NCBI GenBank assembly: GCA_002794705.1
Contig: PGTK01000002.1
Location: 124,001 to 188,000, forward strand
DNA length: 64,000 nt
Reading direction: 5' to 3'
Source: Candidatus Thermofonsia Clade 1 bacterium
GTDB taxonomy: Bacteria; Chloroflexota; Anaerolineae; Aggregatilineales; UBA2796
The position numbers were made by a program, and so were the translations under genes. How positions within the stretch are numbered: position 1 is the stretch's first letter; each line of letters begins with the position of its first letter. Under the pieces are notes generated by a model, which worked only from the letters and a program-made list of their open reading frames with translations, did no database searches and had not been told where the DNA came from. Positions 1-64,000 of this stretch are shown in pieces.

Positions 1-390
1 GAAGTCGTAGCACGCCGTGCGCAGCACGTGCTGGAGGAAAATGTGCGCACCTTGGCGGCGGTTGAGGCGCTGCGGCAAGGCGATCTGGATAGGATGGGCG
101 CGCTGCTGAACGCCAGTCATGCCAGTTTGAGCCAATTATATGAGGTGAGTATCCCAGAGCTAGATATCATGGCGGAACTCGCTCAGCAGCAAGAGGGAGT
201 CTATGGGGCGCGTATGATGGGCGGCGGCTTTGGCGGCGCCGTGATCGCCCTAGTGGATGACTCCGCCGCCCAGCGCGTGATCGAGACGGTCTGTGCGGCG
301 TACAGGGCGCGCACAGGGCGACTCTGCACGCCCTACACGGCAAAGGCGGGCATGGGCAGCGGCGTGGTCTACTTGGGCGGCGTCGGCTGA
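1..390 (+). CDS. galK: Galactokinase, C-terminal part (cut by window start)
   Basis: Open from base 1 (EVVARRAQHVLEEN...) to a TGA at 388-390, so the true start lies outside the window. The fragment is the C-terminal GHMP-kinase domain: an RRAQHV-type helix, then GARMMGGGFGGAVIALV, which matches the galactokinase GAR-M-GxGFGG loop that helps bind ATP. In this family the enzyme phosphorylates galactose at C1 in the Leloir pathway, in the cytoplasm. Only about 129 residues are visible, so the catalytic base and the N-terminal galactokinase signature cannot be checked. Another GHMP sugar kinase is possible but less likely given the loop sequence. It converges on the STAS-like gene, with only 8 bases between the stops. 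Confidence 0.85.
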   Translation, partial: EVVARRAQHVLEENVRTLAAVEALRQGDLDRMGALLNASHASLSQLYEVSIPELDIMAELAQQQEGVYGARMMGGGFGGAVIALVDDSAAQRVIETVCAAYRARTGRLCTPYTAKAGMGSGVVYLGGVG

Positions 391-398
391 GCGCTCAA

Positions 399-803
399 TT
401 ATTCAAAGCTATCCAGCCAAGCGAGTGCCTCTTCAACGTCAGTGAAAACGCGCATCCGCAAGCCAAGCTCATACAAATTTTCCATGATGGACACCATGCT
501 GCCTGCAGCCTCAATCGCTTCAGGCACCACAAGCGCCCAGTATTTCCAGCCCAACTTGATAGTGCGAGGCTGCCAGACAGCGAAGCCCCATTCAGCATCT
601 TCAAGCGGCAGCGGCCCGTTTTCGCGATCATCGGAGAGCCACTTCGTAGCGCCGTATCGCTGCAGGGCCTCTGTACCTGCATTCAGAGCATCGCGGAGTG
701 GCTGTCCACTGATCGGCTGATGTATAACATGATAGATGATTTTCTTGTCAGGCAGATATTGCACGCTGATGAATTTGTTCTCAACAACGGTGATGGACTG
801 CAT
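399..803 (-). CDS. STAS/SpoIIAA-like small protein
   Basis: A 134-residue protein with an N-terminal beta-rich stretch (FISVQYLPDKKIIYHVIHQP), a middle WLSDDRENGPLPLEDAEW segment and a C-terminal VFTDVEEALAWLDSF helix. This layout recalls the SpoIIAA-like (STAS-like) proteins common in Bacteroidetes, Cyanobacteria and Chloroflexi, where the last motif is typically F-D-EEA-WL. No signal peptide or membrane segment is seen. A GAGAGA tract precedes the ATG on the minus strand. The 234 bases upstream are much more A+T-rich than the neighbours. No function can be assigned; the family name is a resemblance, not a firm match. Confidence 0.6.
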   Translation of the reverse strand: MQSITVVENKFISVQYLPDKKIIYHVIHQPISGQPLRDALNAGTEALQRYGATKWLSDDRENGPLPLEDAEWGFAVWQPRTIKLGWKYWALVVPEAIEAAGSMVSIMENLYELGLRMRVFTDVEEALAWLDSFE

Positions 804-1043
804 AGTGATATCTCTCTATGATTGCCAATAATACACTTCATACAAGTACTTTACAGTGAAAAATGTCGAAAAAGCAAGTAAATGCTCCAAAAATTAGAGA
901 ATTTTTCACAACTCAAGCACAACGTAAAATTAAGCTCATCTAAAAATGCTTTGCTGTAAACATGCATAGTCTTCCAAGTGACCATGGCTGGATTACTGTG
1001 TTAGAATCGCCGTATCCGAAAGCACGTTGATGGAGAGATGATC
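804..1043. other. A+T-rich divergent intergenic region
   Basis: About 240 bases separate the STAS-like gene (minus) from ctpA (plus). The stretch is clearly richer in A+T than the flanking genes and contains several TATTAT/TAGAAT-like hexamers (e.g. TAGAAT at 1002-1007), but none has a convincing -35 partner. It presumably holds the two divergent promoters. No ORF or strong hairpin was seen. Confidence 0.4.
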
Positions 1044-2249
1044 ATGCACCCTTCCACGCAAAGGTGGCGCGCCACACTGCTGACCCTCTTGCGCGGCTTT
1101 GCCTTCGGCGCGCTGCTGGGCGCGATGTTTACGGCGGGCTTTTTGTTTCGAGGCGCTATGCCCTCGCAAGCACAGGGCAATCGCAGCTATCCCTTGCTGG
1201 AGCAGGCACATGGCTTGCTGATCGATCATTACTTACGCCCCTTGCCCGATCCCACTCAACTGGAGTACGGCGCCATTCGCGGGATGCTCGCCACGCTCAA
1301 TGACCGCCTGACCTACTTCATTGATCCGCCTGTTGCTGCGAGTGAATCGAACGTTTTGGCAGGGCAATACGGCGGAATCGGCGTGCAGGTGCGCCGCGAT
1401 GAGGCAGGGCGCTTCCGCCTGTATCCCTTCCGCGACGGTCCGGCAGCGCGGGCAGGCGTCCGTGAGGGCGATATCCTGCTCAAGGTGAACGGCGAGGTTG
1501 TGCCATCTGATGCGCGCCAAGACGTGGTAGATCAGCTCCTGCGCGGCGAAGTGAAGGAGGGCAATGGCGTCACCATTGAGGTGCGCGGCGACTCAGAGGC
1601 GGAAAATACGCGCACCTACACAATTCCCTTCGAGACCATTGAGATTCCTTCTGTGGTGTGGCGCACGCTTGAGGAGGAAGCATCCTTTGGCTACATCCAA
1701 GTATTGCGCTTCACTAGCCGCACGCCTTCGGAGCTGCAAAAGGCGTTTGGGGAGCTACGCGCCGCCAACATCCGTGCGCTGGTGCTGGATATGCGCAACA
1801 ATCCGGGCGGCTTGCTGCAGGAGTCGATCACGGTTGCCAGTCAATTTTTGCCGCCTGATCTAGTAGTGCTGTATGAGCAGAGTCGCCAAGGGGAGCGCGA
1901 GTATCGCGTCCGTGACGGCAGCACTTTCACCGATCTGCCTATGGTGGTGCTGATCAACGGCGGCACTGCCAGCGCAGCGGAGCTAGTGGCAGGTGCGCTC
2001 AAGGATCATGGGCGCGCTACCGTGATCGGACAGCGCAGCTTTGGCAAGGGGACAGTCCAGCTGATCTTCCAGCTGTTGGATAAGTCATCCATTCACGTCA
2101 CCACAGCGGAATTTTTCCCGCCTAGCCGCCAAACTCTAGAGGGCGCAGGCATAGAGCCAGATATCCCGATGATCCCTGATAGCGCAGGGCGCGACGTGGA
2201 GCTAGGCGAGGCGATTCGGCAGCTACGCGACAAATTGGCGCAAGGCTGA
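1044..2249 (+). CDS. ctpA: C-terminal processing peptidase, S41 family
   Basis: A 401-residue exported serine protease. An N-terminal hydrophobic segment (about residues 18-36) ends near a QAQ site, so it is secreted or membrane-tethered. A PDZ domain follows (GIGVQV...AGVREGDILLKVNG, about residues 110-170), then the S41 core with DMRNNPGG. The catalytic dyad is visible: Ser310 in NGGTASAAELVAG and Lys335 in RSFGKGTVQ. Family members cleave proteins near their C termini in the cell envelope, with the PDZ domain gating access. The ATG at 1044 is chosen over the one at 1038 because GGAGAG (1032-1037) directly abuts the first but lies 6 bases from the second. Confidence 0.93.
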   Translation: MHPSTQRWRATLLTLLRGFAFGALLGAMFTAGFLFRGAMPSQAQGNRSYPLLEQAHGLLIDHYLRPLPDPTQLEYGAIRGMLATLNDRLTYFIDPPVAASESNVLAGQYGGIGVQVRRDEAGRFRLYPFRDGPAARAGVREGDILLKVNGEVVPSDARQDVVDQLLRGEVKEGNGVTIEVRGDSEAENTRTYTIPFETIEIPSVVWRTLEEEASFGYIQVLRFTSRTPSELQKAFGELRAANIRALVLDMRNNPGGLLQESITVASQFLPPDLVVLYEQSRQGEREYRVRDGSTFTDLPMVVLINGGTASAAELVAGALKDHGRATVIGQRSFGKGTVQLIFQLLDKSSIHVTTAEFFPPSRQTLEGAGIEPDIPMIPDSAGRDVELGEAIRQLRDKLAQG

Positions 2250-2255
2250 GCGAAC

Positions 2256-2287
2256 AGGGCGGCTGTGAGGTAGCTCATAGCCGCCCT
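2256..2287. terminator. Hairpin between convergent ctpA and arcC
   Basis: AGGGCGGCT-g-TGAG, a GTAG tetraloop, then CTCA-t-AGCCGCCCT: a 14-bp stem (one G-T pair). It sits just after the ctpA stop and overlaps the arcC stop codon. There is no long U tract on either side, so it may act as a weak bidirectional terminator or as a transcript 3' stabiliser. Confidence 0.55.
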
Positions 2288-3230
2288 AGGCTGGCACGAA
2301 CCACGTACCCGCCTCGCCACGCAGGGCAGCCGCGAGGTTAGGCGGGTCGCTGATCACAGCTGAAGGTCCGCCGCGCTCCAAAAAGCGCACAATTGCCTCA
2401 ACCTTGGGTAACATGCTGCCAGCAGCGAAATGCCCTTCGGCGATGTATTGGCGCGCCTCGTGCAGTGTGACGCGCTCCAGAAAGCGCTGCTGCGGCGTGT
2501 TGTAATAGAGCGCCACACGCGGCACGCCCGTCGAAATGACAAACAGATCAGCGCCTAGACCGCTTGCTAACAGACTGCTCGCCCGATCTTTATCAATCAC
2601 GGCGTAGACTCCGCGCAACTCACCTTTCTCGTTGCGCACAACGGGAATGCCGCCGCCGCCACAAGCGACTACCACATAATCGCCATAGAGCATCTCACGG
2701 ATTGCATCCAGCTCAACGATCTCAAGTGGTTGTGGCGAGGCGACCACGCGCCGCCAGCCGCGCCCAGCATCTTCAACCACGTGCCAGCCCTCTGCCTCAA
2801 AGTGGCGCGCCTCCGCCTCGCTCAGGAAGCCGCCAATCGGCTTATCGGGCTTCTCAAAGGCGGGATCGTCGCGGCGCACAACGGTCTGTGTGACGATGGT
2901 CACCACGCTTTGATTGATGCCCAGTGCGCGCAAGCTGTTACGCAGGGCTTGCTGCAGCATATAGCCGATTGAGCCTTGCGTATCCGCCACGATCAGGTCA
3001 AGTGGCACAGTATGCACTTCATGCGCAGCTAACTCAGCCCGCCGCAAAATGAAGCCGACCTGTGGTCCGTTCCCGTGCGTGATCACCACGCGCCAGCCTT
3101 GCTTAACGAGCTGGGCGATGTGCTGGCAGGTCTCACGTACAGCGTCCCATTGGTAGCGCACTTCACGGCGATCATGGCTTTGAATCAGCGAGTTGCCGCC
3201 AATGGCGACCACTGCGATCTGGCTAGGCAT
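2286..3230 (-). CDS. arcC: Carbamate kinase
   Basis: A 314-residue amino-acid-kinase-fold protein. The N terminus IAVVAIGGNSLI is the carbamate kinase phosphate loop, followed by VVITHGNGPQVG and a PLDLIVADTQGSIGYMLQQ signature. Further on, VVACGGGGIPVV and VIDKDRASSLLA are the nucleotide-binding and Lys/Asp motifs of the family. It interconverts carbamoyl phosphate plus ADP with carbamate plus ATP, usually to make ATP at the end of arginine, agmatine or purine breakdown. No arginine deiminase or ornithine carbamoyltransferase gene is adjacent, so the pathway here is not shown. It lies 12 bases after the response regulator on the same strand, so the two are likely cotranscribed. Confidence 0.95.
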   Translation of the reverse strand: MPSQIAVVAIGGNSLIQSHDRREVRYQWDAVRETCQHIAQLVKQGWRVVITHGNGPQVGFILRRAELAAHEVHTVPLDLIVADTQGSIGYMLQQALRNSLRALGINQSVVTIVTQTVVRRDDPAFEKPDKPIGGFLSEAEARHFEAEGWHVVEDAGRGWRRVVASPQPLEIVELDAIREMLYGDYVVVACGGGGIPVVRNEKGELRGVYAVIDKDRASSLLASGLGADLFVISTGVPRVALYYNTPQQRFLERVTLHEARQYIAEGHFAAGSMLPKVEAIVRFLERGGPSAVISDPPNLAAALRGEAGTWFVPA

Positions 3231-3242
3231 GGCGCACGCCTT

Positions 3243-3938
3243 TCATGCTTTGCCCGTGAAACGGTAGCCAACGCCATACTCGCTCTGGATGTAGGTCGGT
3301 GTTTTGGGGTCAGGCTCAATTTTTCGGCGCAAGTGCGAGACGTAAATGCGCGGATAGTGATGCTCAGAGTGATACTCAGGACCCCAGACTTGCTCCAGCA
3401 ACTGGTTGAAGGTTAGCACCTGCCCGCGATGCTTGACCAGCGTAGCGAGCAGCTTGAACTCGGTCGGCGTTAGGCGCACCTCTTGCCCGTTTGCCCACAC
3501 GCGGCGCATGTTGATATCCACTGTGAGGTAATCATCGCTATAGGCAGCCGAAGATAGAACCTCTTCGTCGCGGGCAGCGCGCCGCAGCAAAGCACGGACG
3601 CGCGCATGAAATTCCATATTGCGAATTGGCTTGAGCATGTACTCATCGGCGCCTAAATTCAGCCCACGGGCGATCTCTTCCTCCGTGATAGCCGTGGCAG
3701 TGATGATCAAAATCGGGACGTTCGATAGCTCGCGGATGCGCTGACAGACTGTCAAGCCGTCCATCATCGGCAAGGAAATATCCAGCACCACCAAATTAGG
3801 GCGCTGATCGTGGAACATGCGCAAACCCTCTAAGCCATTGCTTGCCGTGATCGCCTCATAGCCATGCTGTATTAAATCCAGCTGAAGCAGACGGCTCATC
3901 TCAAGATCGTCTTCCACAATTAGAACTTTGACAGCCAT
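3243..3938 (-). CDS. OmpR-family response regulator
   Basis: A 231-residue regulator. The receiver domain (about residues 1-120) has the acidic pair E9/D10-D11, phospho-acceptor Asp53 (VVLDISLP), Thr80 and Lys103 (MLKPI), so it is intact. A winged-helix OmpR/PhoB DNA-binding domain follows (about 135-230; LTPTEFKLLATLVKHRGQV, HLRRKIEPDP). It should bind DNA when phosphorylated. No histidine kinase gene is adjacent. The only neighbour in the same direction is arcC, 12 bases downstream. Which kinase partners with it cannot be told from the sequence; several kinases lie elsewhere in the window. Confidence 0.93.
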   Translation of the reverse strand: MAVKVLIVEDDLEMSRLLQLDLIQHGYEAITASNGLEGLRMFHDQRPNLVVLDISLPMMDGLTVCQRIRELSNVPILIITATAITEEEIARGLNLGADEYMLKPIRNMEFHARVRALLRRAARDEEVLSSAAYSDDYLTVDINMRRVWANGQEVRLTPTEFKLLATLVKHRGQVLTFNQLLEQVWGPEYHSEHHYPRIYVSHLRRKIEPDPKTPTYIQSEYGVGYRFTGKA

Positions 3939-4069
3939 AGTGCGCTTTCCATTCTTTGTGTGGCAGCTATCAAGCGTGCCTATGCGCTATAATGCTATGC
4001 CGATTGTAGCACGTTTCAGCCCGAAAGGTGCAAGAGCGCCCATCAGCCTTTACGGACAAGCCCAAAATC

Positions 4070-5326
4070 ATGACCAATCTCTATCTCACGCATTATCAGT
4101 GCGCCCTGTGCAGACGCACCTACGCCCTAGACGCAGTGACCTACACCTGCCCGCACTGCGGCGCTGTTGGCACATTGGATATGTGCTACGATTACGCCGC
4201 GCTGCGCCGTGCCGTCACGCCCGATCGGTTGAGCGGCTTCAGCATGTGGCGTTATGCACCACTCCTGCCCGTGACGGATTCCGCCTACTTCCCGCCGCTG
4301 CACGTCGGCTGGACTCCTCTGATAGCCGCGCCGCGTTTAGCTCAGGCGATCGGCGTGCGCCAGGTCTGGCTGAAAGACGACTCGCGTAACCCGACCGCCT
4401 CGCTCAAAGATCGCGCTAGTGCCATGGTAGTGGCGCGGGCGCGGCAACTGGGCGTCTCAGTGATCACAACGGCGAGTACGGGCAATGCAGCGGCAGCTCT
4501 GGCAGGCGTGTGTGCCAGTGTGGGCATGAGAGCAGTCATTTTTGTGCCAGCTAAGGCGCCGCCCGCCAAAATTGCTCAATTGCTGGTCTACGGCGCGACT
4601 GTATTGCTGGTAGATGGCACCTATGACGACGCTTACACGCTCAGTCTTCAGGCGAGCGCCGAATACGGCTGGTATTGCCGCAACACGGGCATGAATCCTT
4701 TCACCACTGAGGGCAAAAAGACCGCCGCCTTTGAGCTGTGCGAACAGCTGAATTGGCGCGTCCCCGACGTGCTGATCGTGAGCGTGGGCGATGGCAACAT
4801 CATTGCAGGACAGTACAAGGGCTTCTATGACTTACATCAGCTGGGCTGGATTGACCATTTGCCGCGCATGATCGGCGTTCAGGCGGCGGGCAGTGACGTG
4901 CTGGTGCGCGCTTGGGAGAATGGCACTCCAGCGGACGCCATTCAGCGCGGCGGCACTGAGACCATCGCCGATAGCATCTCAGCAGGCTTGCCCAGCGACC
5001 GCACTAAAGCACTGCGCGCCGTGCGCGAGACAGGCGGCGCCTTCCTGTGCGTCACTGATGAGGAAATTTTGGCGGCGATCCCTGCTTTGGCGCGTCTGAG
5101 CGGCGTATTTGCAGAGCCGGCGTGTGCTGCAGCCTATGCAGGTCTGCTCAAGGCGCTTGAGCGCGGCTTGATCGGCTCGGATGAGTCGGTCGCGCTGCTC
5201 ATCACAGGGAGCGGCTTGAAGGATATCGGCGGCGCCATGCAGAGCCTCGCAGGCGCGGGCGGCTATCCCGTCGGGCGCGATTTCGCCTCCGTACGCGAGG
5301 CTGTAGCACATTTGGGACTTGCCTAG
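4070..5326 (+). CDS. thrC: Threonine synthase
   Basis: A 418-residue PLP enzyme that converts O-phosphohomoserine to threonine in the cytoplasm. It begins with a zinc-ribbon-like segment (C11-x2-C14 and C27-x2-C30), found in many archaeal-type and plant-type threonine synthases. The PLP lysine is Lys113 in NPTASLKDRAS. STGNAAAALAG is the substrate/phosphate loop, and SVGDGNIIAG and ITGSGLKD are later family motifs. The ATG at 4070 is preferred because MTNLYLTHYQCALC is the usual family start; a GTG at 4028 would add 14 residues. It stands alone, divergent from the response regulator. Confidence 0.93.
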   Translation: MTNLYLTHYQCALCRRTYALDAVTYTCPHCGAVGTLDMCYDYAALRRAVTPDRLSGFSMWRYAPLLPVTDSAYFPPLHVGWTPLIAAPRLAQAIGVRQVWLKDDSRNPTASLKDRASAMVVARARQLGVSVITTASTGNAAAALAGVCASVGMRAVIFVPAKAPPAKIAQLLVYGATVLLVDGTYDDAYTLSLQASAEYGWYCRNTGMNPFTTEGKKTAAFELCEQLNWRVPDVLIVSVGDGNIIAGQYKGFYDLHQLGWIDHLPRMIGVQAAGSDVLVRAWENGTPADAIQRGGTETIADSISAGLPSDRTKALRAVRETGGAFLCVTDEEILAAIPALARLSGVFAEPACAAAYAGLLKALERGLIGSDESVALLITGSGLKDIGGAMQSLAGAGGYPVGRDFASVREAVAHLGLA

Positions 5327-5352
5327 CCTGCCAAACAGCGCGCCTTTCTGCT

Positions 5353-6003
5353 ATGATTCAGATATCTCTTGTGAAAGGTAGCACAATTGGTGCAGAAAGC
5401 CGAAGTATGCAGAGCGACGTCGTAGTTCTTGAGGAAGAATCGCCGCGTCCGAAGGCGGCGTGGCGCAGCAGCGGCTCGCTGTTTGTGATTTTCATGTTCA
5501 TTGGCGCGGCACTGCTGTTCGCTTACAGTTTGTGGTTTGTCAACACGCATTCGCCCGTAGAGGAGCGCTTCAATCAGCGGCGGCGACCCTTGGCAGCCGA
5601 TGCAGCTGGACCGATCATCCTACGCGAGCGCGCTGGGGACTACATGCGTATCGCCCTAAACGTAGATACGCTTGACGCGACCGAAGGCAGGCGTCACGGC
5701 ATTGCCGACTATGACGTGGACGGTAAAACAGTCCGCCTTGAGGTTGAGTACATCCCTGATGCGACGCCGACGCTTGACATGGTCTTTGCAGGCTTTTTTG
5801 AGCGCTCAGGCGGCACAGATACTGCCAGCGTGCTGAAGCGCTTCCCAGAGGCGCGCACGCCCTATTATTTTGCCGTCTTTTCAGGCTTCACCTATACGTA
5901 CTACGAGTTCGGCTGGATCAACGGCAACTGGATTTTGCGCGCCTCCACACGGGATGCCGGTCAGGAGGCGCTCTTGCGCTTTGTCAATGGCTATGTCTAC
6001 TGA
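5353..6003 (+). CDS. Membrane-anchored hypothetical protein
   Basis: Up to 216 residues with one clear membrane segment (LFVIFMFIGAALLFAYSLWF, about residues 44-64) after a short acidic N terminus. The rest lies on the far side of the membrane and contains REKAGDY-like, VEYIPDATPTLDMVFAGFF and YYEFGWINGNWILRAST segments. I do not recognise a family. The start is uncertain: ATG 5353 has no good ribosome site, and ATG 5407 (198 residues) leaves the membrane segment closer to the N terminus. It ends 5 bases into the converging permease gene, so their stops overlap. Confidence 0.6.
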   Translation: MIQISLVKGSTIGAESRSMQSDVVVLEEESPRPKAAWRSSGSLFVIFMFIGAALLFAYSLWFVNTHSPVEERFNQRRRPLAADAAGPIILRERAGDYMRIALNVDTLDATEGRRHGIADYDVDGKTVRLEVEYIPDATPTLDMVFAGFFERSGGTDTASVLKRFPEARTPYYFAVFSGFTYTYYEFGWINGNWILRASTRDAGQEALLRFVNGYVY

Positions 6004-6773
6004 GCGGCTAGGCGGCGTGCAGCGTCGTTAAGGGCGAATAGGGTTAGGGTGAGCGCCACGCCCGCTGAGAGCGCAATCCACGGCGCCGCCCGCAGGACTG
6101 TCCGTCCTTCTGCCAGCATCGCGCCCCACTCTGGCAGGGACGGATCGCCGCCAAAGCCTAAGAAATGTAGCGTTGCTGCGTTGAGAATCGCCCAAGCAAC
6201 TGCGATCACGCCTGCGGAGAGGCACATGGGCAGGGCATTGGGCAAGACGTGCCGCCACAGCACGCCTAGCTCACTTGCGCCTAGCGCCCGCGCTGCCTCA
6301 ACATACGGTTGTACTCGTAGTGAGCGCGCTGTGGCGCGCACTACGCGCAAGTAGACGGGCAATCCGCTCAGCGCTGCGGCAAGGGCGATTTGCGTGCTGC
6401 CGTTGCCCGCTAATGTTAGGATGCTCAGCGCGATCAGCAGACTCGGCAATGCCAAGAGCGCGTCGCTCAGGCTTATGATCAGCCAATCGAGCGCGCCGCC
6501 GAAGAATCCTGCGCACAGCCCGACGATCCCGCCGATCAAGACCGTTGTGCCGAGCGCGATCAGTCCGATGCTCAGTGTGCGCCCGCCGCCGTGCAGGAGT
6601 CGGCTGAAGACATCGCGCCCGATCCAGTCTGTGCCGAGCCGATGTTGTGCTGAAGGTGCCGCTAACGCCGCCCCGACCTCTGCCAGTGGATCGTAGGGCG
6701 CGATCAAAGGCGCACACAGACTCAACAGCGTTAAGAGCGCTAAAAACGCGCCTGAGAGACCGAATCGGCGCAT
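5997..6773 (-). CDS. Peptide/nickel-type ABC transporter permease (DppC-like)
   Basis: About 258 residues with some six membrane segments and the inner-membrane EAA loop EAARALGASELGVLWRHVLPN that contacts the ATPase. N-terminal text PYDPLAEVGAALAAPSAQHRLGTDWIGRDVFSRLLHGG is typical of DppC/OppC. It is the second permease of a family-5 ABC importer. The ATG at 6773 lies 2 bases after the stop of the DppB-like gene and is preferred; an ATG at 6806 would overlap that gene by 31 bases. Gene order on the minus strand is binding protein, DppB-like, this gene. No ATPase gene follows, so the importer must borrow or share ATPases encoded elsewhere. Confidence 0.9.
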   Translation of the reverse strand: MRRFGLSGAFLALLTLLSLCAPLIAPYDPLAEVGAALAAPSAQHRLGTDWIGRDVFSRLLHGGGRTLSIGLIALGTTVLIGGIVGLCAGFFGGALDWLIISLSDALLALPSLLIALSILTLAGNGSTQIALAAALSGLPVYLRVVRATARSLRVQPYVEAARALGASELGVLWRHVLPNALPMCLSAGVIAVAWAILNAATLHFLGFGGDPSLPEWGAMLAEGRTVLRAAPWIALSAGVALTLTLFALNDAARRLAAQ

Positions 6774-6775
6774 GA

Positions 6776-7699
6776 CTAGGACGTTTGCAGGCGCGGATCG
6801 CGCCATGCTGCGAGGATATCCGTGAGCGTGCTGAGCAGGCTATAGGCGAGGGCGCTCAGCAGCACCACGCCTTGCACTACGGGATAATCGCGCCCATTGA
6901 CCGCATTCAAAAGCAGCTGACCGATGCCGCGCCGCGTGAAAAGCGCCTCTGTGACTACTGCGCCGCCGATCAAAAAGCCTGCCTGCAAGCCGATCAGGCT
7001 GATCAGCGCCCCGCCATAGGCGCGCAGCATGTGCCGCCACACGATCAGGCGCTCTGGCAGTCCCTTAGCCCGTGCCAGCTGCACAAATGTCGCGTTTCTT
7101 GCCTCGCGCAGCGCCGCCGCTGTCACTTGTCCGATGCTCCCGCTCAATGAGACGCCTAGAACGCCGCACGGTAGGATCAGCGCCTGCAGGCTATTGCCGC
7201 GACTGACCGACGGCAAGATTCCGAGCCATACGGCGAACACATAGATCGCTATTGTGCCAAGCCAGTAGATCGGCGTGGCAAGCGTGAGCGCGATCAGTCC
7301 TTCGCACAGCTTCCGCGGTGCCGCTCTGCCTAGCGCCGCCCCGATCCCAAGCATGATGCCCAGCAGCGTCCCGATCATCAGCGCGCCGAAGGCGAGCGCG
7401 AGCGTTGAGTCCAGCTGCTCGGCGATCAGAGCTGTCACAGCGCGTCCATTGACCAGTGAGACGCCCAGATCACCGCGTAACAAGCCGCTCAACATGCTCA
7501 AGTACTGCACTCCGATCGGCAACTCTAGACCGAGCGCGGCGCGCCGTGCCGCGATTTGGCTTTCGGTCGCGCCGCTGAGGGTCAATTGCAGCGTGATCGC
7601 ATCGCTTGGCGCAAGGCGCAGAGCAATGAAGGCGAGGGTCGCCGCCAGCCACAGCGTGAAGAGCGCGCCGAGCGCCCGTCGGAGGGCGAAGCGGAGCAT
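6776..7699 (-). CDS. Peptide/nickel-type ABC transporter permease (DppB-like)
   Basis: A 307-residue inner-membrane permease with about six membrane spans and the EAA-loop segment FVQLARAKGLPERLIVWRHML. The N terminus (MLRFALRRALGALFTLWLA) and the later GDLGVSLVNGRAV motif are typical of the DppB/OppB family. It forms a heterodimer with the DppC-like permease that follows 2 bases downstream. It starts 6 bases after the stop of the substrate-binding protein, so the three genes form one operon. The substrate (oligopeptide, dipeptide, nickel, or sugar oligomer) cannot be told from the permease sequence. Confidence 0.92.
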   Translation of the reverse strand: MLRFALRRALGALFTLWLAATLAFIALRLAPSDAITLQLTLSGATESQIAARRAALGLELPIGVQYLSMLSGLLRGDLGVSLVNGRAVTALIAEQLDSTLALAFGALMIGTLLGIMLGIGAALGRAAPRKLCEGLIALTLATPIYWLGTIAIYVFAVWLGILPSVSRGNSLQALILPCGVLGVSLSGSIGQVTAAALREARNATFVQLARAKGLPERLIVWRHMLRAYGGALISLIGLQAGFLIGGAVVTEALFTRRGIGQLLLNAVNGRDYPVVQGVVLLSALAYSLLSTLTDILAAWRDPRLQTS

Positions 7700-7705
7700 G
7701 GTGCG

Positions 7706-9343
7706 CTACGGCGCTCCGTTAAAGGTCAGATTGGCTAGGAGCGGGAACCAGCCATAGGCGTCGAAGGTCAGTCCGCTCACGCGATCGTTGTGCGCATTCA
7801 GGTTGACGTAGTCGCGGATAGGTAGGATCAACGCTTGATCCATGATCAGACCTTGAATGCCTGTGTAGAAGTTTTGGCGCTGCGCGGGATCGTCGGTTTG
7901 CGTGGCTTGGCGCAGCCATTGATCGAGATTCGTGTTGCTCACGCGCATGAAGTTATTGCGCGCCTCGCTCAGATAGAAGTTGTTGAGCAAGCTGGGATCG
8001 GCGCCGAAGTCGTTAAAGGCGACCAGATGATAGTCGCCGCTCTGCACAGCGGCTAACAGCCCTGCCAGATTCGGCACTTGGCGCAGCTCAACGTCAATGC
8101 CCTGATCGCGCCATTGGCTTTGCAAGCGCTGTGCCACTTGTGGCACGTAGCCCCACGTCGGCACGATGACGATCAGGCGCAGCGGCGCGCCATTCAAGTC
8201 AAGGATTCCGTCGCCGTTGTTATCGCGGTAGCCTAGCTCAGTCAGGGTTTGGCGGGCGACCTTGCGATTGTAAGGGTAGTACTGCTTGATCTGTGGCTCA
8301 TAGAAGGGCGTGACAGCGGTCAGCGGACCGTAGGCGACAGGCGAGAGCTGCTGAAAGACCGAGTCAATGATGGCGACGCGATCGGTAGCCGTGATGACGG
8401 CGCGGCGCACTTCTAGCCGATCCGTCGGCGCTTTGGCAGTGTTGAAAAAGAACTGAAGCGGCATACCGGGGATCGGTTGCGGCATAAGCGTGATTCCGTC
8501 GCGGCGCGCCACGGCGAGGGCATCTAGGGGCGGCAACTCACCGATAATGTCTACAGCGCCGCTTTCAAGAGCGGGGGCGCGTGTGGCAGGATCGGTGAAG
8601 AAGCGGAACTCGATCTCTTCCACAGGCGCGGGATTATCCGTTCGATAGAAGGGCGGCGCCCAGCGATAGTTCGGATTGCGGCGCAACAGGATGTAATCGC
8701 CGGGGATGAACTCGACCATTTGGTACGGTCCCGTGCCGACCTGATGCAGCTGATACAGATCGTTGCCGTATTCGCGCAGCGCCTTCGGACTGGCGATCCC
8801 CAAATAGACCTGCGAGAGCGAGTCCAGCAGCGGCGCGTAGGGCGACTTCAGGACGAGCTGGATCGTGTATTCATCCAATACGATGTAGCGCTCAAAGCTG
8901 CCCAGCAGGAAGGCGGCTTTTTGTGAGCGAGTCTCAGGCGCTGTGATGCGATCCAAATTGGCGGCGACGGCAAGCGCGTTGAACGGCTCACCATCATGGA
9001 AGCGCACGTTGCGCCGCAAGTAGAAAGTGTAAGTCAAGCCGTCGGGCGAGATTTCCCAGCGCTCAGCTAAGCCCGACACAAAATCTTTGGTAATTGGGTC
9101 GCGGTAGACCAGCGTATCGTAGACAGAGCGCAGCGGAATGCCCAGCTCAGCAGAGGCGTTGATGTGCGGGTCAAAGCCACTAGGCAGGAGCGTTAGACCG
9201 TAGACAATGCGTGAGGCAGCGGGCTGAGCGGCAGCTGTGGCGTGCGTGAGCAGACTGCTCAGCAGGATGCTGCCCATGCAGATCACAAAGATGATGGAAA
9301 GGCAGGAGAGTAGCGCAACAGCGCGCAGAAAGTTTCGGAACAT
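7706..9343 (-). CDS. ABC transporter substrate-binding protein, family 5
   Basis: A 545-residue exported solute-binding protein. A signal sequence (MFRNFLRAVALLSCLSIIFVI and on, about residues 1-40) ends near TAAAQP. The body has family-5 (DppA/OppA) hallmarks: GLTLLPSGFDPHINASAELG, YDTLVYRD, LAERWEISPDGLTYTFYLRRNVRFHDGEPFNA (the signature region), VGTGPYQMVEF and DNNGDGILDLNGAPL. It captures peptides or similar ligands outside the membrane for the two permeases downstream. There is no lipobox cysteine right after the signal, so anchoring may rely on an uncleaved helix. AAGGTG precedes the ATG. Confidence 0.92.
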   Translation of the reverse strand: MFRNFLRAVALLSCLSIIFVICMGSILLSSLLTHATAAAQPAASRIVYGLTLLPSGFDPHINASAELGIPLRSVYDTLVYRDPITKDFVSGLAERWEISPDGLTYTFYLRRNVRFHDGEPFNALAVAANLDRITAPETRSQKAAFLLGSFERYIVLDEYTIQLVLKSPYAPLLDSLSQVYLGIASPKALREYGNDLYQLHQVGTGPYQMVEFIPGDYILLRRNPNYRWAPPFYRTDNPAPVEEIEFRFFTDPATRAPALESGAVDIIGELPPLDALAVARRDGITLMPQPIPGMPLQFFFNTAKAPTDRLEVRRAVITATDRVAIIDSVFQQLSPVAYGPLTAVTPFYEPQIKQYYPYNRKVARQTLTELGYRDNNGDGILDLNGAPLRLIVIVPTWGYVPQVAQRLQSQWRDQGIDVELRQVPNLAGLLAAVQSGDYHLVAFNDFGADPSLLNNFYLSEARNNFMRVSNTNLDQWLRQATQTDDPAQRQNFYTGIQGLIMDQALILPIRDYVNLNAHNDRVSGLTFDAYGWFPLLANLTFNGAP

Positions 9344-9526
9344 GGCGTGAACACACCTTGATCGCTATCAAGAGACGTGGGATACCTAGTATAACGCACA
9401 GATCGCGGTAAAGGCTATGCCGATCTGCGTTGCTTGGGCGTAGGGGAACGCACACTTTGCCGTCCAGCACAGCCCATTCGGATAGGCTATACTGATGCTT
9501 AGATTATCTGTATGAGGACTACCGCC

Positions 9527-12058
9527 ATGCGCCGTTTTTTGCAGAATCGCCGCCGTTGGCAGAAGATCGCGCTGATCGCCTTCGCCTTGATCAGTCTTGC
9601 TGGTGGTGCGCTGTACTTTTGGCTCTTTGCCGACTTGCCCTCGCTGGATAACTTGAGCGCAGGCTTGGCTTTGCCCTCTACGCGCCTGTACGACCGTCAT
9701 GGGCGGCTGCTCTACGAGGTGATCGATCCCAAAGGGGGCAGAAATCGGCTTGTGCCGCTTGAGCAGATGCCCCAGTCGCTTGTGCAGGCGACCATTGCCA
9801 CGGAGGATCGCTATTTTTATCAGAGCATCGGCATTGATCTAGGGGGAATCGCCCGTGCGCTGTGGATCAATTTGCAGGGCGGCGAGGTGCGCGTGGGCGG
9901 CAGCACGATCACGCAGCAGGTAGTGCGCAACTTGCTATTCGATCCGCAGCAGCGCGCTGAGCGCAGTCTGCGCCGTAAGCTGCGCGAGATGATCCTGGCT
10001 ATTCAGTTGACGGCGCGCTATAGCAAGTCTGAGATTTTGGCGCTCTACCTCAACCAGACCTACTACGGCAACCTTGCTTACGGCGTTCAGAGCGCGGCAG
10101 AGGTCTATTTTGGCAAGGATGTCAGCCAGTTGACTCTAGCGGAGTCGGCGCTGTTGGCGGGCTTGCCGCAAGCGCCTGCTCTGCACGATCCGTTGCGCAA
10201 TCCGCAAGCGGCGAAGGCGCGTCAGCGCGTGGTGCTGAATTTGATGGTGGAGGCGGGCTATATCACGCAGGAGGCGGCTGATCTCGCCTATGCGGAGCCG
10301 CTGCAGTACGGATCGGGCAAGTTCACGATGAACGCGCCGCATTTTGTGCAAGAGGTCTGGCGCCAATTGGAGCGCGACTTCCCGACTCGCATCTACGAAG
10401 GCGGCTTGCGCGTGATCACTACGCTCGATTTGGACTGGCAACGCGCCGCTGAGGAGGCGGCACGCCGTCATCTCGCCTTGTTGAACACAGATAGTCCTGA
10501 GAAGCCGTCCAGCCGTGCGGCGGGCGCTGCAGTCGTTGCGATTGATCCGCAGACGGGACAGCTATTGGTCATGGTCGGCAGCGTAGATTTTTTCAACGCT
10601 GAGATTGACGGCGCGATCAATATGGCGGTTGTGCCGCGCCAGCCCGGCTCTACGCTCAAGCCGTTTGTCTATGCCCTGACCTTCGATCCCAATCGCCTTG
10701 AGCCGTGGACGCCCGCAAAGATGGTACTGGACGTGACCACGCCGTTCGTCACCAAGCGCGGCGAGAGCTACACGCCGCACAACTACGGTCTGGCTGAACA
10801 CGGACCAGTCTCGGTGCGCGAGGCGTTAGCCTCTTCATATAACATACCGGCGGTCGTAGCTTTGGATGAGGTGGGAGTCGGAGCGCTGATTCGGCTGCTG
10901 ACCCAGCTGGGAATCACTACGCTGGGCGACCCTGAGCGCTATGACCTCTCGATTGCGCTAGGCGGCGGCGACGTGCGCTTGACGGAGCTGGTGGCTGCTT
11001 ATGCCGCGCTCGCCAATGCGGGCAGACCGATTCAAACAAGCATGATCCTGCGTGTGGAGGCGGCGGACGGCGAGGTGCTGTACGAATGGGAGCAGCCGCC
11101 CCTCGCTGATCCTGTGATTGATGAGCGCGTGGCATGGCTGATCACCGACATTTTGAGCGATCCTGAGGCGCGTCTTCCCTCATTTGGCGTGCGCAGTCCC
11201 TTGAGCATCGGTCGCCCTGCTGCCGTGAAAACTGGCACAACTACCGACTTCCGCGATAACTGGACGGTCGGCTACACGCCGCAGATTGTGGCAGGCGTGT
11301 GGGTGGGCAATCCGAATAATGAGCCAATGGTCAATGTGAGCGGCGTGAGCGGCGCCGGACCGATCTGGCATGACTTCATGCGCGCCGTGCTGAAGGATAA
11401 GCCCGAACTGACCTTCCCGCGTCCAGAGGGCTTGGTACAGGCGGAGGTCTGTGCGCTCTCTGGACTGTTGCCGACGCCTTACTGTCCGCAGCGGCGTGTA
11501 GACTGGTTCATTCGCGGCACGATTCCTACGAAGTACGACGATCTCTATCAGCCCTTCGTCATAGACGTGCGCACGGGCTTGCTGGCTGATGAAAACACGC
11601 CTGAGCCGTACAAGCGCGAGCGCGTGTACTTGGTCTTGCCGCAAGAGGCACGGGCATGGGCAGCGCGCAATGGCATTCAGCCGCCGCCCGTGCGCTTGAG
11701 CGAGGTGGCGCGGCAAGTCTCAGCGGTGCGGCTGCTCACGCCCGATCCCCAGACCATTTTCCAGCTGACTCCCGTGATTCCGCGCCATGCGCAACGGATC
11801 AAGCTCTCGGTTGCCGTGCCAAGCGGGACTCAAGAGGTCGCTTATTGGCTGCGGGAGGCTGACGGGCGCGAGACCCTGATCGCTAGAGTCTATGATGAGC
11901 CATACTGGGCATGGTGGGAGCTGGAAGTGGGCAATTACGCGATCATCGCACGGGCGCGCCTTGCTGATGGCTCCGAGCAGGCATCTGAGCCTGTCCCATT
12001 CCGCGTGATTCCCCACTTGCCACCTGATCAGCGCCCGCCCTCAGGCAACGCAGACTGA
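9527..12058 (+). CDS. Class A penicillin-binding protein (transglycosylase/transpeptidase)
   Basis: An 843-residue bifunctional peptidoglycan synthase. One N-terminal membrane helix (about residues 14-36) is followed by the GT51 glycosyltransferase domain (catalytic Glu93 in ATEDRYFY; GGSTITQQVVRNLL; KSEILALYLNQTYYG) and the transpeptidase domain (nucleophile Ser375 in GSTLKPF; SSYN; KTGTTTDF). A C-terminal extension of about 150 residues (from roughly TPDPQTIFQLTPVIP) looks like a beta-sandwich domain, as in PBP1A/1C-type proteins. ATG 9527 is preferred over 9512: GAGG at 9514-9517 is 9 bases from it. It works in septal or side-wall peptidoglycan growth with RodA, MraY and the PBP2-like protein encoded further along. 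Confidence 0.93.
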   Translation: MRRFLQNRRRWQKIALIAFALISLAGGALYFWLFADLPSLDNLSAGLALPSTRLYDRHGRLLYEVIDPKGGRNRLVPLEQMPQSLVQATIATEDRYFYQSIGIDLGGIARALWINLQGGEVRVGGSTITQQVVRNLLFDPQQRAERSLRRKLREMILAIQLTARYSKSEILALYLNQTYYGNLAYGVQSAAEVYFGKDVSQLTLAESALLAGLPQAPALHDPLRNPQAAKARQRVVLNLMVEAGYITQEAADLAYAEPLQYGSGKFTMNAPHFVQEVWRQLERDFPTRIYEGGLRVITTLDLDWQRAAEEAARRHLALLNTDSPEKPSSRAAGAAVVAIDPQTGQLLVMVGSVDFFNAEIDGAINMAVVPRQPGSTLKPFVYALTFDPNRLEPWTPAKMVLDVTTPFVTKRGESYTPHNYGLAEHGPVSVREALASSYNIPAVVALDEVGVGALIRLLTQLGITTLGDPERYDLSIALGGGDVRLTELVAAYAALANAGRPIQTSMILRVEAADGEVLYEWEQPPLADPVIDERVAWLITDILSDPEARLPSFGVRSPLSIGRPAAVKTGTTTDFRDNWTVGYTPQIVAGVWVGNPNNEPMVNVSGVSGAGPIWHDFMRAVLKDKPELTFPRPEGLVQAEVCALSGLLPTPYCPQRRVDWFIRGTIPTKYDDLYQPFVIDVRTGLLADENTPEPYKRERVYLVLPQEARAWAARNGIQPPPVRLSEVARQVSAVRLLTPDPQTIFQLTPVIPRHAQRIKLSVAVPSGTQEVAYWLREADGRETLIARVYDEPYWAWWELEVGNYAIIARARLADGSEQASEPVPFRVIPHLPPDQRPPSGNAD

Positions 12059-12126
12059 TCGCGCACGATCACTCAACTATCAGCCATGCTGCAGTCCATT
12101 CAGGCGCGCTGTTCTTCCATGTATGC

Positions 12127-12184
12127 AACCCCCATCCCTACGCCCTTCCCCCGTATACGGGGGAAGGGGAGGGGTTGGGGGTAG
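12127..12184. repeat. GC-rich inverted repeat with a 26-bp perfect palindrome
   Basis: Bases 12143-12168 form a perfect palindrome (CCCTTCCCCC, GTATAC centre, GGGGGAAGGG). Outside it the arms continue imperfectly with a one-base bulge (ACCCCCAT on the left, TTGGGGGTA on the right), giving a symmetrical element of about 58 bases. It follows the PBP gene stop by about 70 bases and precedes the rplU promoter. There is no T run, so a plain intrinsic terminator is unlikely. A short dispersed repeat (REP/MITE-like) is a fair guess, since it is so self-complementary and purine/pyrimidine-biased, but only one copy is in the window. Confidence 0.7.
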
Positions 12185-12258
12185 GCACAGAAAAGGTAGG
12201 AATCAGTAACTCCCAATACGCGACTCACAGCCTAGGCTCTCTCCTTCACATTTCCAAA

Positions 12259-12288
12259 TTGACTTTTGAGCCGCCCTTCTGCTAAAAT
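12259..12288 (+). promoter_or_regulatory. Promoter of rplU-rpmA-rpmE
   Basis: TTGACT (12259-12264), an 18-base spacer and TAAAAT (12283-12288) form a good sigma70-type promoter about 100 bases before rplU. This leaves room for the structured leader at 12312-12372. Confidence 0.75.
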
Positions 12289-12311
12289 GGGCGCACTTTG
12301 TGGAAATCTGA

Positions 12312-12372
12312 CCAATTTTCCCCGTCACGGCGCCTGCAGGCTGCTGGTGACGGTGTGAGAAGCGAGAATTGG
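12312..12372 (+). promoter_or_regulatory. Structured 5' leader of rplU (candidate L21 leader)
   Basis: Two nested helices can be drawn in the untranslated leader: CCAATTTTC (12312-12320) with GAGAATTGG (12364-12372), and CCGTCAC (12322-12328) with GTGACGG (12347-12353). Between them lies GCCTGCAGGC (12332-12341), itself a palindrome. The rplU ATG follows 13 bases later. Autoregulatory L21 leaders are known from other bacterial phyla; that this is one is inference. Confidence 0.5.
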
Positions 12373-12385
12373 AGCTGAACAACTG

Positions 12386-12703
12386 ATGTACGCTGTAGTG
12401 CGCACGGGCGGGCGGCAATATCGCGTCGCGCCCGATATGGTCATAGATGTGGAGAAGGTGAACGCCGAAGCAGGCGATAGCCTGACCCTGAATGAGGTCT
12501 TGCTGGTGGTGCCAGAGGGCGGCGAACCGCTGATCGGGCGTCCCCTTGTGGAGGGCGCAGCGGTACAAGCCACCGTGCTGGGACATTACCGCGCCAAGAA
12601 AATCCTTATCTGGAAGTATCGTCCCGGCTTGCGCTATCGCCGCCGTCGCGGACACCGCCAGACCTATACGCGCCTGAAGATTGAGAGCATCACGGGCATT
12701 TGA
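12386..12703 (+). CDS. rplU: 50S ribosomal protein bL21
   Basis: A 105-residue protein that starts [24 protein letters not shown] and ends with [17 protein letters not shown], both standard for bL21. It binds 23S rRNA in the large subunit. It is first in an rplU-rpmA-rpmE group, 24 bases before rpmA, behind a strong promoter and a folded leader. Length is normal for the family. Confidence 0.97.
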
Positions 12704-12727
12704 GAGCAAAGGGGAGGGATTTGAGAG

Positions 12728-13018
12728 ATGGCACACAAGAAAGGTGGCGGCTCCAGCCGCAACGGGCGCGAGAGCCACGCTAAGCGGCTAGGCGTCAAGC
12801 GCTTTGGCGGCGAGTTCGTGATTCCGGGCAACATCATCGTACGGCAGCGCGGCAATCGCTTCTACCCAGGTCCCGGCACACGGCAAGGCAAAGATTTCAC
12901 CATTTATGCCGTTGAGCAGGGCTATGTGAGCTTTGAGTGGGCGCGAGGCGGCATTCGCATCATCGCTGTGCGCCCAGAGCCGAAAGCAGCCGCTCAGACC
13001 GAATCCGCTGCTGACTGA
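12728..13018 (+). CDS. rpmA: 50S ribosomal protein bL27
   Basis: A 96-residue protein. [20 protein letters not shown] is the diagnostic bL27 N terminus, and its flexible N-terminal tail reaches toward the peptidyl-transferase centre. There is no N-terminal extension requiring processing, unlike in Firmicutes. It follows rplU by 24 bases with a GAGGGA-type ribosome site. The normal rplU-rpmA order is kept, but rpmE rather than obgE follows. Confidence 0.97.
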
Positions 13019-13101
13019 GACTGCGTTTTCCGTAACACACAGCCGCGACGCCAACGCGCCGACTCAGCGGCGTGTCCGTCGCGCAACATCAGGAGACACA
13101 C

Positions 13102-13563
13102 ATGAAAAGCAACATTCATCCGAAGTGGTATCCGCAGGCGAAGATCACCTGCCTTGCCTGCGGCACAGTCTGGACCGTCGGCTCGACGCGCCCGACCCTG
13201 CAAGTGGACGTTTGCTCAAACTGTCACCCGTTCTACACAGGCGAACAGCGCATTGTGGACACGGAAGGGCGCGTGGATCGCTTCATGAGGCGCCTTGAGA
13301 CCCGCACTGTGCGCGCCCAGCAGCAAGCGGCACGCGCCGCTGGCTCACCTGAGTATCCGCTCTCAGAGCTGGGCATTGGCAAGCAATACACCGACCTATT
13401 AGCCGCCAATGGTCTGCTGACCGCCGCCGATTTCATCAAGCGGCTGCAAGAATCAGGCGATGAGGGCGTGCTATCCATTCGCGGCATTGGGCGCAAAGTG
13501 CTGACCGACATCAAGAAAAAGCTGCGTCAAAAGGGCTACGAACTGCCTGCCGCGCAAGACTAG
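13102..13563 (+). CDS. rpmE: 50S ribosomal protein bL31 with C-terminal alpha-CTD-like domain
   Basis: A 153-residue protein, about twice the usual 65-90 residues. Residues 1-70 are bL31 of the zinc-binding type (MKSNIHPKWYP; C17-x2-C20 and C38-x2-C41; HPFYTGEQRIVDTEGRVDRF). After an Ala/Gln-rich linker, residues 85-150 form a helix-hairpin-helix unit (SELGIGKQYTDLLAANG, ADFIKRL, VLSIRGIGRKVLTDIKKKL) that lines up with the C-terminal domain of RNA polymerase alpha. The first part fits into the 50S central protuberance region. The role of the second is unknown. The ATG at 13102 is chosen because AGGAG lies at 13091-13095 and bL31 starts with this MKxxIHP text; an earlier start at 13072 adds ten unrelated residues. 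Confidence 0.93.
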   Translation: MKSNIHPKWYPQAKITCLACGTVWTVGSTRPTLQVDVCSNCHPFYTGEQRIVDTEGRVDRFMRRLETRTVRAQQQAARAAGSPEYPLSELGIGKQYTDLLAANGLLTAADFIKRLQESGDEGVLSIRGIGRKVLTDIKKKLRQKGYELPAAQD

Positions 13564-13579
13564 TCCGTGCTTTGATCGT

Positions 13580-13610
13580 GGGCAGGTGAGCGATTCCCTG
13601 CCCATTTTTT
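13580..13610 (+). terminator. Intrinsic terminator after rpmE
   Basis: GGGCAGG (13580-13586) pairs with CCTGCCC (13597-13603), followed by ATTTTTT. A classic rho-independent terminator closing the ribosomal-protein operon before tdk. Confidence 0.85.
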
Positions 13611-13645
13611 GCGCCTTTTACCTGCCTTGAAAGGATTTTGTGAAG

Positions 13646-14215
13646 ATGATCCATCATCGCGGACGCATTGAGGTGATCTGCGGGAGCATGTTCAGCGGCA
13701 AAACCGAAGAACTGATCCGCCGCGTGCGCCGCGCCCAGATCGCACGGCAAACCGTGCAGGTCTTTAAGCCTATGATTGATACGCGCTATGGCGCTACGCG
13801 CATCACCTCGCACAACGGGCAAGATTTTGAGGCACTTCCCTGTGCCGATAGCGCTGAGATCGCGGCGCGCCTTGCCCCTGAGACCACTGTGGTCGCCATA
13901 GATGAGGCACAATTCTTCGATCGCGGCATTGTGGCGCTGGCTGAGCGACTCGCCAATCGCGGGCTGCGCGTGATCATCGCCGGTCTCGATCTGGACTTCC
14001 GCGCCGAGCCATTCGGCGCTATGCCCGATCTAATGTGCCTCGCTGAGGAAGTGACCAAGCTGCACGCCATTTGCATGGTCTGCGGCGAGCCTGCCACGCG
14101 CTCACAGCGTCTTGTCAACGGCGAACCTGCCCGCTATGACGATCCCGTGATCCTGATCGGCGCGCAAGAGCGCTACGAGGCGCGCTGCCGCTATCATCAC
14201 GTGGTGCCGCGCTAA
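13646..14215 (+). CDS. tdk: Thymidine kinase
   Basis: About 189 residues. It carries the type II thymidine kinase P-loop [14 protein letters not shown], the Walker-B-like [11 protein letters not shown], the lasso region [16 protein letters not shown] and zinc cysteines (a CMVCGE pair plus CLAEEV and CRYHH). It phosphorylates thymidine for dTTP salvage. AAGGA lies at 13631-13635; ATG 13646 fits it better than the GTG at 13640. The stop overlaps the start of the next gene (TAATG), which indicates translational coupling with the alkyltransferase-like protein. Confidence 0.95.
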
Positions 14216-14553
14216 TGTCCGATTTCAACGAACGGGTCTATGCGCTGGTGCAGCGCATTCCACGCGGCAAAGTGCTGACCTATGGGCGCGTCGCGGCATT
14301 GCTAGGCGTCCCGCGGGGCGCGAGGGCGGTCGGGTGGGCGTTGCACGGCGCACCTCCAGACGTGCCATGGCAGCGCGTGATCAACGCGAAGGGCTGCATC
14401 AGCACGCGCTGTCCCGAACATCCGCCGCAGCTGCAGCGCGCCCTGCTAGTGGCAGAAGGCGTGCGCTTCGCAAGCGAAGACTCGCTCAAATTGGCAGATT
14501 TTCAAGGGACGCTCTGGCTACTGAGCGAAGAAGACCTCGCTGCCCTGCCCTGA
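14215..14553 (+). CDS. Alkyltransferase-like protein (ATL, MGMT-related)
   Basis: A 112-residue protein of the MGMT DNA-binding fold. It keeps the Tyr of the base-flipping helix (VLTYGRVAALLG) and the Arg finger (GARAVGWAL). The alkyl-acceptor motif PCHR is PWQR here (VPWQRVIN), so Trp replaces the reactive Cys. Such ATL proteins bind O6-alkylguanine lesions without repairing them and hand them to nucleotide excision repair; they cannot transfer the alkyl group. It is coupled to tdk by a TAATG overlap. Tight identification: length and motif both match ATL rather than Ada/Ogt. Confidence 0.92.
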   Translation: MSDFNERVYALVQRIPRGKVLTYGRVAALLGVPRGARAVGWALHGAPPDVPWQRVINAKGCISTRCPEHPPQLQRALLVAEGVRFASEDSLKLADFQGTLWLLSEEDLAALP

Positions 14554-14556
14554 CAC

Positions 14557-14587
14557 AAAAAACAGTCCCTCTCGCGGAGAGGGACTG
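14557..14587 (-). terminator. Intrinsic terminator of groESL
   Basis: CAGTCCCTCTC (14563-14573) and GAGAGGGACTG (14577-14587) form an 11-bp stem with a 3-base loop. On the minus strand it is followed by six T (plus-strand A at 14557-14562), 27 bases after the groEL stop. It may also stop plus-strand reads from the ATL gene. Confidence 0.9.
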
Positions 14588-14614
14588 TGCGTGCCAGAGT
14601 GAACTGAGCGCAGC

Positions 14615-16249
<1,635 letters not shown>

Positions 16250-16281
16250 GGGTTGTGTTCCTTTCTGCCTTGCTTAGGGGA

Positions 16282-16578
16282 TTAGTCCGTGATTACAGCG
16301 AGAATGTCGCTCTCTTTGAGGATCAGCAGCTTTTTGCCGTCCACCTTGACTTCTGTGCCGGCGTACTTGGCGTACAGCACCTTGTCATCCACTTTGACTT
16401 CCATCGGGATCAGCTCGCCATCTTCGTCGCGGCGACCCTGACCCACAGCCAGAATCTTGCCCTGCTGCGGCTTCTCCTTCGCTGTCTCAGGCAGCAGGAT
16501 GCCCCCGGCGGTCACCTCTTCGCCTTCCATTGGCTCAACGACAACGCGATCCGCAAGCGGACGCAACTTGAGCGTCAT
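16282..16578 (-). CDS. groES: Co-chaperonin GroES (Cpn10)
   Basis: A 98-residue lid of the GroEL chamber. [42 protein letters not shown] is typical, including the mobile loop (GGILLPETA). The ATG at 16578 is set by the GGAGGAAAG ribosome site just upstream and by normal family length; the reading frame runs further upstream through the operator region but is not coding. First gene of the groES-groEL operon. Confidence 0.97.
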
Positions 16579-16619
16579 ATGCCTTTCCTCCAAAGTTTCG
16601 TGTGCTTTTCTAGCGCGTT

Positions 16620-16646
16620 TTAGCACTCTCAGCCTCTGAGTGCTAA
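16620..16646. promoter_or_regulatory. CIRCE operator 1
   Basis: TTAGCACTC-N9-GAGTGCTAA with perfect 9-bp arms, 42 bases before groES. This is the binding site of the heat-shock repressor HrcA; here it lies downstream of the -10 box, in the transcribed leader. Confidence 0.97.
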
Positions 16647-16657
16647 GTTCGCCCATA

Positions 16658-16686
16658 AATATATTCAGGTTCAGAAAGCGTGTCAA
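16658..16686 (-). promoter_or_regulatory. groESL promoter
   Basis: On the minus strand TTGACA (16686-16681), a 17-base spacer and TATATT (16663-16658). A near-consensus sigma70 promoter lying exactly between the two CIRCE operators. Confidence 0.9.
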
Positions 16687-16694
16687 GAGGTTTT

Positions 16695-16721
16695 TTAGCA
16701 CTCTGCGTTAGAGAGTGCTAA
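16695..16721. promoter_or_regulatory. CIRCE operator 2
   Basis: A second perfect TTAGCACTC-N9-GAGTGCTAA, located just upstream of the -35 box and 16 bases from the stop of the M20 peptidase gene. With operator 1 it brackets the promoter, as expected for tight HrcA repression. Confidence 0.97.
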
Positions 16722-16737
16722 AAATTTTGCGGAGCAC

Positions 16738-17979
16738 TCAGATGTCGTCAGTGGAGAATGAAGCAGCGCCGCCGATCAGCAAGAGCAACTGCCAGATTCC
16801 GTCGAAGATCGGCGCGATCTCGATGAATTCATCCTCGCGGTGCGCATTGCCGCCGCGTGTAATGCCAATGGTGATTGTCGGCAAGCCATTGGCTAGGAGC
16901 GCGTTTGCGTCCGTGCTGCCGTGATCGAAGATCGGCTGAATACCAAGATAGGTGAGCGTCTCATGTGCCAGTTGGGCAAGGGGATGGCTGCGCGGGATAC
17001 TGCCTGAGGGTCGCTCGCCCACAGGAGTGACCTCAAAACGGACGCCGTTAGTGCGATTCAGGTCAATTAGGTTCAGGATGCTGCGCTCCAGAGCGGCTAA
17101 GCCCTCACGGGTCTCAGAGCGCAGGTCGAGCAGCAGCGACGCCTCAGCAGCAATCGAGTTCACTGAGCGTCCGCCTTCAATCACGCCGATGTTATAGGTG
17201 CTGCGCGGCGATTCAGGTGGGCGCAACGCCGCAATCTGAGCGCCAAGCCGCATCAGATGATGAATCGCGCTGGGACGCCCAAAATGCAGCCAGCTGTGTC
17301 CGCCTTCGGTATAGCAGGCGATGCGCAAGCGCTTGACCGCGATACCGCCAATGTAGACATGCCCAAGCGCCATGCCCTCAATCACAATCGCTCTGCCCAA
17401 GCACCTGCCCAAGCGCGCATAGGCCGCCCGAATGCCGTCGAGATTGCCCAGACCCTCCTCGCGGCTGTTAGCGACAAACCAAATATCGGCGGGCAGACGC
17501 GCCCCGCTCTGCGAGAGCAGCTCCGCAGCGGCAAGCAGTGCCGCCACGCCCAGACTGTTATCGCCAATGCCCGCCCCACAGACGGTCTCAGGCGTTCGGC
17601 GGACGTTCAAAGAGGTCTGGCGGCTGAAGACAGTATCGGTATGGGCGCTGACCAGCACAGCAGGGCGACTCGGATCGTCCCCGCGCAGGCAAACGTAGAC
17701 GTTGTGCAGATCGTCCACGCACAAACTGCTCTGATCAAGGGCGGGCAAAGCCGCAAAGCGCGCCTGCACATACGCAGCGCGCTCCGATTCCTCAAAAGTG
17801 GGCGCAGCGATCTGTTGAATGGCAATGGTCTCAGCAAGCAGGCGCGCTTGATACGTCCCTAGCGCTGCGCGCAAGGCGACGAAGGCAGGCGTGGCGGCTA
17901 ACTGAGCCACTCTGCTCACGCCCCACTCCGCAAAGCGCAAAAAGCGGAACTCAGGCTTTCTGCGCGGCTTCGAGTGCAT
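16738..17979 (-). CDS. M20-family metallopeptidase
   Basis: A 413-residue zinc peptidase. Metal-site motifs are present: VSAHTDTVF (His/Asp), GAGIGDNSLGVAAL (bridging Asp), NSREEGLGNL (catalytic Glu-Glu) and a late GGNAHREDEF (His). The lid domain lies at about residues 215-330. The closest relatives are PepT/CPDG2-type peptidases that remove terminal residues from small peptides or hydrolyse N-acyl amino acids; the exact substrate is not clear. Its ATG overlaps the end of rpsT by 29 bases; a GTG at 17919 (residue 21) would remove the overlap. It follows rpsT on the same strand. Confidence 0.88.
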   Translation of the reverse strand: MHSKPRRKPEFRFLRFAEWGVSRVAQLAATPAFVALRAALGTYQARLLAETIAIQQIAAPTFEESERAAYVQARFAALPALDQSSLCVDDLHNVYVCLRGDDPSRPAVLVSAHTDTVFSRQTSLNVRRTPETVCGAGIGDNSLGVAALLAAAELLSQSGARLPADIWFVANSREEGLGNLDGIRAAYARLGRCLGRAIVIEGMALGHVYIGGIAVKRLRIACYTEGGHSWLHFGRPSAIHHLMRLGAQIAALRPPESPRSTYNIGVIEGGRSVNSIAAEASLLLDLRSETREGLAALERSILNLIDLNRTNGVRFEVTPVGERPSGSIPRSHPLAQLAHETLTYLGIQPIFDHGSTDANALLANGLPTITIGITRGGNAHREDEFIEIAPIFDGIWQLLLLIGGAASFSTDDI

Positions 17980-18229
17980 TCAGACGCGCCATCAAGCGGC
18001 TCTTGCGCCGTGCAGCGTTATTGCGATGCAACGCGCCGCTACGGACCGCCTTATCAAGGGCGCGAATGGCATCAAGCGTAGCGCGGCGGGCTGCTTCGAG
18101 GTCGCCACTGGCAATGGCGTCGCGCGCTTGACGAATCTCAGTGCGCGAGCGGCTGATATGCAGACGATTCTCAAGGCGGCGGCGCTTATTGACGCGAATC
18201 CGCTTCAAAGCAGACTTGTGATTAGCCAA
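17951..18229 (-). CDS. rpsT: 30S ribosomal protein bS20
   Basis: A 92-residue basic helical protein, MANHKSALKRIRVNKRRRLEN..., ending ALHRNNAARRKSRLMARLNAL, all typical of bS20. It binds 16S rRNA during 30S assembly. GAGGAGA lies just upstream of the ATG. Normal length. The 3' end overlaps the annotated start of the M20 peptidase. Confidence 0.97.
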   Translation of the reverse strand: MANHKSALKRIRVNKRRRLENRLHISRSRTEIRQARDAIASGDLEAARRATLDAIRALDKAVRSGALHRNNAARRKSRLMARLNALEAAQKA

Positions 18230-18281
18230 TGCTCTTATTTCTCCTCAGCTTGAGCGATTTTACCGCGTGTTAATGCGCCGC

Positions 18282-18310
18282 ATTGTAGCAAAAAGACGGG
18301 CAGCTGTCTA
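18282..18310 (-). promoter_or_regulatory. rpsT promoter
   Basis: Minus strand TAGACA (18310-18305), a 17-base spacer and TACAAT (18287-18282), about 53 bases before the rpsT ATG. Five of six matches at each box. Confidence 0.75.
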
Positions 18311-18321
18311 GAGCGCGCCGC

Positions 18322-18597
18322 TCACTGGCTGTGCCAAGCACGCTGCCGTACGTGCGGCACCTCGCCGCGCCGCGCCGCCCGAATCTCCGAGCGCAGGAGC
18401 GCCAACACTGCGATCACTTCGCCGCTGAGCGCTGTAAATTCCACTTCATAGGGCTGATCGCCCATCGGCTCCGCAATAATTATCCCAATATCGCCTGCCC
18501 GCAAGCCGTACTCCGGCACGTCTACCTTCAGCACCACATAGTCCAATTCGTGCATCGGCGCCCGCCACAAATCCACTGCAATTACATTCCCCTTCAT
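18322..18597 (-). CDS. DUF4926-like small protein
   Basis: A 91-residue protein. HELDYVVLKVDVPEYGLRAGDIGIII, then a gap, then YEVEFTALSGEVIAVLALLRSEIR matches the short DUF4926 pattern (D-VVL--DLPEYGL--GD-GTVV...YEVEF). The family is a small beta-barrel-like protein of unknown role, often near toxin-antitoxin or mobile genes. The ATG at 18597 has an ideal GGAGG upstream; the frame is open for 70 more codons, but this lies in the promoter region shared with the divergent M24-type gene. No partner gene is obvious. Confidence 0.75.
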   Translation of the reverse strand: MKGNVIAVDLWRAPMHELDYVVLKVDVPEYGLRAGDIGIIIAEPMGDQPYEVEFTALSGEVIAVLALLRSEIRAARRGEVPHVRQRAWHSQ

Positions 18598-18655
18598 GCT
18601 TACAACCTCCACACTGCCTGTCAGAAGGTCACGCTCTGCGCTAAAGGCAGCCCTT

Positions 18656-18683
18656 TTGACATTCAGCACGCCCATTGTAGAAT
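18656..18683 (+). promoter_or_regulatory. Promoter of the M24-like gene
   Basis: TTGACA (18656-18661), a 16-base spacer and TAGAAT (18678-18683), 49 bases before the ATG at 18733. Confidence 0.7.
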
Positions 18684-18703
18684 CAAAGGCGGCAACTTTG
18701 CAA
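18674..18703 (-). promoter_or_regulatory. Possible promoter of the DUF4926-like gene
   Basis: Minus strand TTGCAA (18703-18698), an 18-base spacer and TACAAT (18679-18674). It overlaps the divergent promoter, so the two genes may compete for polymerase. Confidence 0.4.
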
Positions 18704-18732
18704 AAATTGCTACTTACAAAAGGTGAAACATC

Positions 18733-19839
18733 ATGCAAACATTGGACGAGCGCGCCGCTGAAGTCTCGGCAAAACTGGCACAATTGCGCCGAGCCCTTGC
18801 CACACACGGACTAGAGGCGCTAGAGCTACGTCTAACGGCAAATCTGGCATGGCTGAGTGCCGGGGTCGCCACCTACATCAACATTGCCAGCGAGAGCAGT
18901 CCTGTGCGTGCGCTGATCACGCCTGAGCGCGCCTATCTGATCACGGACTCGATTGAAGCGCCGCGTCTGGCACATGAAGCACAGGTCGAGGCGCTTGGCT
19001 TTGAGCTGGTTGCCCAGACGTGGCACATGCGCAACGATCTAGTTGAGACTTTGGCAGGCGGCTTGCGTCTGGGTCAGGATGGCGAAGGGCGCGGCACAAA
19101 TCTCGCGGCTGAGCTGCAGCGCCTGCGCAGCACGCTGATGCCAAGCGAGATCGAGCGACTGCGCTTGAACAGCCGTCTTGCTGCTGAGGCAATGCACGAG
19201 GCAATCCGCGCTGTGCAAATCGGACAGACCGAACATGACGCTGCTGCACGGCTTGCCGCTGAGAGCTACGAGCGCGGCGGCGTGCCAATCGTTGTGCTGG
19301 TGGCAAGCGATGAGCGGATTTTCAACTACCGTCATCCCCTGCCGACCGATAAGCCGATTGAGCGCTACGTGATGCTAGTGCTGTGTTTCCGTAAAGATGG
19401 TCTGGTCATCTCGCTGACGCGCCTTGTGCATTTCGGCAAAGTGCCAGGTGATCTGCAGCGCAAGGCAGAGGCGTGTGCGCGTGTGGACGCCCGTCTGATT
19501 CTCGGCACGCAAGCAGGGCGCACGCTAGGTGATATGTTCGCCCTTGCCCGCGATGCCTACGCCGACGAAGGCTATCCAGAGGCGATTGATGAGCATCATC
19601 AAGGCGGGAGCGCAGGCTACGCACCCCGCGAGGTCGTAGCGCGCCCCGACTCCCAGACGCCTATCGCCGTCAACCAGATGTTCGCATGGAATCCGTCTAT
19701 TCGCGGCGTCAAGAGCGAGGATAGCATCCTGCTGACTGCAGATGGCGTTGAAATTCTCACAGCTATGGAAGGCTTCCCCACTCTGAACGTCTCAATTGAC
19801 GGACAGCCTATCGCCCGCCCCGCCATTCTTGAGGTCTAG
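18733..19839 (+). CDS. M24 (creatinase/aminopeptidase P)-fold protein lacking metal ligands
   Basis: A 368-residue protein. The N-terminal half (to about residue 135) looks like the creatinase N domain (LEALELRLTANLAWLSAGVATYIN) and the C-terminal half like the pita-bread M24 fold. The usual metal-binding residues are mostly lost. In the VLLD...SDLTR strand both Asp are replaced (VMLV...ISLTR). The late His is kept in a distinctive EHHQGGSAGY motif. The first Glu is Asn in FAWNPSIRG, while KSEDSILLT keeps the last Glu. It is therefore probably not a metallopeptidase; it may be a metal-free hydrolase like creatinase or a binding protein. AAAGGTGA precedes the ATG. The glycosyltransferase gene starts 6 bases after it. 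Confidence 0.85.
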   Translation: MQTLDERAAEVSAKLAQLRRALATHGLEALELRLTANLAWLSAGVATYINIASESSPVRALITPERAYLITDSIEAPRLAHEAQVEALGFELVAQTWHMRNDLVETLAGGLRLGQDGEGRGTNLAAELQRLRSTLMPSEIERLRLNSRLAAEAMHEAIRAVQIGQTEHDAAARLAAESYERGGVPIVVLVASDERIFNYRHPLPTDKPIERYVMLVLCFRKDGLVISLTRLVHFGKVPGDLQRKAEACARVDARLILGTQAGRTLGDMFALARDAYADEGYPEAIDEHHQGGSAGYAPREVVARPDSQTPIAVNQMFAWNPSIRGVKSEDSILLTADGVEILTAMEGFPTLNVSIDGQPIARPAILEV

Positions 19840-19845
19840 CGCGCT

Positions 19846-20979
19846 GTGCGAGTCGTCCATCTGGCTAAAATGACGGGAGTTGCCGGCACGGAGAATCACC
19901 TCCTAGCGCTCTTGCCGCAACTGGCTAAATGCGGACTCGATGCGCGGCTCATCGTACTCTGTGAGCCTGAAAAGCCGATGTACAGCTACGCTGCCCAAAT
20001 GAGCGCGCTCGGCGTGCCGACTGAGCTGATCACCATTCGGGGCGATCTCGATCTGCGCCTGATCGGGCAATTGGCGGCGCGCTTTCGCGCCCTCAAGGCT
20101 GACTCCGTCCATACGCACCTGATTCACGCCGATTGGCACGGCATTCCTGCAGCACTGCGGGCAGGAGTCCGCCACGTTTACACCTCAGGGCATAACGACG
20201 ATCCGTTCCGCCGCCGTCCCCCGATTCGCCTTGTGCAAGCGTACTTATGGCGGCGCGTTGAAGCCGGTATCGCCATTAGCGAGGCAGTCCGCCAATTTAT
20301 GATCAAAGTGGAGTTCGCACCGCCGCACAAGGTGCATACCGTGCATTACGGCATCGCGCCCGCGCCGCCCGATCTGGCAATGCGCGCTGCTTTCCGCGCT
20401 GAGCTGGGCATCCCGCTGGAGGCGCCCGTCTTCGGCTCCGTTTGCCGCCTGATCGAGCAAAAAGGGCTGACCTACGCGCTGCGCGCTTTTGCTCAGATCG
20501 CGCCGCACTTCCCAGAGGCGCATTATGTGATCATCGGCGACGGCGCCCTGCGCGAGACGCTACGGGCAGAGGCGGAAGCGCTTGGAATTGCAGCACGAGT
20601 CCATTTTGCAGGCTGGCGCGCCGATGCGGCGGCGCGCATGATCGCTTTTGATTTCTTCCTGATGCCCTCGCTCTGGGAAGGCTTCGGCTTGGTCATGCTG
20701 GAGGCAATGGCGGTGCGCTTGCCGATCCTCGCATCGCGGGTCTCTGCCCTGCCAGAGATCGTGGTAGAAGGCGAGACGGGCTTCCTATGCGCTCCACGCG
20801 ACGTCGCGTGCCTAGCCGAGCGCATGACAGCGCTGCTCTCAGATCGGGCATTGGCAGCGCGTCTGGGCGCGAACGGCGCAGCGCGCCTTGCCGCTGAGTT
20901 CAGTGTTTCCAAGATGGTGGAACGCACACTTACCGTCTACGAACAGACGGGCGCATTACGAAAGGAATTCTCAACATGA
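19846..20979 (+). CDS. Glycosyltransferase, family 4
   Basis: A 377-residue GT-B enzyme starting with GTG (VRVVHLAKMTGVAGTENHLLALLPQLA). It has the N-terminal acceptor half with HTHLIHADWHGIPAALRAG, and the C-terminal nucleotide-sugar half with FGSVCRLIEQKGLTYALRAFA and the GT4 signature SLWEGFGLVMLEAMA (E-x7-E). It transfers a sugar from a nucleotide donor to a cell-surface or lipid acceptor; which one is unknown. Its stop overlaps the start of fabD (ATGA), and it follows the M24-like gene by 6 bases, so it sits in a compact run of five genes. Confidence 0.92.
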   Translation: MRVVHLAKMTGVAGTENHLLALLPQLAKCGLDARLIVLCEPEKPMYSYAAQMSALGVPTELITIRGDLDLRLIGQLAARFRALKADSVHTHLIHADWHGIPAALRAGVRHVYTSGHNDDPFRRRPPIRLVQAYLWRRVEAGIAISEAVRQFMIKVEFAPPHKVHTVHYGIAPAPPDLAMRAAFRAELGIPLEAPVFGSVCRLIEQKGLTYALRAFAQIAPHFPEAHYVIIGDGALRETLRAEAEALGIAARVHFAGWRADAAARMIAFDFFLMPSLWEGFGLVMLEAMAVRLPILASRVSALPEIVVEGETGFLCAPRDVACLAERMTALLSDRALAARLGANGAARLAAEFSVSKMVERTLTVYEQTGALRKEFST

Positions 20980-21935
20980 TTGATTGGTCGCGCACGGCGC
21001 TCCTGTTTCCGGGACAAGGCTCACAGGCAGCGGGCATGGCGCTCAGCTTCAGGCGGAGCTATGCACGCGCAGCCGAAATCTTCGACATCGCCGATCAAAT
21101 CTACGGTGAGCGCTTCTCCGACTTGTTTGAAGACGCCGCCGCGCTCGATCAGACCGAAAACACGCAGCCTGCACTCTACATCGCGGGCATGGCGGCATTA
21201 CGCGCTCTGGAGTCGGCGATGAAGGATGGCGCGCCGATCACGCCGTTAGCCGCTGCAGGGCACAGTCTGGGCGAATTCACAGCGCTCACAGCTGCCGATG
21301 CACTCAGCCTTGAAGATGGTCTGCGGCTAGTGCGCTTGCGCGGTCAGTTGATGGCGCAGGCAGGCGCAGCACGGCGCGGCGCTATGGCGGCGCTCTTGGG
21401 CGCCGAACTGCCAGACGCCCAAGCCATCTGTGAGGCAGCCAGCACTGAGGCAGAGCCAGTAGTGGTGGCGAACGATAACTGTCCGGGACAGATTGTGATC
21501 AGCGGCGCTGAGTCAGCTGTGGAGCGCGCCCTTGCCCTTGCCAAAGAGCGCGGCATTAAACGGGCTGTGAAACTAGCGGTCAGTGTGGCAGCGCACTCGC
21601 CGCTGATGGAGAGCGCGGCTGAGGCATTCCGTCGTGCGTTAGAGTCGGTCACTTTTAGGGCGCCGCGCTTCCCTGTGATCGGCAACACAACGGCAACGCC
21701 GCTCAGCACGCCTGAAGCTATCATGGCAGAGCTGAGCGCCCAATTGACGGGCAGAGTCCGTTGGACAGAGACCGTGCGCGCATTGCGCGAGATGGGCGCA
21801 CAGACCTTCCTTGAACTCGGCTCAAAAGACGTGCTGGTAGGCTTGCTCAAGCGGATTGATCGAGAGGCGGAAGGCGTGCGCATTGACGACCTGATCAGCC
21901 TAGCGACGTTTGTAGAGCGCACACGGGCGAATTAA
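20976..21935 (+). CDS. fabD: Malonyl-CoA:ACP transacylase
   Basis: A 319-residue enzyme that loads malonate on acyl carrier protein for fatty acid synthesis. LLFPGQGSQAAGM is the N-terminal oxyanion loop, Ser97 in GHSLGEF is the nucleophile, and the catalytic His lies in VSVAAHSPLM. PVIGNTTATPL and FLELGSKDVLVGLLKRI complete the family pattern. No other fab genes are adjacent, unlike in the usual fabHDG cluster. The start overlaps the glycosyltransferase stop by 4 bases (ATGA). Confidence 0.95.
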   Translation: MIDWSRTALLFPGQGSQAAGMALSFRRSYARAAEIFDIADQIYGERFSDLFEDAAALDQTENTQPALYIAGMAALRALESAMKDGAPITPLAAAGHSLGEFTALTAADALSLEDGLRLVRLRGQLMAQAGAARRGAMAALLGAELPDAQAICEAASTEAEPVVVANDNCPGQIVISGAESAVERALALAKERGIKRAVKLAVSVAAHSPLMESAAEAFRRALESVTFRAPRFPVIGNTTATPLSTPEAIMAELSAQLTGRVRWTETVRALREMGAQTFLELGSKDVLVGLLKRIDREAEGVRIDDLISLATFVERTRAN

Positions 21936-21952
21936 GCGAGCAGGAGCGCAGG

Positions 21953-23515
21953 ATGCGGCTGCAGATCATCCAGCTAGAGCCGTACGATGATGTGATCTCA
22001 ACACGCGATAGGCTCGCCTTCGTCAAGGCGGAGCGCGTGCTGCTGATCCTGCCCAAGCAAGGCGGCATTCTGCGGCGCAAACTGGACTTGGTGCTGCTAC
22101 AGCGCGAGGCGGCGCGGCGCGGCGCCCGTCTCGCGCTGATCAGCGACGATCTAGCTGTGATCGAGAATGCGCGGGAGCTGAATATCTCGGTCTTTCGCAA
22201 CCTGCGCGAGAGTCAGCGCAAGAAGTGGCGCAAGCCGCGCCAGCAAGTCTTTTGGGATCGCCAGAGCCGTCCTGAGCAGCCCGACGCGCTCGATCTGCAT
22301 GAGTTGCGTCTGCGCGCCAGCCGTCTGCGCCCGCTCACAGCGCGGCAGCGCCGCCGACAGCGCCTTATACGCGACGTTGCAGCGCTTGTCCTGATCGCCG
22401 TTGTGTTGATCGCAGCGTACTTACTCCTGCCCGCTGCCGAAGTGATCATCACGCCCTCGCAGGCACAGATCAGCGCCTCGCTGCCCATCATCGCCGATCC
22501 GAACGCCACACAAATTGATGTAGAGCACGGGCGCGTGCCTGCCATTGCCGAAATCCTAGAGGTTGAGGCAACAGTCAGCATCCCGCCTTCGGGTCTGGTG
22601 GATGTGCCAAGCGGACGCGCCACAGGCGAAGTCGTCTTCTATAACTTGATTGAGTCGGCTGTGGAGGTGCCTGCCAACACGATTCTCAGCACGGTAGGTG
22701 CACGCGCTCGTTTCCGCACGCTCGCAGATGCGACACTGCCTGCTGGAGTCGGCAAGACGGCTAAAGTGCCAATTGAAGCGCTGGACGAATCGTTAGGCGT
22801 GGCGGGCAATGTGCAGGCGGGCGCGATTATCAACATTGAAGGCAACCTGAATCGCCTGCTCTCCGTGCGCAACCTAGAGCCAACACGCGGCGGCACTGTC
22901 CGTGAGCAGCGCGTGGTCACCCGCGCTGACTACGACCGCCTGCTTGTGATCGGGCGAGCGCAATTGCTGCAAAATGCTTTGGCGGAGGTCAGTGCGCGGC
23001 TGGGCGGCACACAGATCGTGGTGCCGAACGGCATTCGCATCCTGAATGAGGGCGCGGAAGAGGCGACCTACAGCGCCTTCATCGGCGACCAAGCCGATAG
23101 CCTGAGCCTGACCCTCCGTGCGCGCATTCAGGCGCTGGTGATTGATGAGCAAATGGCGCGTCAAGCAGTCTTAGCGCGGCTCTCCCGCGAGATTCCGAGC
23201 GGACAGCGCTTGCTGCTCGATACGATCACCTACAATCGCAGTCCCTTGCAAGCCGCTGATGCACAAGGGCGCGTGACCTTCCTGATGTACGCGACCGCCT
23301 CCGTGATGGCGAACGTGGATAGCGCGCTCGTACGGCAGCGCTTAGCAGGCTTGAGCGTGGAAGCAGCTTTGGCGCGCCTGAACCGCGAATTGCTGCTCGA
23401 TCCGTTGCACCCGCCGCAGATCGCGCTCTATCCCGATCTATTCGGCAGAATGCCCGCCTTGCCAGCGCGCATCACAGTCACGATTCGGGCGCCACAGAGC
23501 GCGGGTCTGCCATGA
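21953..23515 (+). CDS. Baseplate J-like membrane protein
   Basis: A 520-residue protein. Residues 1-95 form an alpha/beta unit (VERVLLILPKQGGILRRKLDLVLLQREAARRGARLALISDD). A basic linker, one membrane helix (about 141-161, VLIAVVLIAAYLLLP) and a long beta-rich extracytoplasmic part follow. The segment VPANTILSTVGARARFRTLADATLPAGVGKTAKVPIEALDESLGVAGNVQAGAI recalls the baseplate J/gp47 fold. Chloroflexota carry such proteins away from phage tails, so this is not evidence of a prophage. The stop overlaps ruvX by 4 bases. Function unknown. Confidence 0.8.
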   Translation: MRLQIIQLEPYDDVISTRDRLAFVKAERVLLILPKQGGILRRKLDLVLLQREAARRGARLALISDDLAVIENARELNISVFRNLRESQRKKWRKPRQQVFWDRQSRPEQPDALDLHELRLRASRLRPLTARQRRRQRLIRDVAALVLIAVVLIAAYLLLPAAEVIITPSQAQISASLPIIADPNATQIDVEHGRVPAIAEILEVEATVSIPPSGLVDVPSGRATGEVVFYNLIESAVEVPANTILSTVGARARFRTLADATLPAGVGKTAKVPIEALDESLGVAGNVQAGAIINIEGNLNRLLSVRNLEPTRGGTVREQRVVTRADYDRLLVIGRAQLLQNALAEVSARLGGTQIVVPNGIRILNEGAEEATYSAFIGDQADSLSLTLRARIQALVIDEQMARQAVLARLSREIPSGQRLLLDTITYNRSPLQAADAQGRVTFLMYATASVMANVDSALVRQRLAGLSVEAALARLNRELLLDPLHPPQIALYPDLFGRMPALPARITVTIRAPQSAGLP

Positions 23516-23967
23516 GCGGCGTGCGCGGCGTCTTGCTGGGCATAGATCACGGAGAGCGCGTGATCGGCGTAGCGTGCTGCGATGCCAGCTGGCTGATCGC
23601 CCGTCCGTTAGCCGTGATCGAGCGCACGACTCGCGCGGCTGACTTCGCTAAAATCGCAGCGCTTGCCGAAAAGCAGGGCACCGTTGGCATTGTGGTGGGC
23701 GTGCCGATCCTGCCCGAAGGCGAGACAGCCCAAAGCCGCACCGTGCGCCGCTGGGCGAGTCGTCTAGCGGCAGCACTGCCTCTACCCGTCTATTTGTGGG
23801 ACGAATCGTACAGCAGCGCTGAAGCAGATGAAATTCTGGATGAGATTGGCGCGGCACGCCCAGAGCGCCTAGATGGACACGCCGCCGCCGTGATCCTCGC
23901 ACGATTCATTGCGGCACATCCGCCTGAGCGCGCCCTACCGCCGCCGATCAAAGCGCAGAGCGGCTAA
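23512..23967 (+). CDS. ruvX: RuvX/YqgF, putative Holliday junction resolvase / pre-16S rRNA nuclease
   Basis: A 151-residue RNase H-fold protein. LLGIDHGERVIGVACCD contains the first catalytic Asp, VGVPILPEGETAQSR the middle motif, VYLWDESYSSAEAD the Glu motif, and RLDGHAAAVIL the last Asp. The family processes the 5' end of 16S rRNA and can resolve branched DNA. The ATGA overlap couples it to the baseplate-J-like gene. Its stop overlaps the converging M16 gene by 4 bases. Confidence 0.9.
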   Translation: MSGVRGVLLGIDHGERVIGVACCDASWLIARPLAVIERTTRAADFAKIAALAEKQGTVGIVVGVPILPEGETAQSRTVRRWASRLAAALPLPVYLWDESYSSAEADEILDEIGAARPERLDGHAAAVILARFIAAHPPERALPPPIKAQSG

Positions 23968-25250
23968 TCGCTCAGCTCCGGTCCAGCCACTGAGAGCGCG
24001 TACGCCTTCGCTGAAAGGTACCTCTGCGCCGCTTTCAGCACGTCTTCTCGCGTGATCGCGTTAATGGTCTCAGCGTAGTGCAGCAAGTAGTCCAGACCAA
24101 GCTGATAGGTCTCCATGTTCAGAATCGCGGCGGCGACGCCTTCGTTAGTCTCAAGGGTCAAAGGCAAGCGACCCGTGAAGTTCGCCTTGTTATCCGCTAA
24201 CTCTTCCTCACTGACCAACTCTGAAGTCAGGCGCTCCACTTCGCGCAGGATGCTCTCAATGGCGCGCCGCACGTTCTTGGGATTCACGCCCGCAGAGGCA
24301 GTCCAAGGTCCCGGTCCGTGACCGCCGCGCACAGTGCTGTAGGCGTAGTACGCCAAGCCCTGATCCTCGCGCACGCTCTTGCCAAGCCTGCCCATCATGC
24401 CGAAGACGCCCAAAATGTTGTTGGCGAGGTTCGCCGCTTGAAAATCGGGCGCAAAGCGCGAGGGACCTGCCCAGCCAATCACAATATCGGACTGCGTCTT
24501 GCCGGGTACAGTCTTGAAGAGTTGGCGCGGCTCTGGTAAGGACGGCACCTCCGCGACCTTCGGCACGGGCGGCTGCACAGGATTGTGCCAATCGCCAAAC
24601 TGCTCCGCCACCAGCTTGACGGCGTCTTCAGCCCTCACAGCGCCTACGATGACGATGATCATGCCGCTTGCGCCATAGTGCTGCGCGTGAAAGGCGTGCA
24701 GATCGTCCAAAGTCAAGCGCGGGAGGCTCTCCGCCACAACAAACATGCTGCGGCTATACGGATGCTCAGGCGGATAGGCGAGAGCGCGAAAATTCTCATA
24801 AGCGACGCTGCGCGTATCCTGCGCACGGATTTTGAGCGCCGTGAGAATCTCGCCGCGCAAGCGCTCGGTCTGATCGGGCGGGAAGGCAGGATTGCGCAGC
24901 ACGTCTGAGAGGATGCTCAAAAGCGCGCCCAAATCCTCAGCCAGCGCCTTGCCGCCGAAGCCTGTGGTGTGTCCGCCGCCACTGACGCTCAAGCTGGCGC
25001 CCATGCTCTCAAGCGACTCATGCAGCGTGTCGAAAGGGCGGTTGCGCGTGCCGCGCATCAGCGCCGACGCCACAAAATCAGCCAGACCGTCTTTGCCTTC
25101 GGGGTCTAGCAGGCTGCCGACGGCAAGGCTGCCGCCGATCACGACCGATTGGTTAGCGAAATTCTCGCGTGCCAGCACAGTAATGCCGTTCGGCAGCACG
25201 ACGCGCAAAATATCAGCGCTGCTGGGCAGAGAAAGGCTATTCGTCGTCAT
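23964..25250 (-). CDS. M16-family peptidase, non-catalytic-type subunit
   Basis: About 428 residues from MTTNSLSLPS (an upstream ATG at 25274 adds 8). It has the M16 N-terminal fold (VVLPNGITVLARENF, GSLAVGSLLDPEGKDGLADFVASALMRGT), but the zinc motif HxxEH is replaced by LADFV, so it cannot bind zinc. The C-terminal half keeps the R...Y-type motif (QGLAYYAYSTVRGGHGPG) found in the partner subunit. Such proteins pair with a catalytic M16 subunit to form one heterodimeric peptidase. The catalytic partner is the gene immediately upstream on the same strand, with overlapping ends. Confidence 0.88.
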   Translation of the reverse strand: MTTNSLSLPSSADILRVVLPNGITVLARENFANQSVVIGGSLAVGSLLDPEGKDGLADFVASALMRGTRNRPFDTLHESLESMGASLSVSGGGHTTGFGGKALAEDLGALLSILSDVLRNPAFPPDQTERLRGEILTALKIRAQDTRSVAYENFRALAYPPEHPYSRSMFVVAESLPRLTLDDLHAFHAQHYGASGMIIVIVGAVRAEDAVKLVAEQFGDWHNPVQPPVPKVAEVPSLPEPRQLFKTVPGKTQSDIVIGWAGPSRFAPDFQAANLANNILGVFGMMGRLGKSVREDQGLAYYAYSTVRGGHGPGPWTASAGVNPKNVRRAIESILREVERLTSELVSEEELADNKANFTGRLPLTLETNEGVAAAILNMETYQLGLDYLLHYAETINAITREDVLKAAQRYLSAKAYALSVAGPELSD

Positions 25251-26607
25251 CATCCGCCTCATCTTGTTGTGCATCGCCCAAGAGCTCGCCTGTCAGCGCG
25301 TCTTCCAGCTCGCCGCCACCTGAGTCTTGCGTCGGCACGAACCAGCCGACCGTGCGCAACTGCGGACGCAGATAACGGCGCGCCACATCATGGATATCCT
25401 CCAAAGTCACAGAGAGCAGACGCTCTTCAAAGGTCAGGAAGAATTCGTAACTGCCCGCCACATGCTCAAAGTAGGCAAGCCAGAACGCCTGATTGGTGAC
25501 GCTCTCCGTGCTATAGGCGAAGAGCGCTCGTGCCTGCTTACGCGCCTTATCCAGCTCCGCCTGCGTGATTTCACCATTGATAGCTTTAGCCAGTTCAGCA
25601 TCCAACGCCGCCTCGACCTCTTCAAGCGTACGCCCCTCACGCAGGGTGAGGTCAATGGAGTACAGGTACGGATCAGCAGAGGGGTACATCCCTGAGCTAA
25701 AGCCCGCCACCAGCTCGGTCTTGACCAGCGCCTGATACAAGCGCGAGGTCTTATTGCCAATCCCGCCGCCGCCAAAGCCGCTGGCGCCGCCCAGAATGCT
25801 ATCCAGCATGAACAGCTTGATCCAGTCGGGATGGGTCACGGCTGGCACTTTATAAACGACTGAGAGCATCGGCGTCGGACCGGGGCGTTCGACGCGCACG
25901 CGGCGCTCGCCCTGCTGAGGCGGCTCTGGGCGCACGAACGGCTTGGGCAAGTCCGCAGGCGGAATGTTTCCGTACAGCTCCTCAATGCGGCGCAACAGCG
26001 CTGCGCTCTCAAAGTCGCCCACAGCCGAGAGGATAGCGTTATTCGGCGCGTAGTAAGTGCGATAGTGCGCATAGAGATCGTCACGGGTCATGGTCTCTAG
26101 ATCAGCCATATCGCCGATGATCTCGTGATGATAGCCGTGTACGCGGAAAGCAGCCGCTTGCACTTCCTCGCCCAGCCCAAAAGAGGGGCTATTCTCCAGA
26201 CCCTGCCGCTCGCTGATGATGACCGTGCGCTCGCTCTCAACCTCTTCAGGCACAAATTGAGCGTTGATCATGCGATCCGCCTCAGCGCGCAGCGCGAGGT
26301 CAATGCGATCAGCGGGCATGGTCTCAAAATAAGCAGTGTAATCAAGGGACGTTTGAGCGTTCCAAGCGCCGCCTTCGCGGTCAATCAGCTTATCTAGCAC
26401 GCCAGCTGGGAAATTGGGCGTGCCTTTGAACATCATATGCTCTACCCAATGCGAGATGCCCGTCTTGCCGCTTGGCTCGTTACGGCTGCCCACGCGATAC
26501 AGCACCCAGAAGCTGATCACAGGCGCCTTGTGCGATTCTTTCAGTAGAACGATCAAACCATTGGGCAAAACATGGCGCGTGACGCCATTTTTGGAATGTG
26601 TTGTCAT
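25237..26607 (-). CDS. M16-family zinc peptidase, catalytic subunit
   Basis: A 456-residue peptidase. TGISHWVEHMMFKGT contains the inverted zinc motif HxxEH, and a downstream Glu lies in the SERTVIISERQ region. The N-terminal LPNGLIVLLKESHKAPVISFWVLYRVGSRNEPSGKTG is the usual opening. The C terminus ends in an acidic DEADDDDE tail. It should degrade small peptides as a dimer with the downstream inactive subunit. Probably cytoplasmic: no signal peptide is seen. Confidence 0.92.
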   Translation of the reverse strand: MTTHSKNGVTRHVLPNGLIVLLKESHKAPVISFWVLYRVGSRNEPSGKTGISHWVEHMMFKGTPNFPAGVLDKLIDREGGAWNAQTSLDYTAYFETMPADRIDLALRAEADRMINAQFVPEEVESERTVIISERQGLENSPSFGLGEEVQAAAFRVHGYHHEIIGDMADLETMTRDDLYAHYRTYYAPNNAILSAVGDFESAALLRRIEELYGNIPPADLPKPFVRPEPPQQGERRVRVERPGPTPMLSVVYKVPAVTHPDWIKLFMLDSILGGASGFGGGGIGNKTSRLYQALVKTELVAGFSSGMYPSADPYLYSIDLTLREGRTLEEVEAALDAELAKAINGEITQAELDKARKQARALFAYSTESVTNQAFWLAYFEHVAGSYEFFLTFEERLLSVTLEDIHDVARRYLRPQLRTVGWFVPTQDSGGGELEDALTGELLGDAQQDEADDDDE

Positions 26608-26837
26608 GCGGATACTCGTCTAGCTCAGTCGAATAAGGGGCGTTTCGCCCCCAAGTGCCATTGGATGAGTGTACTAAAACTGCGGCAGAATTGCCACAGC
26701 GTGAGTGCTAAGCACCATGCTATCAAGTGTTTTATCTGGTGGAATTGCTGGCAACTTCAGCGCAGGCGCTTTCTAGGGCATTTTGCGCACTCTCTCCCAA
26801 CTTATATAAATTTTCGTCTTAAATGCACCTATAGATG

Positions 26838-26865
26838 TTGACACGGAGAGTTTTTGCGCTATGCT
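26838..26865 (+). promoter_or_regulatory. Promoter of the secreted protein gene
   Basis: TTGACA (26838-26843), a 16-base spacer and TATGCT (26860-26865), 35 bases before the ATG at 26901. The rest of the 293-base gap between the M16 gene and this one shows no ORF. Confidence 0.65.
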
Positions 26866-26900
26866 GTAAAGTGTCTTCCAATAGCATTGGAGAGTCAACT

Positions 26901-27940
26901 ATGTCTAAGTATATTCGTTTTTTGACTGTTGGAGTTCTGCTCTTGCCTCGCTAAGCGCAGTCTTCACTGTGCGCGCTGCTATTGTCGTCCATCCCGGCAA
27001 CCTGCAGGGTTGGTTCATTGGCACAGTGGCGCCAACTGGAGTGCCTGCCTTCGCTGATTTCATCAATGGTTTTGGCACACCGCCGCTTGGTACAGGCAGC
27101 TACCGTGTCACTATCGCTGTGCCCAACACTAAGCGCCAAATAGCGCGTGCAGACTACAACGGTACGCCGCTCAATAGCTTGAGTATCAGCTACAGCACAC
27201 ATCGTGTCGGCACTAACCCAAATGATTGGTATATAAATGTCTACATTAACACAACAGGCGCGCCCGGTCTTGCCAATTGTCGCCTCGACTTTGCGCCTAA
27301 TGCAGGTCCGATAGGTTCATGGATCACGCACAATGCCACAGGCGCGTCCAATGGTTGGTATAGCACGTGCGCTCCATCTTTAATGAACGTCTCTTTTGCA
27401 ACAGTTCTCAGCACTTTCCCCAGTGCTGTGCTTAGATCGCCTTTTGTGGCAGGCGCGCCTTCAATTGTCTTCAACATGGGCGATACAGCAGCTAGCTATG
27501 TTAACTACGACGGCGCGATTGATGCGATCAGTATTAATGGCACCACATGGGACTTTGAGCTAGTCGGTCCCGCCGCCGGCTCGATCGATTTCTTCAATTC
27601 GGGCGATTGCCGCGTTGATCCGCGCCCCGGCGACCGCTTAGCCATCTGCTGCGAAGCGAACCGAATCGTAGTCTACGGTGTGGCGAACAACAGCCGCGGC
27701 TTCCTGCTCAGCACCTTTGACTTTGAAGACCTAGTCAAAGCAGGTTCGAGAGGAATCTACATTGACAGAAGACAGGACGGCGTGATTTCAGCCAGCATGA
27801 GCAAGTCCGAGAATATGTGGGTAGCTTGGAACGGCGGTCAGTATAACGCTACAGGGCAGCCCAATCAGGGTTTTGCTAAGCTGGTGCGCTGTCCGTTGCC
27901 TAGCAGTGTTATCGAGCTGCTCAAGCAACGCAGCGAATAG
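26901..27940 (+). pseudogene. Secreted hypothetical protein with frameshift in the signal peptide
   Basis: A good ribosome site (GGAGAG) precedes ATG 26901, which reads MSKYIRFLTVGVLLLPR and then stops at 26952. The main reading frame lies in another phase and, read back from GTG 26969, continues ALASLSAVFTVRAAIVVHPG. Joining the two near base 26940 gives a normal signal peptide followed by about 320 residues. So one base appears missing (or two extra), by real mutation or assembly error. The mature part contains two Cys-bearing beta-rich segments (e.g. DCRVDPRPGDRLAICCEAN) and no family I recognise. If no shift occurs, only a leaderless 323-residue product from GTG 26969 is possible. Confidence 0.7.
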
Positions 27941-27950
27941 CTTCATGTGT

Positions 27951-27980
27951 GTGCCCCTGCTCAGCCTCGAGCAGGGGCAC
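27951..27980. terminator. Hairpin between convergent genes
   Basis: GTGCCCCTGCTC (27951-27962) and GAGCAGGGGCAC (27969-27980) form a perfect 12-bp stem with a 6-base loop, 10 bases after the secreted-protein stop and just before the end of the converging TPR-like gene. No T tract; likely a bidirectional 3' end. Confidence 0.7.
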
Positions 27981-27982
27981 GC

Positions 27983-29071
27983 TCAACTAAACAGATTGAT
28001 GATCAGCACAATCGCCGCCACAGCATTCAAGCCCGCCAGCACAAGCACACCAATTGGTAATGCTCTAGGCGCAGGAGCGACCTGAATTTCCTCAGGAATG
28101 CGCGCAAATGGATCAGAAGAATCGGAATAACTGACGCTGCGCCCCAGTTTGCCCCGTCCCTTGCCGCCAAAAAGGCTCGGCGGCGCGCTACGCGGGCGCG
28201 GCGGCGGCGGTAGAGGGGCTGGCTCTGGACTCACAAGGTCTTCAGGTGAAAGCGGTGCGTCATCGCCCTGCTCGAAAGGACTTTCGTCAAAGCTCTCAGG
28301 TGGTTGATAAAGCGAGAGGTCAGGCGGCTCAGCCTCAAAGAGTGCTTCTTCACTGAAAACATCTGCCAAAGGCGAGTCGTCGCTCTCAGCAAAAAGCGAC
28401 TCGTCCGCATAGCCAAATGGACTGACCGACGGCGCACTGAGACGCTCTGAAGGCTCATCTGTGCGCTCCTCAGCGCTTGGTATCGGCGGATACATGCTGC
28501 TGAAGTCAAAATTATCTAGATCATCTGCAAACTGGTCTGTGGGCGGGCTGAAAGGCGCTTCTGTGGACGGCACACTGGTGAAAACACTGTTTGAAGTGCC
28601 GAGCGGTAAGTTGGCGAGCCAAGCATCGTAATCTTCATCAGAAAACGCCGGCACGCTGCCGCCGCTTCCTCGCCCAGAGGCACTCTCCGATCCCCTACCC
28701 CACTCAACGCTGGTCGGAGGCGACGCTACTTGCGCACTGCTAAAAGGCGAGCCTGCAAACGGATCGTCAACAGGCGCGCTGCCAAAAGGCGAACCAGCGA
28801 ATGGATCATCAGCAGGCGGTGCGTGGCGCGCTTGCAACGCTTGGAGTCCCTTGATTGCCTTCTGATTGTTCGGATTGATGTCCAGCACGTTCTCAAGGCA
28901 GATTGTCTGCTCTTCAACGGTATCCACGCACGCGCTGAGCCATAACCACGCCTGTTCATTCATCTGATCAACGCTCACGATCTGCTCAAGCAGACGGCGC
29001 GCCTCCGCTTTGCGATTTGCCTTCACATACTCAATGGCGCTCCGCAACATAGCCTCCAGGTTAGGCGGCAT
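27983..29071 (-). CDS. TPR-like, tail-anchored acidic protein
   Basis: About 362 residues. The N terminus (residues 1-75) forms TPR-like helices (LEAMLRSAIEYVKANRKAEARRLLEQIVSVDQMNEQAWLWLSACV...ENVLDINPNNQKAIKGLQAL). The middle is acidic, Pro/Ser-rich and repetitive (DDPFAGSPF appears twice), likely disordered. The C terminus ends with one hydrophobic helix (ALPIGVLVLAGLNAVAAIVLIINLF), so it is tail-anchored. Start 29071 is set by GAGAGGGAAG upstream; an earlier ATG at 29092 is possible. It lies 21 bases after the Ser/Thr kinase gene, so it is a plausible partner or substrate of the kinase. Confidence 0.82.
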   Translation of the reverse strand: MPPNLEAMLRSAIEYVKANRKAEARRLLEQIVSVDQMNEQAWLWLSACVDTVEEQTICLENVLDINPNNQKAIKGLQALQARHAPPADDPFAGSPFGSAPVDDPFAGSPFSSAQVASPPTSVEWGRGSESASGRGSGGSVPAFSDEDYDAWLANLPLGTSNSVFTSVPSTEAPFSPPTDQFADDLDNFDFSSMYPPIPSAEERTDEPSERLSAPSVSPFGYADESLFAESDDSPLADVFSEEALFEAEPPDLSLYQPPESFDESPFEQGDDAPLSPEDLVSPEPAPLPPPPRPRSAPPSLFGGKGRGKLGRSVSYSDSSDPFARIPEEIQVAPAPRALPIGVLVLAGLNAVAAIVLIINLFS

Positions 29072-29092
29072 GGCGACTTCCCTCTCAAACAA

Positions 29093-30631
29093 TCAGGGCA
29101 AGCTGACAATCTCACAAGTATTCAAGCGCGTAGAGCATACAGCAAGCGTCTGATCGCCGCGTTGCACACGGAAAACATCGAGCGCAGCGCTTGCCTCCCA
29201 GAAAGGCGCTTCATTGCGCAAGGTGAGCGGGCGCTCAGGGTTCAAGCAGGTCTCAGGGAGCGGCACATTGGTGGTTGTGCGTATGACCGTGCATTGTGCA
29301 GGCTGCAAAATCAGATTACGTGGGAATTCTGCCACGCGGTTACCCTGCTCAAAGCGCAACTCGCCCAATGGCAAGGCTTGCTGACCTGTGTTGTAAACGA
29401 CGAACAGGTTGCTCCCATAGACGAATCGAACTGCAGGCAGTGCAAATGGCGTTGCCTCTAGAGAAGGTGGTGTTGCCTGCGGCGTGAGGAAATAAGCAGA
29501 CAGCGCCATAGTGACCATAACAAGACCCGCCAAAAGCAGGAACATCCAAGGGGAGGCACGCTTGGCAAGTCTGCGCTCAGCCAGTTGCTGTAATGATGCT
29601 GTGTGAGCGAGGCTCGTATCCCGAAAAGTTGAGTCATCAAGGCGCGGCTTAGGCGCTGAGGCAGGCGCAGACATCTGGCTAGTCGAGAGCATGGGCGTTG
29701 GCGTGGGATCAAGCGCAACGGCAGGTGCGCTCACCTCTGTGCTGCTCAGCTTGATGGGCGTCGTTTTGCTGCTGTGCGCCTCGCGTAGCGCCTTCGCAAA
29801 TTCCGCAGCAGTCTGCCAGCGATCCTCAGGGCGTTTCTCCAGCGCCTTCAAAATGACTTGCTCAACCGCCTCTGAGAGGTCAGGGCGAAGGCTACGCGGC
29901 GGCGGCGGTGGCGTGGAAATATGGAGCAAAGCCAGACTCATCGCCGAGTCAGCGTCAAAAGGCGTCTGTCCCGTGACCATCTCATAGACGATCACGCCGA
30001 GCGAATAAATATCGCTCTGCGGCACTGCCCGATCTGAGGCGACGGCTTGCTCAGGCGCGATGTAGCGCGGCGTGCCGAAAGCTGTACCAAGCGTTTGATC
30101 GCCGCTTGTTTCCATCAGCAAGCCGAAGTCCATCAAAACGGCGCGCTTATCGCTCTCGATCATAATGTTGGAAGGCTTCACATCGCGGTGGATCACGCCT
30201 TTGGAATGGGCGTAATCCAATGCAGCGCTCACATCATCCACGATGTGCAGCATTGTTTTTGTTTCAATGAATTTCTTCTGAGCGCGCAGCCGCTTGAGCT
30301 TCTGCAGCAGCGTCTGACCCTCCAGCAGGCGCATGGCGAGATAGTACAAATTCTCGCCCTGTCCGAACTGGTAGACTGTGACGATGTTGGGATGATGCAA
30401 GTTCGCCACTGCACGCGCTTCACGGAAGAAGCGCTGCTTCATCTCATCGCTATCTTCAGCCTGCGGCGTGATGACCTTGATAGCAGCAGGGCGGCTCAAG
30501 TTGGGATCGTAACCCTCGTAGACCCGCGCCATGCCGCCGCGCCCGATCAAGCGCCTGATTTCATAGTCGCCTAGCCGTGTGCCGATCAGCGGATCAGCCG
30601 TCTGTTCTGCGTTTTTCTGTGAAGCCGTCAC
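29093..30631 (-). CDS. Membrane-anchored Ser/Thr protein kinase (PknB-like)
   Basis: A 512-residue kinase. The cytoplasmic kinase domain (about residues 20-285) has GRGGMARVYEG, catalytic Lys52 (AAIKV), HRDVKPSN with Asp150, DFG at 168-170 and an APE-type RYIAPEQ. A Pro/Ser/Thr-rich linker, one membrane helix (about 354-374) and an extracellular C-terminal domain of about 130 residues with Cys (FVYGSNLFVVYNTGQQALPLGELRFEQG) follow. The outside part may sense a ligand. It is flanked 22 bases upstream by the receiver-roadblock gene and 21 bases downstream by the TPR-like gene, so the three are one operon. Confidence 0.93.
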   Translation of the reverse strand: MTASQKNAEQTADPLIGTRLGDYEIRRLIGRGGMARVYEGYDPNLSRPAAIKVITPQAEDSDEMKQRFFREARAVANLHHPNIVTVYQFGQGENLYYLAMRLLEGQTLLQKLKRLRAQKKFIETKTMLHIVDDVSAALDYAHSKGVIHRDVKPSNIMIESDKRAVLMDFGLLMETSGDQTLGTAFGTPRYIAPEQAVASDRAVPQSDIYSLGVIVYEMVTGQTPFDADSAMSLALLHISTPPPPPRSLRPDLSEAVEQVILKALEKRPEDRWQTAAEFAKALREAHSSKTTPIKLSSTEVSAPAVALDPTPTPMLSTSQMSAPASAPKPRLDDSTFRDTSLAHTASLQQLAERRLAKRASPWMFLLLAGLVMVTMALSAYFLTPQATPPSLEATPFALPAVRFVYGSNLFVVYNTGQQALPLGELRFEQGNRVAEFPRNLILQPAQCTVIRTTTNVPLPETCLNPERPLTLRNEAPFWEASAALDVFRVQRGDQTLAVCSTRLNTCEIVSLP

Positions 30632-30653
30632 AGCTCTTGCTCAGACCTTTTGC

Positions 30654-31826
30654 CTATTCCTCGATCTCACCAATGATACCTTGCATCAGCGCATCATCAA
30701 AAGTCATGCGGCTTTCAGGCGAGAGTGCAATGGCGCTCTCTGCCAACTTATCAGGATCGAACAACGCCTCTGCTTGGGTGAGGTCAACGCTATCAAGTGC
30801 ATCCAGCACGCTCGGATCGAAACTGGCAACAGGTTGTGTGGGTGCTGGGCGCGGCGACGCAAGATTGGTGGGCATAGCGGGCTTATCAGCAGTGGGCTTG
30901 CTCGGAGCAACCTGCGCCTGCACAGCGCGCAGTTCCTGCGTGCGCGTCTTGCGCTTGGCATGGGCATCGGGCTTGGCGTGCAAGGCAGGCGAGGAAGGCT
31001 TTGGATCGAAGGCGACCGGCCCCACAATTTCCAACAGCTGATTGATTGCCGTTGCCCCGAAGCGCTTCACATTGCCCAGAGCAGCGGGCGGCGCTGCGCG
31101 GTCATAGACCAGAATTACAAAGTGATGCAAGCCCAAGCTCAAGCCAAAGACCGTACTGCGCTCTGCATCATAGTACTTCAGCACACGCGGTTGCCCGCCC
31201 AGAGCTGGCAGCATCTTGATAGTGTTGCCAAAGCCGGGCGCCAGCGCCGCCGCAAATAGATCGCGGTCAACATAGCCGGCTGCGCCGTCATAGCCGATCA
31301 CCTTGCCGTTACGATCAGCAAGAATGACCGCCATAGCGTTCACATTGCGCATCAGCTCAAAGAGAATCCGTTGAATCTGCCCATTGTATTCTAGCGGCGG
31401 CACAGGGATGATCTCTTCAGGCGCTGCATCACGTGGCGCAGCTTCAGGTCCATCAAGGGCAATCCGCAAAGCGCGAATGAATGCCTCAGGCGCCATCGGA
31501 CGGCGTAAATACTGGAAAGGCGACTGGGCAATAGTCTCATCATCCAGTTCAGGGTCGTCTTCCTCGCCGACCACAATTACAGGCAAGGCTGCCATCTCAC
31601 GTTTCGCCATCAGCGCTAGGACAGTGCCGCTGCTCGCCTCGCGCAAGGTCTGGCTTGTGATGAGCAAGTCGGGCGGAATGGCGCGTAGTTCCATGAGCGC
31701 GTCATCACCGTTATAGGTCTCGATCAGGCGCGGACGGCGCTCCATGAGTTCCATCGCAGCGCGCACGAGGTGATAGAGCTTCTGCTGCGGATCAACGATG
31801 ATAATTCGCGGACTGCTTGTTGACAT
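30654..31826 (-). CDS. Degenerate receiver plus roadblock/LC7-like protein
   Basis: A 390-residue soluble protein. Residues 7-128 look like a response-regulator receiver, but the phospho-acceptor Asp is Thr57 (DLLITSQ) and the conserved Lys is Arg (YLRRPM), so normal phosphotransfer is unlikely. Residues 145-275 (QIQRILFELMRNVNAMAVILADRNGKVIGYDG...) resemble a roadblock/LC7 domain, a fold used for small-GTPase regulation and scaffolding. A basic, Pro/Ala-rich linker and a short acidic helical tail (SVDLTQAEALFDPDKL) follow. Located between a histidine kinase and a Ser/Thr kinase. It may be a phosphorylation-independent adaptor. Function inferred only. Confidence 0.8.
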   Translation of the reverse strand: MSTSSPRIIIVDPQQKLYHLVRAAMELMERRPRLIETYNGDDALMELRAIPPDLLITSQTLREASSGTVLALMAKREMAALPVIVVGEEDDPELDDETIAQSPFQYLRRPMAPEAFIRALRIALDGPEAAPRDAAPEEIIPVPPLEYNGQIQRILFELMRNVNAMAVILADRNGKVIGYDGAAGYVDRDLFAAALAPGFGNTIKMLPALGGQPRVLKYYDAERSTVFGLSLGLHHFVILVYDRAAPPAALGNVKRFGATAINQLLEIVGPVAFDPKPSSPALHAKPDAHAKRKTRTQELRAVQAQVAPSKPTADKPAMPTNLASPRPAPTQPVASFDPSVLDALDSVDLTQAEALFDPDKLAESAIALSPESRMTFDDALMQGIIGEIEE

Positions 31827-31928
31827 TTTTCACCTACCAAATGCTTGGGCGATCCCATCAAAAGTTGGTGTCGCTTGGCTGGACGTTAGGAATAGCTTAC
31901 AGTATAACCCAAAAACAACGCTACGCAG

Positions 31929-33389
31929 CTAGTTCGCTTGCACAGTAGCACTGTTCGGCTTGTTCTGCGTGTTGCGCGTGGCGGCTGATCTGCCATTGGT
32001 GCTTGGCAAAACGCGCGTGGGCAGCAGCAAGCTGATCTTCGTGCCTCGGTTCGGCGCGCTTTCTAGGCGCAATTGCGCGCCAATGGCTTGGGCGCGCTCA
32101 CGCATGTTGACCATGCCCAAGCTGCCACGCGACTCATAATTGCCGCTCACAGCCGCCACATCGAAGCCTTTGCCGTAATCTTGCACCTCAACTAAGACAT
32201 GCCGTCCTTGCCGCATGAAACGGATATCAATATGAGGCGTCTGGGCGTATTTGCGCGCATTGCCAACCGCTTCCTCAATGATGTAGAACAGCGGACCTTG
32301 GCGATGCGGCTCGATCAGATCGGCTACGCCTTCCTCAATCGAAAGACGGACAGGTAAGTTGTGAGTCTCTAGCATTTTTTGGCTCAGCTGCTCTAGCGCA
32401 GGCACAATACCTTGTGTCTCTAGGACTAGCGGACGCAGCGTGAAGAGCATGTGGCGCAAATTCTTGACAGTTTCGCGGGCTGTGGTCTCAATCTGCTGCA
32501 ATTCGGGCAGGAGTTCATTGAGGCGGTTGTTCTTGATCAGCTGACGACAATAATCAAGGCGCATGGCGATAAGCGAGACTTGCTGAGTCGGACCGTCATG
32601 CAGATCGCGGGCGAGTTTCTTGCGCGCCTCCTCCTCTACTTCGATCAGGCGGTCGCGCTCTTGGCGTAAGTTGTTATAGAGAATGGCGTTTTGGATCGCC
32701 ATAGCCGCTTGTGCACTGATCGCAGCGAGTAGCGAGGCTTGATCGGGCGAGAAAGCATTCGCCTGTGTGCTGCTGAAGATCAAAACGCCGTAATTCTCAT
32801 AGCCGACGCGCAACGGGATCAGCATGAGCGAGCGAGCATTGTGCATTGCCACAAAATAGATCAACTCAGGGTCGTTATCTGTGCTGCCTGCAAAGATAGG
32901 TTCAGCACGGCGCAGAGTCTCTGCGACGAGTCCCTCTTCGCCCACCAGCACAAGCGCCTGATCGCGTGGTGGCAAACCACGTGAGCTGACCACATGCAGT
33001 TTGTCATCATCGCCAAAGAGCAGCACGGCACTGGTCAGGCGGGTGCTAGAGGCACCCACGCGCAAGCCCAGCAAGCCGATATCCATAGCGACGTTGAGCG
33101 CTTTTTCGTAATCTAGCGAGGCGCCTAGCGCGTTGGTGATCTCAGCCAAGGCACGCGCTCGCTCTTGTGCGCTCTGCATTGCCTGCTCCACCTGTGCCTT
33201 TTGCTCAGCAGCTTGGCGTGCAAAGGCAAGGCGGCGGGTCAAAAAGCCTAGAACAATCGCTGAGAGGAAGAGCAAACTGCCGCCCAACAAAAAACCAGCT
33301 GGATCAGCACTGCCTAGAGCTAACCCGCCAAAGAATGCACCAAGCGTGACGGCGAAGAGCATGATCAACTTGAGCATAGGTCGCACCAC
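31929..33389 (-). CDS. GAF-domain sensor histidine kinase (NarL-type partner family)
   Basis: A 486-residue kinase. Two N-terminal membrane helices (about 5-25 and 31-52) are followed by a GAF domain (about 80-240). The HisKA_3 dimerisation segment follows, with the phospho-His in EEARKKLARDLHDGPTQQVS, then an HATPase_c domain (IIEEAVGNARKYAQ, DYGKGFD, GSLGMVNMRERAQAIG). HisKA_3 kinases normally phosphorylate LuxR/NarL-type regulators, but none is adjacent. The next gene, 102 bases downstream, encodes a receiver that lacks its Asp. The GAF domain suggests sensing of a small ligand or redox/light state. tRNA-Val lies 98 bases upstream. Confidence 0.92.
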   Translation of the reverse strand: MVRPMLKLIMLFAVTLGAFFGGLALGSADPAGFLLGGSLLFLSAIVLGFLTRRLAFARQAAEQKAQVEQAMQSAQERARALAEITNALGASLDYEKALNVAMDIGLLGLRVGASSTRLTSAVLLFGDDDKLHVVSSRGLPPRDQALVLVGEEGLVAETLRRAEPIFAGSTDNDPELIYFVAMHNARSLMLIPLRVGYENYGVLIFSSTQANAFSPDQASLLAAISAQAAMAIQNAILYNNLRQERDRLIEVEEEARKKLARDLHDGPTQQVSLIAMRLDYCRQLIKNNRLNELLPELQQIETTARETVKNLRHMLFTLRPLVLETQGIVPALEQLSQKMLETHNLPVRLSIEEGVADLIEPHRQGPLFYIIEEAVGNARKYAQTPHIDIRFMRQGRHVLVEVQDYGKGFDVAAVSGNYESRGSLGMVNMRERAQAIGAQLRLESAPNRGTKISLLLPTRVLPSTNGRSAATRNTQNKPNSATVQAN

Positions 33390-33487
33390 ATTCTATCTGA
33401 GCATCGCTCCAACGATATGCACTTTGGATAGCCAAACAAAAGAGCCGCAAGGAATTGCTCCGTGCGGCGTGCCATACTCTCAGCGTG

Positions 33488-33561
<74 letters not shown>

Positions 33562-33727
33562 TTTGTGTTAAACAGTATAGCACGCCCTATCGCGCTTGGC
33601 AAGGCTCAAAATTGTTTAGCTATGCCGATGCTGCGTCTGTCAGTTTAGATTATGGCACATTTCACAGCCAATGCTACAGCGGATATATCTTAAATGCATA
33701 TCGGTTTTAGAGAGCAGCTGCTTTGGC

Positions 33728-34222
33728 TCAGCTCTGCGGCACAAGATTATGATATTGGCGATTGTAGTAGATGAGCGGCACGCGCTCTGGAAAGGCTTGC
33801 GCATAGACCACCTCGCCGATGTAGATGGTGTGTGTGCTGGCTTCATGAGCGGCACGTACAACGCAATCCAGCACGCCCACGCCGCCTTCCAAGAGCGGCG
33901 CGCCCGTCTTTGCCGTGATGTAAGGCACGCCCTCAAAGCGATCCCCTGTAATGCTCGGATCAAGACCGGCAAAGCGCTGTGAGAGCGCCGCCTGATCGCT
34001 GCTAAGCAGCGAGACGCCGAAAACGCCTGCTCGTTGCACAAAATCGTGGGCAAAAGCATTCTTGTTCAAGCACACCAAGACCGTAGGCGGCTCTAGCGAG
34101 ACCGACGTGAAGCTGCTCACAGTCATGCCGACGCGCACACCCTCAAAGGCAGTGGTTACAACCGTCACACCAGTCACCCATTGGCGCATCGTAGCGCGCA
34201 ATGCGTTCGAGTCAACAGACAT
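33728..34222 (-). CDS. Flavin reductase-like FMN-binding protein
   Basis: A 164-residue split-beta-barrel flavin protein. MRQWVTGVTVVTT, MTVSSFTSVSLEPPTVLVCLN and FGVSLLSSDQAALSQRFAG are hallmark segments that hold FMN and NAD(P)H. LDCVVRAAHEASTHTIYIGEVVYA is the usual C-terminal part. It reduces flavin, probably for a partner monooxygenase that is not encoded here. ATG 34222 has AAGGTG upstream; an alternative ATG at 34252 lies ahead of this ribosome site. Confidence 0.92.
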   Translation of the reverse strand: MSVDSNALRATMRQWVTGVTVVTTAFEGVRVGMTVSSFTSVSLEPPTVLVCLNKNAFAHDFVQRAGVFGVSLLSSDQAALSQRFAGLDPSITGDRFEGVPYITAKTGAPLLEGGVGVLDCVVRAAHEASTHTIYIGEVVYAQAFPERVPLIYYNRQYHNLVPQS

Positions 34223-34368
34223 AAGGCACCTTGTTTCAGCAGATGGGTTCACTCTGAGCCTGAATTATAAATCTTTCATGTGAAATTGCCCCTCTGTAGC
34301 TCAAAAGTCGTTTGCTCAGCGTATCTATGAATGTCAGAAGTTCGCTGTGTAGCATGAGGAAATGACCT

Positions 34369-34941
34369 ATGACTACCACACAGGAATCGCACATCCCACT
34401 TTGGCGAATTATCTTCAATCGCTATGGTTATGTCTCACTAGCGATCATCGCTTGGGCGCTGCTGACTGCTTTGATAATGCTGCTCGCCCTTGCCATCAAC
34501 ATTGACTTGAGCTTTCCTGCAGCGCTGAGCGCAGCGCTCGCCTTTGCTGCTTTCTTGGCTTGGTGGCAACTCAGTCCGCATTTGCGTCACGTTACGCCGC
34601 CTGCGCCCAGCCTAGAGACGCTCTACACACAAATCCGCTCAAGCGAGACGCCTGTCCTCATCTCGCTAGAGAGCGACTACTGCGCCTACTGCATGACAAT
34701 TGGCAAGCGCATTCACCAGCTGGAGCGCGAGGAAAATCTGCGCGTGATTCGGTTGAGCGTCCACACGGAGCCGGGCAAGAGCCTCGTGAGCGAGTTCCGC
34801 GCCAACACCACGCCCACCTACTTGCTGATGGATAATCAGGCTAATCTGATTGAGGAATGGACAATCGCACTGCCTGTGGAGCGCGTGCGCTACGATGTGC
34901 GCCGCCACACTGCCACCCATAAAGCCGTCCAAGCCGAGTAG
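34369..34941 (+). CDS. Membrane-anchored thioredoxin-like protein
   Basis: A 190-residue protein. Two membrane helices (about residues 22-45 and 48-67) are followed by a thioredoxin-like domain with CxxC in SDYCAYCMTIGKRI, then NTTPTYLLMDNQANLI (cis-Pro TP loop). The fold and motif suggest a thiol-disulfide role at the membrane, though whether the domain faces the cytoplasm or outside is not certain. A candidate reductant for cytochrome maturation or envelope disulfides. Overlaps the methyltransferase gene by about 47 bases. Confidence 0.82.
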   Translation: MTTTQESHIPLWRIIFNRYGYVSLAIIAWALLTALIMLLALAINIDLSFPAALSAALAFAAFLAWWQLSPHLRHVTPPAPSLETLYTQIRSSETPVLISLESDYCAYCMTIGKRIHQLEREENLRVIRLSVHTEPGKSLVSEFRANTTPTYLLMDNQANLIEEWTIALPVERVRYDVRRHTATHKAVQAE

Positions 34942-35725
34942 GGTCTATGGGCAGCCCACACGCGGCAAGACAGCGCCCAGTCGCTTGCGCCGCGTGGATA
35001 TCTACGTCTGTTTGGCGCATGCGCTGCTGCTCAGTCAGCCTGAGGCACTTGTGGTGGATATCGGCTTTGGTGCCTATCCCTACACTACGCTTGAGATGGC
35101 GGCGCGTTGGCGGGCGCACAACCCGACTTTGCGCGTCTTAGGCGTCGAGATTGACCCTGAGCGCGTTCGTGCGGCTCAGCCCTACGCCGCGCCGCCTCAA
35201 CTGACCTTCGCGCTGGGCGGCTTCAATCTGGCTGATGTAATCGGCGTGGGCGCGGCAACCATCATCCGTTGCTACAATGTGCTGCGCCAATACGCCGAGT
35301 CAGAAGTAGCGCCTGCTTTGCAGACGCTGAGCAGGGCGCTCCGAGAGAGCGGACTCTTGATTGAAGGCACTTCGACGCCAAACGGCAGTCTGGCAGTTTT
35401 TGAGACCTATGTGAAGCGCAATGGCGCGTTGTGTCATGTGGGATTGGTCTTTGCCACTAACTTTCGGCAGCCCGATCTGCCTGCCGCCTTCCAGACCGTC
35501 TTGCCTAAGCGCCTGATCCATCACATGCGCGATGCAGCGCCTTTCGCTTTTTTCAGGGCATGGCAACATGCCTATGCCCTTGCGCAAGGCAAGGGCATTC
35601 GCAGCCGCCGCAAGCAGTGGATCGCAGCGGCAGAATGGCTGATCGAGCGCGGCGCTTTTTCAATTGATCGGCGCAAGCGCCTGATTGAGCGCGGCTACTT
35701 GTGCCTCCGCACGCCTCTGCTCTAG
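34895..35725 (+). CDS. Class I SAM-dependent methyltransferase-like protein
   Basis: About 276 residues from ATG 34895 (reading MCAATLPPIKP; the open frame extends upstream to a TTG at 34850). ALVVDIGFGAYPYTTLEMA is a motif I-like SAM loop, RVLGVEIDPERV is motif II with its acidic residue, and IIRCYNVLRQY precedes motif IV. A C-terminal part with RNGALCHVGLVFATNF and many basic residues might bind nucleic acid or lipid. The exact methyl acceptor is unknown. The start is uncertain because it overlaps the thioredoxin gene. Its stop overlaps the converging UPF0173 gene by 4 bases. Confidence 0.78.
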   Translation: MCAATLPPIKPSKPSRVYGQPTRGKTAPSRLRRVDIYVCLAHALLLSQPEALVVDIGFGAYPYTTLEMAARWRAHNPTLRVLGVEIDPERVRAAQPYAAPPQLTFALGGFNLADVIGVGAATIIRCYNVLRQYAESEVAPALQTLSRALRESGLLIEGTSTPNGSLAVFETYVKRNGALCHVGLVFATNFRQPDLPAAFQTVLPKRLIHHMRDAAPFAFFRAWQHAYALAQGKGIRSRRKQWIAAAEWLIERGAFSIDRRKRLIERGYLCLRTPLL

Positions 35726-36405
35726 AGGCTGAAGCTGCCGCCCGGGTCTACCACGATCACCTTCGCCTCAGTCTCGTTGTGGACGCGCTGCGCCCAGCTG
35801 GCTACATCCTGCTGAATGACAGGGAAGGTGTTGTAGTGGATCGGGAAGACGCTCTGCGGGCGGATCAGGCGCGTTGCCTCGATAGACTCGCTCGGTCCCA
35901 TTGTGAAGTTATCGCCAATTGGCAGTGCAGCAAAGTGAATGCCCATGTCGCCGATCAAACGCATGTCGCTGAAGAGCGCGGTATCGCCTGCGAAGTACAT
36001 GCGCACGTCGCCCACTGTCAGCACAATTCCACATGCCACGCCGCCATAACTGCCATCTGGGAAAGATGAGCTGTGATCGGCGCGCACAAACTTGACGTGC
36101 CCGAACGGATGCATGAAGCCGCCGCCCGTATTCTGCGGATGCGTGTTCTGCACGCCGTGATTCTGCAGCCAAGCGTGAACTTCCCACACGCCAATGACCG
36201 TCGCGCCCGTCCGTTTGGCAATAGCGACCGTATCGCCGACGTGATCGGCGTGAGCGTGGGTCAGCAGGATGAAATCCGCCGCCAACTGCTCAGCCTCCAC
36301 AGGCGCCAACGGATTGCCTGTCAAGAACGGATCGATCAGGACGTGAATGCCATTGAGGGTCAGGTCAAAAGCTGAATGCCCAAGCCAGCGAATGTGAATG
36401 CTCAT
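35722..36405 (-). CDS. UPF0173 metal-dependent hydrolase (metallo-beta-lactamase fold)
   Basis: A 227-residue MBL-fold protein. IRWLGHSAF opens it, LLTHAHADHVGDT is the HxHxDH metal motif, FAGDTALFSDM carries the bridging Asp, and PIHYNTFP the last His. It belongs to the UlaG-like/UPF0173 group; the members' substrates are mostly unknown. Related enzymes hydrolyse lactones or phosphodiesters. Length is normal, with a full set of metal ligands. Confidence 0.93.
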   Translation of the reverse strand: MSIHIRWLGHSAFDLTLNGIHVLIDPFLTGNPLAPVEAEQLAADFILLTHAHADHVGDTVAIAKRTGATVIGVWEVHAWLQNHGVQNTHPQNTGGGFMHPFGHVKFVRADHSSSFPDGSYGGVACGIVLTVGDVRMYFAGDTALFSDMRLIGDMGIHFAALPIGDNFTMGPSESIEATRLIRPQSVFPIHYNTFPVIQQDVASWAQRVHNETEAKVIVVDPGGSFSL

Positions 36406-36507
36406 TAAAAATACTCCTTTCTCAGCGTTGCACGCTTAATTATATAGGCGAACGTCTCAGAGCGCGGTTAGCTTCTGGTAGAGATCGAAAGTGGGCTTAA
36501 AGATGCG

Positions 36508-36536
36508 TTGAAAGCATAGGCGGAATCGGGTATAAC
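36508..36536 (+). promoter_or_regulatory. Promoter of the PqqD-like operon
   Basis: TTGAAA (36508-36513), a 17-base spacer and TATAAC (36531-36536), about 110 bases before ATG 36649. The 243-base gap has no other feature besides the UPF0173 promoter region. Confidence 0.65.
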
Positions 36537-36648
36537 AGCAACTATGGTCAAGTGTTAGCCCGTTTAGCGATAACTTGATCAGCTAACTCAGTCAGTGCCG
36601 ATCTGTCTGAGCCGCTTCGATGATGAGCTAGCTGGTGAGAGGCGTGCC

Positions 36649-37035
36649 ATGACAAATATTGCTCCCTTTTCCGTGACGTTATTGCGCTATCCGCGCCGCG
36701 ACGGCGTGTATAGCGTTCTGCCTGATGCTGTGATCGTCCACGATCGCTATCAGAATCGGCATGTGCGCCTTGACTCGTTCGGCACCGAGCTTTGGCTGCG
36801 CATTGATGGGCTAACGACGCTCTACGATATTGCTGTTGATATCGCTGTGAATGCAGCCTTACCGATTGAAGAGGTGGCGCGTAGCGCCTCAGCCATGATC
36901 GGCGCGTTGAGTGCAGAGGGCATTTTGTATGTCTCGCTAGAGCCGCAGCCTTTGCCCTACCACTTGACCATGCCGCTGGACGAGCTGGACCCATACCGCG
37001 CCGCTGCAAGTATGCGCGCTGAGGGCTGGTTTTAG
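36649..37035 (+). CDS. PqqD-like small protein
   Basis: A 128-residue protein. DRYQNRHVRLDSFGTELWLRIDGLTTLYDIAVDIAVN...EEVARSASAMIGALSAEGILYV matches the PqqD-like (winged-helix RiPP recognition element) pattern: D----LD--G--LW--IDG--T--EI...V--FL--L---GL. Such domains hold precursor peptides for radical SAM or ThiF-type modifying enzymes. No such enzyme or precursor is seen nearby. The ATG at 36649 has AGAGG upstream; an ATG at 36595 is less likely. Part of an apparent operon with the membrane and HD-domain genes that follow. Confidence 0.72.
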   Translation: MTNIAPFSVTLLRYPRRDGVYSVLPDAVIVHDRYQNRHVRLDSFGTELWLRIDGLTTLYDIAVDIAVNAALPIEEVARSASAMIGALSAEGILYVSLEPQPLPYHLTMPLDELDPYRAAASMRAEGWF

Positions 37036-37041
37036 AGCGCT

Positions 37042-37632
37042 ATGCTCTTTCCCTATCACACGGAGCGCATCAGCCTGCCCATGCTCAGCCTGCCTGTGGG
37101 CATGGCGCTGATTGGGCTTGTGTCAGGCAATGTGCTAGGTCTGGTTTTGTTGGGCAGCGGACTGGGCATATTGCTCTGGGCGCTGCTGCAGGTCTTGCGG
37201 CAAGGGCGCGGCGTGAGGCTCTACGCTGACTACTTGCTCATACAAGGCTCGGTCACGGGGCGCGTGCGGCGCGTCCCGTACGCAGACGTGCTAGGCTTTG
37301 CTCTGACTCGGCGTGGCGGCTTAGCGCTGCTCTACTGTAAGCCACTTACCACACCGCAAACGACCCTGCCAGCGGAGGCTCTGGTCGGCATAGCAGCGAC
37401 TGAACAACCATTGCGCCGTCACTTTGTGTTGACAGCGCGCCTTGCGCAGCCTGAATTGTTGCGCGCCGCGCTCGCTGAGCGCTTGCCGAGCGCGCTCAGC
37501 GCCCCTGAGTCATACGTGATCGGCTTGGCGCGTCGTCGCCGCCTGCGCGACGGGCTAATTTTTGTGCTGGCACTGCTTGCCACGCCGCTCTACATCTTGA
37601 TCTTCAGCCGTGTTTTGAACAGCTTAAGATGA
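37042..37632 (+). CDS. Membrane protein with PH-like domain
   Basis: A 196-residue protein: a hydrophobic hairpin at residues 12-52, then a beta-rich region (VRLYADYLLIQGSVTGRVRRVPYADVLGFALTRRGGLALLYC) that looks like a bacterial PH-type domain, and a C-terminal membrane helix (about 172-190). No enzyme motif is seen. It starts 6 bases after the PqqD-like gene and ends 9 before the HD gene, so the three are cotranscribed. Role unknown. Confidence 0.65.
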   Translation: MLFPYHTERISLPMLSLPVGMALIGLVSGNVLGLVLLGSGLGILLWALLQVLRQGRGVRLYADYLLIQGSVTGRVRRVPYADVLGFALTRRGGLALLYCKPLTTPQTTLPAEALVGIAATEQPLRRHFVLTARLAQPELLRAALAERLPSALSAPESYVIGLARRRRLRDGLIFVLALLATPLYILIFSRVLNSLR

Positions 37633-37641
37633 GGTACTCCA

Positions 37642-38376
37642 ATGGCGCACCACACTGAGTATAACCATCTGATCGCGCTGATCTGTGCTGCTGAGGACGC
37701 GCCGCTCTTCAGTCCTGAGGCGTGGCAAGCCTATCTAGGCGCTGAAACCGAGACCATGCGCACCTTTTGTGCGCAACTGAGGCGTGAGTGGCAGCCCGTC
37801 TACATTCCAAGCGCGCTCTGCCAAACCGTTATGGGACAAGCACAAGCGCATTTGGCAGGGATCGGCTTGCCTTGGCGTAACTTGTGGGCGCACATGCTGC
37901 GCGTGACAGGCAACACGCTCATGCTGGCAGAGTCAGCTGAAATTACGGCTGAGGAAGCCTTTTTGCTGGGCATTCTGCACGATGTGGGCAAGCTCGATGA
38001 GGTTCAGTATGGCGCAGCGCATGAGCAGGTCGGTGCGCTGATCGCAGAGCAATGGCTGAGTCGGTATGAATCTGAATTATCAGCGCAAATTATTGAGCGC
38101 CTTATCGCGGCTATTGCTAAGCGCGGCGCACAAGCTGACCCGTTTGTAAAGGTTCTGCATGATGCTGACAAGCTAGATAAGATCGGCGCTACAGGCATCT
38201 TGCGGCGGCTTTCCAGCTACTTAGGCAAGCAAAATCCTGCTGTGGCGCTGCGCATCGTCATGGATGACGTGGCGCGTTTCCCGCAGCTGCATTATCCCGA
38301 CTCAATGAAACTGGCTAAGCTCAAGCGCGATTTCACGGCTGTCTTTCTAGCACGTGCCATGGCACCTGTCCGTTGA
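37642..38376 (+). CDS. HD-domain phosphohydrolase-like protein
   Basis: A 244-residue HD-superfamily protein. AHMLRVTGN supplies the first His, ILHDVGKLDE the HD pair, and VLHDADKLDKIGATGI a later Asp. The domain arrangement resembles 2',3'-cNMP phosphodiesterase-like and YqeK-like HD hydrolases. Natural substrate unknown. Third gene of the operon after PqqD-like and PH-like genes. The 3' end is followed by a strong hairpin. Confidence 0.85.
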   Translation: MAHHTEYNHLIALICAAEDAPLFSPEAWQAYLGAETETMRTFCAQLRREWQPVYIPSALCQTVMGQAQAHLAGIGLPWRNLWAHMLRVTGNTLMLAESAEITAEEAFLLGILHDVGKLDEVQYGAAHEQVGALIAEQWLSRYESELSAQIIERLIAAIAKRGAQADPFVKVLHDADKLDKIGATGILRRLSSYLGKQNPAVALRIVMDDVARFPQLHYPDSMKLAKLKRDFTAVFLARAMAPVR

Positions 38377-38381
38377 ATGCA

Positions 38382-38408
38382 AAACGGCTGAGCGTCGCTC
38401 AGCCGTTT
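38382..38408. terminator. Bidirectional hairpin between HD gene and rhodopsin
   Basis: AAACGGCTGAGC (38382-38393), GTC loop, GCTCAGCCGTTT (38397-38408): a perfect 12-bp stem. Short T runs at both ends serve both strands, so it stops the HD gene (+) and the rhodopsin gene (-). Confidence 0.85.
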
Positions 38409-38430
38409 GTGCTGAAGTTTTAGATAAGAG

Positions 38431-39231
38431 CTAGTCGCCGGCAACTGCAGCCGCTGTGCCGACTTCCACAGCCTTCGGCTCAGCGTCCGACTTCGCCTTA
38501 GCAATCGCGTAGATCATCACGCCATAGCCGCACTTGGCTGCCACATCCGCGATGCAATAGCCGACCTGCACTGCCAACAGCACACCTGCAGTCATTTGAG
38601 CGCCGCCGCTGAGGATCGGGATCAAGTAGACAATTGGGTAGAAGCCCCATGTGGCGAACAGCAGCAAGCGGATGTTGCGCAGCAGCACACGCGCCTCGCC
38701 CGTCTCTTTCTGAATGGCTGGCCCAAGCCCGACAAACAGCTCATACAGGATGTACACGAAGGGCAGGGTCGAGAGGAAGCCCCACAGAGCGCGCGTGCCT
38801 GTGTCCGCAGCGATCTCGCCCGGATAGCCCAGGATGATCATCAGAGCAGCAGCAGCAGCAAGACGGAAGGTCAGCCAGCCCTTGCCCTTGGCAATGGTCA
38901 TGACCGCCACCAGCTCTGCCACTAGCAACGGAACGGTCAGCAGCCAGTCAATGTAGCGGTAGGCATCGTTGAACGGCTTGCCGCTGGCAACGTACGCACC
39001 TTCTTCATTGACGACGAAAGCCGCCTGCCAGCTCTCGAAGATGCGCAGATAATGATAGCCCGCAATAGCGACCACTAGTGCTGATAGCGTGATGGCATTG
39101 CGATACTTCGGCGCCACGTTGCCACGCGAAAGCACTAAGTAGATAAACGTGGCAAACATAGCAGCGAAGGTGAACGAGAAAGCATTGTAGACCAGACTGA
39201 ACTCACTTGCGGATAGTTGTGGTAGCGTCAT
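38431..39231 (-). CDS. Xanthorhodopsin-type light-driven proton pump
   Basis: A 266-residue seven-helix microbial rhodopsin in the cytoplasmic membrane. The helix C motif has Asp95, Thr99 and Glu106 (YRYIDWLLTVPLLVAE): the DTE set of outward proton pumps (acceptor Asp, donor Glu). Lys233 (ADVAAKCGYG) carries retinal. Leu103 is the green-absorbing tuning residue of proteorhodopsin. His60 pairs with Asp95 as in xanthorhodopsin. Gly151 in RALWGFLSTLPF corresponds to the fenestration Gly (Gly156 of xanthorhodopsin) that allows a carotenoid antenna. The ATG at 39231 is fixed by AGGAGA upstream; the open frame 5' of it is noncoding. No blh or crt genes are adjacent, so retinal must be made elsewhere or taken up. 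Confidence 0.96.
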   Translation of the reverse strand: MTLPQLSASEFSLVYNAFSFTFAAMFATFIYLVLSRGNVAPKYRNAITLSALVVAIAGYHYLRIFESWQAAFVVNEEGAYVASGKPFNDAYRYIDWLLTVPLLVAELVAVMTIAKGKGWLTFRLAAAAALMIILGYPGEIAADTGTRALWGFLSTLPFVYILYELFVGLGPAIQKETGEARVLLRNIRLLLFATWGFYPIVYLIPILSGGAQMTAGVLLAVQVGYCIADVAAKCGYGVMIYAIAKAKSDAEPKAVEVGTAAAVAGD

Positions 39232-39271
39232 GGCAGTCTCTCCTGAAGACTTGACGTATGACTTAGATTGC

Positions 39272-39294
39272 TCAAAACTTTCACAAAGTTTTGA
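39272..39294. promoter_or_regulatory. Palindrome upstream of the rhodopsin gene
   Basis: TCAAAACTTT-N3-AAAGTTTTGA: a perfect 10-bp inverted repeat with a 3-base centre, 41 bases before the rhodopsin ATG, in A+T-rich sequence. Too A+T-rich for a good terminator stem and on the leader side of the gene, so a repressor/activator site is the simplest reading. The binding protein is unknown. Confidence 0.55.
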
Positions 39295-39382
39295 AGGTTC
39301 TAAACAAAATATAAGGTTGCGGTAGCCCGTTTGCACATAAGTGTTAGATGAGTGAAAGTTAAATCTTTGATGAGTGTAGGGG

Positions 39383-41713
39383 CTATTCAACGCGGATGAT
39401 CTGAGGGATGATAATGCCGTCGCGCTCAGGGCGACCCTGCCCATCGTAAGCATTTACAGCGCGCAACGCCTCGCAGGGCAGAGGTGAGGGCAAGTTGCAT
39501 ACACCAAGCGCGACTTTCAGCAAGTAGCTGCCCTGTGGCAGGCTTGGTGGGATAACCAAGCGCAGATCGTCGCGGATGTAGCCTGAGAGCTGCCAAGTGA
39601 GGGTCGGCACGCCGCCGATATGCCGATTGCTCTTGCGCGCCACGACCTCGCCTGTCTCAACATTGATCAGGCGCACTTCAGATTGGTTGTTCTCCACAAG
39701 CGGACGCGCTGCTTGCCAATAAAGCGTCACAGAGAGCGCTGCACCGCGCTGTACGGTCTGGTGTGGCAGATGGTAGCCCAAGAGGTCTATGCCCGCCTGT
39801 GAGAAGCGCGGCAAAGGCGTCATTTCGCCTAAGACGTTGCCGCGTCCGCTGCGCGGCAAGAGCAGATCGGGCTGCCAACGGACGATCAGCGCTGCACCTG
39901 TGACTAGAGCCATGACGCCGATCAGCGCAATTTGCTCAGCGCGTTTGAGCTGGGGCATAGCGCCGCTCGCGCCCGACTGCACCTTCGGCAGGCGGCGTAT
40001 CAGCGCTATGGCGCTCAATGCGCCTAGTCCTGTCAGCGCCCATGACCATGTGCCGACAGGCGTTTCCTCAATGCTCAAGACCAGCTCTGCGTTGATGGGC
40101 GGCAATTTCACCTGTAAAAAGCCGTTCGGCGAGGTCTCAAGCGGTAACGGCTCGTTTTGTAGCTGGGCGCGCCACCACAAGCCATTATGAAAGAAAAACT
40201 CAACTGCGTTGCTCTCCAGCGTGTTGACCACATAGCGCCACGTCAGGCCGCCCTCTGCCAACGGCGAGATTTGCCCGCCGCCGCTGAGCGTTGCCCGATT
40301 GACGCGCTCTATCGGTCGCCCTAGCCGCAGATTGTCCACTAAATTAGGTAACGGGCGTGATAAGTCGCTCACGGAGGCAGGCAACAGCACGCCCTCACGC
40401 AGACTCGCCGCGTGGTAGCCTAAAAGTTCGCCTTCAAAGGCGGCGAAGGGCGTATCAGTCTCGCGTTCAACCCACGCAGGCGGGAAAAATGCGCCGATCA
40501 TCGGCACAAATGGCACAAGCGCAAGAGCGCCCGTCTGCAAAGCTGCACGGATGCCCCGCGACTCACTCATATCTATTCCGCCTGCAGCAACCGCCAGACA
40601 AAAAGTTGCGGCAAGCACGGCATGGTAGGGCAGAATTGGCAGGAAGGAGTCCTGCACTTGCCACAGCCGTTCGAAGGCAGGCGCGCTGATCGCAACAAGG
40701 GCGAGACCGAGTCCGAAAAAGACGCCTACATGCTGTCTGTGCCGCTTTGAGCGCCACAGCGCAAGGCAAGCCGCGATCACAACGCCCAGACCGACTCCGC
40801 GCAACACAGGCGGATTTTGCGCACTCAGATCGTAGTACGGCACGCTGAACAAGCTCTCGGTCAGGGGAATCGGCAAGGCATGAGGCAGCGCGCCTGCGCT
40901 CAGCCAATGCACAGCCTCGCGCTCTAGCAAAGCGGGCAACCAATAGAAAGCGGTCAGGAGCGTAGTCAGGATGATCAGCGCTACAAACAGGAATGCACGG
41001 CGCAAACGCACCCCATGAGGCGCATAGACTCTCCCGCTGAGCGCCACAAAGCCCAGCACAACTCCGCCGAAAAGGGTCAAGCGCGCATCGCACAGCACAA
41101 AAGCAACACACACTGCAAGGGCGAGTCCAAAGGTGCGCCGATCCCCTTTGCGCCATAGTTCATCCAGAGCGGCAGCCGCACATGGCAGGAGTCCGAGTGC
41201 CAGCACATACGGCACTTCACCGAGTTGATAGGGCAGTGTGAAGGCAAGCGGCGCGCTCATCATATAGCTAAAGGCTGCTATGATGCCGCCGCGCACACCA
41301 AAACGTCCGCGTCCAAAGGCGTACATGCCCAGAGCTGCCGCGATCCAGCCCATCAGCATGACGATCTTAGCGCTCTGCGTGGGCGTTGCTTCTGTAGCGA
41401 TCTGGTGGAGGGCGGCGAGCATGTGTGGCAAAGGCGGGAGATAATTCAGCACAGGCGCGCCATAGGTGAAGTGGAAGCCGCTTGCCCAGCGCGGATAAAA
41501 GACGCCCTCGCGCAGGAGGCTCGCGGTCTCGGTGGCGCGCAGGGCGTGCAGCGGTAACGCCGAATAAGGCGGAACGCCCTTGCGCACCAGCAAGGGCAGA
41601 GCAATGATCCCGACAAGGGCAAGCGCCAGCAGCACGCCTAGATCAGGCAGGCGACGGCGCGGGCGCATCCATGCGGGCAGATCGTCAGGGCTGATCGCAG
41701 CGCTGACCGTCAC
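39383..41713 (-). CDS. Polytopic membrane protein, PTPS-related family (possible GT-C type)
   Basis: A 776-residue protein with about ten or more membrane helices in residues 25-450 and two shorter hydrophobic segments near 575-635, then a soluble C-terminal domain (about 640-776) that ends TVRGAALSVTLYWQA-like beta-sheet text. Residues such as FHFTYGAPVLNYLPPLPHMLAALHQI fit the 6-pyruvoyl-tetrahydropterin-synthase-related membrane family and the oligosaccharyltransferase-like GT-C class. Possibly involved in cell-surface polysaccharide or glycoprotein assembly; unproven. It ends close to the pyrG start and lies between pyrG and the rhodopsin gene. Confidence 0.7.
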   Translation of the reverse strand: MTVSAAISPDDLPAWMRPRRRLPDLGVLLALALVGIIALPLLVRKGVPPYSALPLHALRATETASLLREGVFYPRWASGFHFTYGAPVLNYLPPLPHMLAALHQIATEATPTQSAKIVMLMGWIAAALGMYAFGRGRFGVRGGIIAAFSYMMSAPLAFTLPYQLGEVPYVLALGLLPCAAAALDELWRKGDRRTFGLALAVCVAFVLCDARLTLFGGVVLGFVALSGRVYAPHGVRLRRAFLFVALIILTTLLTAFYWLPALLEREAVHWLSAGALPHALPIPLTESLFSVPYYDLSAQNPPVLRGVGLGVVIAACLALWRSKRHRQHVGVFFGLGLALVAISAPAFERLWQVQDSFLPILPYHAVLAATFCLAVAAGGIDMSESRGIRAALQTGALALVPFVPMIGAFFPPAWVERETDTPFAAFEGELLGYHAASLREGVLLPASVSDLSRPLPNLVDNLRLGRPIERVNRATLSGGGQISPLAEGGLTWRYVVNTLESNAVEFFFHNGLWWRAQLQNEPLPLETSPNGFLQVKLPPINAELVLSIEETPVGTWSWALTGLGALSAIALIRRLPKVQSGASGAMPQLKRAEQIALIGVMALVTGAALIVRWQPDLLLPRSGRGNVLGEMTPLPRFSQAGIDLLGYHLPHQTVQRGAALSVTLYWQAARPLVENNQSEVRLINVETGEVVARKSNRHIGGVPTLTWQLSGYIRDDLRLVIPPSLPQGSYLLKVALGVCNLPSPLPCEALRAVNAYDGQGRPERDGIIIPQIIRVE

Positions 41714-41719
41714 ACGCGT

Positions 41720-43336
<1,617 letters not shown>

Positions 43337-43359
43337 GCGCCCAAATGCCCCTTATTGCG

Positions 43360-44304
43360 TTACGAAAAACTGACTCCATCCACGCCCGCCCCGCAGATCA
43401 AGGCGCATACGTTCTCTTCAGGGCGCGGGAGGTAAATACCGCTCAGTAAAGCTGCCGTCGCTGCGGCGCCGCTCAGTTCAGCAGCGATTCCTAGCTCAAA
43501 CCACAGCCAACGCGCTGCTTCCAGCATTGCCTCGTCGCTCACCAGCACAACATCATCCACATTTTGACGGATGATCTCAAGATTGATCGGCGCGGATCGG
43601 CGTGGTGCTAAGGTATTGGCGCGTGTCTTGATCTCCGGCAGCGTGATCACGGCATTGGCGGCAAGACTCGCCTTGAGCGTAGGCGCCCCGACTGGCTCAA
43701 CGCCGATGATGCGCACTGTGGGCTTCAGGGCTTTAGCAGCTAATCCCACACCGCTGATCAAGCCGCCGCCGCCAATTGCCACCAGAATTGTATCCACCTG
43801 TGGCAAATCTTCCAGCACCTCCAGTGCAAGCGTGCCTTGCCCCGCGATCACAGCGGGATCGGCAAACGGGTGGATGTAGGTGATCCCCTCGCGCTCCGCA
43901 CGCTCTAGCGCCGCCGCGTTTGCATCATCCCAGACTGCACCGTGATGGATCACTTCAGCGCCCCATGCGCGCAATTTTTCGGCTTTGCTGGGCGGCGTGT
44001 TGTGCGGCAAGTAGACATAAGCAGGCACGCCTGCCAAGTAGCCCGTGTAGGCGACCTCTAAGCCGTGATTGCCGCCTGAGGCAGTGATCACGCCGCGCTG
44101 CAAGACCTCGCTAGGTGTGCTGAGCAGCTTGTTCACAGCGCCGCGCGCCTTAAACGAGCCGCTGACCTGCAGCTGCTCCAGCTTCAGCCAGAGTGTTCCA
44201 GATGGCGGCGTCTGTTTGAGCGCCTTTCCCTCCAACAGCGGCGTCCGTCGTATGTATGGCGCAATGCGCAGTGCTGCTGCTCGAATGTCACTCAAAGTGA
44301 GCAT
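43360..44304 (-). CDS. Threonine/serine dehydratase (fold-type II PLP enzyme)
   Basis: A 314-residue PLP enzyme. SGSFKARGAVNKLL carries the PLP Lys, TASGGNHGLEVAYTG the phosphate-binding Asn loop, and ILVAIGGGGLISGVGLAAKAL the glycine-rich loop. It lacks the C-terminal ACT-like regulatory domain of IlvA, so it resembles catabolic threonine dehydratase or serine racemase. It likely makes 2-oxobutyrate from threonine (or pyruvate from serine). It precedes pyrG in the same direction. Confidence 0.88.
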   Translation of the reverse strand: MLTLSDIRAAALRIAPYIRRTPLLEGKALKQTPPSGTLWLKLEQLQVSGSFKARGAVNKLLSTPSEVLQRGVITASGGNHGLEVAYTGYLAGVPAYVYLPHNTPPSKAEKLRAWGAEVIHHGAVWDDANAAALERAEREGITYIHPFADPAVIAGQGTLALEVLEDLPQVDTILVAIGGGGLISGVGLAAKALKPTVRIIGVEPVGAPTLKASLAANAVITLPEIKTRANTLAPRRSAPINLEIIRQNVDDVVLVSDEAMLEAARWLWFELGIAAELSGAAATAALLSGIYLPRPEENVCALICGAGVDGVSFS

Positions 44305-44329
44305 GTTACATTGCTTTCAGAGGTCACAC

Positions 44330-44372
44330 AAAAAGGCGGAGAGGTTCGCCGCCTATGCCATACCTCTCCGCC
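44330..44372 (-). terminator. Terminator of the roadblock gene
   Basis: GGCGGAGAGGT (44335-44345) and ACCTCTCCGCC (44362-44372) form an 11-bp stem with a 16-base loop. On the minus strand five T follow, 27 bases after the stop at 44399. Confidence 0.85.
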
Positions 44373-44398
44373 GCGCTTTGTAGCGTTGCGCCACGCAC

Positions 44399-44770
44399 TC
44401 AGACCAGCTTCTCAAGGTCGCTGGCGGCGCGCTTCATATCCAAAAAGACCAAGCCCGTCTTAGCGCTCTCACGCGCCATAGAGGTCAGCACGGCGTCCGT
44501 ACCGACTGAGATCAGGACGACATGCCCCGCTGTGCCGCGGATGTAAACCTGCTCCAGAGCGCCGCGCCCTAACTCGCCTGAAATACGCTCGCCTAGCGAG
44601 AGCATGGCGGCTGACATCGCCGAGACGCGATCTTCCTCAACGTTGCCGGGCAGCACAGAGGCAATGCTCAAGCCATCCACACTCACCACAGCTGAGGCTT
44701 CAATGTCACTGTTGTTATACTGAAGTTCGCGCAGCCGCTCCACCATTAATTCAGTCCGTGATTTCGCCAT
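44399..44770 (-). CDS. Roadblock/LC7-domain protein
   Basis: A 123-residue single-domain protein. IEASAVVSVDGLSIASVLPG, a central SAMSAAMLSLGERI helix, GALEQVYIRGTAGHVVLISVGTDAVLTSMARESAKTGLVFLDMKRAASDL match roadblock/LC7 (MglB-like) domains. Such proteins act as GTPase partners or scaffolds in bacterial signalling and polarity. No MglA-like GTPase is next to it. ATG 44770 has GAGAGG upstream. It has its own promoter and terminator, so it is monocistronic. A second roadblock-like domain is fused to a receiver at 30654-31826. Confidence 0.88.
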   Translation of the reverse strand: MAKSRTELMVERLRELQYNNSDIEASAVVSVDGLSIASVLPGNVEEDRVSAMSAAMLSLGERISGELGRGALEQVYIRGTAGHVVLISVGTDAVLTSMARESAKTGLVFLDMKRAASDLEKLV

Positions 44771-44841
44771 AAGTGCCTCTCTCATGCCTGAGTTTATCTG
44801 ATTTGCTCGGCGCGTGTGCCGAACGACTCGTGCCTGTTTGG

Positions 44842-44870
44842 ATGATAGCACAAGGCATAGGGCGAGTCAA
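44842..44870 (-). promoter_or_regulatory. Promoter of the roadblock gene
   Basis: Minus strand TTGACT (44870-44865), a 17-base spacer and TATCAT (44847-44842), about 70 bases before ATG 44770. Five of six matches in each box. Confidence 0.8.
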
Positions 44871-44949
44871 CCAAGCCCGCCTGTGTGCAAAAAAGCTGTG
44901 CGTAGCGCCCAACATGCAGCCTCTGCATGACTGTTCTCTTGACAGGCTC

Positions 44950-44978
44950 TTGACTCACACAAACGTTCGGTTTATGAT
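44950..44978 (+). promoter_or_regulatory. lexA promoter
   Basis: TTGACT (44950-44955), a 17-base spacer and TATGAT (44973-44978), 64 bases before the GTG start at 45042. Confidence 0.8.
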
Positions 44979-44997
44979 TGATTATAAAAATCGAACG
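44964..44997. promoter_or_regulatory. Candidate LexA operator half-sites
   Basis: CGTTCG (44964-44969) lies inside the promoter spacer and its exact complement CGAACG (44992-44997) lies downstream of the -10 box, 22 bases apart. GTTC/GAAC half-sites are the usual LexA targets; the wide spacing suggests two separate sites rather than one. Position is right for autorepression. Confidence 0.4.
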
Positions 44998-45041
44998 GAT
45001 GCTCAATACGCGCTTAAGCGAGCGTTAGCAAGGAGATACCC

Positions 45042-45722
45042 GTGAAAAGCTATGAGTCGCTCTCTGAAAAGCAGAAGGCAATTCTGCGCGTGATCAAGGA
45101 ATGGCTGACCGTGCGCGGTTTTCCGCCCACCATCCGCGATATTGGCAATGCGGTCGGCATCAGCTCCACGTCTGTGGTCAATTACAACTTGAATAAGCTG
45201 GTTGAGGCGGGCTTCGTCGTGCGCTCTAGGACGGTCTCGCGTGGCATTCGCTTGAACGCCGATCTGATGGGCGAAATTCCTGTGCGCATCAGCTATGATG
45301 GCGAGGTAGTGCGCGTTCCCATGCTCGGTCAGATTGTGGCGGGCAAGCCGCTGCCCGTGCTGGGCGATGATTTCGATCACTACGATGAAGACGCCCTGTT
45401 GAGCATCCCAAGCAGCCTGATCAGCGGCACTGATCCCTCACAGGTCTATGCCCTGAAGGTCAGCGGCTACTCGATGATTGACGCCATGATCAACGATGGC
45501 GATACTGTGATTCTCAGACGGCAGGTCACAGCGCGCAACGGCGAGATGGTGGCAGTCTGGCTGACCGAGAGCGGCGAGACCACGCTCAAGCGCTTCTATG
45601 ACGAAGGCGACCGCGTGCGCCTACAGCCGGCTAACCCGACCATGGAGCCGATCTACGTAGATAAGGACAAAGTGCAGATTCAGGGCAAGGTGCTGGCGGT
45701 CCTGCGGCGCATTGCCAACTAA
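45042..45722 (+). CDS. lexA: LexA repressor
   Basis: A 226-residue SOS repressor. The N-terminal winged HTH (SEKQKAILRVIKEWLTVRGFPPTIRDIGNAVGISSTSVVNYNLNKL) is followed by the S24 self-cleavage domain. The cleavage bond is Ala100-Gly101 (GQIVAGKP), and the Ser/Lys dyad is Ser144 (GYSMIDAMI) and Lys183 (TTLKRFY). Under DNA damage RecA filaments trigger cleavage and release SOS genes. The GTG start at 45042 follows AAGGAG. Its stop overlaps the converging HAD gene by 4 bases. Confidence 0.97.
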   Translation: MKSYESLSEKQKAILRVIKEWLTVRGFPPTIRDIGNAVGISSTSVVNYNLNKLVEAGFVVRSRTVSRGIRLNADLMGEIPVRISYDGEVVRVPMLGQIVAGKPLPVLGDDFDHYDEDALLSIPSSLISGTDPSQVYALKVSGYSMIDAMINDGDTVILRRQVTARNGEMVAVWLTESGETTLKRFYDEGDRVRLQPANPTMEPIYVDKDKVQIQGKVLAVLRRIAN

Positions 45723-46390
45723 AAGCGTGCGCGCAATGCCTCGAAGGGCAGCTCTGCCAGCGAGTTCAGGGTAAGCGCTACGCCCTCAGGCTGCCCTAGA
45801 TGTACAGTCAGCCAGTTCGGCACGGCGATGCAGCGAATGCCCGCCGCGATAACCGCTTGCATCCCCGTAGGCGAATCTTCAATGGCAACGCAGCGCTCAG
45901 GCGGCACGCCCAGACACTCCGCCGCACGCAGATACATATCAGGCGCGGGCTTGGCGTTTGGCACATCATCACGAGTCACAACGCACGTGAAATAGTCCCA
46001 GACGCGATACCAACGCGCCCAATGCTCAACCCACGCCCGATCCGAATTTGAGGCAAGCCCTAAGCCGACTCCCGCCGCTTTTGCCGCCTCCAGCATCTCA
46101 CGGACGCCCGCCAGCAGGTCTAAGTTCTGGCACAGCTGAAGATAATGCGCCTCTTGAGCGCGCAACTCTTCAGGGCTGAGCGGATAACCCTTGACCTGCG
46201 CAAAGTACTGATCGGGCATAAAGACGCCCTGCGCGCCGTTATGGACAACTTTTCCCACGCGCTGGCGCCACAGCTCGACTGTGAGCGGCACGCCATGCCG
46301 ATCAAAAACCGCCTTCCACGCTTGAAAATCAGCCGACTCCGTATCAATGATCGTGCCGTCAAAGTCGAAGATGATGGCGTCTACTGCCAC
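45719..46390 (-). CDS. HAD-family phosphatase / phosphomutase-like
   Basis: A 223-residue HAD protein. IIFDFDGTIIDTE is motif I (two Asp), LASNSDRAW motif II, KPAPDMYLRAAECLGVPPERCVAIEDSPTGMQAVIAAG motifs III and IV. The cap is small and helical, as in beta-phosphoglucomutase and sugar-phosphate phosphatases. The exact substrate is unknown. It starts 11 bases after the stop of the histidine kinase gene on the same strand, so it is likely cotranscribed. Confidence 0.9.
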   Translation of the reverse strand: MAVDAIIFDFDGTIIDTESADFQAWKAVFDRHGVPLTVELWRQRVGKVVHNGAQGVFMPDQYFAQVKGYPLSPEELRAQEAHYLQLCQNLDLLAGVREMLEAAKAAGVGLGLASNSDRAWVEHWARWYRVWDYFTCVVTRDDVPNAKPAPDMYLRAAECLGVPPERCVAIEDSPTGMQAVIAAGIRCIAVPNWLTVHLGQPEGVALTLNSLAELPFEALRARF

Positions 46391-46401
46391 GAAGAGTCCT
46401 T

Positions 46402-48741
46402 TCAGGATTTGATAGGTACGCTCGGCGGCGCGGAGCGTACGTTGCTGGCAAAAGCTGAGGTCACCTCAAAACGCGAGGTGCTTTTATCGCGCTCGGTGAG
46501 CTGGGTCGGCAGCACAATATGGACAGTAGTGCCGGGCAGACGCTCCATATCCATGCCCGTACTCTCTACCCAGATGCGCCCGCCGTGTCCGTTGATGACG
46601 CCGCGTGCAATGGTCAAGCCTAAGCCCGGTCCGGCGCCCATAAATTTGGTGGCGCCTGTGGAGTGCAAGCCGGGATCGCCCACGCGGAAGAATTTTTCGA
46701 AGATCAGCTCATGGTTGCGCGGATCAATGCCGATGCCAGTATCCTTGATCTCAACATGAATGACTTCGTCGCCGTCGCCATTGCGCTCCAGCCGCCCTGT
46801 GATATCAATGCGCCCGCCGTCGGGCGTGTACTTGATCGCGTTCAGCACCACATTCTTGAACGCCTGCACAAGGCGCTGCTGATCCGCCTCAATTTCAGGC
46901 AATCCCTTCAGCCCGCGCACGGTCAGTTGCAGCTTGCGCTGCCGAATGCTCTCTTGCAGCGGCTCAATCGAGAGCCTGATCACAGCGTCAAGTGTAGTCG
47001 GCATGAAGCGCAAGTCCATTGCATCTAGACCGAGACGGCTGACATCGAGCATATCGGCTATCAGCGCCTCAAGGCGCTCGGTCGCCTTGCGGATGTTCGC
47101 CGTCATCATCCCGACTCTCTCAGGTTCAATCATCGGCATTTGACTGAGCGTATCGAGGATATCTGTGTAGCCCAGAATCTGGGTAAGCGGCGTGCGCAAC
47201 TCGTGGCTGGCAATGGTCACAAAGTCGGTTTTGACCGAGTCAAGTAGCTCCAGACGCTCTTTGGTCACGAGGATATCACGATTGAGCGCCTCGGTCTCAT
47301 CGCGTGCCTTGCGCAGGTCATTGACCAAGCGTGCGTTGCGCAGCGCGACGCCCGTCTGAGTGGCAAGCGTAGTGAATAGCTCCAAATCTTGGGCAGAGAA
47401 GGGATCGTCGCTTGTTTTGGCGCCCGTTGCTAGCACGCCGATGATCTGCCCTTGCATGATGATCGGCGCGTAGGCGCTCATGCGCAACTGCTTGAAAAAT
47501 GACTTCAATTCAGGCGCGACGTCGGCATAGTCACGCGAGTATTCGATGTCGTACTGCAGAAGGGGCAGGCGCTTCTCAAACAGCGTGATGTAGATCGGGC
47601 TGCTGCGCGGCAACCAGCCGCGTACCTCAGGCATGTCGCTCTGACTGCTGCGCATTGGCTCAAGGCGGACGGTCTCATCATTCTCGCTGGTTGCCAGCAG
47701 AATGCCTGCATTGCGCACGCGCAAGGCAAAGCGCAGCGCGCTAATCGCCATATCGGAAAGCTCTGGCAACTCCACCACGCCAGCAATGGCTTGGCTATAT
47801 TCGCGCACAAAGGCAGTGTTATCTTCAGCGGGCGCGCCAAAAACGCGGTCAACCAGTGCAACACTGAGCAAACGGAGCGGCACATAGAGCGCTGTGGCAA
47901 CAGCCGCCGCACCCGCGATCAAAATCAACCGATTGGGATCCTCAGATGGGATGTTCTGGGCGACCAGCATTGCGCCGACGATCACAAGGAAGGTGATGGC
48001 TAGGGTCAGCGCGCTGGCGAAGGTCAGGCGAAAGATGCGCCGCACATCTAAGACGCGCAGACTCAACACAGCATAGGTAACGCCGAAGAGTCCGCTAATC
48101 TGCATGATCCAGCCGATCTCGCGCAAGCCAGGACTCCCGCTCACGCCGATCAAAGCGCCCATCAGCACCAGCGGCGCCATCAGCAGCCAGAACATCGAGC
48201 GGTTAGCGACCTCAGCGAGGTGCGCTGTGGCAAAACTATATACAGATGCCACCAGCACAATAGTGCTTAAGATCAGCCAGTAGCCAAGCGCCGCCAAACT
48301 CAACGTAGCATCGGGTGTGCTAAATGCAGCCGTGATCCAGCCGCCTTGCCCAAGCGCAACTTTCTCTGCAGCACTGACCGCGCTCACTGACATGCCGATC
48401 CATGCCAGAGCGCTCAAGCCGAACAAGCCGTAGACAAAGCGTCCGCCTAAGTAGCGCACGGTCAGCGCGCCATAGCCTGCTAACATGACGCTCATCAGCA
48501 AGACTGCCACAGCAGGCTGTGTCAGCCCGCCGATGAAGAATCCTGCATATGGACCCAAGTGTGCCTCTGGCACTAGAAAATGAATTGCTTGAGCGATGAA
48601 GGCAAGCCCCAGCGTGCCGCGCAGCCAGCGGCGCGCACGGCTCACCTTGCTGCTGTGGCGCAGGCTATAAACGAACAGGGCAACGTAGCCCGCACAAATC
48701 AGCGCGGCAAGGATATAGGTAGATGGAATCTCCACAAGCAT
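46402..48741 (-). CDS. Membrane sensor histidine kinase with 7-8 TM input and GAF domain
   Basis: A 779-residue kinase. The N-terminal ~270 residues hold seven to eight membrane helices, resembling the N-terminal sensor of 7TM histidine kinases. A GAF domain follows (about 310-465), then HisKA with the phospho-His in TIASHELRTPLTQILGYTD, and HATPase_c (NVVLNAIKYTPDGG, DTGIGIDP, GPGLGLTIARGVINGHGG). Orphan: no response regulator is adjacent; the HAD phosphatase follows 11 bases downstream. The many membrane helices suggest sensing of something in or near the membrane. Confidence 0.92.
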   Translation of the reverse strand: MLVEIPSTYILAALICAGYVALFVYSLRHSSKVSRARRWLRGTLGLAFIAQAIHFLVPEAHLGPYAGFFIGGLTQPAVAVLLMSVMLAGYGALTVRYLGGRFVYGLFGLSALAWIGMSVSAVSAAEKVALGQGGWITAAFSTPDATLSLAALGYWLILSTIVLVASVYSFATAHLAEVANRSMFWLLMAPLVLMGALIGVSGSPGLREIGWIMQISGLFGVTYAVLSLRVLDVRRIFRLTFASALTLAITFLVIVGAMLVAQNIPSEDPNRLILIAGAAAVATALYVPLRLLSVALVDRVFGAPAEDNTAFVREYSQAIAGVVELPELSDMAISALRFALRVRNAGILLATSENDETVRLEPMRSSQSDMPEVRGWLPRSSPIYITLFEKRLPLLQYDIEYSRDYADVAPELKSFFKQLRMSAYAPIIMQGQIIGVLATGAKTSDDPFSAQDLELFTTLATQTGVALRNARLVNDLRKARDETEALNRDILVTKERLELLDSVKTDFVTIASHELRTPLTQILGYTDILDTLSQMPMIEPERVGMMTANIRKATERLEALIADMLDVSRLGLDAMDLRFMPTTLDAVIRLSIEPLQESIRQRKLQLTVRGLKGLPEIEADQQRLVQAFKNVVLNAIKYTPDGGRIDITGRLERNGDGDEVIHVEIKDTGIGIDPRNHELIFEKFFRVGDPGLHSTGATKFMGAGPGLGLTIARGVINGHGGRIWVESTGMDMERLPGTTVHIVLPTQLTERDKSTSRFEVTSAFASNVRSAPPSVPIKS

Positions 48742-49170
48742 TCAGCGGTACGGCTCGCCCACACTGAAGCCCTTACCGCTTACCTCCCTTCTCACAAAAT
48801 TTTCGTGTGGTGTGAAGAGACCTGCTGCGCATAGCGTTCAGCTACGTCGGTTGCTTAGAGCGCGCCCTGCTCAAAGTATATCTCACACGGGCAGCTATTG
48901 AATAATCTATCATATTTTGTGGAATTGCTACAGGGCGTGAACTAATGATCTGAGCCAGTTCGCACAGGCGGTTGTTCAAGTGTGCGAGCTTGGCTCTGAT
49001 CAACTAGGGCGCACGCAGCACGCTATGCTGGCACTGCTTTGAGCATCCTACGCTCACGCGATTGACTCCCGCCGAAGTGTGCACGCTGTAGCGATTCTAG
49101 CACAATGTGTAGTACACTCACTCAATAGCTGCCACAGTAAGCAGGGCGACAAGGAGAGTCAAAGCAAAGC
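48742..49170. other. Divergent intergenic region with a long hairpin
   Basis: About 430 bases between the histidine kinase (minus) and the Ser/Thr kinase (plus) without a plausible ORF. It holds A+T-rich promoter-like sequence, a GTGTA-G-TACAC palindrome at 49106-49116, and an imperfect inverted repeat at 48947-49001 described separately. AAGGAG near 49151 serves the Ser/Thr kinase. Confidence 0.5.
48947..49001. repeat. Imperfect inverted repeat (hairpin)
   Basis: Arms: GATC-t-GAGCCA-gt-TCGCACA on the left, TGTGCGA-gct-TGGCTC-t-GATC on the right, separated by a 14-base loop (48967-48980). In total 17 paired bases with two small interior bulges. No T tract on either strand, so not an intrinsic terminator. 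Could be a regulatory RNA structure or an operator pair. Confidence 0.6.
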
Positions 49171-51555
49171 ATGGAATACTCTCGATTTGTAGGCAGGACG
49201 CTTGGACAATATCGGCTGGAGACGCCACTGGGCAAAGGCGGCATGGCGTCGGTTTACCGTGCCTATCAAGCCAGTGTGGATCGCTACGTGGCGATCAAGG
49301 TCATGACGCCTGAGATCGCTAACGATTCGAGCTTTGTTGAGCGCTTCCAGCGCGAGGCGCGCATCATCGCCAAACTGGAGCATCCGCACATTCTGCCTAT
49401 CATTGATTTCGGCGAGTCTGAGGGCATTTACTACATTGTCATGCGCTACATGGACGGCGGCTCGCTAGATGATCGAATGCGGCAACGCCGTTTGCGCCCT
49501 GAAGAGATCGCTCACTACCTCGATCAGATCGCCTCTGCGCTTGATTATGCCCATCAGCGGGGCGTGATCCACCGCGACCTGAAGCCGAATAACGTCCTGC
49601 TTGACCGCGCTAACAATTGCTACCTGACTGACTTCGGCATTGCGCGCATTGAAGGCACTGAGCGCAAATTGACCGCAACCGGCAGCGTCATGGGGACGCC
49701 CGCCTACATGTCGCCAGAGCAGGCAATGGGCAGAACAGTAGATGGGCGCTCAGATATCTACTCACTCGGCGTGATGCTCTACGAAATGGTGACGGGCAAG
49801 CTACCTTTTACAGCCGATAGCACAGCCGCCCTGATCTTCCAGCACGTCTACGAGGCGCCGCCTTCAGCCCGCCAGCTCGATCCCAATTTGCCTGAAGCTG
49901 TGGATGCGCTCTTCAATCGCGCTTTAGCCAAAGTGCCTGAGATGCGCCATAACACAGCTGAGGCACTGGCACGCGACTTTGCCGAAGTCTTTGGCATTCG
50001 CAGCACGCCTTCAAAGGCGATTCCCGCTGCGCAAGCCGCTCTGGATGATGCAACTGTGATCGGCGAGGCTGCTGTGCCGCCGCCGACTGTTCCCCTTAAA
50101 CCTAATGTGGCTCAAGCGCAGGGACGCGGCGGCACAGTGGCTGTTGAGTCGCCTTTGGCAAGCGGCGCTGCTACAGCCCTTCAGAAGCCTAAGCGCGGCG
50201 CGCCTATCGCCTTAATCGGCGTTGTGACAGTTGTACTTTTGGCGTTGCTGGGCGGCGGTTTGTTCTTGCTCAACGCTCAGAATGAAAGTGCCGCTCAAAC
50301 GGCAACTGCTCAAACGGCGCTTGCCGTTCAGAATGTGACCAATACCGCTCTCGCCCTTGCCGCCACTGAAGCTCAAGCCACGCTGATTGCGCTCTCTGCC
50401 ACGCCTACGCCCACGCCCCCTGAGACCCCTAGCCCTACGCTGACCTTCACGCCTACAGCTACAGCCACCATCACGCCGGATGCTACCCAGACGCTCATCG
50501 CAGCGCGCCTTGCTACGGCTGACGCTCTTGAGACGGCGCAAGCCCTCCAGACTCAGCGCGCTCTTGAGTCGGCTCAGACGGCAACTGCCCTCAGCGCCAC
50601 ACAGACTGTTCAGGCGGCTCTTGACGCAACGGCTACTTTTGTGCAGGAAGGTCTGCAGACGGCGCGTGCGGTCGCGCTTGCCTTGACCACCACTGCAGAG
50701 GCGCTCAACATGGCGACAGCCAACGCTGCGCTCACTCAGACCGCCTTTGCCTTGTTGCCAACTGATACGCCTACACGCACGCCTACTCCCACGCGCACTG
50801 CCACACCCACGCGCACGCCGACGCGCACGCCCGCCTTTGATCCGCTTGCTACATTGACCGCTGCTGCTCTCATCCTAGAGACTCTCACAGCGCTCTCAAC
50901 GCCGACGGCTGTTGCAGAATCACCGATAGCTGGTATTCGTGAGCTGCTCGGCGCGGATGTGAAGGCAGGGCTTGAACTTCTGCGCACGCAGGGAGTCATC
51001 CCAACAGATGCTATGCCGATCGCAGTGCCTGTGATCAATGAGCCGCCTTTGTTGCGCGGCAACATTGATGAGGAAAACGTCTTTTATTTGCAGCCGTTCA
51101 GCCGTGCGCGCTTCTATGACTTTTTCCTCTCAGTGAATGTCAGCCTCACCTCGCCAGAAGAGGCTGTGGATAAAACCTCTTGTGGCATTTATTTTGCCGC
51201 GACGAATGAGCAGTACGGTCGGCAAGACTTGCTAGATGCTGACTTGGGCGTCTTCCGCTATTTGCGCACGCAACGCTACTATGTGGAGTTGCGCACTGAT
51301 GAGACGTGGGCAGATATCCCGCTGGCAAGCGCTGTAAATGCCGCCATTCGCCCTATAGATGGCGCTACGAACCGTCTGACTTTGGTGATGGTTGATGGCG
51401 TGCTGACTGTCTACGTCAATGGCGTACTGGTGGCTCAGGCAGACGATCCACGTTTTGCGCAGGGCGGCAGCATCGGCTACTTCATGACTCGTGGCACTAA
51501 AGGCTTTGGACATGGTTGCAATTTCAGCAATCTGCAGCTGTGGCGCTTAAATTGA
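49171..51555 (+). CDS. Large Ser/Thr protein kinase with extracellular sensor domain
   Basis: A 794-residue membrane kinase. The kinase domain (residues 13-275) has GKGGMASVYRA, Lys43, HRDLKPN with Asp136, DFG at 154-156 and AYMSPEQAMG. After a linker comes one membrane helix (344-366, LIGVVTVVLLALLGGGLFLL). Outside the membrane is an Ala/Thr/Gln-rich helical stretch, interrupted and followed by Thr/Pro repeats (e.g. TPTRTPTPTRTATPTRTPTR), and finally a folded C-terminal domain (from about 610: FYLQPFSRARFYDFFLSVNV... to FSNLQLWRL) that resembles LamG/DUF1080-type beta-sandwich domains. The design looks like a cell-surface sensor on a long stalk. No partner gene is adjacent. Confidence 0.92.
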   Translation: MEYSRFVGRTLGQYRLETPLGKGGMASVYRAYQASVDRYVAIKVMTPEIANDSSFVERFQREARIIAKLEHPHILPIIDFGESEGIYYIVMRYMDGGSLDDRMRQRRLRPEEIAHYLDQIASALDYAHQRGVIHRDLKPNNVLLDRANNCYLTDFGIARIEGTERKLTATGSVMGTPAYMSPEQAMGRTVDGRSDIYSLGVMLYEMVTGKLPFTADSTAALIFQHVYEAPPSARQLDPNLPEAVDALFNRALAKVPEMRHNTAEALARDFAEVFGIRSTPSKAIPAAQAALDDATVIGEAAVPPPTVPLKPNVAQAQGRGGTVAVESPLASGAATALQKPKRGAPIALIGVVTVVLLALLGGGLFLLNAQNESAAQTATAQTALAVQNVTNTALALAATEAQATLIALSATPTPTPPETPSPTLTFTPTATATITPDATQTLIAARLATADALETAQALQTQRALESAQTATALSATQTVQAALDATATFVQEGLQTARAVALALTTTAEALNMATANAALTQTAFALLPTDTPTRTPTPTRTATPTRTPTRTPAFDPLATLTAAALILETLTALSTPTAVAESPIAGIRELLGADVKAGLELLRTQGVIPTDAMPIAVPVINEPPLLRGNIDEENVFYLQPFSRARFYDFFLSVNVSLTSPEEAVDKTSCGIYFAATNEQYGRQDLLDADLGVFRYLRTQRYYVELRTDETWADIPLASAVNAAIRPIDGATNRLTLVMVDGVLTVYVNGVLVAQADDPRFAQGGSIGYFMTRGTKGFGHGCNFSNLQLWRLN

Positions 51556-51682
51556 CCAGTGGTGCGATCGCTCGTGGGAAATGCGCTTCAGCAGAGGCAG
51601 ATAAGTTTTTGAAGTAGCTTAAAGATTTCTTCACATAAGCGCGTTACAATCTAGCATCATTCAGGCGCGCTAGGAGTCTACT

Positions 51683-52252
51683 TTGGTAGCAGATGAAGCC
51701 GTTGCAGCGCTGATCCTCAGGCATGTTCAGCGCTACGTCGCTCTGGATATCTTAGATGTCTACAAATTGCTGCATCAAGGCGTTTTCGGCGCAGGTCACG
51801 CTGTGAGTAATCCGCGTGCCGCCCGCGAGTGGCTTGAAAAAGAATGTGAAAAGCTGACTCCTAACGCAGCTGAGCCGCTCCTTGAGAGCGTACATCCCTA
51901 TGATGAGATTGTGCGCCTGAATTTGCGTCCGTATTTGGCGCAGGGCGGCAACTTGAAAAAGCTGCTTGATGCTTTCATCCGCTCAGCGGCGCAGCCGCGT
52001 GGTGATGCTGAGACCATGGCGCATTGGTGGAACATTTTTCATAGCATGACTCAAGCAGGCAATCCGCTAGCAAATCGCTTTTCAGAGCGCACGGTCGCGC
52101 TAATTGGGCGTACTCGCGCTGCCGAGAAATGGTCAGCTACGCAGCACTCGCCGCCCTACGACCAAACTCATAAGCCTGCCTATCGCGTCCTAGACTTGCA
52201 GACAGCCCTTGAGCTGGTTCAAGCTCAGAATATGAACGGCAAGGTCGTTTGA
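51683..52252 (+). CDS. Conserved hypothetical protein
   Basis: A 189-residue soluble protein, probably started at TTG 51683 with AGGAG six bases upstream. Motifs DVYKLLHQGVFGAGHAVSNPRAAREWLEKE, LRPYLAQGG and HWWNIFHSM, HSPPYDQTHKPAYRVLD look strongly conserved. I recall similar proteins in several bacterial phyla but no defined function. Conserved Tyr, His, Glu and Asp residues suggest an enzyme. It lies between the Ser/Thr kinase and mraY and does not seem cotranscribed with either. Confidence 0.72.
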   Translation: MVADEAVAALILRHVQRYVALDILDVYKLLHQGVFGAGHAVSNPRAAREWLEKECEKLTPNAAEPLLESVHPYDEIVRLNLRPYLAQGGNLKKLLDAFIRSAAQPRGDAETMAHWWNIFHSMTQAGNPLANRFSERTVALIGRTRAAEKWSATQHSPPYDQTHKPAYRVLDLQTALELVQAQNMNGKVV

Positions 52253-52258
52253 AGCGCT

Positions 52259-53275
52259 CTAGCGGATGAGCGCTAAGGCGACGCCAATCATCGCGCTGAG
52301 AATGCCGATCATCCAGAAGCGCTGCACCACTTGTGCCTCGCTCCAGCCGCCCATTTGAAAGTGGTAGTGCAGTGGCGAGCGTCTGAACAGCCGCGCCCCA
52401 CCTGACCAGCGAAAGTACAGCACTTGTGCCACCACACTGAGCAGCTCCGCTACAGGCACTGCTGCGATGATCGGCAAGAGCAGCCATTGCCCTGTCATGA
52501 TCGCCACAGTGCCGAGCGCCGCGCCGAGCGCCAGCGAGCCGGTATCGCCCATGAATAGCTGAGCAGGTAGGGCATTGTACCACAGGAAGGCGAAGCACGC
52601 GCCTACGATCAAAAAGCAGAATTGCACTAGGTAGATTTGTCCCTGCACTAGTGCAATCAGTCCATAGGCTACGAAGGCGCACGCCATCAGTGTGCCTGCC
52701 AGACCGTCCATGCCGTCGGTCAGGTTTGTAGCATTGGAGCTACCTACGATGATGAAAATGGTGATCAGGATGAAGAGAATCGGCGGGAGCGGCAGCGCAA
52801 TGCCCATCACAGGGATGTAGACCTCATTAGCGAACTGGAAACCGCCATCTGCCAGCGAAATCACGATCGCTGCTACGCCCGCCAATCCGATTTGTGCCAG
52901 CAGCTTTGTCCGTGCTGAGAGTCCTTCGCCTTTGTTGCGCAATTTTGTCCAGTCGTCTAGAGCGCCTAGCACACCAAAGCCCACCAGCACATAGAGCGGC
53001 ACAAGAATGCTGATCCCTGTGCCCGTCTCGGAGGGACGCAGCAAGTTAGCGATGTTCAATAGCAGCGTGATCAGCACGACTGGCACAAGGATCAGCACGC
53101 CGCCCATTGTGGGCGTGCCTTCCTTGCTGCTGTGCCACTCTGGACTATCCTCGCGGATGCGCTGCCCGACCTTCAAATGACGCAACACTTCCACCAGCGG
53201 ACTGCCCCAAATGACCGTCAGCAAAAAGGTGACGCTGCCCAAAGTCAGGGCAAAGGGCAACGGATCGGCGATCAT
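52259..53275 (-). CDS. mraY: Phospho-N-acetylmuramoyl-pentapeptide-transferase
   Basis: A 338-residue polytopic membrane enzyme that makes lipid I, the first membrane step of peptidoglycan synthesis. HSSKEGTPTMGGVLIL is the MraY signature, ALDDWTKLR the acidic pair, NATNLTDGMDGLAG the Asp-rich motif, and FRRSPLHYHFQMGGWSEAQVV the C-terminal His motif. About ten membrane segments. It overlaps the oxidoreductase gene by 4 bases (ATGA), and no other mur genes are adjacent. Confidence 0.97.
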   Translation of the reverse strand: MIADPLPFALTLGSVTFLLTVIWGSPLVEVLRHLKVGQRIREDSPEWHSSKEGTPTMGGVLILVPVVLITLLLNIANLLRPSETGTGISILVPLYVLVGFGVLGALDDWTKLRNKGEGLSARTKLLAQIGLAGVAAIVISLADGGFQFANEVYIPVMGIALPLPPILFILITIFIIVGSSNATNLTDGMDGLAGTLMACAFVAYGLIALVQGQIYLVQFCFLIVGACFAFLWYNALPAQLFMGDTGSLALGAALGTVAIMTGQWLLLPIIAAVPVAELLSVVAQVLYFRWSGGARLFRRSPLHYHFQMGGWSEAQVVQRFWMIGILSAMIGVALALIR

Positions 53276-54174
53276 GAGCCACTGCCCCCGATCCGTACGT
53301 TAGCGATCCGCTCAAAGACGCTCAACACGGCTGAGTTATCCAGATCGCCGCCGCCGCTCTCCACCATTTGCCGAAAGACCTCAGCTGCGATCTCGGTCAG
53401 GGGCAGGGGCGATTCATAGGTCTTGCCCGTCTCAAGGGCGATGTTGAGGTCTTTCAGCTGCATCCGCGCTTTGAAGCCGGGCGTCCGAATGCCTTGTGCC
53501 AGACGTTGTGGCTTGTGGTCGAGCGCCCAGCATTGGGCTGCGCCGCCGCGAATCGCCTCGACCACTTTGAACGGATCAACGCCTGCCTTTTGTGCTAAGA
53601 CCAGCAGCTCGCCCATTGCCACCATTTGCGCCGCCACCATGATTTGGTTACAGACCTTAGCGATCTGCCCGGCACCGCTCTCTCCGACGTATGTCCACGC
53701 TTTGCCTGTGGCTTGGAAGATTGGAATCACTTTTTGGAAAGTGTGATAATCACCGCCGACCATGTATACGAGCGTCCCTTGTTCCGCGCCGATCTGTCCG
53801 CCGCTCACGGGCGCGTCCAATGCAGGCACGCCGTGCAGGGCAAGCGCCTGTGCCAACATGCGCGCCGTCTCAGGCTTGATCGTGCTGTTATCCATGAAGA
53901 TCAAGCCGCCGTGCGCGCCTTCGATCACGCCGTCGGCACCCAGCACCACTTGCGCCACATCGGTCGAGTCGGGCAGGTTAGTGCAGACCACATCCACTCG
54001 GCGGGCGACCTCTGCAGGCGAATAGGCGGGGATTGCGCCCTCTGAGGTCAGTTCCTCTACAATCGCACGGCTGCGATTGTGTACCACCACAGTGAAATCG
54101 GCGCGCAACAAGTTACGGACGATGGGCGCGCCCATCAAGCCCAGACCGATGTATCCGACGCGCAAGGTAGGCAT
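53272..54174 (-). CDS. Beta-hydroxyacid dehydrogenase (NAD(P)-dependent)
   Basis: A 300-residue oxidoreductase of the 3-hydroxyisobutyrate dehydrogenase / 6-phosphogluconate-like family. VGYIGLGLMGAPIVRNLL is the Rossmann loop, DAPVSGGQIGAEQGTLVYMVGG the substrate-binding motif, and GAGQIAKVCNQIMVA holds the catalytic Lys. Substrates may be 3-hydroxyisobutyrate, tartronate semialdehyde or succinic semialdehyde; the sequence does not settle this. It starts at 54174 and runs straight into mraY (ATGA overlap). Confidence 0.92.
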   Translation of the reverse strand: MPTLRVGYIGLGLMGAPIVRNLLRADFTVVVHNRSRAIVEELTSEGAIPAYSPAEVARRVDVVCTNLPDSTDVAQVVLGADGVIEGAHGGLIFMDNSTIKPETARMLAQALALHGVPALDAPVSGGQIGAEQGTLVYMVGGDYHTFQKVIPIFQATGKAWTYVGESGAGQIAKVCNQIMVAAQMVAMGELLVLAQKAGVDPFKVVEAIRGGAAQCWALDHKPQRLAQGIRTPGFKARMQLKDLNIALETGKTYESPLPLTEIAAEVFRQMVESGGGDLDNSAVLSVFERIANVRIGGSGS

Positions 54175-54254
54175 TGTGAGTCCTTCAAAAAGTCAAATTT
54201 TGGCGATGTTGGGCAGAGTATAGCGCGTTTCAAGCAGCGAGGCGGGCTAGTTTT

Positions 54255-54327
54255 TGCTCCCGGAGGGATTCGAACCCCCGACGCCAAGTTCCGAAGACTT
54301 GCGCTCTATCCCCTGAGCTACGGGAGC
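54255..54327 (-). tRNA. tRNA-Arg (anticodon TCG)
   Basis: Minus-strand cloverleaf: acceptor GCTCCCG/CGGGAGC with discriminator A, anticodon stem CAAGT-CTTCGGA-ACTTG (anticodon TCG), T arm GGGGGTTCGAATCCC. 73 bases; CCA not encoded. Reads CGN Arg codons (CGA). Confidence 0.95.
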
Positions 54328-54419
54328 GTATGCGCAATTTTAGCGGCTGCGCGCCCAAAAAGCAAGCGAACGCTCGATCGGGCAGAAATGACCGCAAGAG
54401 TGCAGAAAAATCGGAGCAG

Positions 54420-56696
54420 CTACTGCCCGCCGCTCAAGCCGGGCGTGGGTAGCACTTGGTATGGCTCAGCCCAGTAGCGCGGGAACGGCGCATAGGGCAA
54501 CCCATAGTACGCCTCGATGATGCGCCGCGCAATGGGCGCGCCCGTCTCAGAGCCTTCGCGGGAGTACAGCACCAGCACAGCAATGGCGATATCAGGCGGT
54601 TGATTGGGCAAGCCTGCATATGCCACGAACCAGCCATGTGGATAAGGCGTACCGCTCTGCACTGTGCCAGTTTTGCCGCAGACCTTAACCCGCGAATGAT
54701 CCCAGCCTGTGAAGACCCAATTGGCAGTACCAAGTCTGGGATCAGTGATCACCTCGCACATGCCCAGCTGCACGCCGGCGATCACCTCTGGCTTGATGGC
54801 GAGCGGCTCAGGCGTCCGCTCAGGCGCGACGTATGTAGGCGGCTGACCCGCATAACCGACCTTTTTCACAAGCGTCAAGTTGGGCAGCACCTTGCCATTG
54901 GCGACTGCAGCCGTCATGCGGGCGGCTTGCAACACGGTCACTTTGACGCTGCCCTGCCCGATCACAATATTCAGGCTATCGCCCACGCCCCAAGCACGTC
55001 CCTCATTGGCGTGCGTCCATTCGGGGTCAGGGATCACGCCCTGCAAATCAACAAGCGAGTCAATGCCCGTCGGCACGCCCAAGCCCAGCTTGTTGCTGTA
55101 GCGCTTGATCAGCGTCGGATCGATACCGTTCAGCTTTTCGCCCACTAGCCAAAAGTAAATGTCGCAGGAGGAGGTCAGCGCTTGATGCAGGTTAATCTCG
55201 CCATGATAGTTCGGATCGCGGTTTGGCTCAAGGTAAATCCAGTCAGTCAGGATGCGCCCATCATCAGGACTCCTCAGCGTGCCTCTGCAGACCCGTGTCT
55301 CGTTCATGCGGAAAGCGCCTGAGTCGGCTGCGGCAGCTGTTGAGACAACCTTCATGACCGAGCCGAGCGCGTACAGCTCCTCTGTGGCGTGATTGACAAC
55401 GGCACGCTGCGCAAAATAGCGCCCGATCACGTCTGTGGCGTCCCAAGTGGTGCCGATGCGCCATGCATCAGGGTGTGGCGAGGGGAAACTCGCCATTGCC
55501 AGCACATCGCCCGTTTTCACATCTAGCACAACTGCTGCAGCGCCTGTCACAAGGCGCGCTTGTGCCGCGCCGTTGCGCAACGGCGCCCAATTCGCCTCGT
55601 TATAGGCGGCGGCAATGGCTTGTTCAGTCCTGAGCTGCAGCTCGCGGTCAAGGCTCAAATGGACATCCTGTCCGCGTGAGGCGGGCTTGCGATGAATGGT
55701 GCGCACGGTCACGCCGTCGGCTGTGCGGATGAGCAATTCAGCGCCGCTCTCGCCGCTGAGCTGCTCTTGCCAAGCGCGCTCTACGCCGAACTGTCCTACA
55801 AGCGAGCCGGGCGCAAGATTCGGAAAAGCAGCTTGCTGATCAGCCTGAATCGGCGTCACAAAGCCGACAGTCTGTGCTGCGATGTTGCCGCCATAGTAAA
55901 AGCGCGTAGTCTGTGGCACATATTGCAGGAAGCAGACGCGATCCAAGCTGGGACGCAATGCCTCGTAATCGCTCTGGAACAACGTGCCGACTGTAAAGCC
56001 GAAATCCTGACCTGTGAAAGGGCGGTACTGCTCAAAATCGCCGATGTAGAGGCGGAAGGTCTCGGCAAGGGTACGGAAGCAGTCATCGGGATTGCCCGTC
56101 GGGTAGCGGCGCGTGAGCAGGCGCACAGCGTAGTTCGGCACGTTGTCCTGCGCGATGATTTTGCCGTTGCGGTCATAGATGCTGCCGCGCAGAGGCGGCG
56201 TGCGCTCTAAGACAAGCTGCGCGCCGCCCGCCAGCCCCTCAAAAATATCCATTGTACTCCACGCCACGCGCCAGCCGCGCTCTGTGAGCAGCAAGCGCAT
56301 GGTGCGCCCTGAGTCAGTGAATTCGCCCAGAAAGCGCGAGTTGAAGGTCATATCGTAACGGACAATCGCTGTGTTGCCTTGCCGCTGCGTCTGATCATCC
56401 AAAATGCGGAAGCGCTTGGCATTCTCGCCGAACAGATTGAGCGTCTGCTCCGCCTGCTGATAGGCGGCTGTGAACGCCTCGCGGCTGATCACGAGGGAGC
56501 GCGGCGAGAGCAAGCCGTACATCGTGTTGAAATCGCCCTTTGTCCAAGCGTCAAGGAACGTCCGCGCCGTGTTGACAGCGTCTCCGAGCGTGGGCGGTAC
56601 AGTCGGTGCATCAGGCGCGGCAAGATCAACAGCGGAGCAAGCAGCGACCAGTACAAGCGCTACGATGCTCTGCAAACAGCGGAAAAACTTCCTCAT
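54420..56696 (-). CDS. Lipoprotein class B penicillin-binding protein (PBP2-like, MecA-type N domain)
   Basis: A 758-residue transpeptidase. A signal peptide ends in a lipobox (LVAAC, Cys20), so it is a lipoprotein. An N-terminal NTF2-like domain (about 45-155), as in MecA/PBP2a-type proteins, is followed by the PBP dimerisation domain (RGSIYDRNGKIIAQDN) and the transpeptidase. Its nucleophile lies in LGSVMKVVS (SxxK), SSCD (SxD) and KTGTVQSG (KTG). The SSCD form is typical of PBP2/MrdA rather than FtsI. It cross-links peptidoglycan, probably with the RodA encoded upstream. ATG 56696 is preferred because the lipoprotein signal starts there; ATG 56720 adds eight residues. Confidence 0.93.
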   Translation of the reverse strand: MRKFFRCLQSIVALVLVAACSAVDLAAPDAPTVPPTLGDAVNTARTFLDAWTKGDFNTMYGLLSPRSLVISREAFTAAYQQAEQTLNLFGENAKRFRILDDQTQRQGNTAIVRYDMTFNSRFLGEFTDSGRTMRLLLTERGWRVAWSTMDIFEGLAGGAQLVLERTPPLRGSIYDRNGKIIAQDNVPNYAVRLLTRRYPTGNPDDCFRTLAETFRLYIGDFEQYRPFTGQDFGFTVGTLFQSDYEALRPSLDRVCFLQYVPQTTRFYYGGNIAAQTVGFVTPIQADQQAAFPNLAPGSLVGQFGVERAWQEQLSGESGAELLIRTADGVTVRTIHRKPASRGQDVHLSLDRELQLRTEQAIAAAYNEANWAPLRNGAAQARLVTGAAAVVLDVKTGDVLAMASFPSPHPDAWRIGTTWDATDVIGRYFAQRAVVNHATEELYALGSVMKVVSTAAAADSGAFRMNETRVCRGTLRSPDDGRILTDWIYLEPNRDPNYHGEINLHQALTSSCDIYFWLVGEKLNGIDPTLIKRYSNKLGLGVPTGIDSLVDLQGVIPDPEWTHANEGRAWGVGDSLNIVIGQGSVKVTVLQAARMTAAVANGKVLPNLTLVKKVGYAGQPPTYVAPERTPEPLAIKPEVIAGVQLGMCEVITDPRLGTANWVFTGWDHSRVKVCGKTGTVQSGTPYPHGWFVAYAGLPNQPPDIAIAVLVLYSREGSETGAPIARRIIEAYYGLPYAPFPRYWAEPYQVLPTPGLSGGQ

Positions 56697-56723
56697 CAGC
56701 ACACTCTCAGGGGATATCAAGCG

Positions 56724-56993
56724 CTAGGTCGCCGTTTGGGAATCAGCGCGGCGCTTGGCAGTCTTCTCATCAGGCTTGACCTCGCCCTCAGCCAGCAGAT
56801 CGAGGATGTGCTGACCGAGAATCAAGACTCGGCGCATCCCATGCGGCTGACTGACCCGCAAACGCCGCGCTGCGATCAAGCGCTTGACCGTACTCAAGCT
56901 GACGTTCAAAATCTCAGCGACTTCCTCACGCGAATAGACGCGATTCGGCTCAATAACAGGGCGTTCCGTGTGATGAACCATATGCACGTTCAC
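56724..56993 (-). CDS. Small helix-turn-helix protein (excisionase/MerR-like)
   Basis: An 89-residue protein. NRVYSREEVAEILNVSLSTVKRLIAARRLRVSQPHGMRRVLILGQHILDLL is a full helix-turn-helix of the excisionase-family/HTH_17 type; a charged C-terminal tail follows. It should bind DNA. It is sandwiched between rodA (4-base ATGA overlap) and the PBP2-like gene (3-28 bases), so it is part of the elongation operon and may regulate it. Confidence 0.85.
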   Translation of the reverse strand: MNVHMVHHTERPVIEPNRVYSREEVAEILNVSLSTVKRLIAARRLRVSQPHGMRRVLILGQHILDLLAEGEVKPDEKTAKRRADSQTAT

Positions 56994-58090
56994 GAGCGCT
57001 GACTGCGCATGATCACGCTCTGCACAATCCCGATGCCGACAAGCAGTGTTAGCAGAGATGATCCGCCAGAGCTAATAAAAGGTAGAGTCAATCCCGTCAC
57101 GGGCAGCACATTCAGGTTCATGCCGATTGAAACGACCGTCTGGAAGAAGATGATGGCAGCAATACCGTAGCAAATCAGCGAGCCGAGCGCATCGCGGGCA
57201 ATTGCCGCAGCGCGCACAATGCGCCACAGCACCACGCCCATCAAGCCGAAGACCAGCGAGGCGCCCACGAAGCCGAGTTCCTCAGCAATCACGCTGAAAA
57301 TGAAGTCAGTGTGGCGCACGCGCAAGAAGCGCAAGCGCGACTGCGTACCACTGGCATAGCCCTTGCCCAGCAAGCCGCCTGAGCCAATGCTGATACGCGC
57401 CTGAAAAATATTGTAACAGGCTGAGTCGCGGGTATCCTCGCAGGTGATGAAATTGACAATGCGCGCCCGCTGATATTCTTGCATGTTTGTCCATAGCACG
57501 GGCAAGCCCAGCACAGCAGCAAGGCTGAAGAGCGCGATATGCTTCAGGCGCAAGCCCGCCGCCCAGACCATCACCAGCCAGATGAACAGGATCAGGATCG
57601 TGATGCCCAGACTGGGCTGCAGAAAGATGAAGCCTGCCGGCAAGCCCACATAGCCCAGCGAGATGATCACGGTCTGCAGCTTGTGCATCTTCGTGTACTG
57701 CTTTTGAAGGTGCTGTCCGAGTACGATTACGATCAGCACTTTCGCCAGCTCAGAGGGCTGCACAGGCAAACCGACTGTGAGCCAGCGCTGCGCGCCGCCA
57801 TCGCCCACCTGTCCCAGCACTGCCACCAATGCCAGCAAAAAGACCAGTACGGCATAAATATACGGCTGCAAGGCGGCTAAGAGGCGGTAATCTATGGCGG
57901 CGAAGACGAACATCATAGCGATGCCGATGATCGCATATTGAATTTGGCGCGGCACCCGCGAGATGAGTTCGGTATCTACGGCGCCGAGCGTCGCGCTGCG
58001 GATCATCAGCACGCCATAGATGATCAGCACTACAACCGTGCCGAAGAGGATGAAATCGAAGTTGCGCCATAGGCGCGCTGTGTTGCTCAA
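56990..58090 (-). CDS. rodA: RodA/FtsW-family peptidoglycan glycosyltransferase
   Basis: A 366-residue SEDS protein with about ten membrane helices. RAIDYRLL-like FAAIDYRLLAALQPY, VQPSELAKVLIVIVLGQHL (conserved Glu/Lys loop), FLQPSLGITILILFIWLVMVWAAG and the C-terminal NVLPVTGLTLPFISSGGSSLL motif are all present. It polymerises glycan strands from lipid II, in partnership with a class B PBP. The PBP2-like gene follows downstream after the small HTH gene, matching the RodA-PBP2 pair of the elongasome. Confidence 0.93.
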   Translation of the reverse strand: MSNTARLWRNFDFILFGTVVVLIIYGVLMIRSATLGAVDTELISRVPRQIQYAIIGIAMMFVFAAIDYRLLAALQPYIYAVLVFLLALVAVLGQVGDGGAQRWLTVGLPVQPSELAKVLIVIVLGQHLQKQYTKMHKLQTVIISLGYVGLPAGFIFLQPSLGITILILFIWLVMVWAAGLRLKHIALFSLAAVLGLPVLWTNMQEYQRARIVNFITCEDTRDSACYNIFQARISIGSGGLLGKGYASGTQSRLRFLRVRHTDFIFSVIAEELGFVGASLVFGLMGVVLWRIVRAAAIARDALGSLICYGIAAIIFFQTVVSIGMNLNVLPVTGLTLPFISSGGSSLLTLLVGIGIVQSVIMRSQRS

Positions 58091-58172
58091 GGCAGTCTCA
58101 GACTCCTGAACGGCTAATCATAGCGCCGCCTAGACGACTAGGCAATAGCACGCGCCGTCTATCAGCGGAGTC

Positions 58173-58931
58173 TCATCCGCTGATCAGCTCAACAAGGCGC
58201 GGCAAGATGCTCCCTGCTGTGCCTTGCAAGAAGATGTTGCAGATAGGCGCGATTTCGTCACGCTCAGGGTTCACGTCAATCAGAAATGCCCCGCTGTATC
58301 GTTTGGCAAGGTAGGGCAATGAGGCTGCCGGCTGCACAATGCCCGAAGTCCCGATGATCAGCACTACATCAGCGCGCAGACATAGCTCCCGCGCCCGCTC
58401 AAGCGCCTCCACAGGCAGATATTCGTTGAACCAGACCACGTTCGGGCGCGCATACGCGCCACAATACGGGCAACGCGGCGGCACCTCCGCTTGGGCGAGC
58501 ATGGCGATATCTAACAGGGTCGGCGCGCCCTGACAATCAGCGAAGCACTTGTGCTGTGTGATGTTGCCGTGCAACTCGATCACATCTGTACTACCGGCGC
58601 GCATGTGCAAGCCATCTATGTTCTGCGTGATCACCACAACTTGGGGCAAGTGCGCCTCTAGCGCCGCCAAAGCATAATGACCTGCGTGCGGCTGCATCTC
58701 CAGCACCTTCAGCCGCCGTGATTCGTACCACTCCCAGACCATGCGCGGATTGCGCTCAAAAGCCTGCGGCGTGGCAAGTTCTTCAGGATCAAAATTCGCC
58801 CAGATACCTTCGAGCGCGTCTCGAAAGGTGGGAATGCCGCTTTCTTTGGACATTCCGGCGCCAGTCAGCACCACCAAGCGCTGAGATCGGCGCAAAACAT
58901 CGGCGGCAGCGCGCAGTTGATCAGCACTCAT
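58173..58931 (-). CDS. Sirtuin-type NAD-dependent protein deacylase
   Basis: A 252-residue sirtuin. LTGAGMSKESGIPTFRD is the NAD-binding GAG motif, ITQNIDGLHMRAGS the QNIDxLH motif, VIELHGN the catalytic His, and HKCFADC with PRCPYCGAYARPNVVWFNE the zinc-ribbon cysteines. It removes acetyl or other acyl groups from lysines using NAD. Standard length. No obvious partner gene; the Uma2 remnant lies just upstream and rodA downstream. Confidence 0.95.
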   Translation of the reverse strand: MSADQLRAAADVLRRSQRLVVLTGAGMSKESGIPTFRDALEGIWANFDPEELATPQAFERNPRMVWEWYESRRLKVLEMQPHAGHYALAALEAHLPQVVVITQNIDGLHMRAGSTDVIELHGNITQHKCFADCQGAPTLLDIAMLAQAEVPPRCPYCGAYARPNVVWFNEYLPVEALERARELCLRADVVLIIGTSGIVQPAASLPYLAKRYSGAFLIDVNPERDEIAPICNIFLQGTAGSILPRLVELISG

Positions 58932-58935
58932 AGGC

Positions 58936-59109
58936 TCACTCAGACTCAGCGAAAAGGATATTAGCGTAAATTGCGCTCAACGGTGAGTCAATGCTACGAC
59001 TGCATGTCATATCATAGATTTGACCGTCGTAGTGCTCGTGCTTACTGTTGTCGGCATGCTCAAACACGAGATACTCTTCTTGCGTCCAGTAGTGCGGACG
59101 TATGCGCAT
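58936..59109 (-). pseudogene. Uma2/DUF820-family remnant
   Basis: About 57 residues from ATG 59109: MRIRPHYWTQEEYLVFEHADNSKHEHYDGQIYDMT matches the N terminus of Uma2-family proteins (YTxEEYLxLEExxDxKHEYxDGEIY-M), a PD-(D/E)XK-like fold. The rest of the usual ~190 residues is missing; the frame ends after 20 unrelated residues against the sirtuin gene. Most likely a decayed copy. The start is not certain. Confidence 0.6.
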
Positions 59110-59159
59110 AGCTGCCGCGCCACAGTTCACTTCATGCGCATTGTAGCGGAAAGATCGGG

Positions 59160-59201
59160 CAGAAACAAGTGAGCCTCGCTGCATAGCAGAGCAAGGCTCA
59201 C
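59160..59201 (-). terminator. Terminator after the etf-FAH operon
   Basis: On the minus strand GTGAGCCT-t-GCT pairs with AGC-g-AGGCTCAC (outer arms 59194-59201 and 59169-59176), followed by TTGTTTCT, 12 bases after the FAH-family stop. Confidence 0.75.
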
Positions 59202-59212
59202 GCAAGGTGCGC

Positions 59213-60061
59213 TCAGCGGACGCGGAAGGTCAGCTCGCGGCAGACGTTCTCTAGCCGTCCGAGTTTTTCGATCTCGACGGTCACAGCCGCCTTATCATGG
59301 AGCAGGCGCGGCGGATTCATAGCGCTGCCGACGCCCGAAGGCGTGCCAGTCAGGATGATATCGCCGCGATAGAGCGTGAAAGTGCGCGAGAGGTAGCTGA
59401 TGAGCGTCTTGACGCTGAAGATCATCTGGCTAGTGTTGCTATTCTGGCGCATCTCACCATTGACCGTGCAGCGGATGCTCAAATTCTGTGGATCAGGCAC
59501 TTCATCCGCGCTGACCAGCCACGGTCCAAGCGGACAAAATGTATCCATGCCTTTAGCGCGTGTCCATTGTCCCTCGCTCTTTTGTAGATCGCGGGCTGTG
59601 ATATCGTTAGCAATGGTGTAGCCAAAAACGTGGGCAAGCGCGTTCGCTTCAGAGACAAGACGCGCCTGTTTGCCGATCACAACTGCCAATTCTGCCTCGT
59701 AGTCCACGCTGTTGGTGATGGAGGGATCCCACTCGATCACGTCGCCGTGCGCGATCACGCTGCTGTTCAGCTTGGCGAAAACGAGCGGTTTCTCAGGCGG
59801 CTGCTGACCTGTTTCACGGCAATGATCGGCGTAGTTCAGCCCAATAGCGATGATCTTGCCAGGGCGCGGCAAAGGCGCCAGCCAGCGCCAGCCCGTCTCA
59901 GGCAACGGTTTGCCCGCCGCATAGGCTGCCTCAACAGCGGCGCGAGGCGCGCCCATCAGCGCGAACATATCGCTAAAGCCCTCGATCAGGCGCGGCGAAC
60001 GCTCATCAGCAGCCGCGACCAAGCGCGGCACACCTTCGTACAAAATGGTCGCAAAGCGCAT
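59213..60061 (-). CDS. Fumarylacetoacetate hydrolase-family protein
   Basis: A 282-residue protein. IAIGLNYADHCRETG, FAKLNSSVIAHGD, VDYEAELAVVIGKQAR (metal-binding Glu), GYTIANDITARDLQ (metal Asp) and the late ILTGTPSGVG are FAH-family motifs. Members hydrolyse or decarboxylate 2-oxo/acyl-pyruvate-type compounds in aromatic or dicarboxylate breakdown. Which reaction is not clear. It lies 6 bases after etfA, so it forms an operon with etfB and etfA. Confidence 0.9.
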   Translation of the reverse strand: MRFATILYEGVPRLVAAADERSPRLIEGFSDMFALMGAPRAAVEAAYAAGKPLPETGWRWLAPLPRPGKIIAIGLNYADHCRETGQQPPEKPLVFAKLNSSVIAHGDVIEWDPSITNSVDYEAELAVVIGKQARLVSEANALAHVFGYTIANDITARDLQKSEGQWTRAKGMDTFCPLGPWLVSADEVPDPQNLSIRCTVNGEMRQNSNTSQMIFSVKTLISYLSRTFTLYRGDIILTGTPSGVGSAMNPPRLLHDKAAVTVEIEKLGRLENVCRELTFRVR

Positions 60062-60067
60062 GGCACC

Positions 60068-61036
60068 TCACTTGCCCAGCTTCGCCCGCGCCGCAGCGCT
60101 CAGAGCGGGCAGAACCTTGAACAAATCGCCTACGATGCCATAGTGCGCAATCTTGAAGATCGGCGCGTCGGGGTCTTTGTTGATCGCCACAATGATCTTC
60201 GAAGTGCGCATACCCGCCTGATGCTGAATTGAGCCTGAGACTCCAGCAGCGATGTACAGGGTCGGGCTGACCACCTTGCCCGTCTGACCGACTTGGTGAG
60301 CGTAAGGGATGTACCCGGCATCCACTGCGGCACGGGTCGCGCCGACGGCGCCGCCCAGCACCTCTGCCAGCTCACGGACGGGCGCAAAGCCCTCTGCGCT
60401 GCCCACAGCGCGCCCGCCTGTCACAATGATCGCCGCGTCGGTCAGATTGACGCTGCCGCGCTGCTCTTCAAACGCCTCGATCTGTGTAGCGATCTGCTCA
60501 GCAGGCACAACAGGCGCGACGTTAACCACCGCGCCACTGCGACTGGCATCCAGTGCGGGTAGCGGGAAGGCGCGGCTGCGCAGGGTGATGAAGACCGTCG
60601 GCGTGGCTGCGACCAGATCGCTCAGCACCTTGCCCGCATACGCAGGATGCACTGCCTTGATCGCTTCACCTTCGGCGCTCAACTCAGTCACATCCGCCAA
60701 GAGCGCGCTATCGGTCTCAGCGGCAGCAGCAGCTAACAGTTCGCGTCCGCGTGTGGTGGCGCCGCTCAATACAGCCTGCGGCTTGTGTTCCTTCACCAGC
60801 TTGGCAAGCAGTGCTGCATACGGCTCAAGGCGGTAATCTGCGAGTGAGGGGTCTTCACAGGCGATCACCTTGTGCGCGCCATAGTGAAAGGCGAGCGTGA
60901 TCAAATTACCAATACCACTGCCGAAGACAAGCGCCGTGATCTCGCCGCCTAGCGCTTGCGCTGCGCTGATAGCCTCCCAAGAGGCAGGCAGCGCCTTGCC
61001 GCGAAAATGATCGATCCAGACGAACATGCCGCTCAT
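60068..61036 (-). CDS. etfA: Electron transfer flavoprotein, alpha subunit
   Basis: A 322-residue subunit. The N-terminal domain (VFVWIDHFRGKALPASWEAISAAQAL) is followed by the FAD-binding C-terminal domain with GGRAVGSAEGFAPVRELAEVLGGAVGATRAAVDAGYIPYAHQVGQTGKVVSPTLYIAAGVSGSIQHQAGM and INKDPDAPIF. With EtfB it carries electrons from acyl-CoA or other dehydrogenases to the quinone pool. Overlaps etfB by 4 bases. Confidence 0.96.
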   Translation of the reverse strand: MSGMFVWIDHFRGKALPASWEAISAAQALGGEITALVFGSGIGNLITLAFHYGAHKVIACEDPSLADYRLEPYAALLAKLVKEHKPQAVLSGATTRGRELLAAAAAETDSALLADVTELSAEGEAIKAVHPAYAGKVLSDLVAATPTVFITLRSRAFPLPALDASRSGAVVNVAPVVPAEQIATQIEAFEEQRGSVNLTDAAIIVTGGRAVGSAEGFAPVRELAEVLGGAVGATRAAVDAGYIPYAHQVGQTGKVVSPTLYIAAGVSGSIQHQAGMRTSKIIVAINKDPDAPIFKIAHYGIVGDLFKVLPALSAAARAKLGK

Positions 61037-61812
61037 AGCGCTTTCTCCTTCAGCAAGATGTCAATCAGCTTCTCCGCCTTCTCTTGATCGCTACTGCCCT
61101 CAATGATCTGGCAGGTGCCGCTACGTACAGGCAAATTGCGATAAGCGCTGATCTGCACAGCGGGCGACTCTACGCTCACGCCTAAATCAGCTGCTGTCCA
61201 GACAGGGATCGTCGCCTTAGACGCCTTGCGAATGCCGATCAGCGAAGGCGACTTGGGCGCGTTGATATCCTTCAGCACGCTGATCACGCAGGGCAGGCGC
61301 GTGCTAAGGACTTGCTTGCCCTCTTCGATCATGCGCTCCACGCGCAGAGTCTGGGCGGCGAAATCGAGCGCGAGAATCTTCGAGACCGCGCCAATGGCGT
61401 TCCAGCCGAGTTTGCGCGCCGTCATGTAGATGTGCGCGTCGCTGTTAGAGTCTACGAACTCTTTACCGAAGATGATCAGCGAGACATCGCCCAGCTTGCG
61501 CACAGCCGCCGCTGCAAGCGTAGCGAAGGTCAGCGGATCGTGCTCAGCAGGACTCTCAATACGAATTGCCTCATCAATACCAATGGCAAGCGCTTGCTTC
61601 AGGGCGTCGCTATGCGCCTCGCCGCCAATGCTGATGACGGTCGCCTTGCCTTTGTGCGCATCGCGCTGCAGAACCGCCTCCGTGACGCTATATTCATCCC
61701 ATGGGTTCAGCACCAGCTGTGCCGTCCCCCAAGTGACTGCGCCATTCGCCCCGACCTCAACTTTTGCAGCGGTGTCGGGCGTATTGCGCGTGAAAACAAC
61801 AATGTGTGCCAA
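61033..61812 (-). CDS. etfB: Electron transfer flavoprotein, beta subunit
   Basis: A 259-residue subunit. NPWDEYSVTEAVLQRDA, VTVISIGG-type ATVISIGGEAHSDALKQALAIG and the VERMIEEGKQVLSTRLPCVISVLKDINAPKSPSLIGIRKASKATI signature identify it. The start codon is TTG (LAHIVVFTRNTPDTA) with GGAGG ten bases before it. First gene of the etfB-etfA-FAH operon. No membrane ETF-quinone oxidoreductase or acyl-CoA dehydrogenase gene lies in the window. Confidence 0.95.
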   Translation of the reverse strand: MAHIVVFTRNTPDTAAKVEVGANGAVTWGTAQLVLNPWDEYSVTEAVLQRDAHKGKATVISIGGEAHSDALKQALAIGIDEAIRIESPAEHDPLTFATLAAAAVRKLGDVSLIIFGKEFVDSNSDAHIYMTARKLGWNAIGAVSKILALDFAAQTLRVERMIEEGKQVLSTRLPCVISVLKDINAPKSPSLIGIRKASKATIPVWTAADLGVSVESPAVQISAYRNLPVRSGTCQIIEGSSDQEKAEKLIDILLKEKAL

Positions 61813-61968
61813 AGTTTACAAACCTCCGAAATTTTTGCGGGACAGTTTAAGGTGTCTGCTGAAGTATCGGCAGCTTATAAGTTAGAAACTGCCTAAAACC
61901 ATTGCAGAAGGTCTGTGATGATTATAGCAAATACGCCCCTTGCTTCAAGCCTGCGCCAATTGACATAT

Positions 61969-61996
61969 TTGTAGTGCATTAGGAGACCGATATAAT
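61969..61996 (+). promoter_or_regulatory. Promoter of the terminal histidine kinase gene
   Basis: TTGTAG (61969-61974), a 16-base spacer and a perfect TATAAT (61991-61996), 35 bases before GTG 62031. Confidence 0.6.
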
Positions 61997-62030
61997 TTAG
62001 ACGTATCGCCCCTCGCTCGGAGCAGACCGC

Positions 62031-64000
62031 GTGGAAGCCCATCGCTCGTTAGAAAAAACTTGCCACATGGCGCTAGAGTTGCTCAATTGCGATCTGGCAT
62101 GGCTGCTGGCAGTCGAAGGTGATCGGTTGCACAGCCGTGCGCTCGCCAGCGCCAAAGGCGAAAGCGCTGCAGAGGTCTTTTTGTGGCGCCTGCACGGGAA
62201 GGCGGCACAGCACATGCACTTCCCATTGGCGGCGCAGCACAGCGCTCTAGCCGCCCTGCTTCTATCGGGCGAGGCACGTCTGAACCTCCCAATGGCAGAG
62301 CTACGCAGTCTGCCTGATGGTGTGCGCCTTGCCCGTGCGCTCACACAGTTGCGCCATACCTATCTGCATACCTTGCCGATTTACAACGGCGACGCGCCGC
62401 TCGGCTTGTTAGTCCTAGCCACTGACTCACTAGCTGATGCTGGCTACTGGCAAGACATGCATCTGATCGAGGTGCTGACGGCGCACGCCTGCCTTGCCCT
62501 TCAGAATGTGCGCCTAATGGACTCCGTTGCCGCACGCGAATCGCAAATGCGCGCTGATCAAGCCTTTCTCAAGCGCGTCCTCGATACTATGGGCGATGGT
62601 CTGTTGGTAGTGGATGAAGAGGCGCGTGTTCGCTATGTGAACAATCGCTTGCTGCGCATGACGGGCTATGTGCGCGAGGAAATCTACGGTAACAGCGTCG
62701 GGATGCTGTTTCATCCTGAGTCGCGTGAGGCACTGGTGCGCAAATTACAGCGTGACGAGTGCAGCACGCTCAACTTTAGCCAGCAGCTGGTCACACGCTC
62801 TGGACAAGTCGTGCCAGTGCTGATGTCGCGGGCAACCACGCACAGTGACGGTATGGAGCATACAATCCTCGTGCTGAGCGATCTGACTGAGCAGAAATTA
62901 CGCGAACAGGCGCTTGAGCGGCAAGGGGAGCGTCTGCGGGCGCTCAATCGGGCTGTGCAAGCCCTGAATGCCGCTTTTGATCAGGCGCAAGTGATCGCCT
63001 TGCTCTTGGAGGCTGCCCGCGAAATGACCGCCTGCCCGCACGTCCGAATCTTTCTGAGCGTGCCTGAGCAAGCCGATCTATTCCATGTTGTGACGGAAGA
63101 AAACGCGCATGAGCTGTATTCAGCGGCTAACCTTGCACGGCTGCGAGAAAGCCCGATCAAGCGCGCTGTGCAAGAGCGTCGCGCCCAGCTGGAGGAGCTG
63201 GTGAACAGTGCAACGACGGAGCGGGCTTGGCTGTTAGCCTTGCCGCTCAGCGTCGCCGATCAGGTGATCGGCGTTTTAGAGGTGTACAAACAGTCTGAAA
63301 ATTGTTTCAGCCGCGATGATGTAGAATTCCTAGAAAATTTAGTTGCTGCTGCAGCCGCTGCCTTTGAGAAAGCAGGCTTGTACCATTCTCTTGAGCAGCG
63401 CGCTGCAGCCCTTCAGCGCACTTATGATGAGCTACGCGAGGCAGAGCGCATAAAAGACAATCTGCTCCAGAGTCTTGCCCATGAGCTGAAAACACCGCTG
63501 CATAAGATCATCATGCAGCTCCAAATCCTAGATGATGAGATGTACGGCGCTCTGAACGCTGAACAGCACAATTCGTTGCGCGCTGCACTGGGCTGGGGCG
63601 CACAGCTGGCAAGCATCGTTGATGAAATTGTGATTGTGCAAGCGCTTAGTGCCGACGATCTGCACCTCACAGCTGTAGACCTAGAGCAACTGACAGCGCA
63701 AGCCGTTCGAAAGGTGCGTTTGTTGGCAGGCGAACTGCAATTGGCGATCACAGTCAACCTTCAGCCGCATTTACCGCCTGTGCGCGGCGATGAGAGGCAT
63801 TTGTCAACCGTGTTTGAGCAACTCCTGAGCAATGCAGTCAAATTCAGCCCGGAGGGTGCGCAAATTGAGCTGACAATCGTACAGGATAGCGTCAGTACGG
63901 TCTTGGTGTGCGTCCGCGATCATGGGATTGGCATCCCAATTGAGGCGCAAACGCGCATTTTTGAGCGCGGCTATCAGGTGGAGAGCGGCATCACACGACG
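62031..64000 (+). CDS. GAF-PAS-GAF sensor histidine kinase (cut by window end)
   Basis: About 656 residues are visible and the frame is open to the end of the window. It probably starts at GTG 62031, with GGAG eight bases upstream; ATG 62067 is an alternative. Domains in order: GAF (about 1-165), PAS (about 180-295, LDTMGDGLLVVDEEARVRYVNNRLLRMTGY), second GAF (about 305-450), HisKA with the phospho-His in SLAHELKTPLHKI, then HATPase_c (LLSNAVKFSPEGA, DHGIGIP). No membrane helix, so it is likely cytoplasmic. It lies divergent from the etf operon. No response regulator is visible next to it. Confidence 0.92.
   Translation, partial: MEAHRSLEKTCHMALELLNCDLAWLLAVEGDRLHSRALASAKGESAAEVFLWRLHGKAAQHMHFPLAAQHSALAALLLSGEARLNLPMAELRSLPDGVRLARALTQLRHTYLHTLPIYNGDAPLGLLVLATDSLADAGYWQDMHLIEVLTAHACLALQNVRLMDSVAARESQMRADQAFLKRVLDTMGDGLLVVDEEARVRYVNNRLLRMTGYVREEIYGNSVGMLFHPESREALVRKLQRDECSTLNFSQQLVTRSGQVVPVLMSRATTHSDGMEHTILVLSDLTEQKLREQALERQGERLRALNRAVQALNAAFDQAQVIALLLEAAREMTACPHVRIFLSVPEQADLFHVVTEENAHELYSAANLARLRESPIKRAVQERRAQLEELVNSATTERAWLLALPLSVADQVIGVLEVYKQSENCFSRDDVEFLENLVAAAAAAFEKAGLYHSLEQRAAALQRTYDELREAERIKDNLLQSLAHELKTPLHKIIMQLQILDDEMYGALNAEQHNSLRAALGWGAQLASIVDEIVIVQALSADDLHLTAVDLEQLTAQAVRKVRLLAGELQLAITVNLQPHLPPVRGDERHLSTVFEQLLSNAVKFSPEGAQIELTIVQDSVSTVLVCVRDHGIGIPIEAQTRIFERGYQVESGITR

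What the first reader, a model, noticed from the sequence alone, without database searches (positions are those of the whole stretch)
38431..39231. Xanthorhodopsin-type proton pump with a fenestration glycine, i.e. a probable carotenoid antenna site
Sequence shows the DTE triad (D95, T99, E106), retinal Lys233, Leu103 for green absorption, His60 in the GYHYLRIF motif and a long B-C loop as in xanthorhodopsin. W150-G151 aligns with the position where xanthorhodopsin and gloeobacter rhodopsin have the Gly that opens a window to the retinal ring. Knowledge: rhodopsins with this Gly can use hydroxylated carotenoids as light antennae. Inference: this bacterium may pump protons with antenna-assisted light capture, but no retinal or carotenoid genes lie in the window.
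Basis: partly seen in the sequence, partly recalled or inferred. Interest (0 to 1): 0.75.

Follow-up and report, generated by a model that had tools for sequence, protein, structure and literature searches.

The report
Chloroflexota xanthorhodopsin with carotenoid window
This is an ordinary light-driven proton pump of the xanthorhodopsin family from an uncultured Chloroflexota bacterium; it keeps the opening where a helper pigment could dock, and its closest relatives carry genes for a possible helper pigment but none of the two known kinds of gene for making the retinal that the pump needs.

Summary
In detail: 38431-39231 (minus strand) encodes a 266-aa xanthorhodopsin (XR) with every residue named, and Gly151 aligns with XR Gly156, Kin4B8 Gly153 and GR Gly178. 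The glycine is not distinctive: all 120 listed closest homologues have it. The protein sits in a Chloroflexota XR clade close to MAG CFX4; rhodopsins of 'Ca. Thermofonsia' are already in print. The antenna idea is plausible, but the glycine does not point to hydroxylated carotenoids: the helix-F pocket (Tyr-Leu-Ile-Leu) resembles keto-carotenoid-binding GR (Tyr-Leu-Met-Leu), not Kin4B8 (Tyr-Ala-Ser-Tyr). No genome is held for the window, so five closest genomes were tested. All five have CrtB, a fused lycopene cyclase, CruF and a P450 whose best solved relatives are plant carotenoid hydroxylases; four show the whole crtI-crtB-crtY-cruF-cruG-crtD order. That suggests a myxol-like glycosyl carotenoid. 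None has a CrtO-like hit, or a PF00487 or PF04116 match. None has Blh or an RPE65-family enzyme; 11 of 22 XR genomes of the order lack both, though RPE65 is enriched with XR (11/22 against 5/125). New member of a known kind, with a testable retinal-source question.

The parts
38431..39231 (-). xanthorhodopsin-type rhodopsin gene, 266 aa, stop codon included
39240..39244 (-). AGGAG, likely ribosome-binding site of the rhodopsin gene
   Evidence: read from the sequence
39052..39054 (-). codon of His60, partner of the counterion in XR-type pumps (role recalled)
38947..38949 (-). codon of Asp95, proton acceptor position
38914..38916 (-). codon of Glu106, proton donor position
38779..38784 (-). codons of Trp150-Gly151; Gly151 is the fenestration glycine (XR G156, Kin4B8 G153, GR G178)
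38611..38628 (-). codons of Tyr202 to Leu207, helix F side of the carotenoid site (Y202, L203, I206, L207)
   Evidence: positions from PMC12308411
38533..38535 (-). codon of Lys233, retinal attachment
38382..38408 (.). perfect 12-bp inverted repeat with a 3-base loop between the convergent rhodopsin and HD-domain genes, possible two-way terminator
   Evidence: read; the terminator scan did not report it

Best explanation
The gene encodes a retinal-based, light-driven outward proton pump of the xanthorhodopsin family in a Chloroflexota bacterium close to MAG CFX4. Light isomerises retinal on Lys233; the proton passes to Asp95 (with His60) and is replaced through Glu106. Shown: sequence, residues, predicted fold, clade. 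Inferred from the family: pumping, direction, green absorption. Gly151 leaves the side of the retinal ring open so that the ring of a carotenoid can dock. The likeliest natural ligand, inferred from five close genomes, is a glycosylated one-ring carotenoid of the myxol/salinixanthin scaffold with a plain or 3-hydroxylated beta ring, not lutein or zeaxanthin and probably not a 4-ketocarotenoid. Whether it binds and passes energy is untested. Retinal comes either from outside or from an enzyme that is neither Blh nor of the RPE65 family.
For: Family and residues. Clade and synteny. Carotenoid cluster of the closest genomes. Crt-linked P450 with plant carotenoid hydroxylases as best solved relatives. 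No CrtO-like, PF00487 or PF04116 match in five of five. No Blh or RPE65 in five of five. CruF and cyclase enriched in XR genomes.
Against: The pocket residues are GR-like, and GR needs a 4-keto ring, while the closest genomes have no known ketolase: the two lines disagree. Beta-carotene does not bind Kin4B8. In the five closest genomes the P450 is not beside the crt cluster, and its function is a guess from distant solved relatives; NCBIfam ranks other P450 models first, below their cut-offs. CruF, CruG and CrtD models are below their curated cut-offs, and HpnB outscores CruG. All five are draft genomes whose completeness the tool does not show. The window's own genome was not available.
Confidence: 0.6

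Rival explanations
1. The fenestration is used with a 4-keto carotenoid, as in XR and GR. The ketolase was missed, is of an unknown family, or the pigment comes from neighbours.
For: Helix-F quartet YLIL is closest to GR YLML, and the GR helix-E and helix-F motifs are kept. Six of 24 Chloroflexota XR genomes have a CrtO-like hit over 270 bits, one inside the crt cluster of G006, and their rhodopsins have the same kind of quartet.
Against: No CrtO-like hit and no PF00487 match in five of five closest genomes, while 3 of 5 control genomes have CrtO-like hits.
Confidence: 0.18
2. The open site is a structural feature only: the pump works with retinal alone and no antenna is used in this lineage.
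For: The glycine is inherited across the whole clade (120 of 120 listed homologues) whatever the carotenoid genes; the closest genomes lack known 3-hydroxylase (CrtZ) and ketolase families, and unmodified beta-carotene does not bind Kin4B8.
Against: Trp replaces the glycine in 4 of 80 other rhodopsin loci and G178W improves GR stability and pumping, so keeping an open site suggests use; carotenoid genes are enriched in XR genomes (CruF 20/22 against 39/125).
Confidence: 0.15
3. The gene gives an apoprotein that stays without chromophore in this lineage because no retinal is available.
For: No Blh or RPE65-family enzyme in five of five closest genomes; Rhodoluna lacicola needed added retinal (told in PMC7734400 and PMC5459899).
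Against: All functional residues are intact and the gene keeps its place beside the same neighbours in the close genomes; Aurantimicrobium minutum makes retinal without the known genes; RPE65-family enzymes are in 11 of 22 XR genomes of the same order.
Confidence: 0.07

Closest known systems
Xanthorhodopsin of Salinibacter ruber (PDB 3ddl)
   Different: Helix-F quartet YMMA against YLIL; the related control genomes G150 and G151 have Blh and a CrtO-like gene, the five closest genomes neither
Gloeobacter rhodopsin (PDB 6nwd)
   Same: Nearest helix-F quartet (YLML against YLIL); G178, S181, T182, F185, P226, I227 identical
   Different: 48-49% identity; Thr179 is Phe here
Kin4B8 xanthorhodopsin (PDB 7ytb, 8i2z)
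   Different: Polar Ser208 and Tyr209 are Ile206 and Leu207 here
Myxol-bound chloride pump NM-R3 (PDB 9jow)
   Same: A rhodopsin with bound myxol, the kind of pigment predicted for the closest genomes; entry title only
   Different: Chloride pump, 30% identity; no paper on this structure appeared
Rhodopsins of 'Ca. Thermofonsia' and Roseiflexus
   Same: Chloroflexota proton-pump rhodopsins reported without (Roseiflexus, Roseilinea) a carotenoid oxygenase (passages of PMC5826079 and PMC5459899); a P450 87% identical to that of G136 is labelled Thermofonsia Clade 1
   Different: Their sequences were not compared here by name

Membership tests
Xanthorhodopsin family of proton pumps | DTE motif, His partner, Asp and retinal Lys in helix G | tested here: met
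   H60, D95, T99, E106, D229, K233 aligned
Xanthorhodopsin family of proton pumps | Sequence and fold nearest to XR members, and place in the tree | tested here: met
Xanthorhodopsin family of proton pumps | Light-driven proton pumping | not testable with these tools
   needs expression
Carotenoid-binding rhodopsins | Gly at the fenestration position | tested here: met
   G151 = XR G156 = GR G178 = Kin4B8 G153
Carotenoid-binding rhodopsins | Bound carotenoid with energy transfer to retinal | not testable with these tools
   needs reconstitution and spectra
Hydroxy-xanthophyll binders of the Kin4B8 type | Polar residues at Kin4B8 positions 208 and 209 | tested here: not met
   Ile206 and Leu207 (positions)
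Keto-carotenoid binders of the XR/GR type | Hydrophobic residues at those positions, with the GR helix-E and helix-F motifs | tested here: met
   motifs from passages of PMC9151804
Keto-carotenoid binders of the XR/GR type | 4-ketolase in the host genome | tested here: inconclusive
   0 of 5 closest genomes have a CrtO-like hit or PF00487 match; own genome not held
Rhodopsin hosts with a known retinal pathway | Blh (PF15461) or RPE65-family (PF03055) enzyme | tested here: inconclusive
   0 of 5 closest genomes for each; own genome not held

The most novel reading that the evidence does not exclude
In this Chloroflexota clade the pump is loaded with retinal made by an enzyme of no known retinal-forming family, and its GR-like hydrophobic fenestration holds a glycosylated, 3-hydroxylated one-ring carotenoid of the myxol type. 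I saw no such pigment named for a xanthorhodopsin in the papers I read; myxol bound to a chloride pump is solved (9jow, title only).
Probability: 0.15. Interest if true: 0.75.

Novelty: new member of a known kind. Interest (0 to 1): 0.38.

Why it matters
The protein itself is one more xanthorhodopsin. Its use is as a test case: a tight group of five genomes has a conserved pump and a conserved carotenoid cluster but neither known family of retinal-forming enzyme, which sharpens the published open question of how rhodopsin bearers without blh get retinal (PMC7734400, PMC5459899). It also warns against reading the fenestration glycine alone as a sign of a hydroxylated-carotenoid antenna.

Tried and rejected
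Rejected: the fenestration glycine as a distinguishing feature (120 of 120 listed homologues). Rejected as a C50-cyclase pair that could feed retinal synthesis (the idea of PMC7734400): extra short lycopene-cyclase-domain genes found in G001 and G133-G136. In G001 it is a 133-aa protein behind ABC-transporter genes, with VPLEHA where the fused cyclase has VPIEEY; a fourth match of G001 was not listed and not looked at. Tested and not supported: DUF6992, in the crt cluster, as the missing retinal maker. It is near the cyclase in 15 of 20 XR genomes against 11 of 30 XR-less ones (p 0.01), but it occurs without XR, occurs in RPE65 genomes, and was not seen near the cyclase in G002, G006 and G022, which have neither known enzyme (the G022 contig is 4.5 kb). 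These 50 neighbourhoods are 20 of 22 XR genomes and 30 of the 50 XR-less genomes with a cyclase match; many are cut by contig ends. Tested: the crt-linked P450 as a retinal maker; it is in the crt neighbourhood as often without XR (8 of 30) as with it (3 of 20, p 0.49), so it looks like a carotenoid-tailoring enzyme. Dropped: the weak second rhodopsin hit of G001 (L110, 25 bits), whose 272-aa ORF does not look like a rhodopsin to me. My ORF filter lost two rhodopsin loci (L090, L106); I put G003 and G009 back by hand. The promoter and terminator scan gave one site of each kind, about what shuffles give. Fisher p-values ignore kinship of the genomes.

Papers: PMC12308411 abstract and outline and sections 1, 2.3 and the first of two parts of 2.1; PMC7734400 passages and one section; PMC5459899, PMC5826079, PMC9151804 and PMC13093654 passages only; all others are listings. 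Nine paper searches were answered. I noticed in their listings no paper that names an antenna pigment for a Chloroflexota xanthorhodopsin, but most subscription papers are not held, so I do not claim that it is unpublished.

Full report
What is there. The minus-strand ORF 38431-39231 is a 266-residue rhodopsin starting at the ATG at 39231 behind an AGGAG. Pfam scores it as Bac_rhodopsin at 1.7e-38; the best solved sequence is xanthorhodopsin 3ddl at 1.7e-87, before Kin4B8, Gloeobacter rhodopsin, psXR and the thermophilic rhodopsin 5azd. Upstream on the same strand is a PTPS-related membrane protein, downstream a convergent HD-domain gene. Fourteen query proteins (CrtI, CrtB, lycopene cyclase, DUF6992, CruF, CruG, CrtD, a P450, two RPE65, two Blh, two CrtO) gave no hit in the 64 kb.

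Which carotenoid fits. In PMC12308411 the ring pocket is lined on helix F by positions 204, 205, 208 and 209: Kin4B8 Y-A-S-Y, XR Y-M-M-A, GR Y-L-M-L, KR1 Y-M-T-D. S208A cuts zeaxanthin binding to 2%, and beta-carotene does not bind Kin4B8. The window has Y202-L203-I206-L207, nearest to GR. Of the GR motifs in PMC9151804 (passages), G178, S181, T182, F185, P226 and I227 are identical here; T179 is Phe and S221 is Thr, both as in XR. From the protein alone the pocket resembles those that hold 4-keto rings. YLIL is the commonest quartet of the listed homologues, 53 of 120.

Relatives. A scan of genome contigs found CFX4 at 89%. Window and CFX4 share the order rhodopsin, PTPS-related protein (64%), CTP synthase (91%), a threonine dehydratase-like gene (80%) and a roadblock-like gene (94%) (the last two names are my own labels). 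In the order around CFX4, 26 of 147 genomes have a Bac_rhodopsin match, 22 of them XR type by residues (G003 and G009). Rhodopsins of G133-G136 are 91-92% identical to the window's, that of CFX4 88%; the DNA around them matches the window at about 73-79%. The tree puts the window with P0002 and G134 (95/88) inside a group of Chloroflexota XRs (33 rows, 83/95). Rhodopsins of 'Ca. Thermofonsia' clades 1 and 2 were reported in 2018 (PMC5826079, passages).

Carotenoid genes of the closest genomes. CFX4 has one cluster: CrtI (600 bits), CrtB, a lycopene cyclase with two cyclase domains, DUF6992, an alpha/beta hydrolase, CruF (PF04240, 135 bits), a CruG-like glycosyltransferase and a CrtD-like desaturase (410 bits). 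The NCBIfam CruF, CruG and CrtD models are below their curated cut-offs, and the glycosyltransferase scores higher with HpnB than with CruG. The same order at 69-91% identity is seen in G134, G135 and G136; G133 shows the first six genes before its contig ends. Over the order, CruF occurs in 20 of 22 XR genomes against 39 of 125 others (p 1.4e-7), the cyclase domain in 20 of 22 against 50 of 125 (p 1e-5). The set suggests a one-ringed, 1'-hydroxylated, 3',4'-desaturated, glycosylated pigment (chemistry recalled, helped by the model names), the scaffold of myxol glycosides and salinixanthin. CrtO-like hits over 270 bits occur in 6 of 24 Chloroflexota rhodopsin genomes and 3 of 5 controls, in none of the five closest; PF00487 and PF04116, which hold CrtW and CrtZ (recalled), have no match in the five.

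The P450. A P450 beside crt genes in G003, G010 and G045 has orthologs in all five closest genomes, at 52-57% identity to the copies of G003 and G010, while eight other P450s of relatives have 27-37%. In the five it lies away from the crt cluster, and it is the only P450 found in G134 and G136. The best solved relatives of the CFX4 copy are LUTEIN DEFICIENT 5, carotene epsilon-monooxygenase and P450 120; a 12-sequence profile ranks LUTEIN DEFICIENT 5 first at 208 bits, P450 120 at 193 and the epsilon-monooxygenase at 189. NCBIfam offers only other P450 models, all below cut-off. It lies near crt genes in 11 of 50 neighbourhoods. I read it as a ring hydroxylase; this is an inference. A rhodopsin with bound myxol has been solved (9jow, title only).

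Retinal. Blh was found in 1 of 28 Chloroflexota rhodopsin genomes (G098, next to its XR gene) and 5 of 5 controls. RPE65-family enzymes are in 12 of 28 and in 4 of 5 controls, and in the order in 11 of 22 XR genomes against 5 of 125 others (p 1.8e-7), so they may be the retinal source where present. Eleven of 22 XR genomes have neither, all five closest among them. All are draft genomes; I asked for at least 75% completeness in the order searches, but the tool shows no figure. The gap was noted before for Roseiflexus and 'Ca. Roseilinea' (PMC5459899, passages), and Aurantimicrobium minutum makes retinal without either gene (PMC7734400). DUF6992, the short cyclase-like proteins and the P450 were tried as candidates; none stood up.

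Verdict. Observation confirmed; interpretation partly supported. A new member of a known kind, with intact pump residues and an intact carotenoid window. The pigment that fits and the source of retinal are open, and pocket residues and gene content of relatives point different ways on the first.

Noticed in passing
window 38530-38532 (Cys234) and homologues P0002-P0121: The residue after the retinal lysine is Cys in 93 of 120 listed homologues (25 Ala, 2 Val), while the five solved relatives have Ala or Pro.
   Followed up: no
L162:9660-10058 (G001); also L163, L165, L167: A lone 133-aa lycopene-cyclase-domain protein without the EE motif sits between ABC-transporter genes and a 761-aa protein in four of the five closest genomes.
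   Followed up: partly
L148:12623-13132 (CFX4) and other crt neighbourhoods: DUF6992 (PF22503), a small protein of unknown function, lies near the fused lycopene cyclase in 26 of 50 neighbourhoods.
   Followed up: partly
G098:C51:200887-202737 (L109, L128): The only Blh gene among 28 Chloroflexota rhodopsin genomes lies directly beside an XR gene; the same genome also has an RPE65-family enzyme.
   Followed up: no
L082/L107 (G090), L085/L108 (G005), L087/L109 (G098): Three genomes carry two rhodopsins, one XR type and one with an NDQ motif as in sodium pumps (meaning of NDQ recalled).
   Followed up: no
L002, L008: Two records look mislabelled: 'Pleurocapsa minor' and 'Thermoflexus hugenholtzii' carry rhodopsins inside the Chloroflexota XR group, L008 identical to L007, and the genome of L002 is held in the order of CFX4.
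   Followed up: no
crt neighbourhoods: The crt-linked P450 (11 neighbourhoods) and a close CrtO (5) never occur together in 50 neighbourhoods, as if 3-hydroxy and 4-keto ends were alternatives; too few to test.
   Followed up: no
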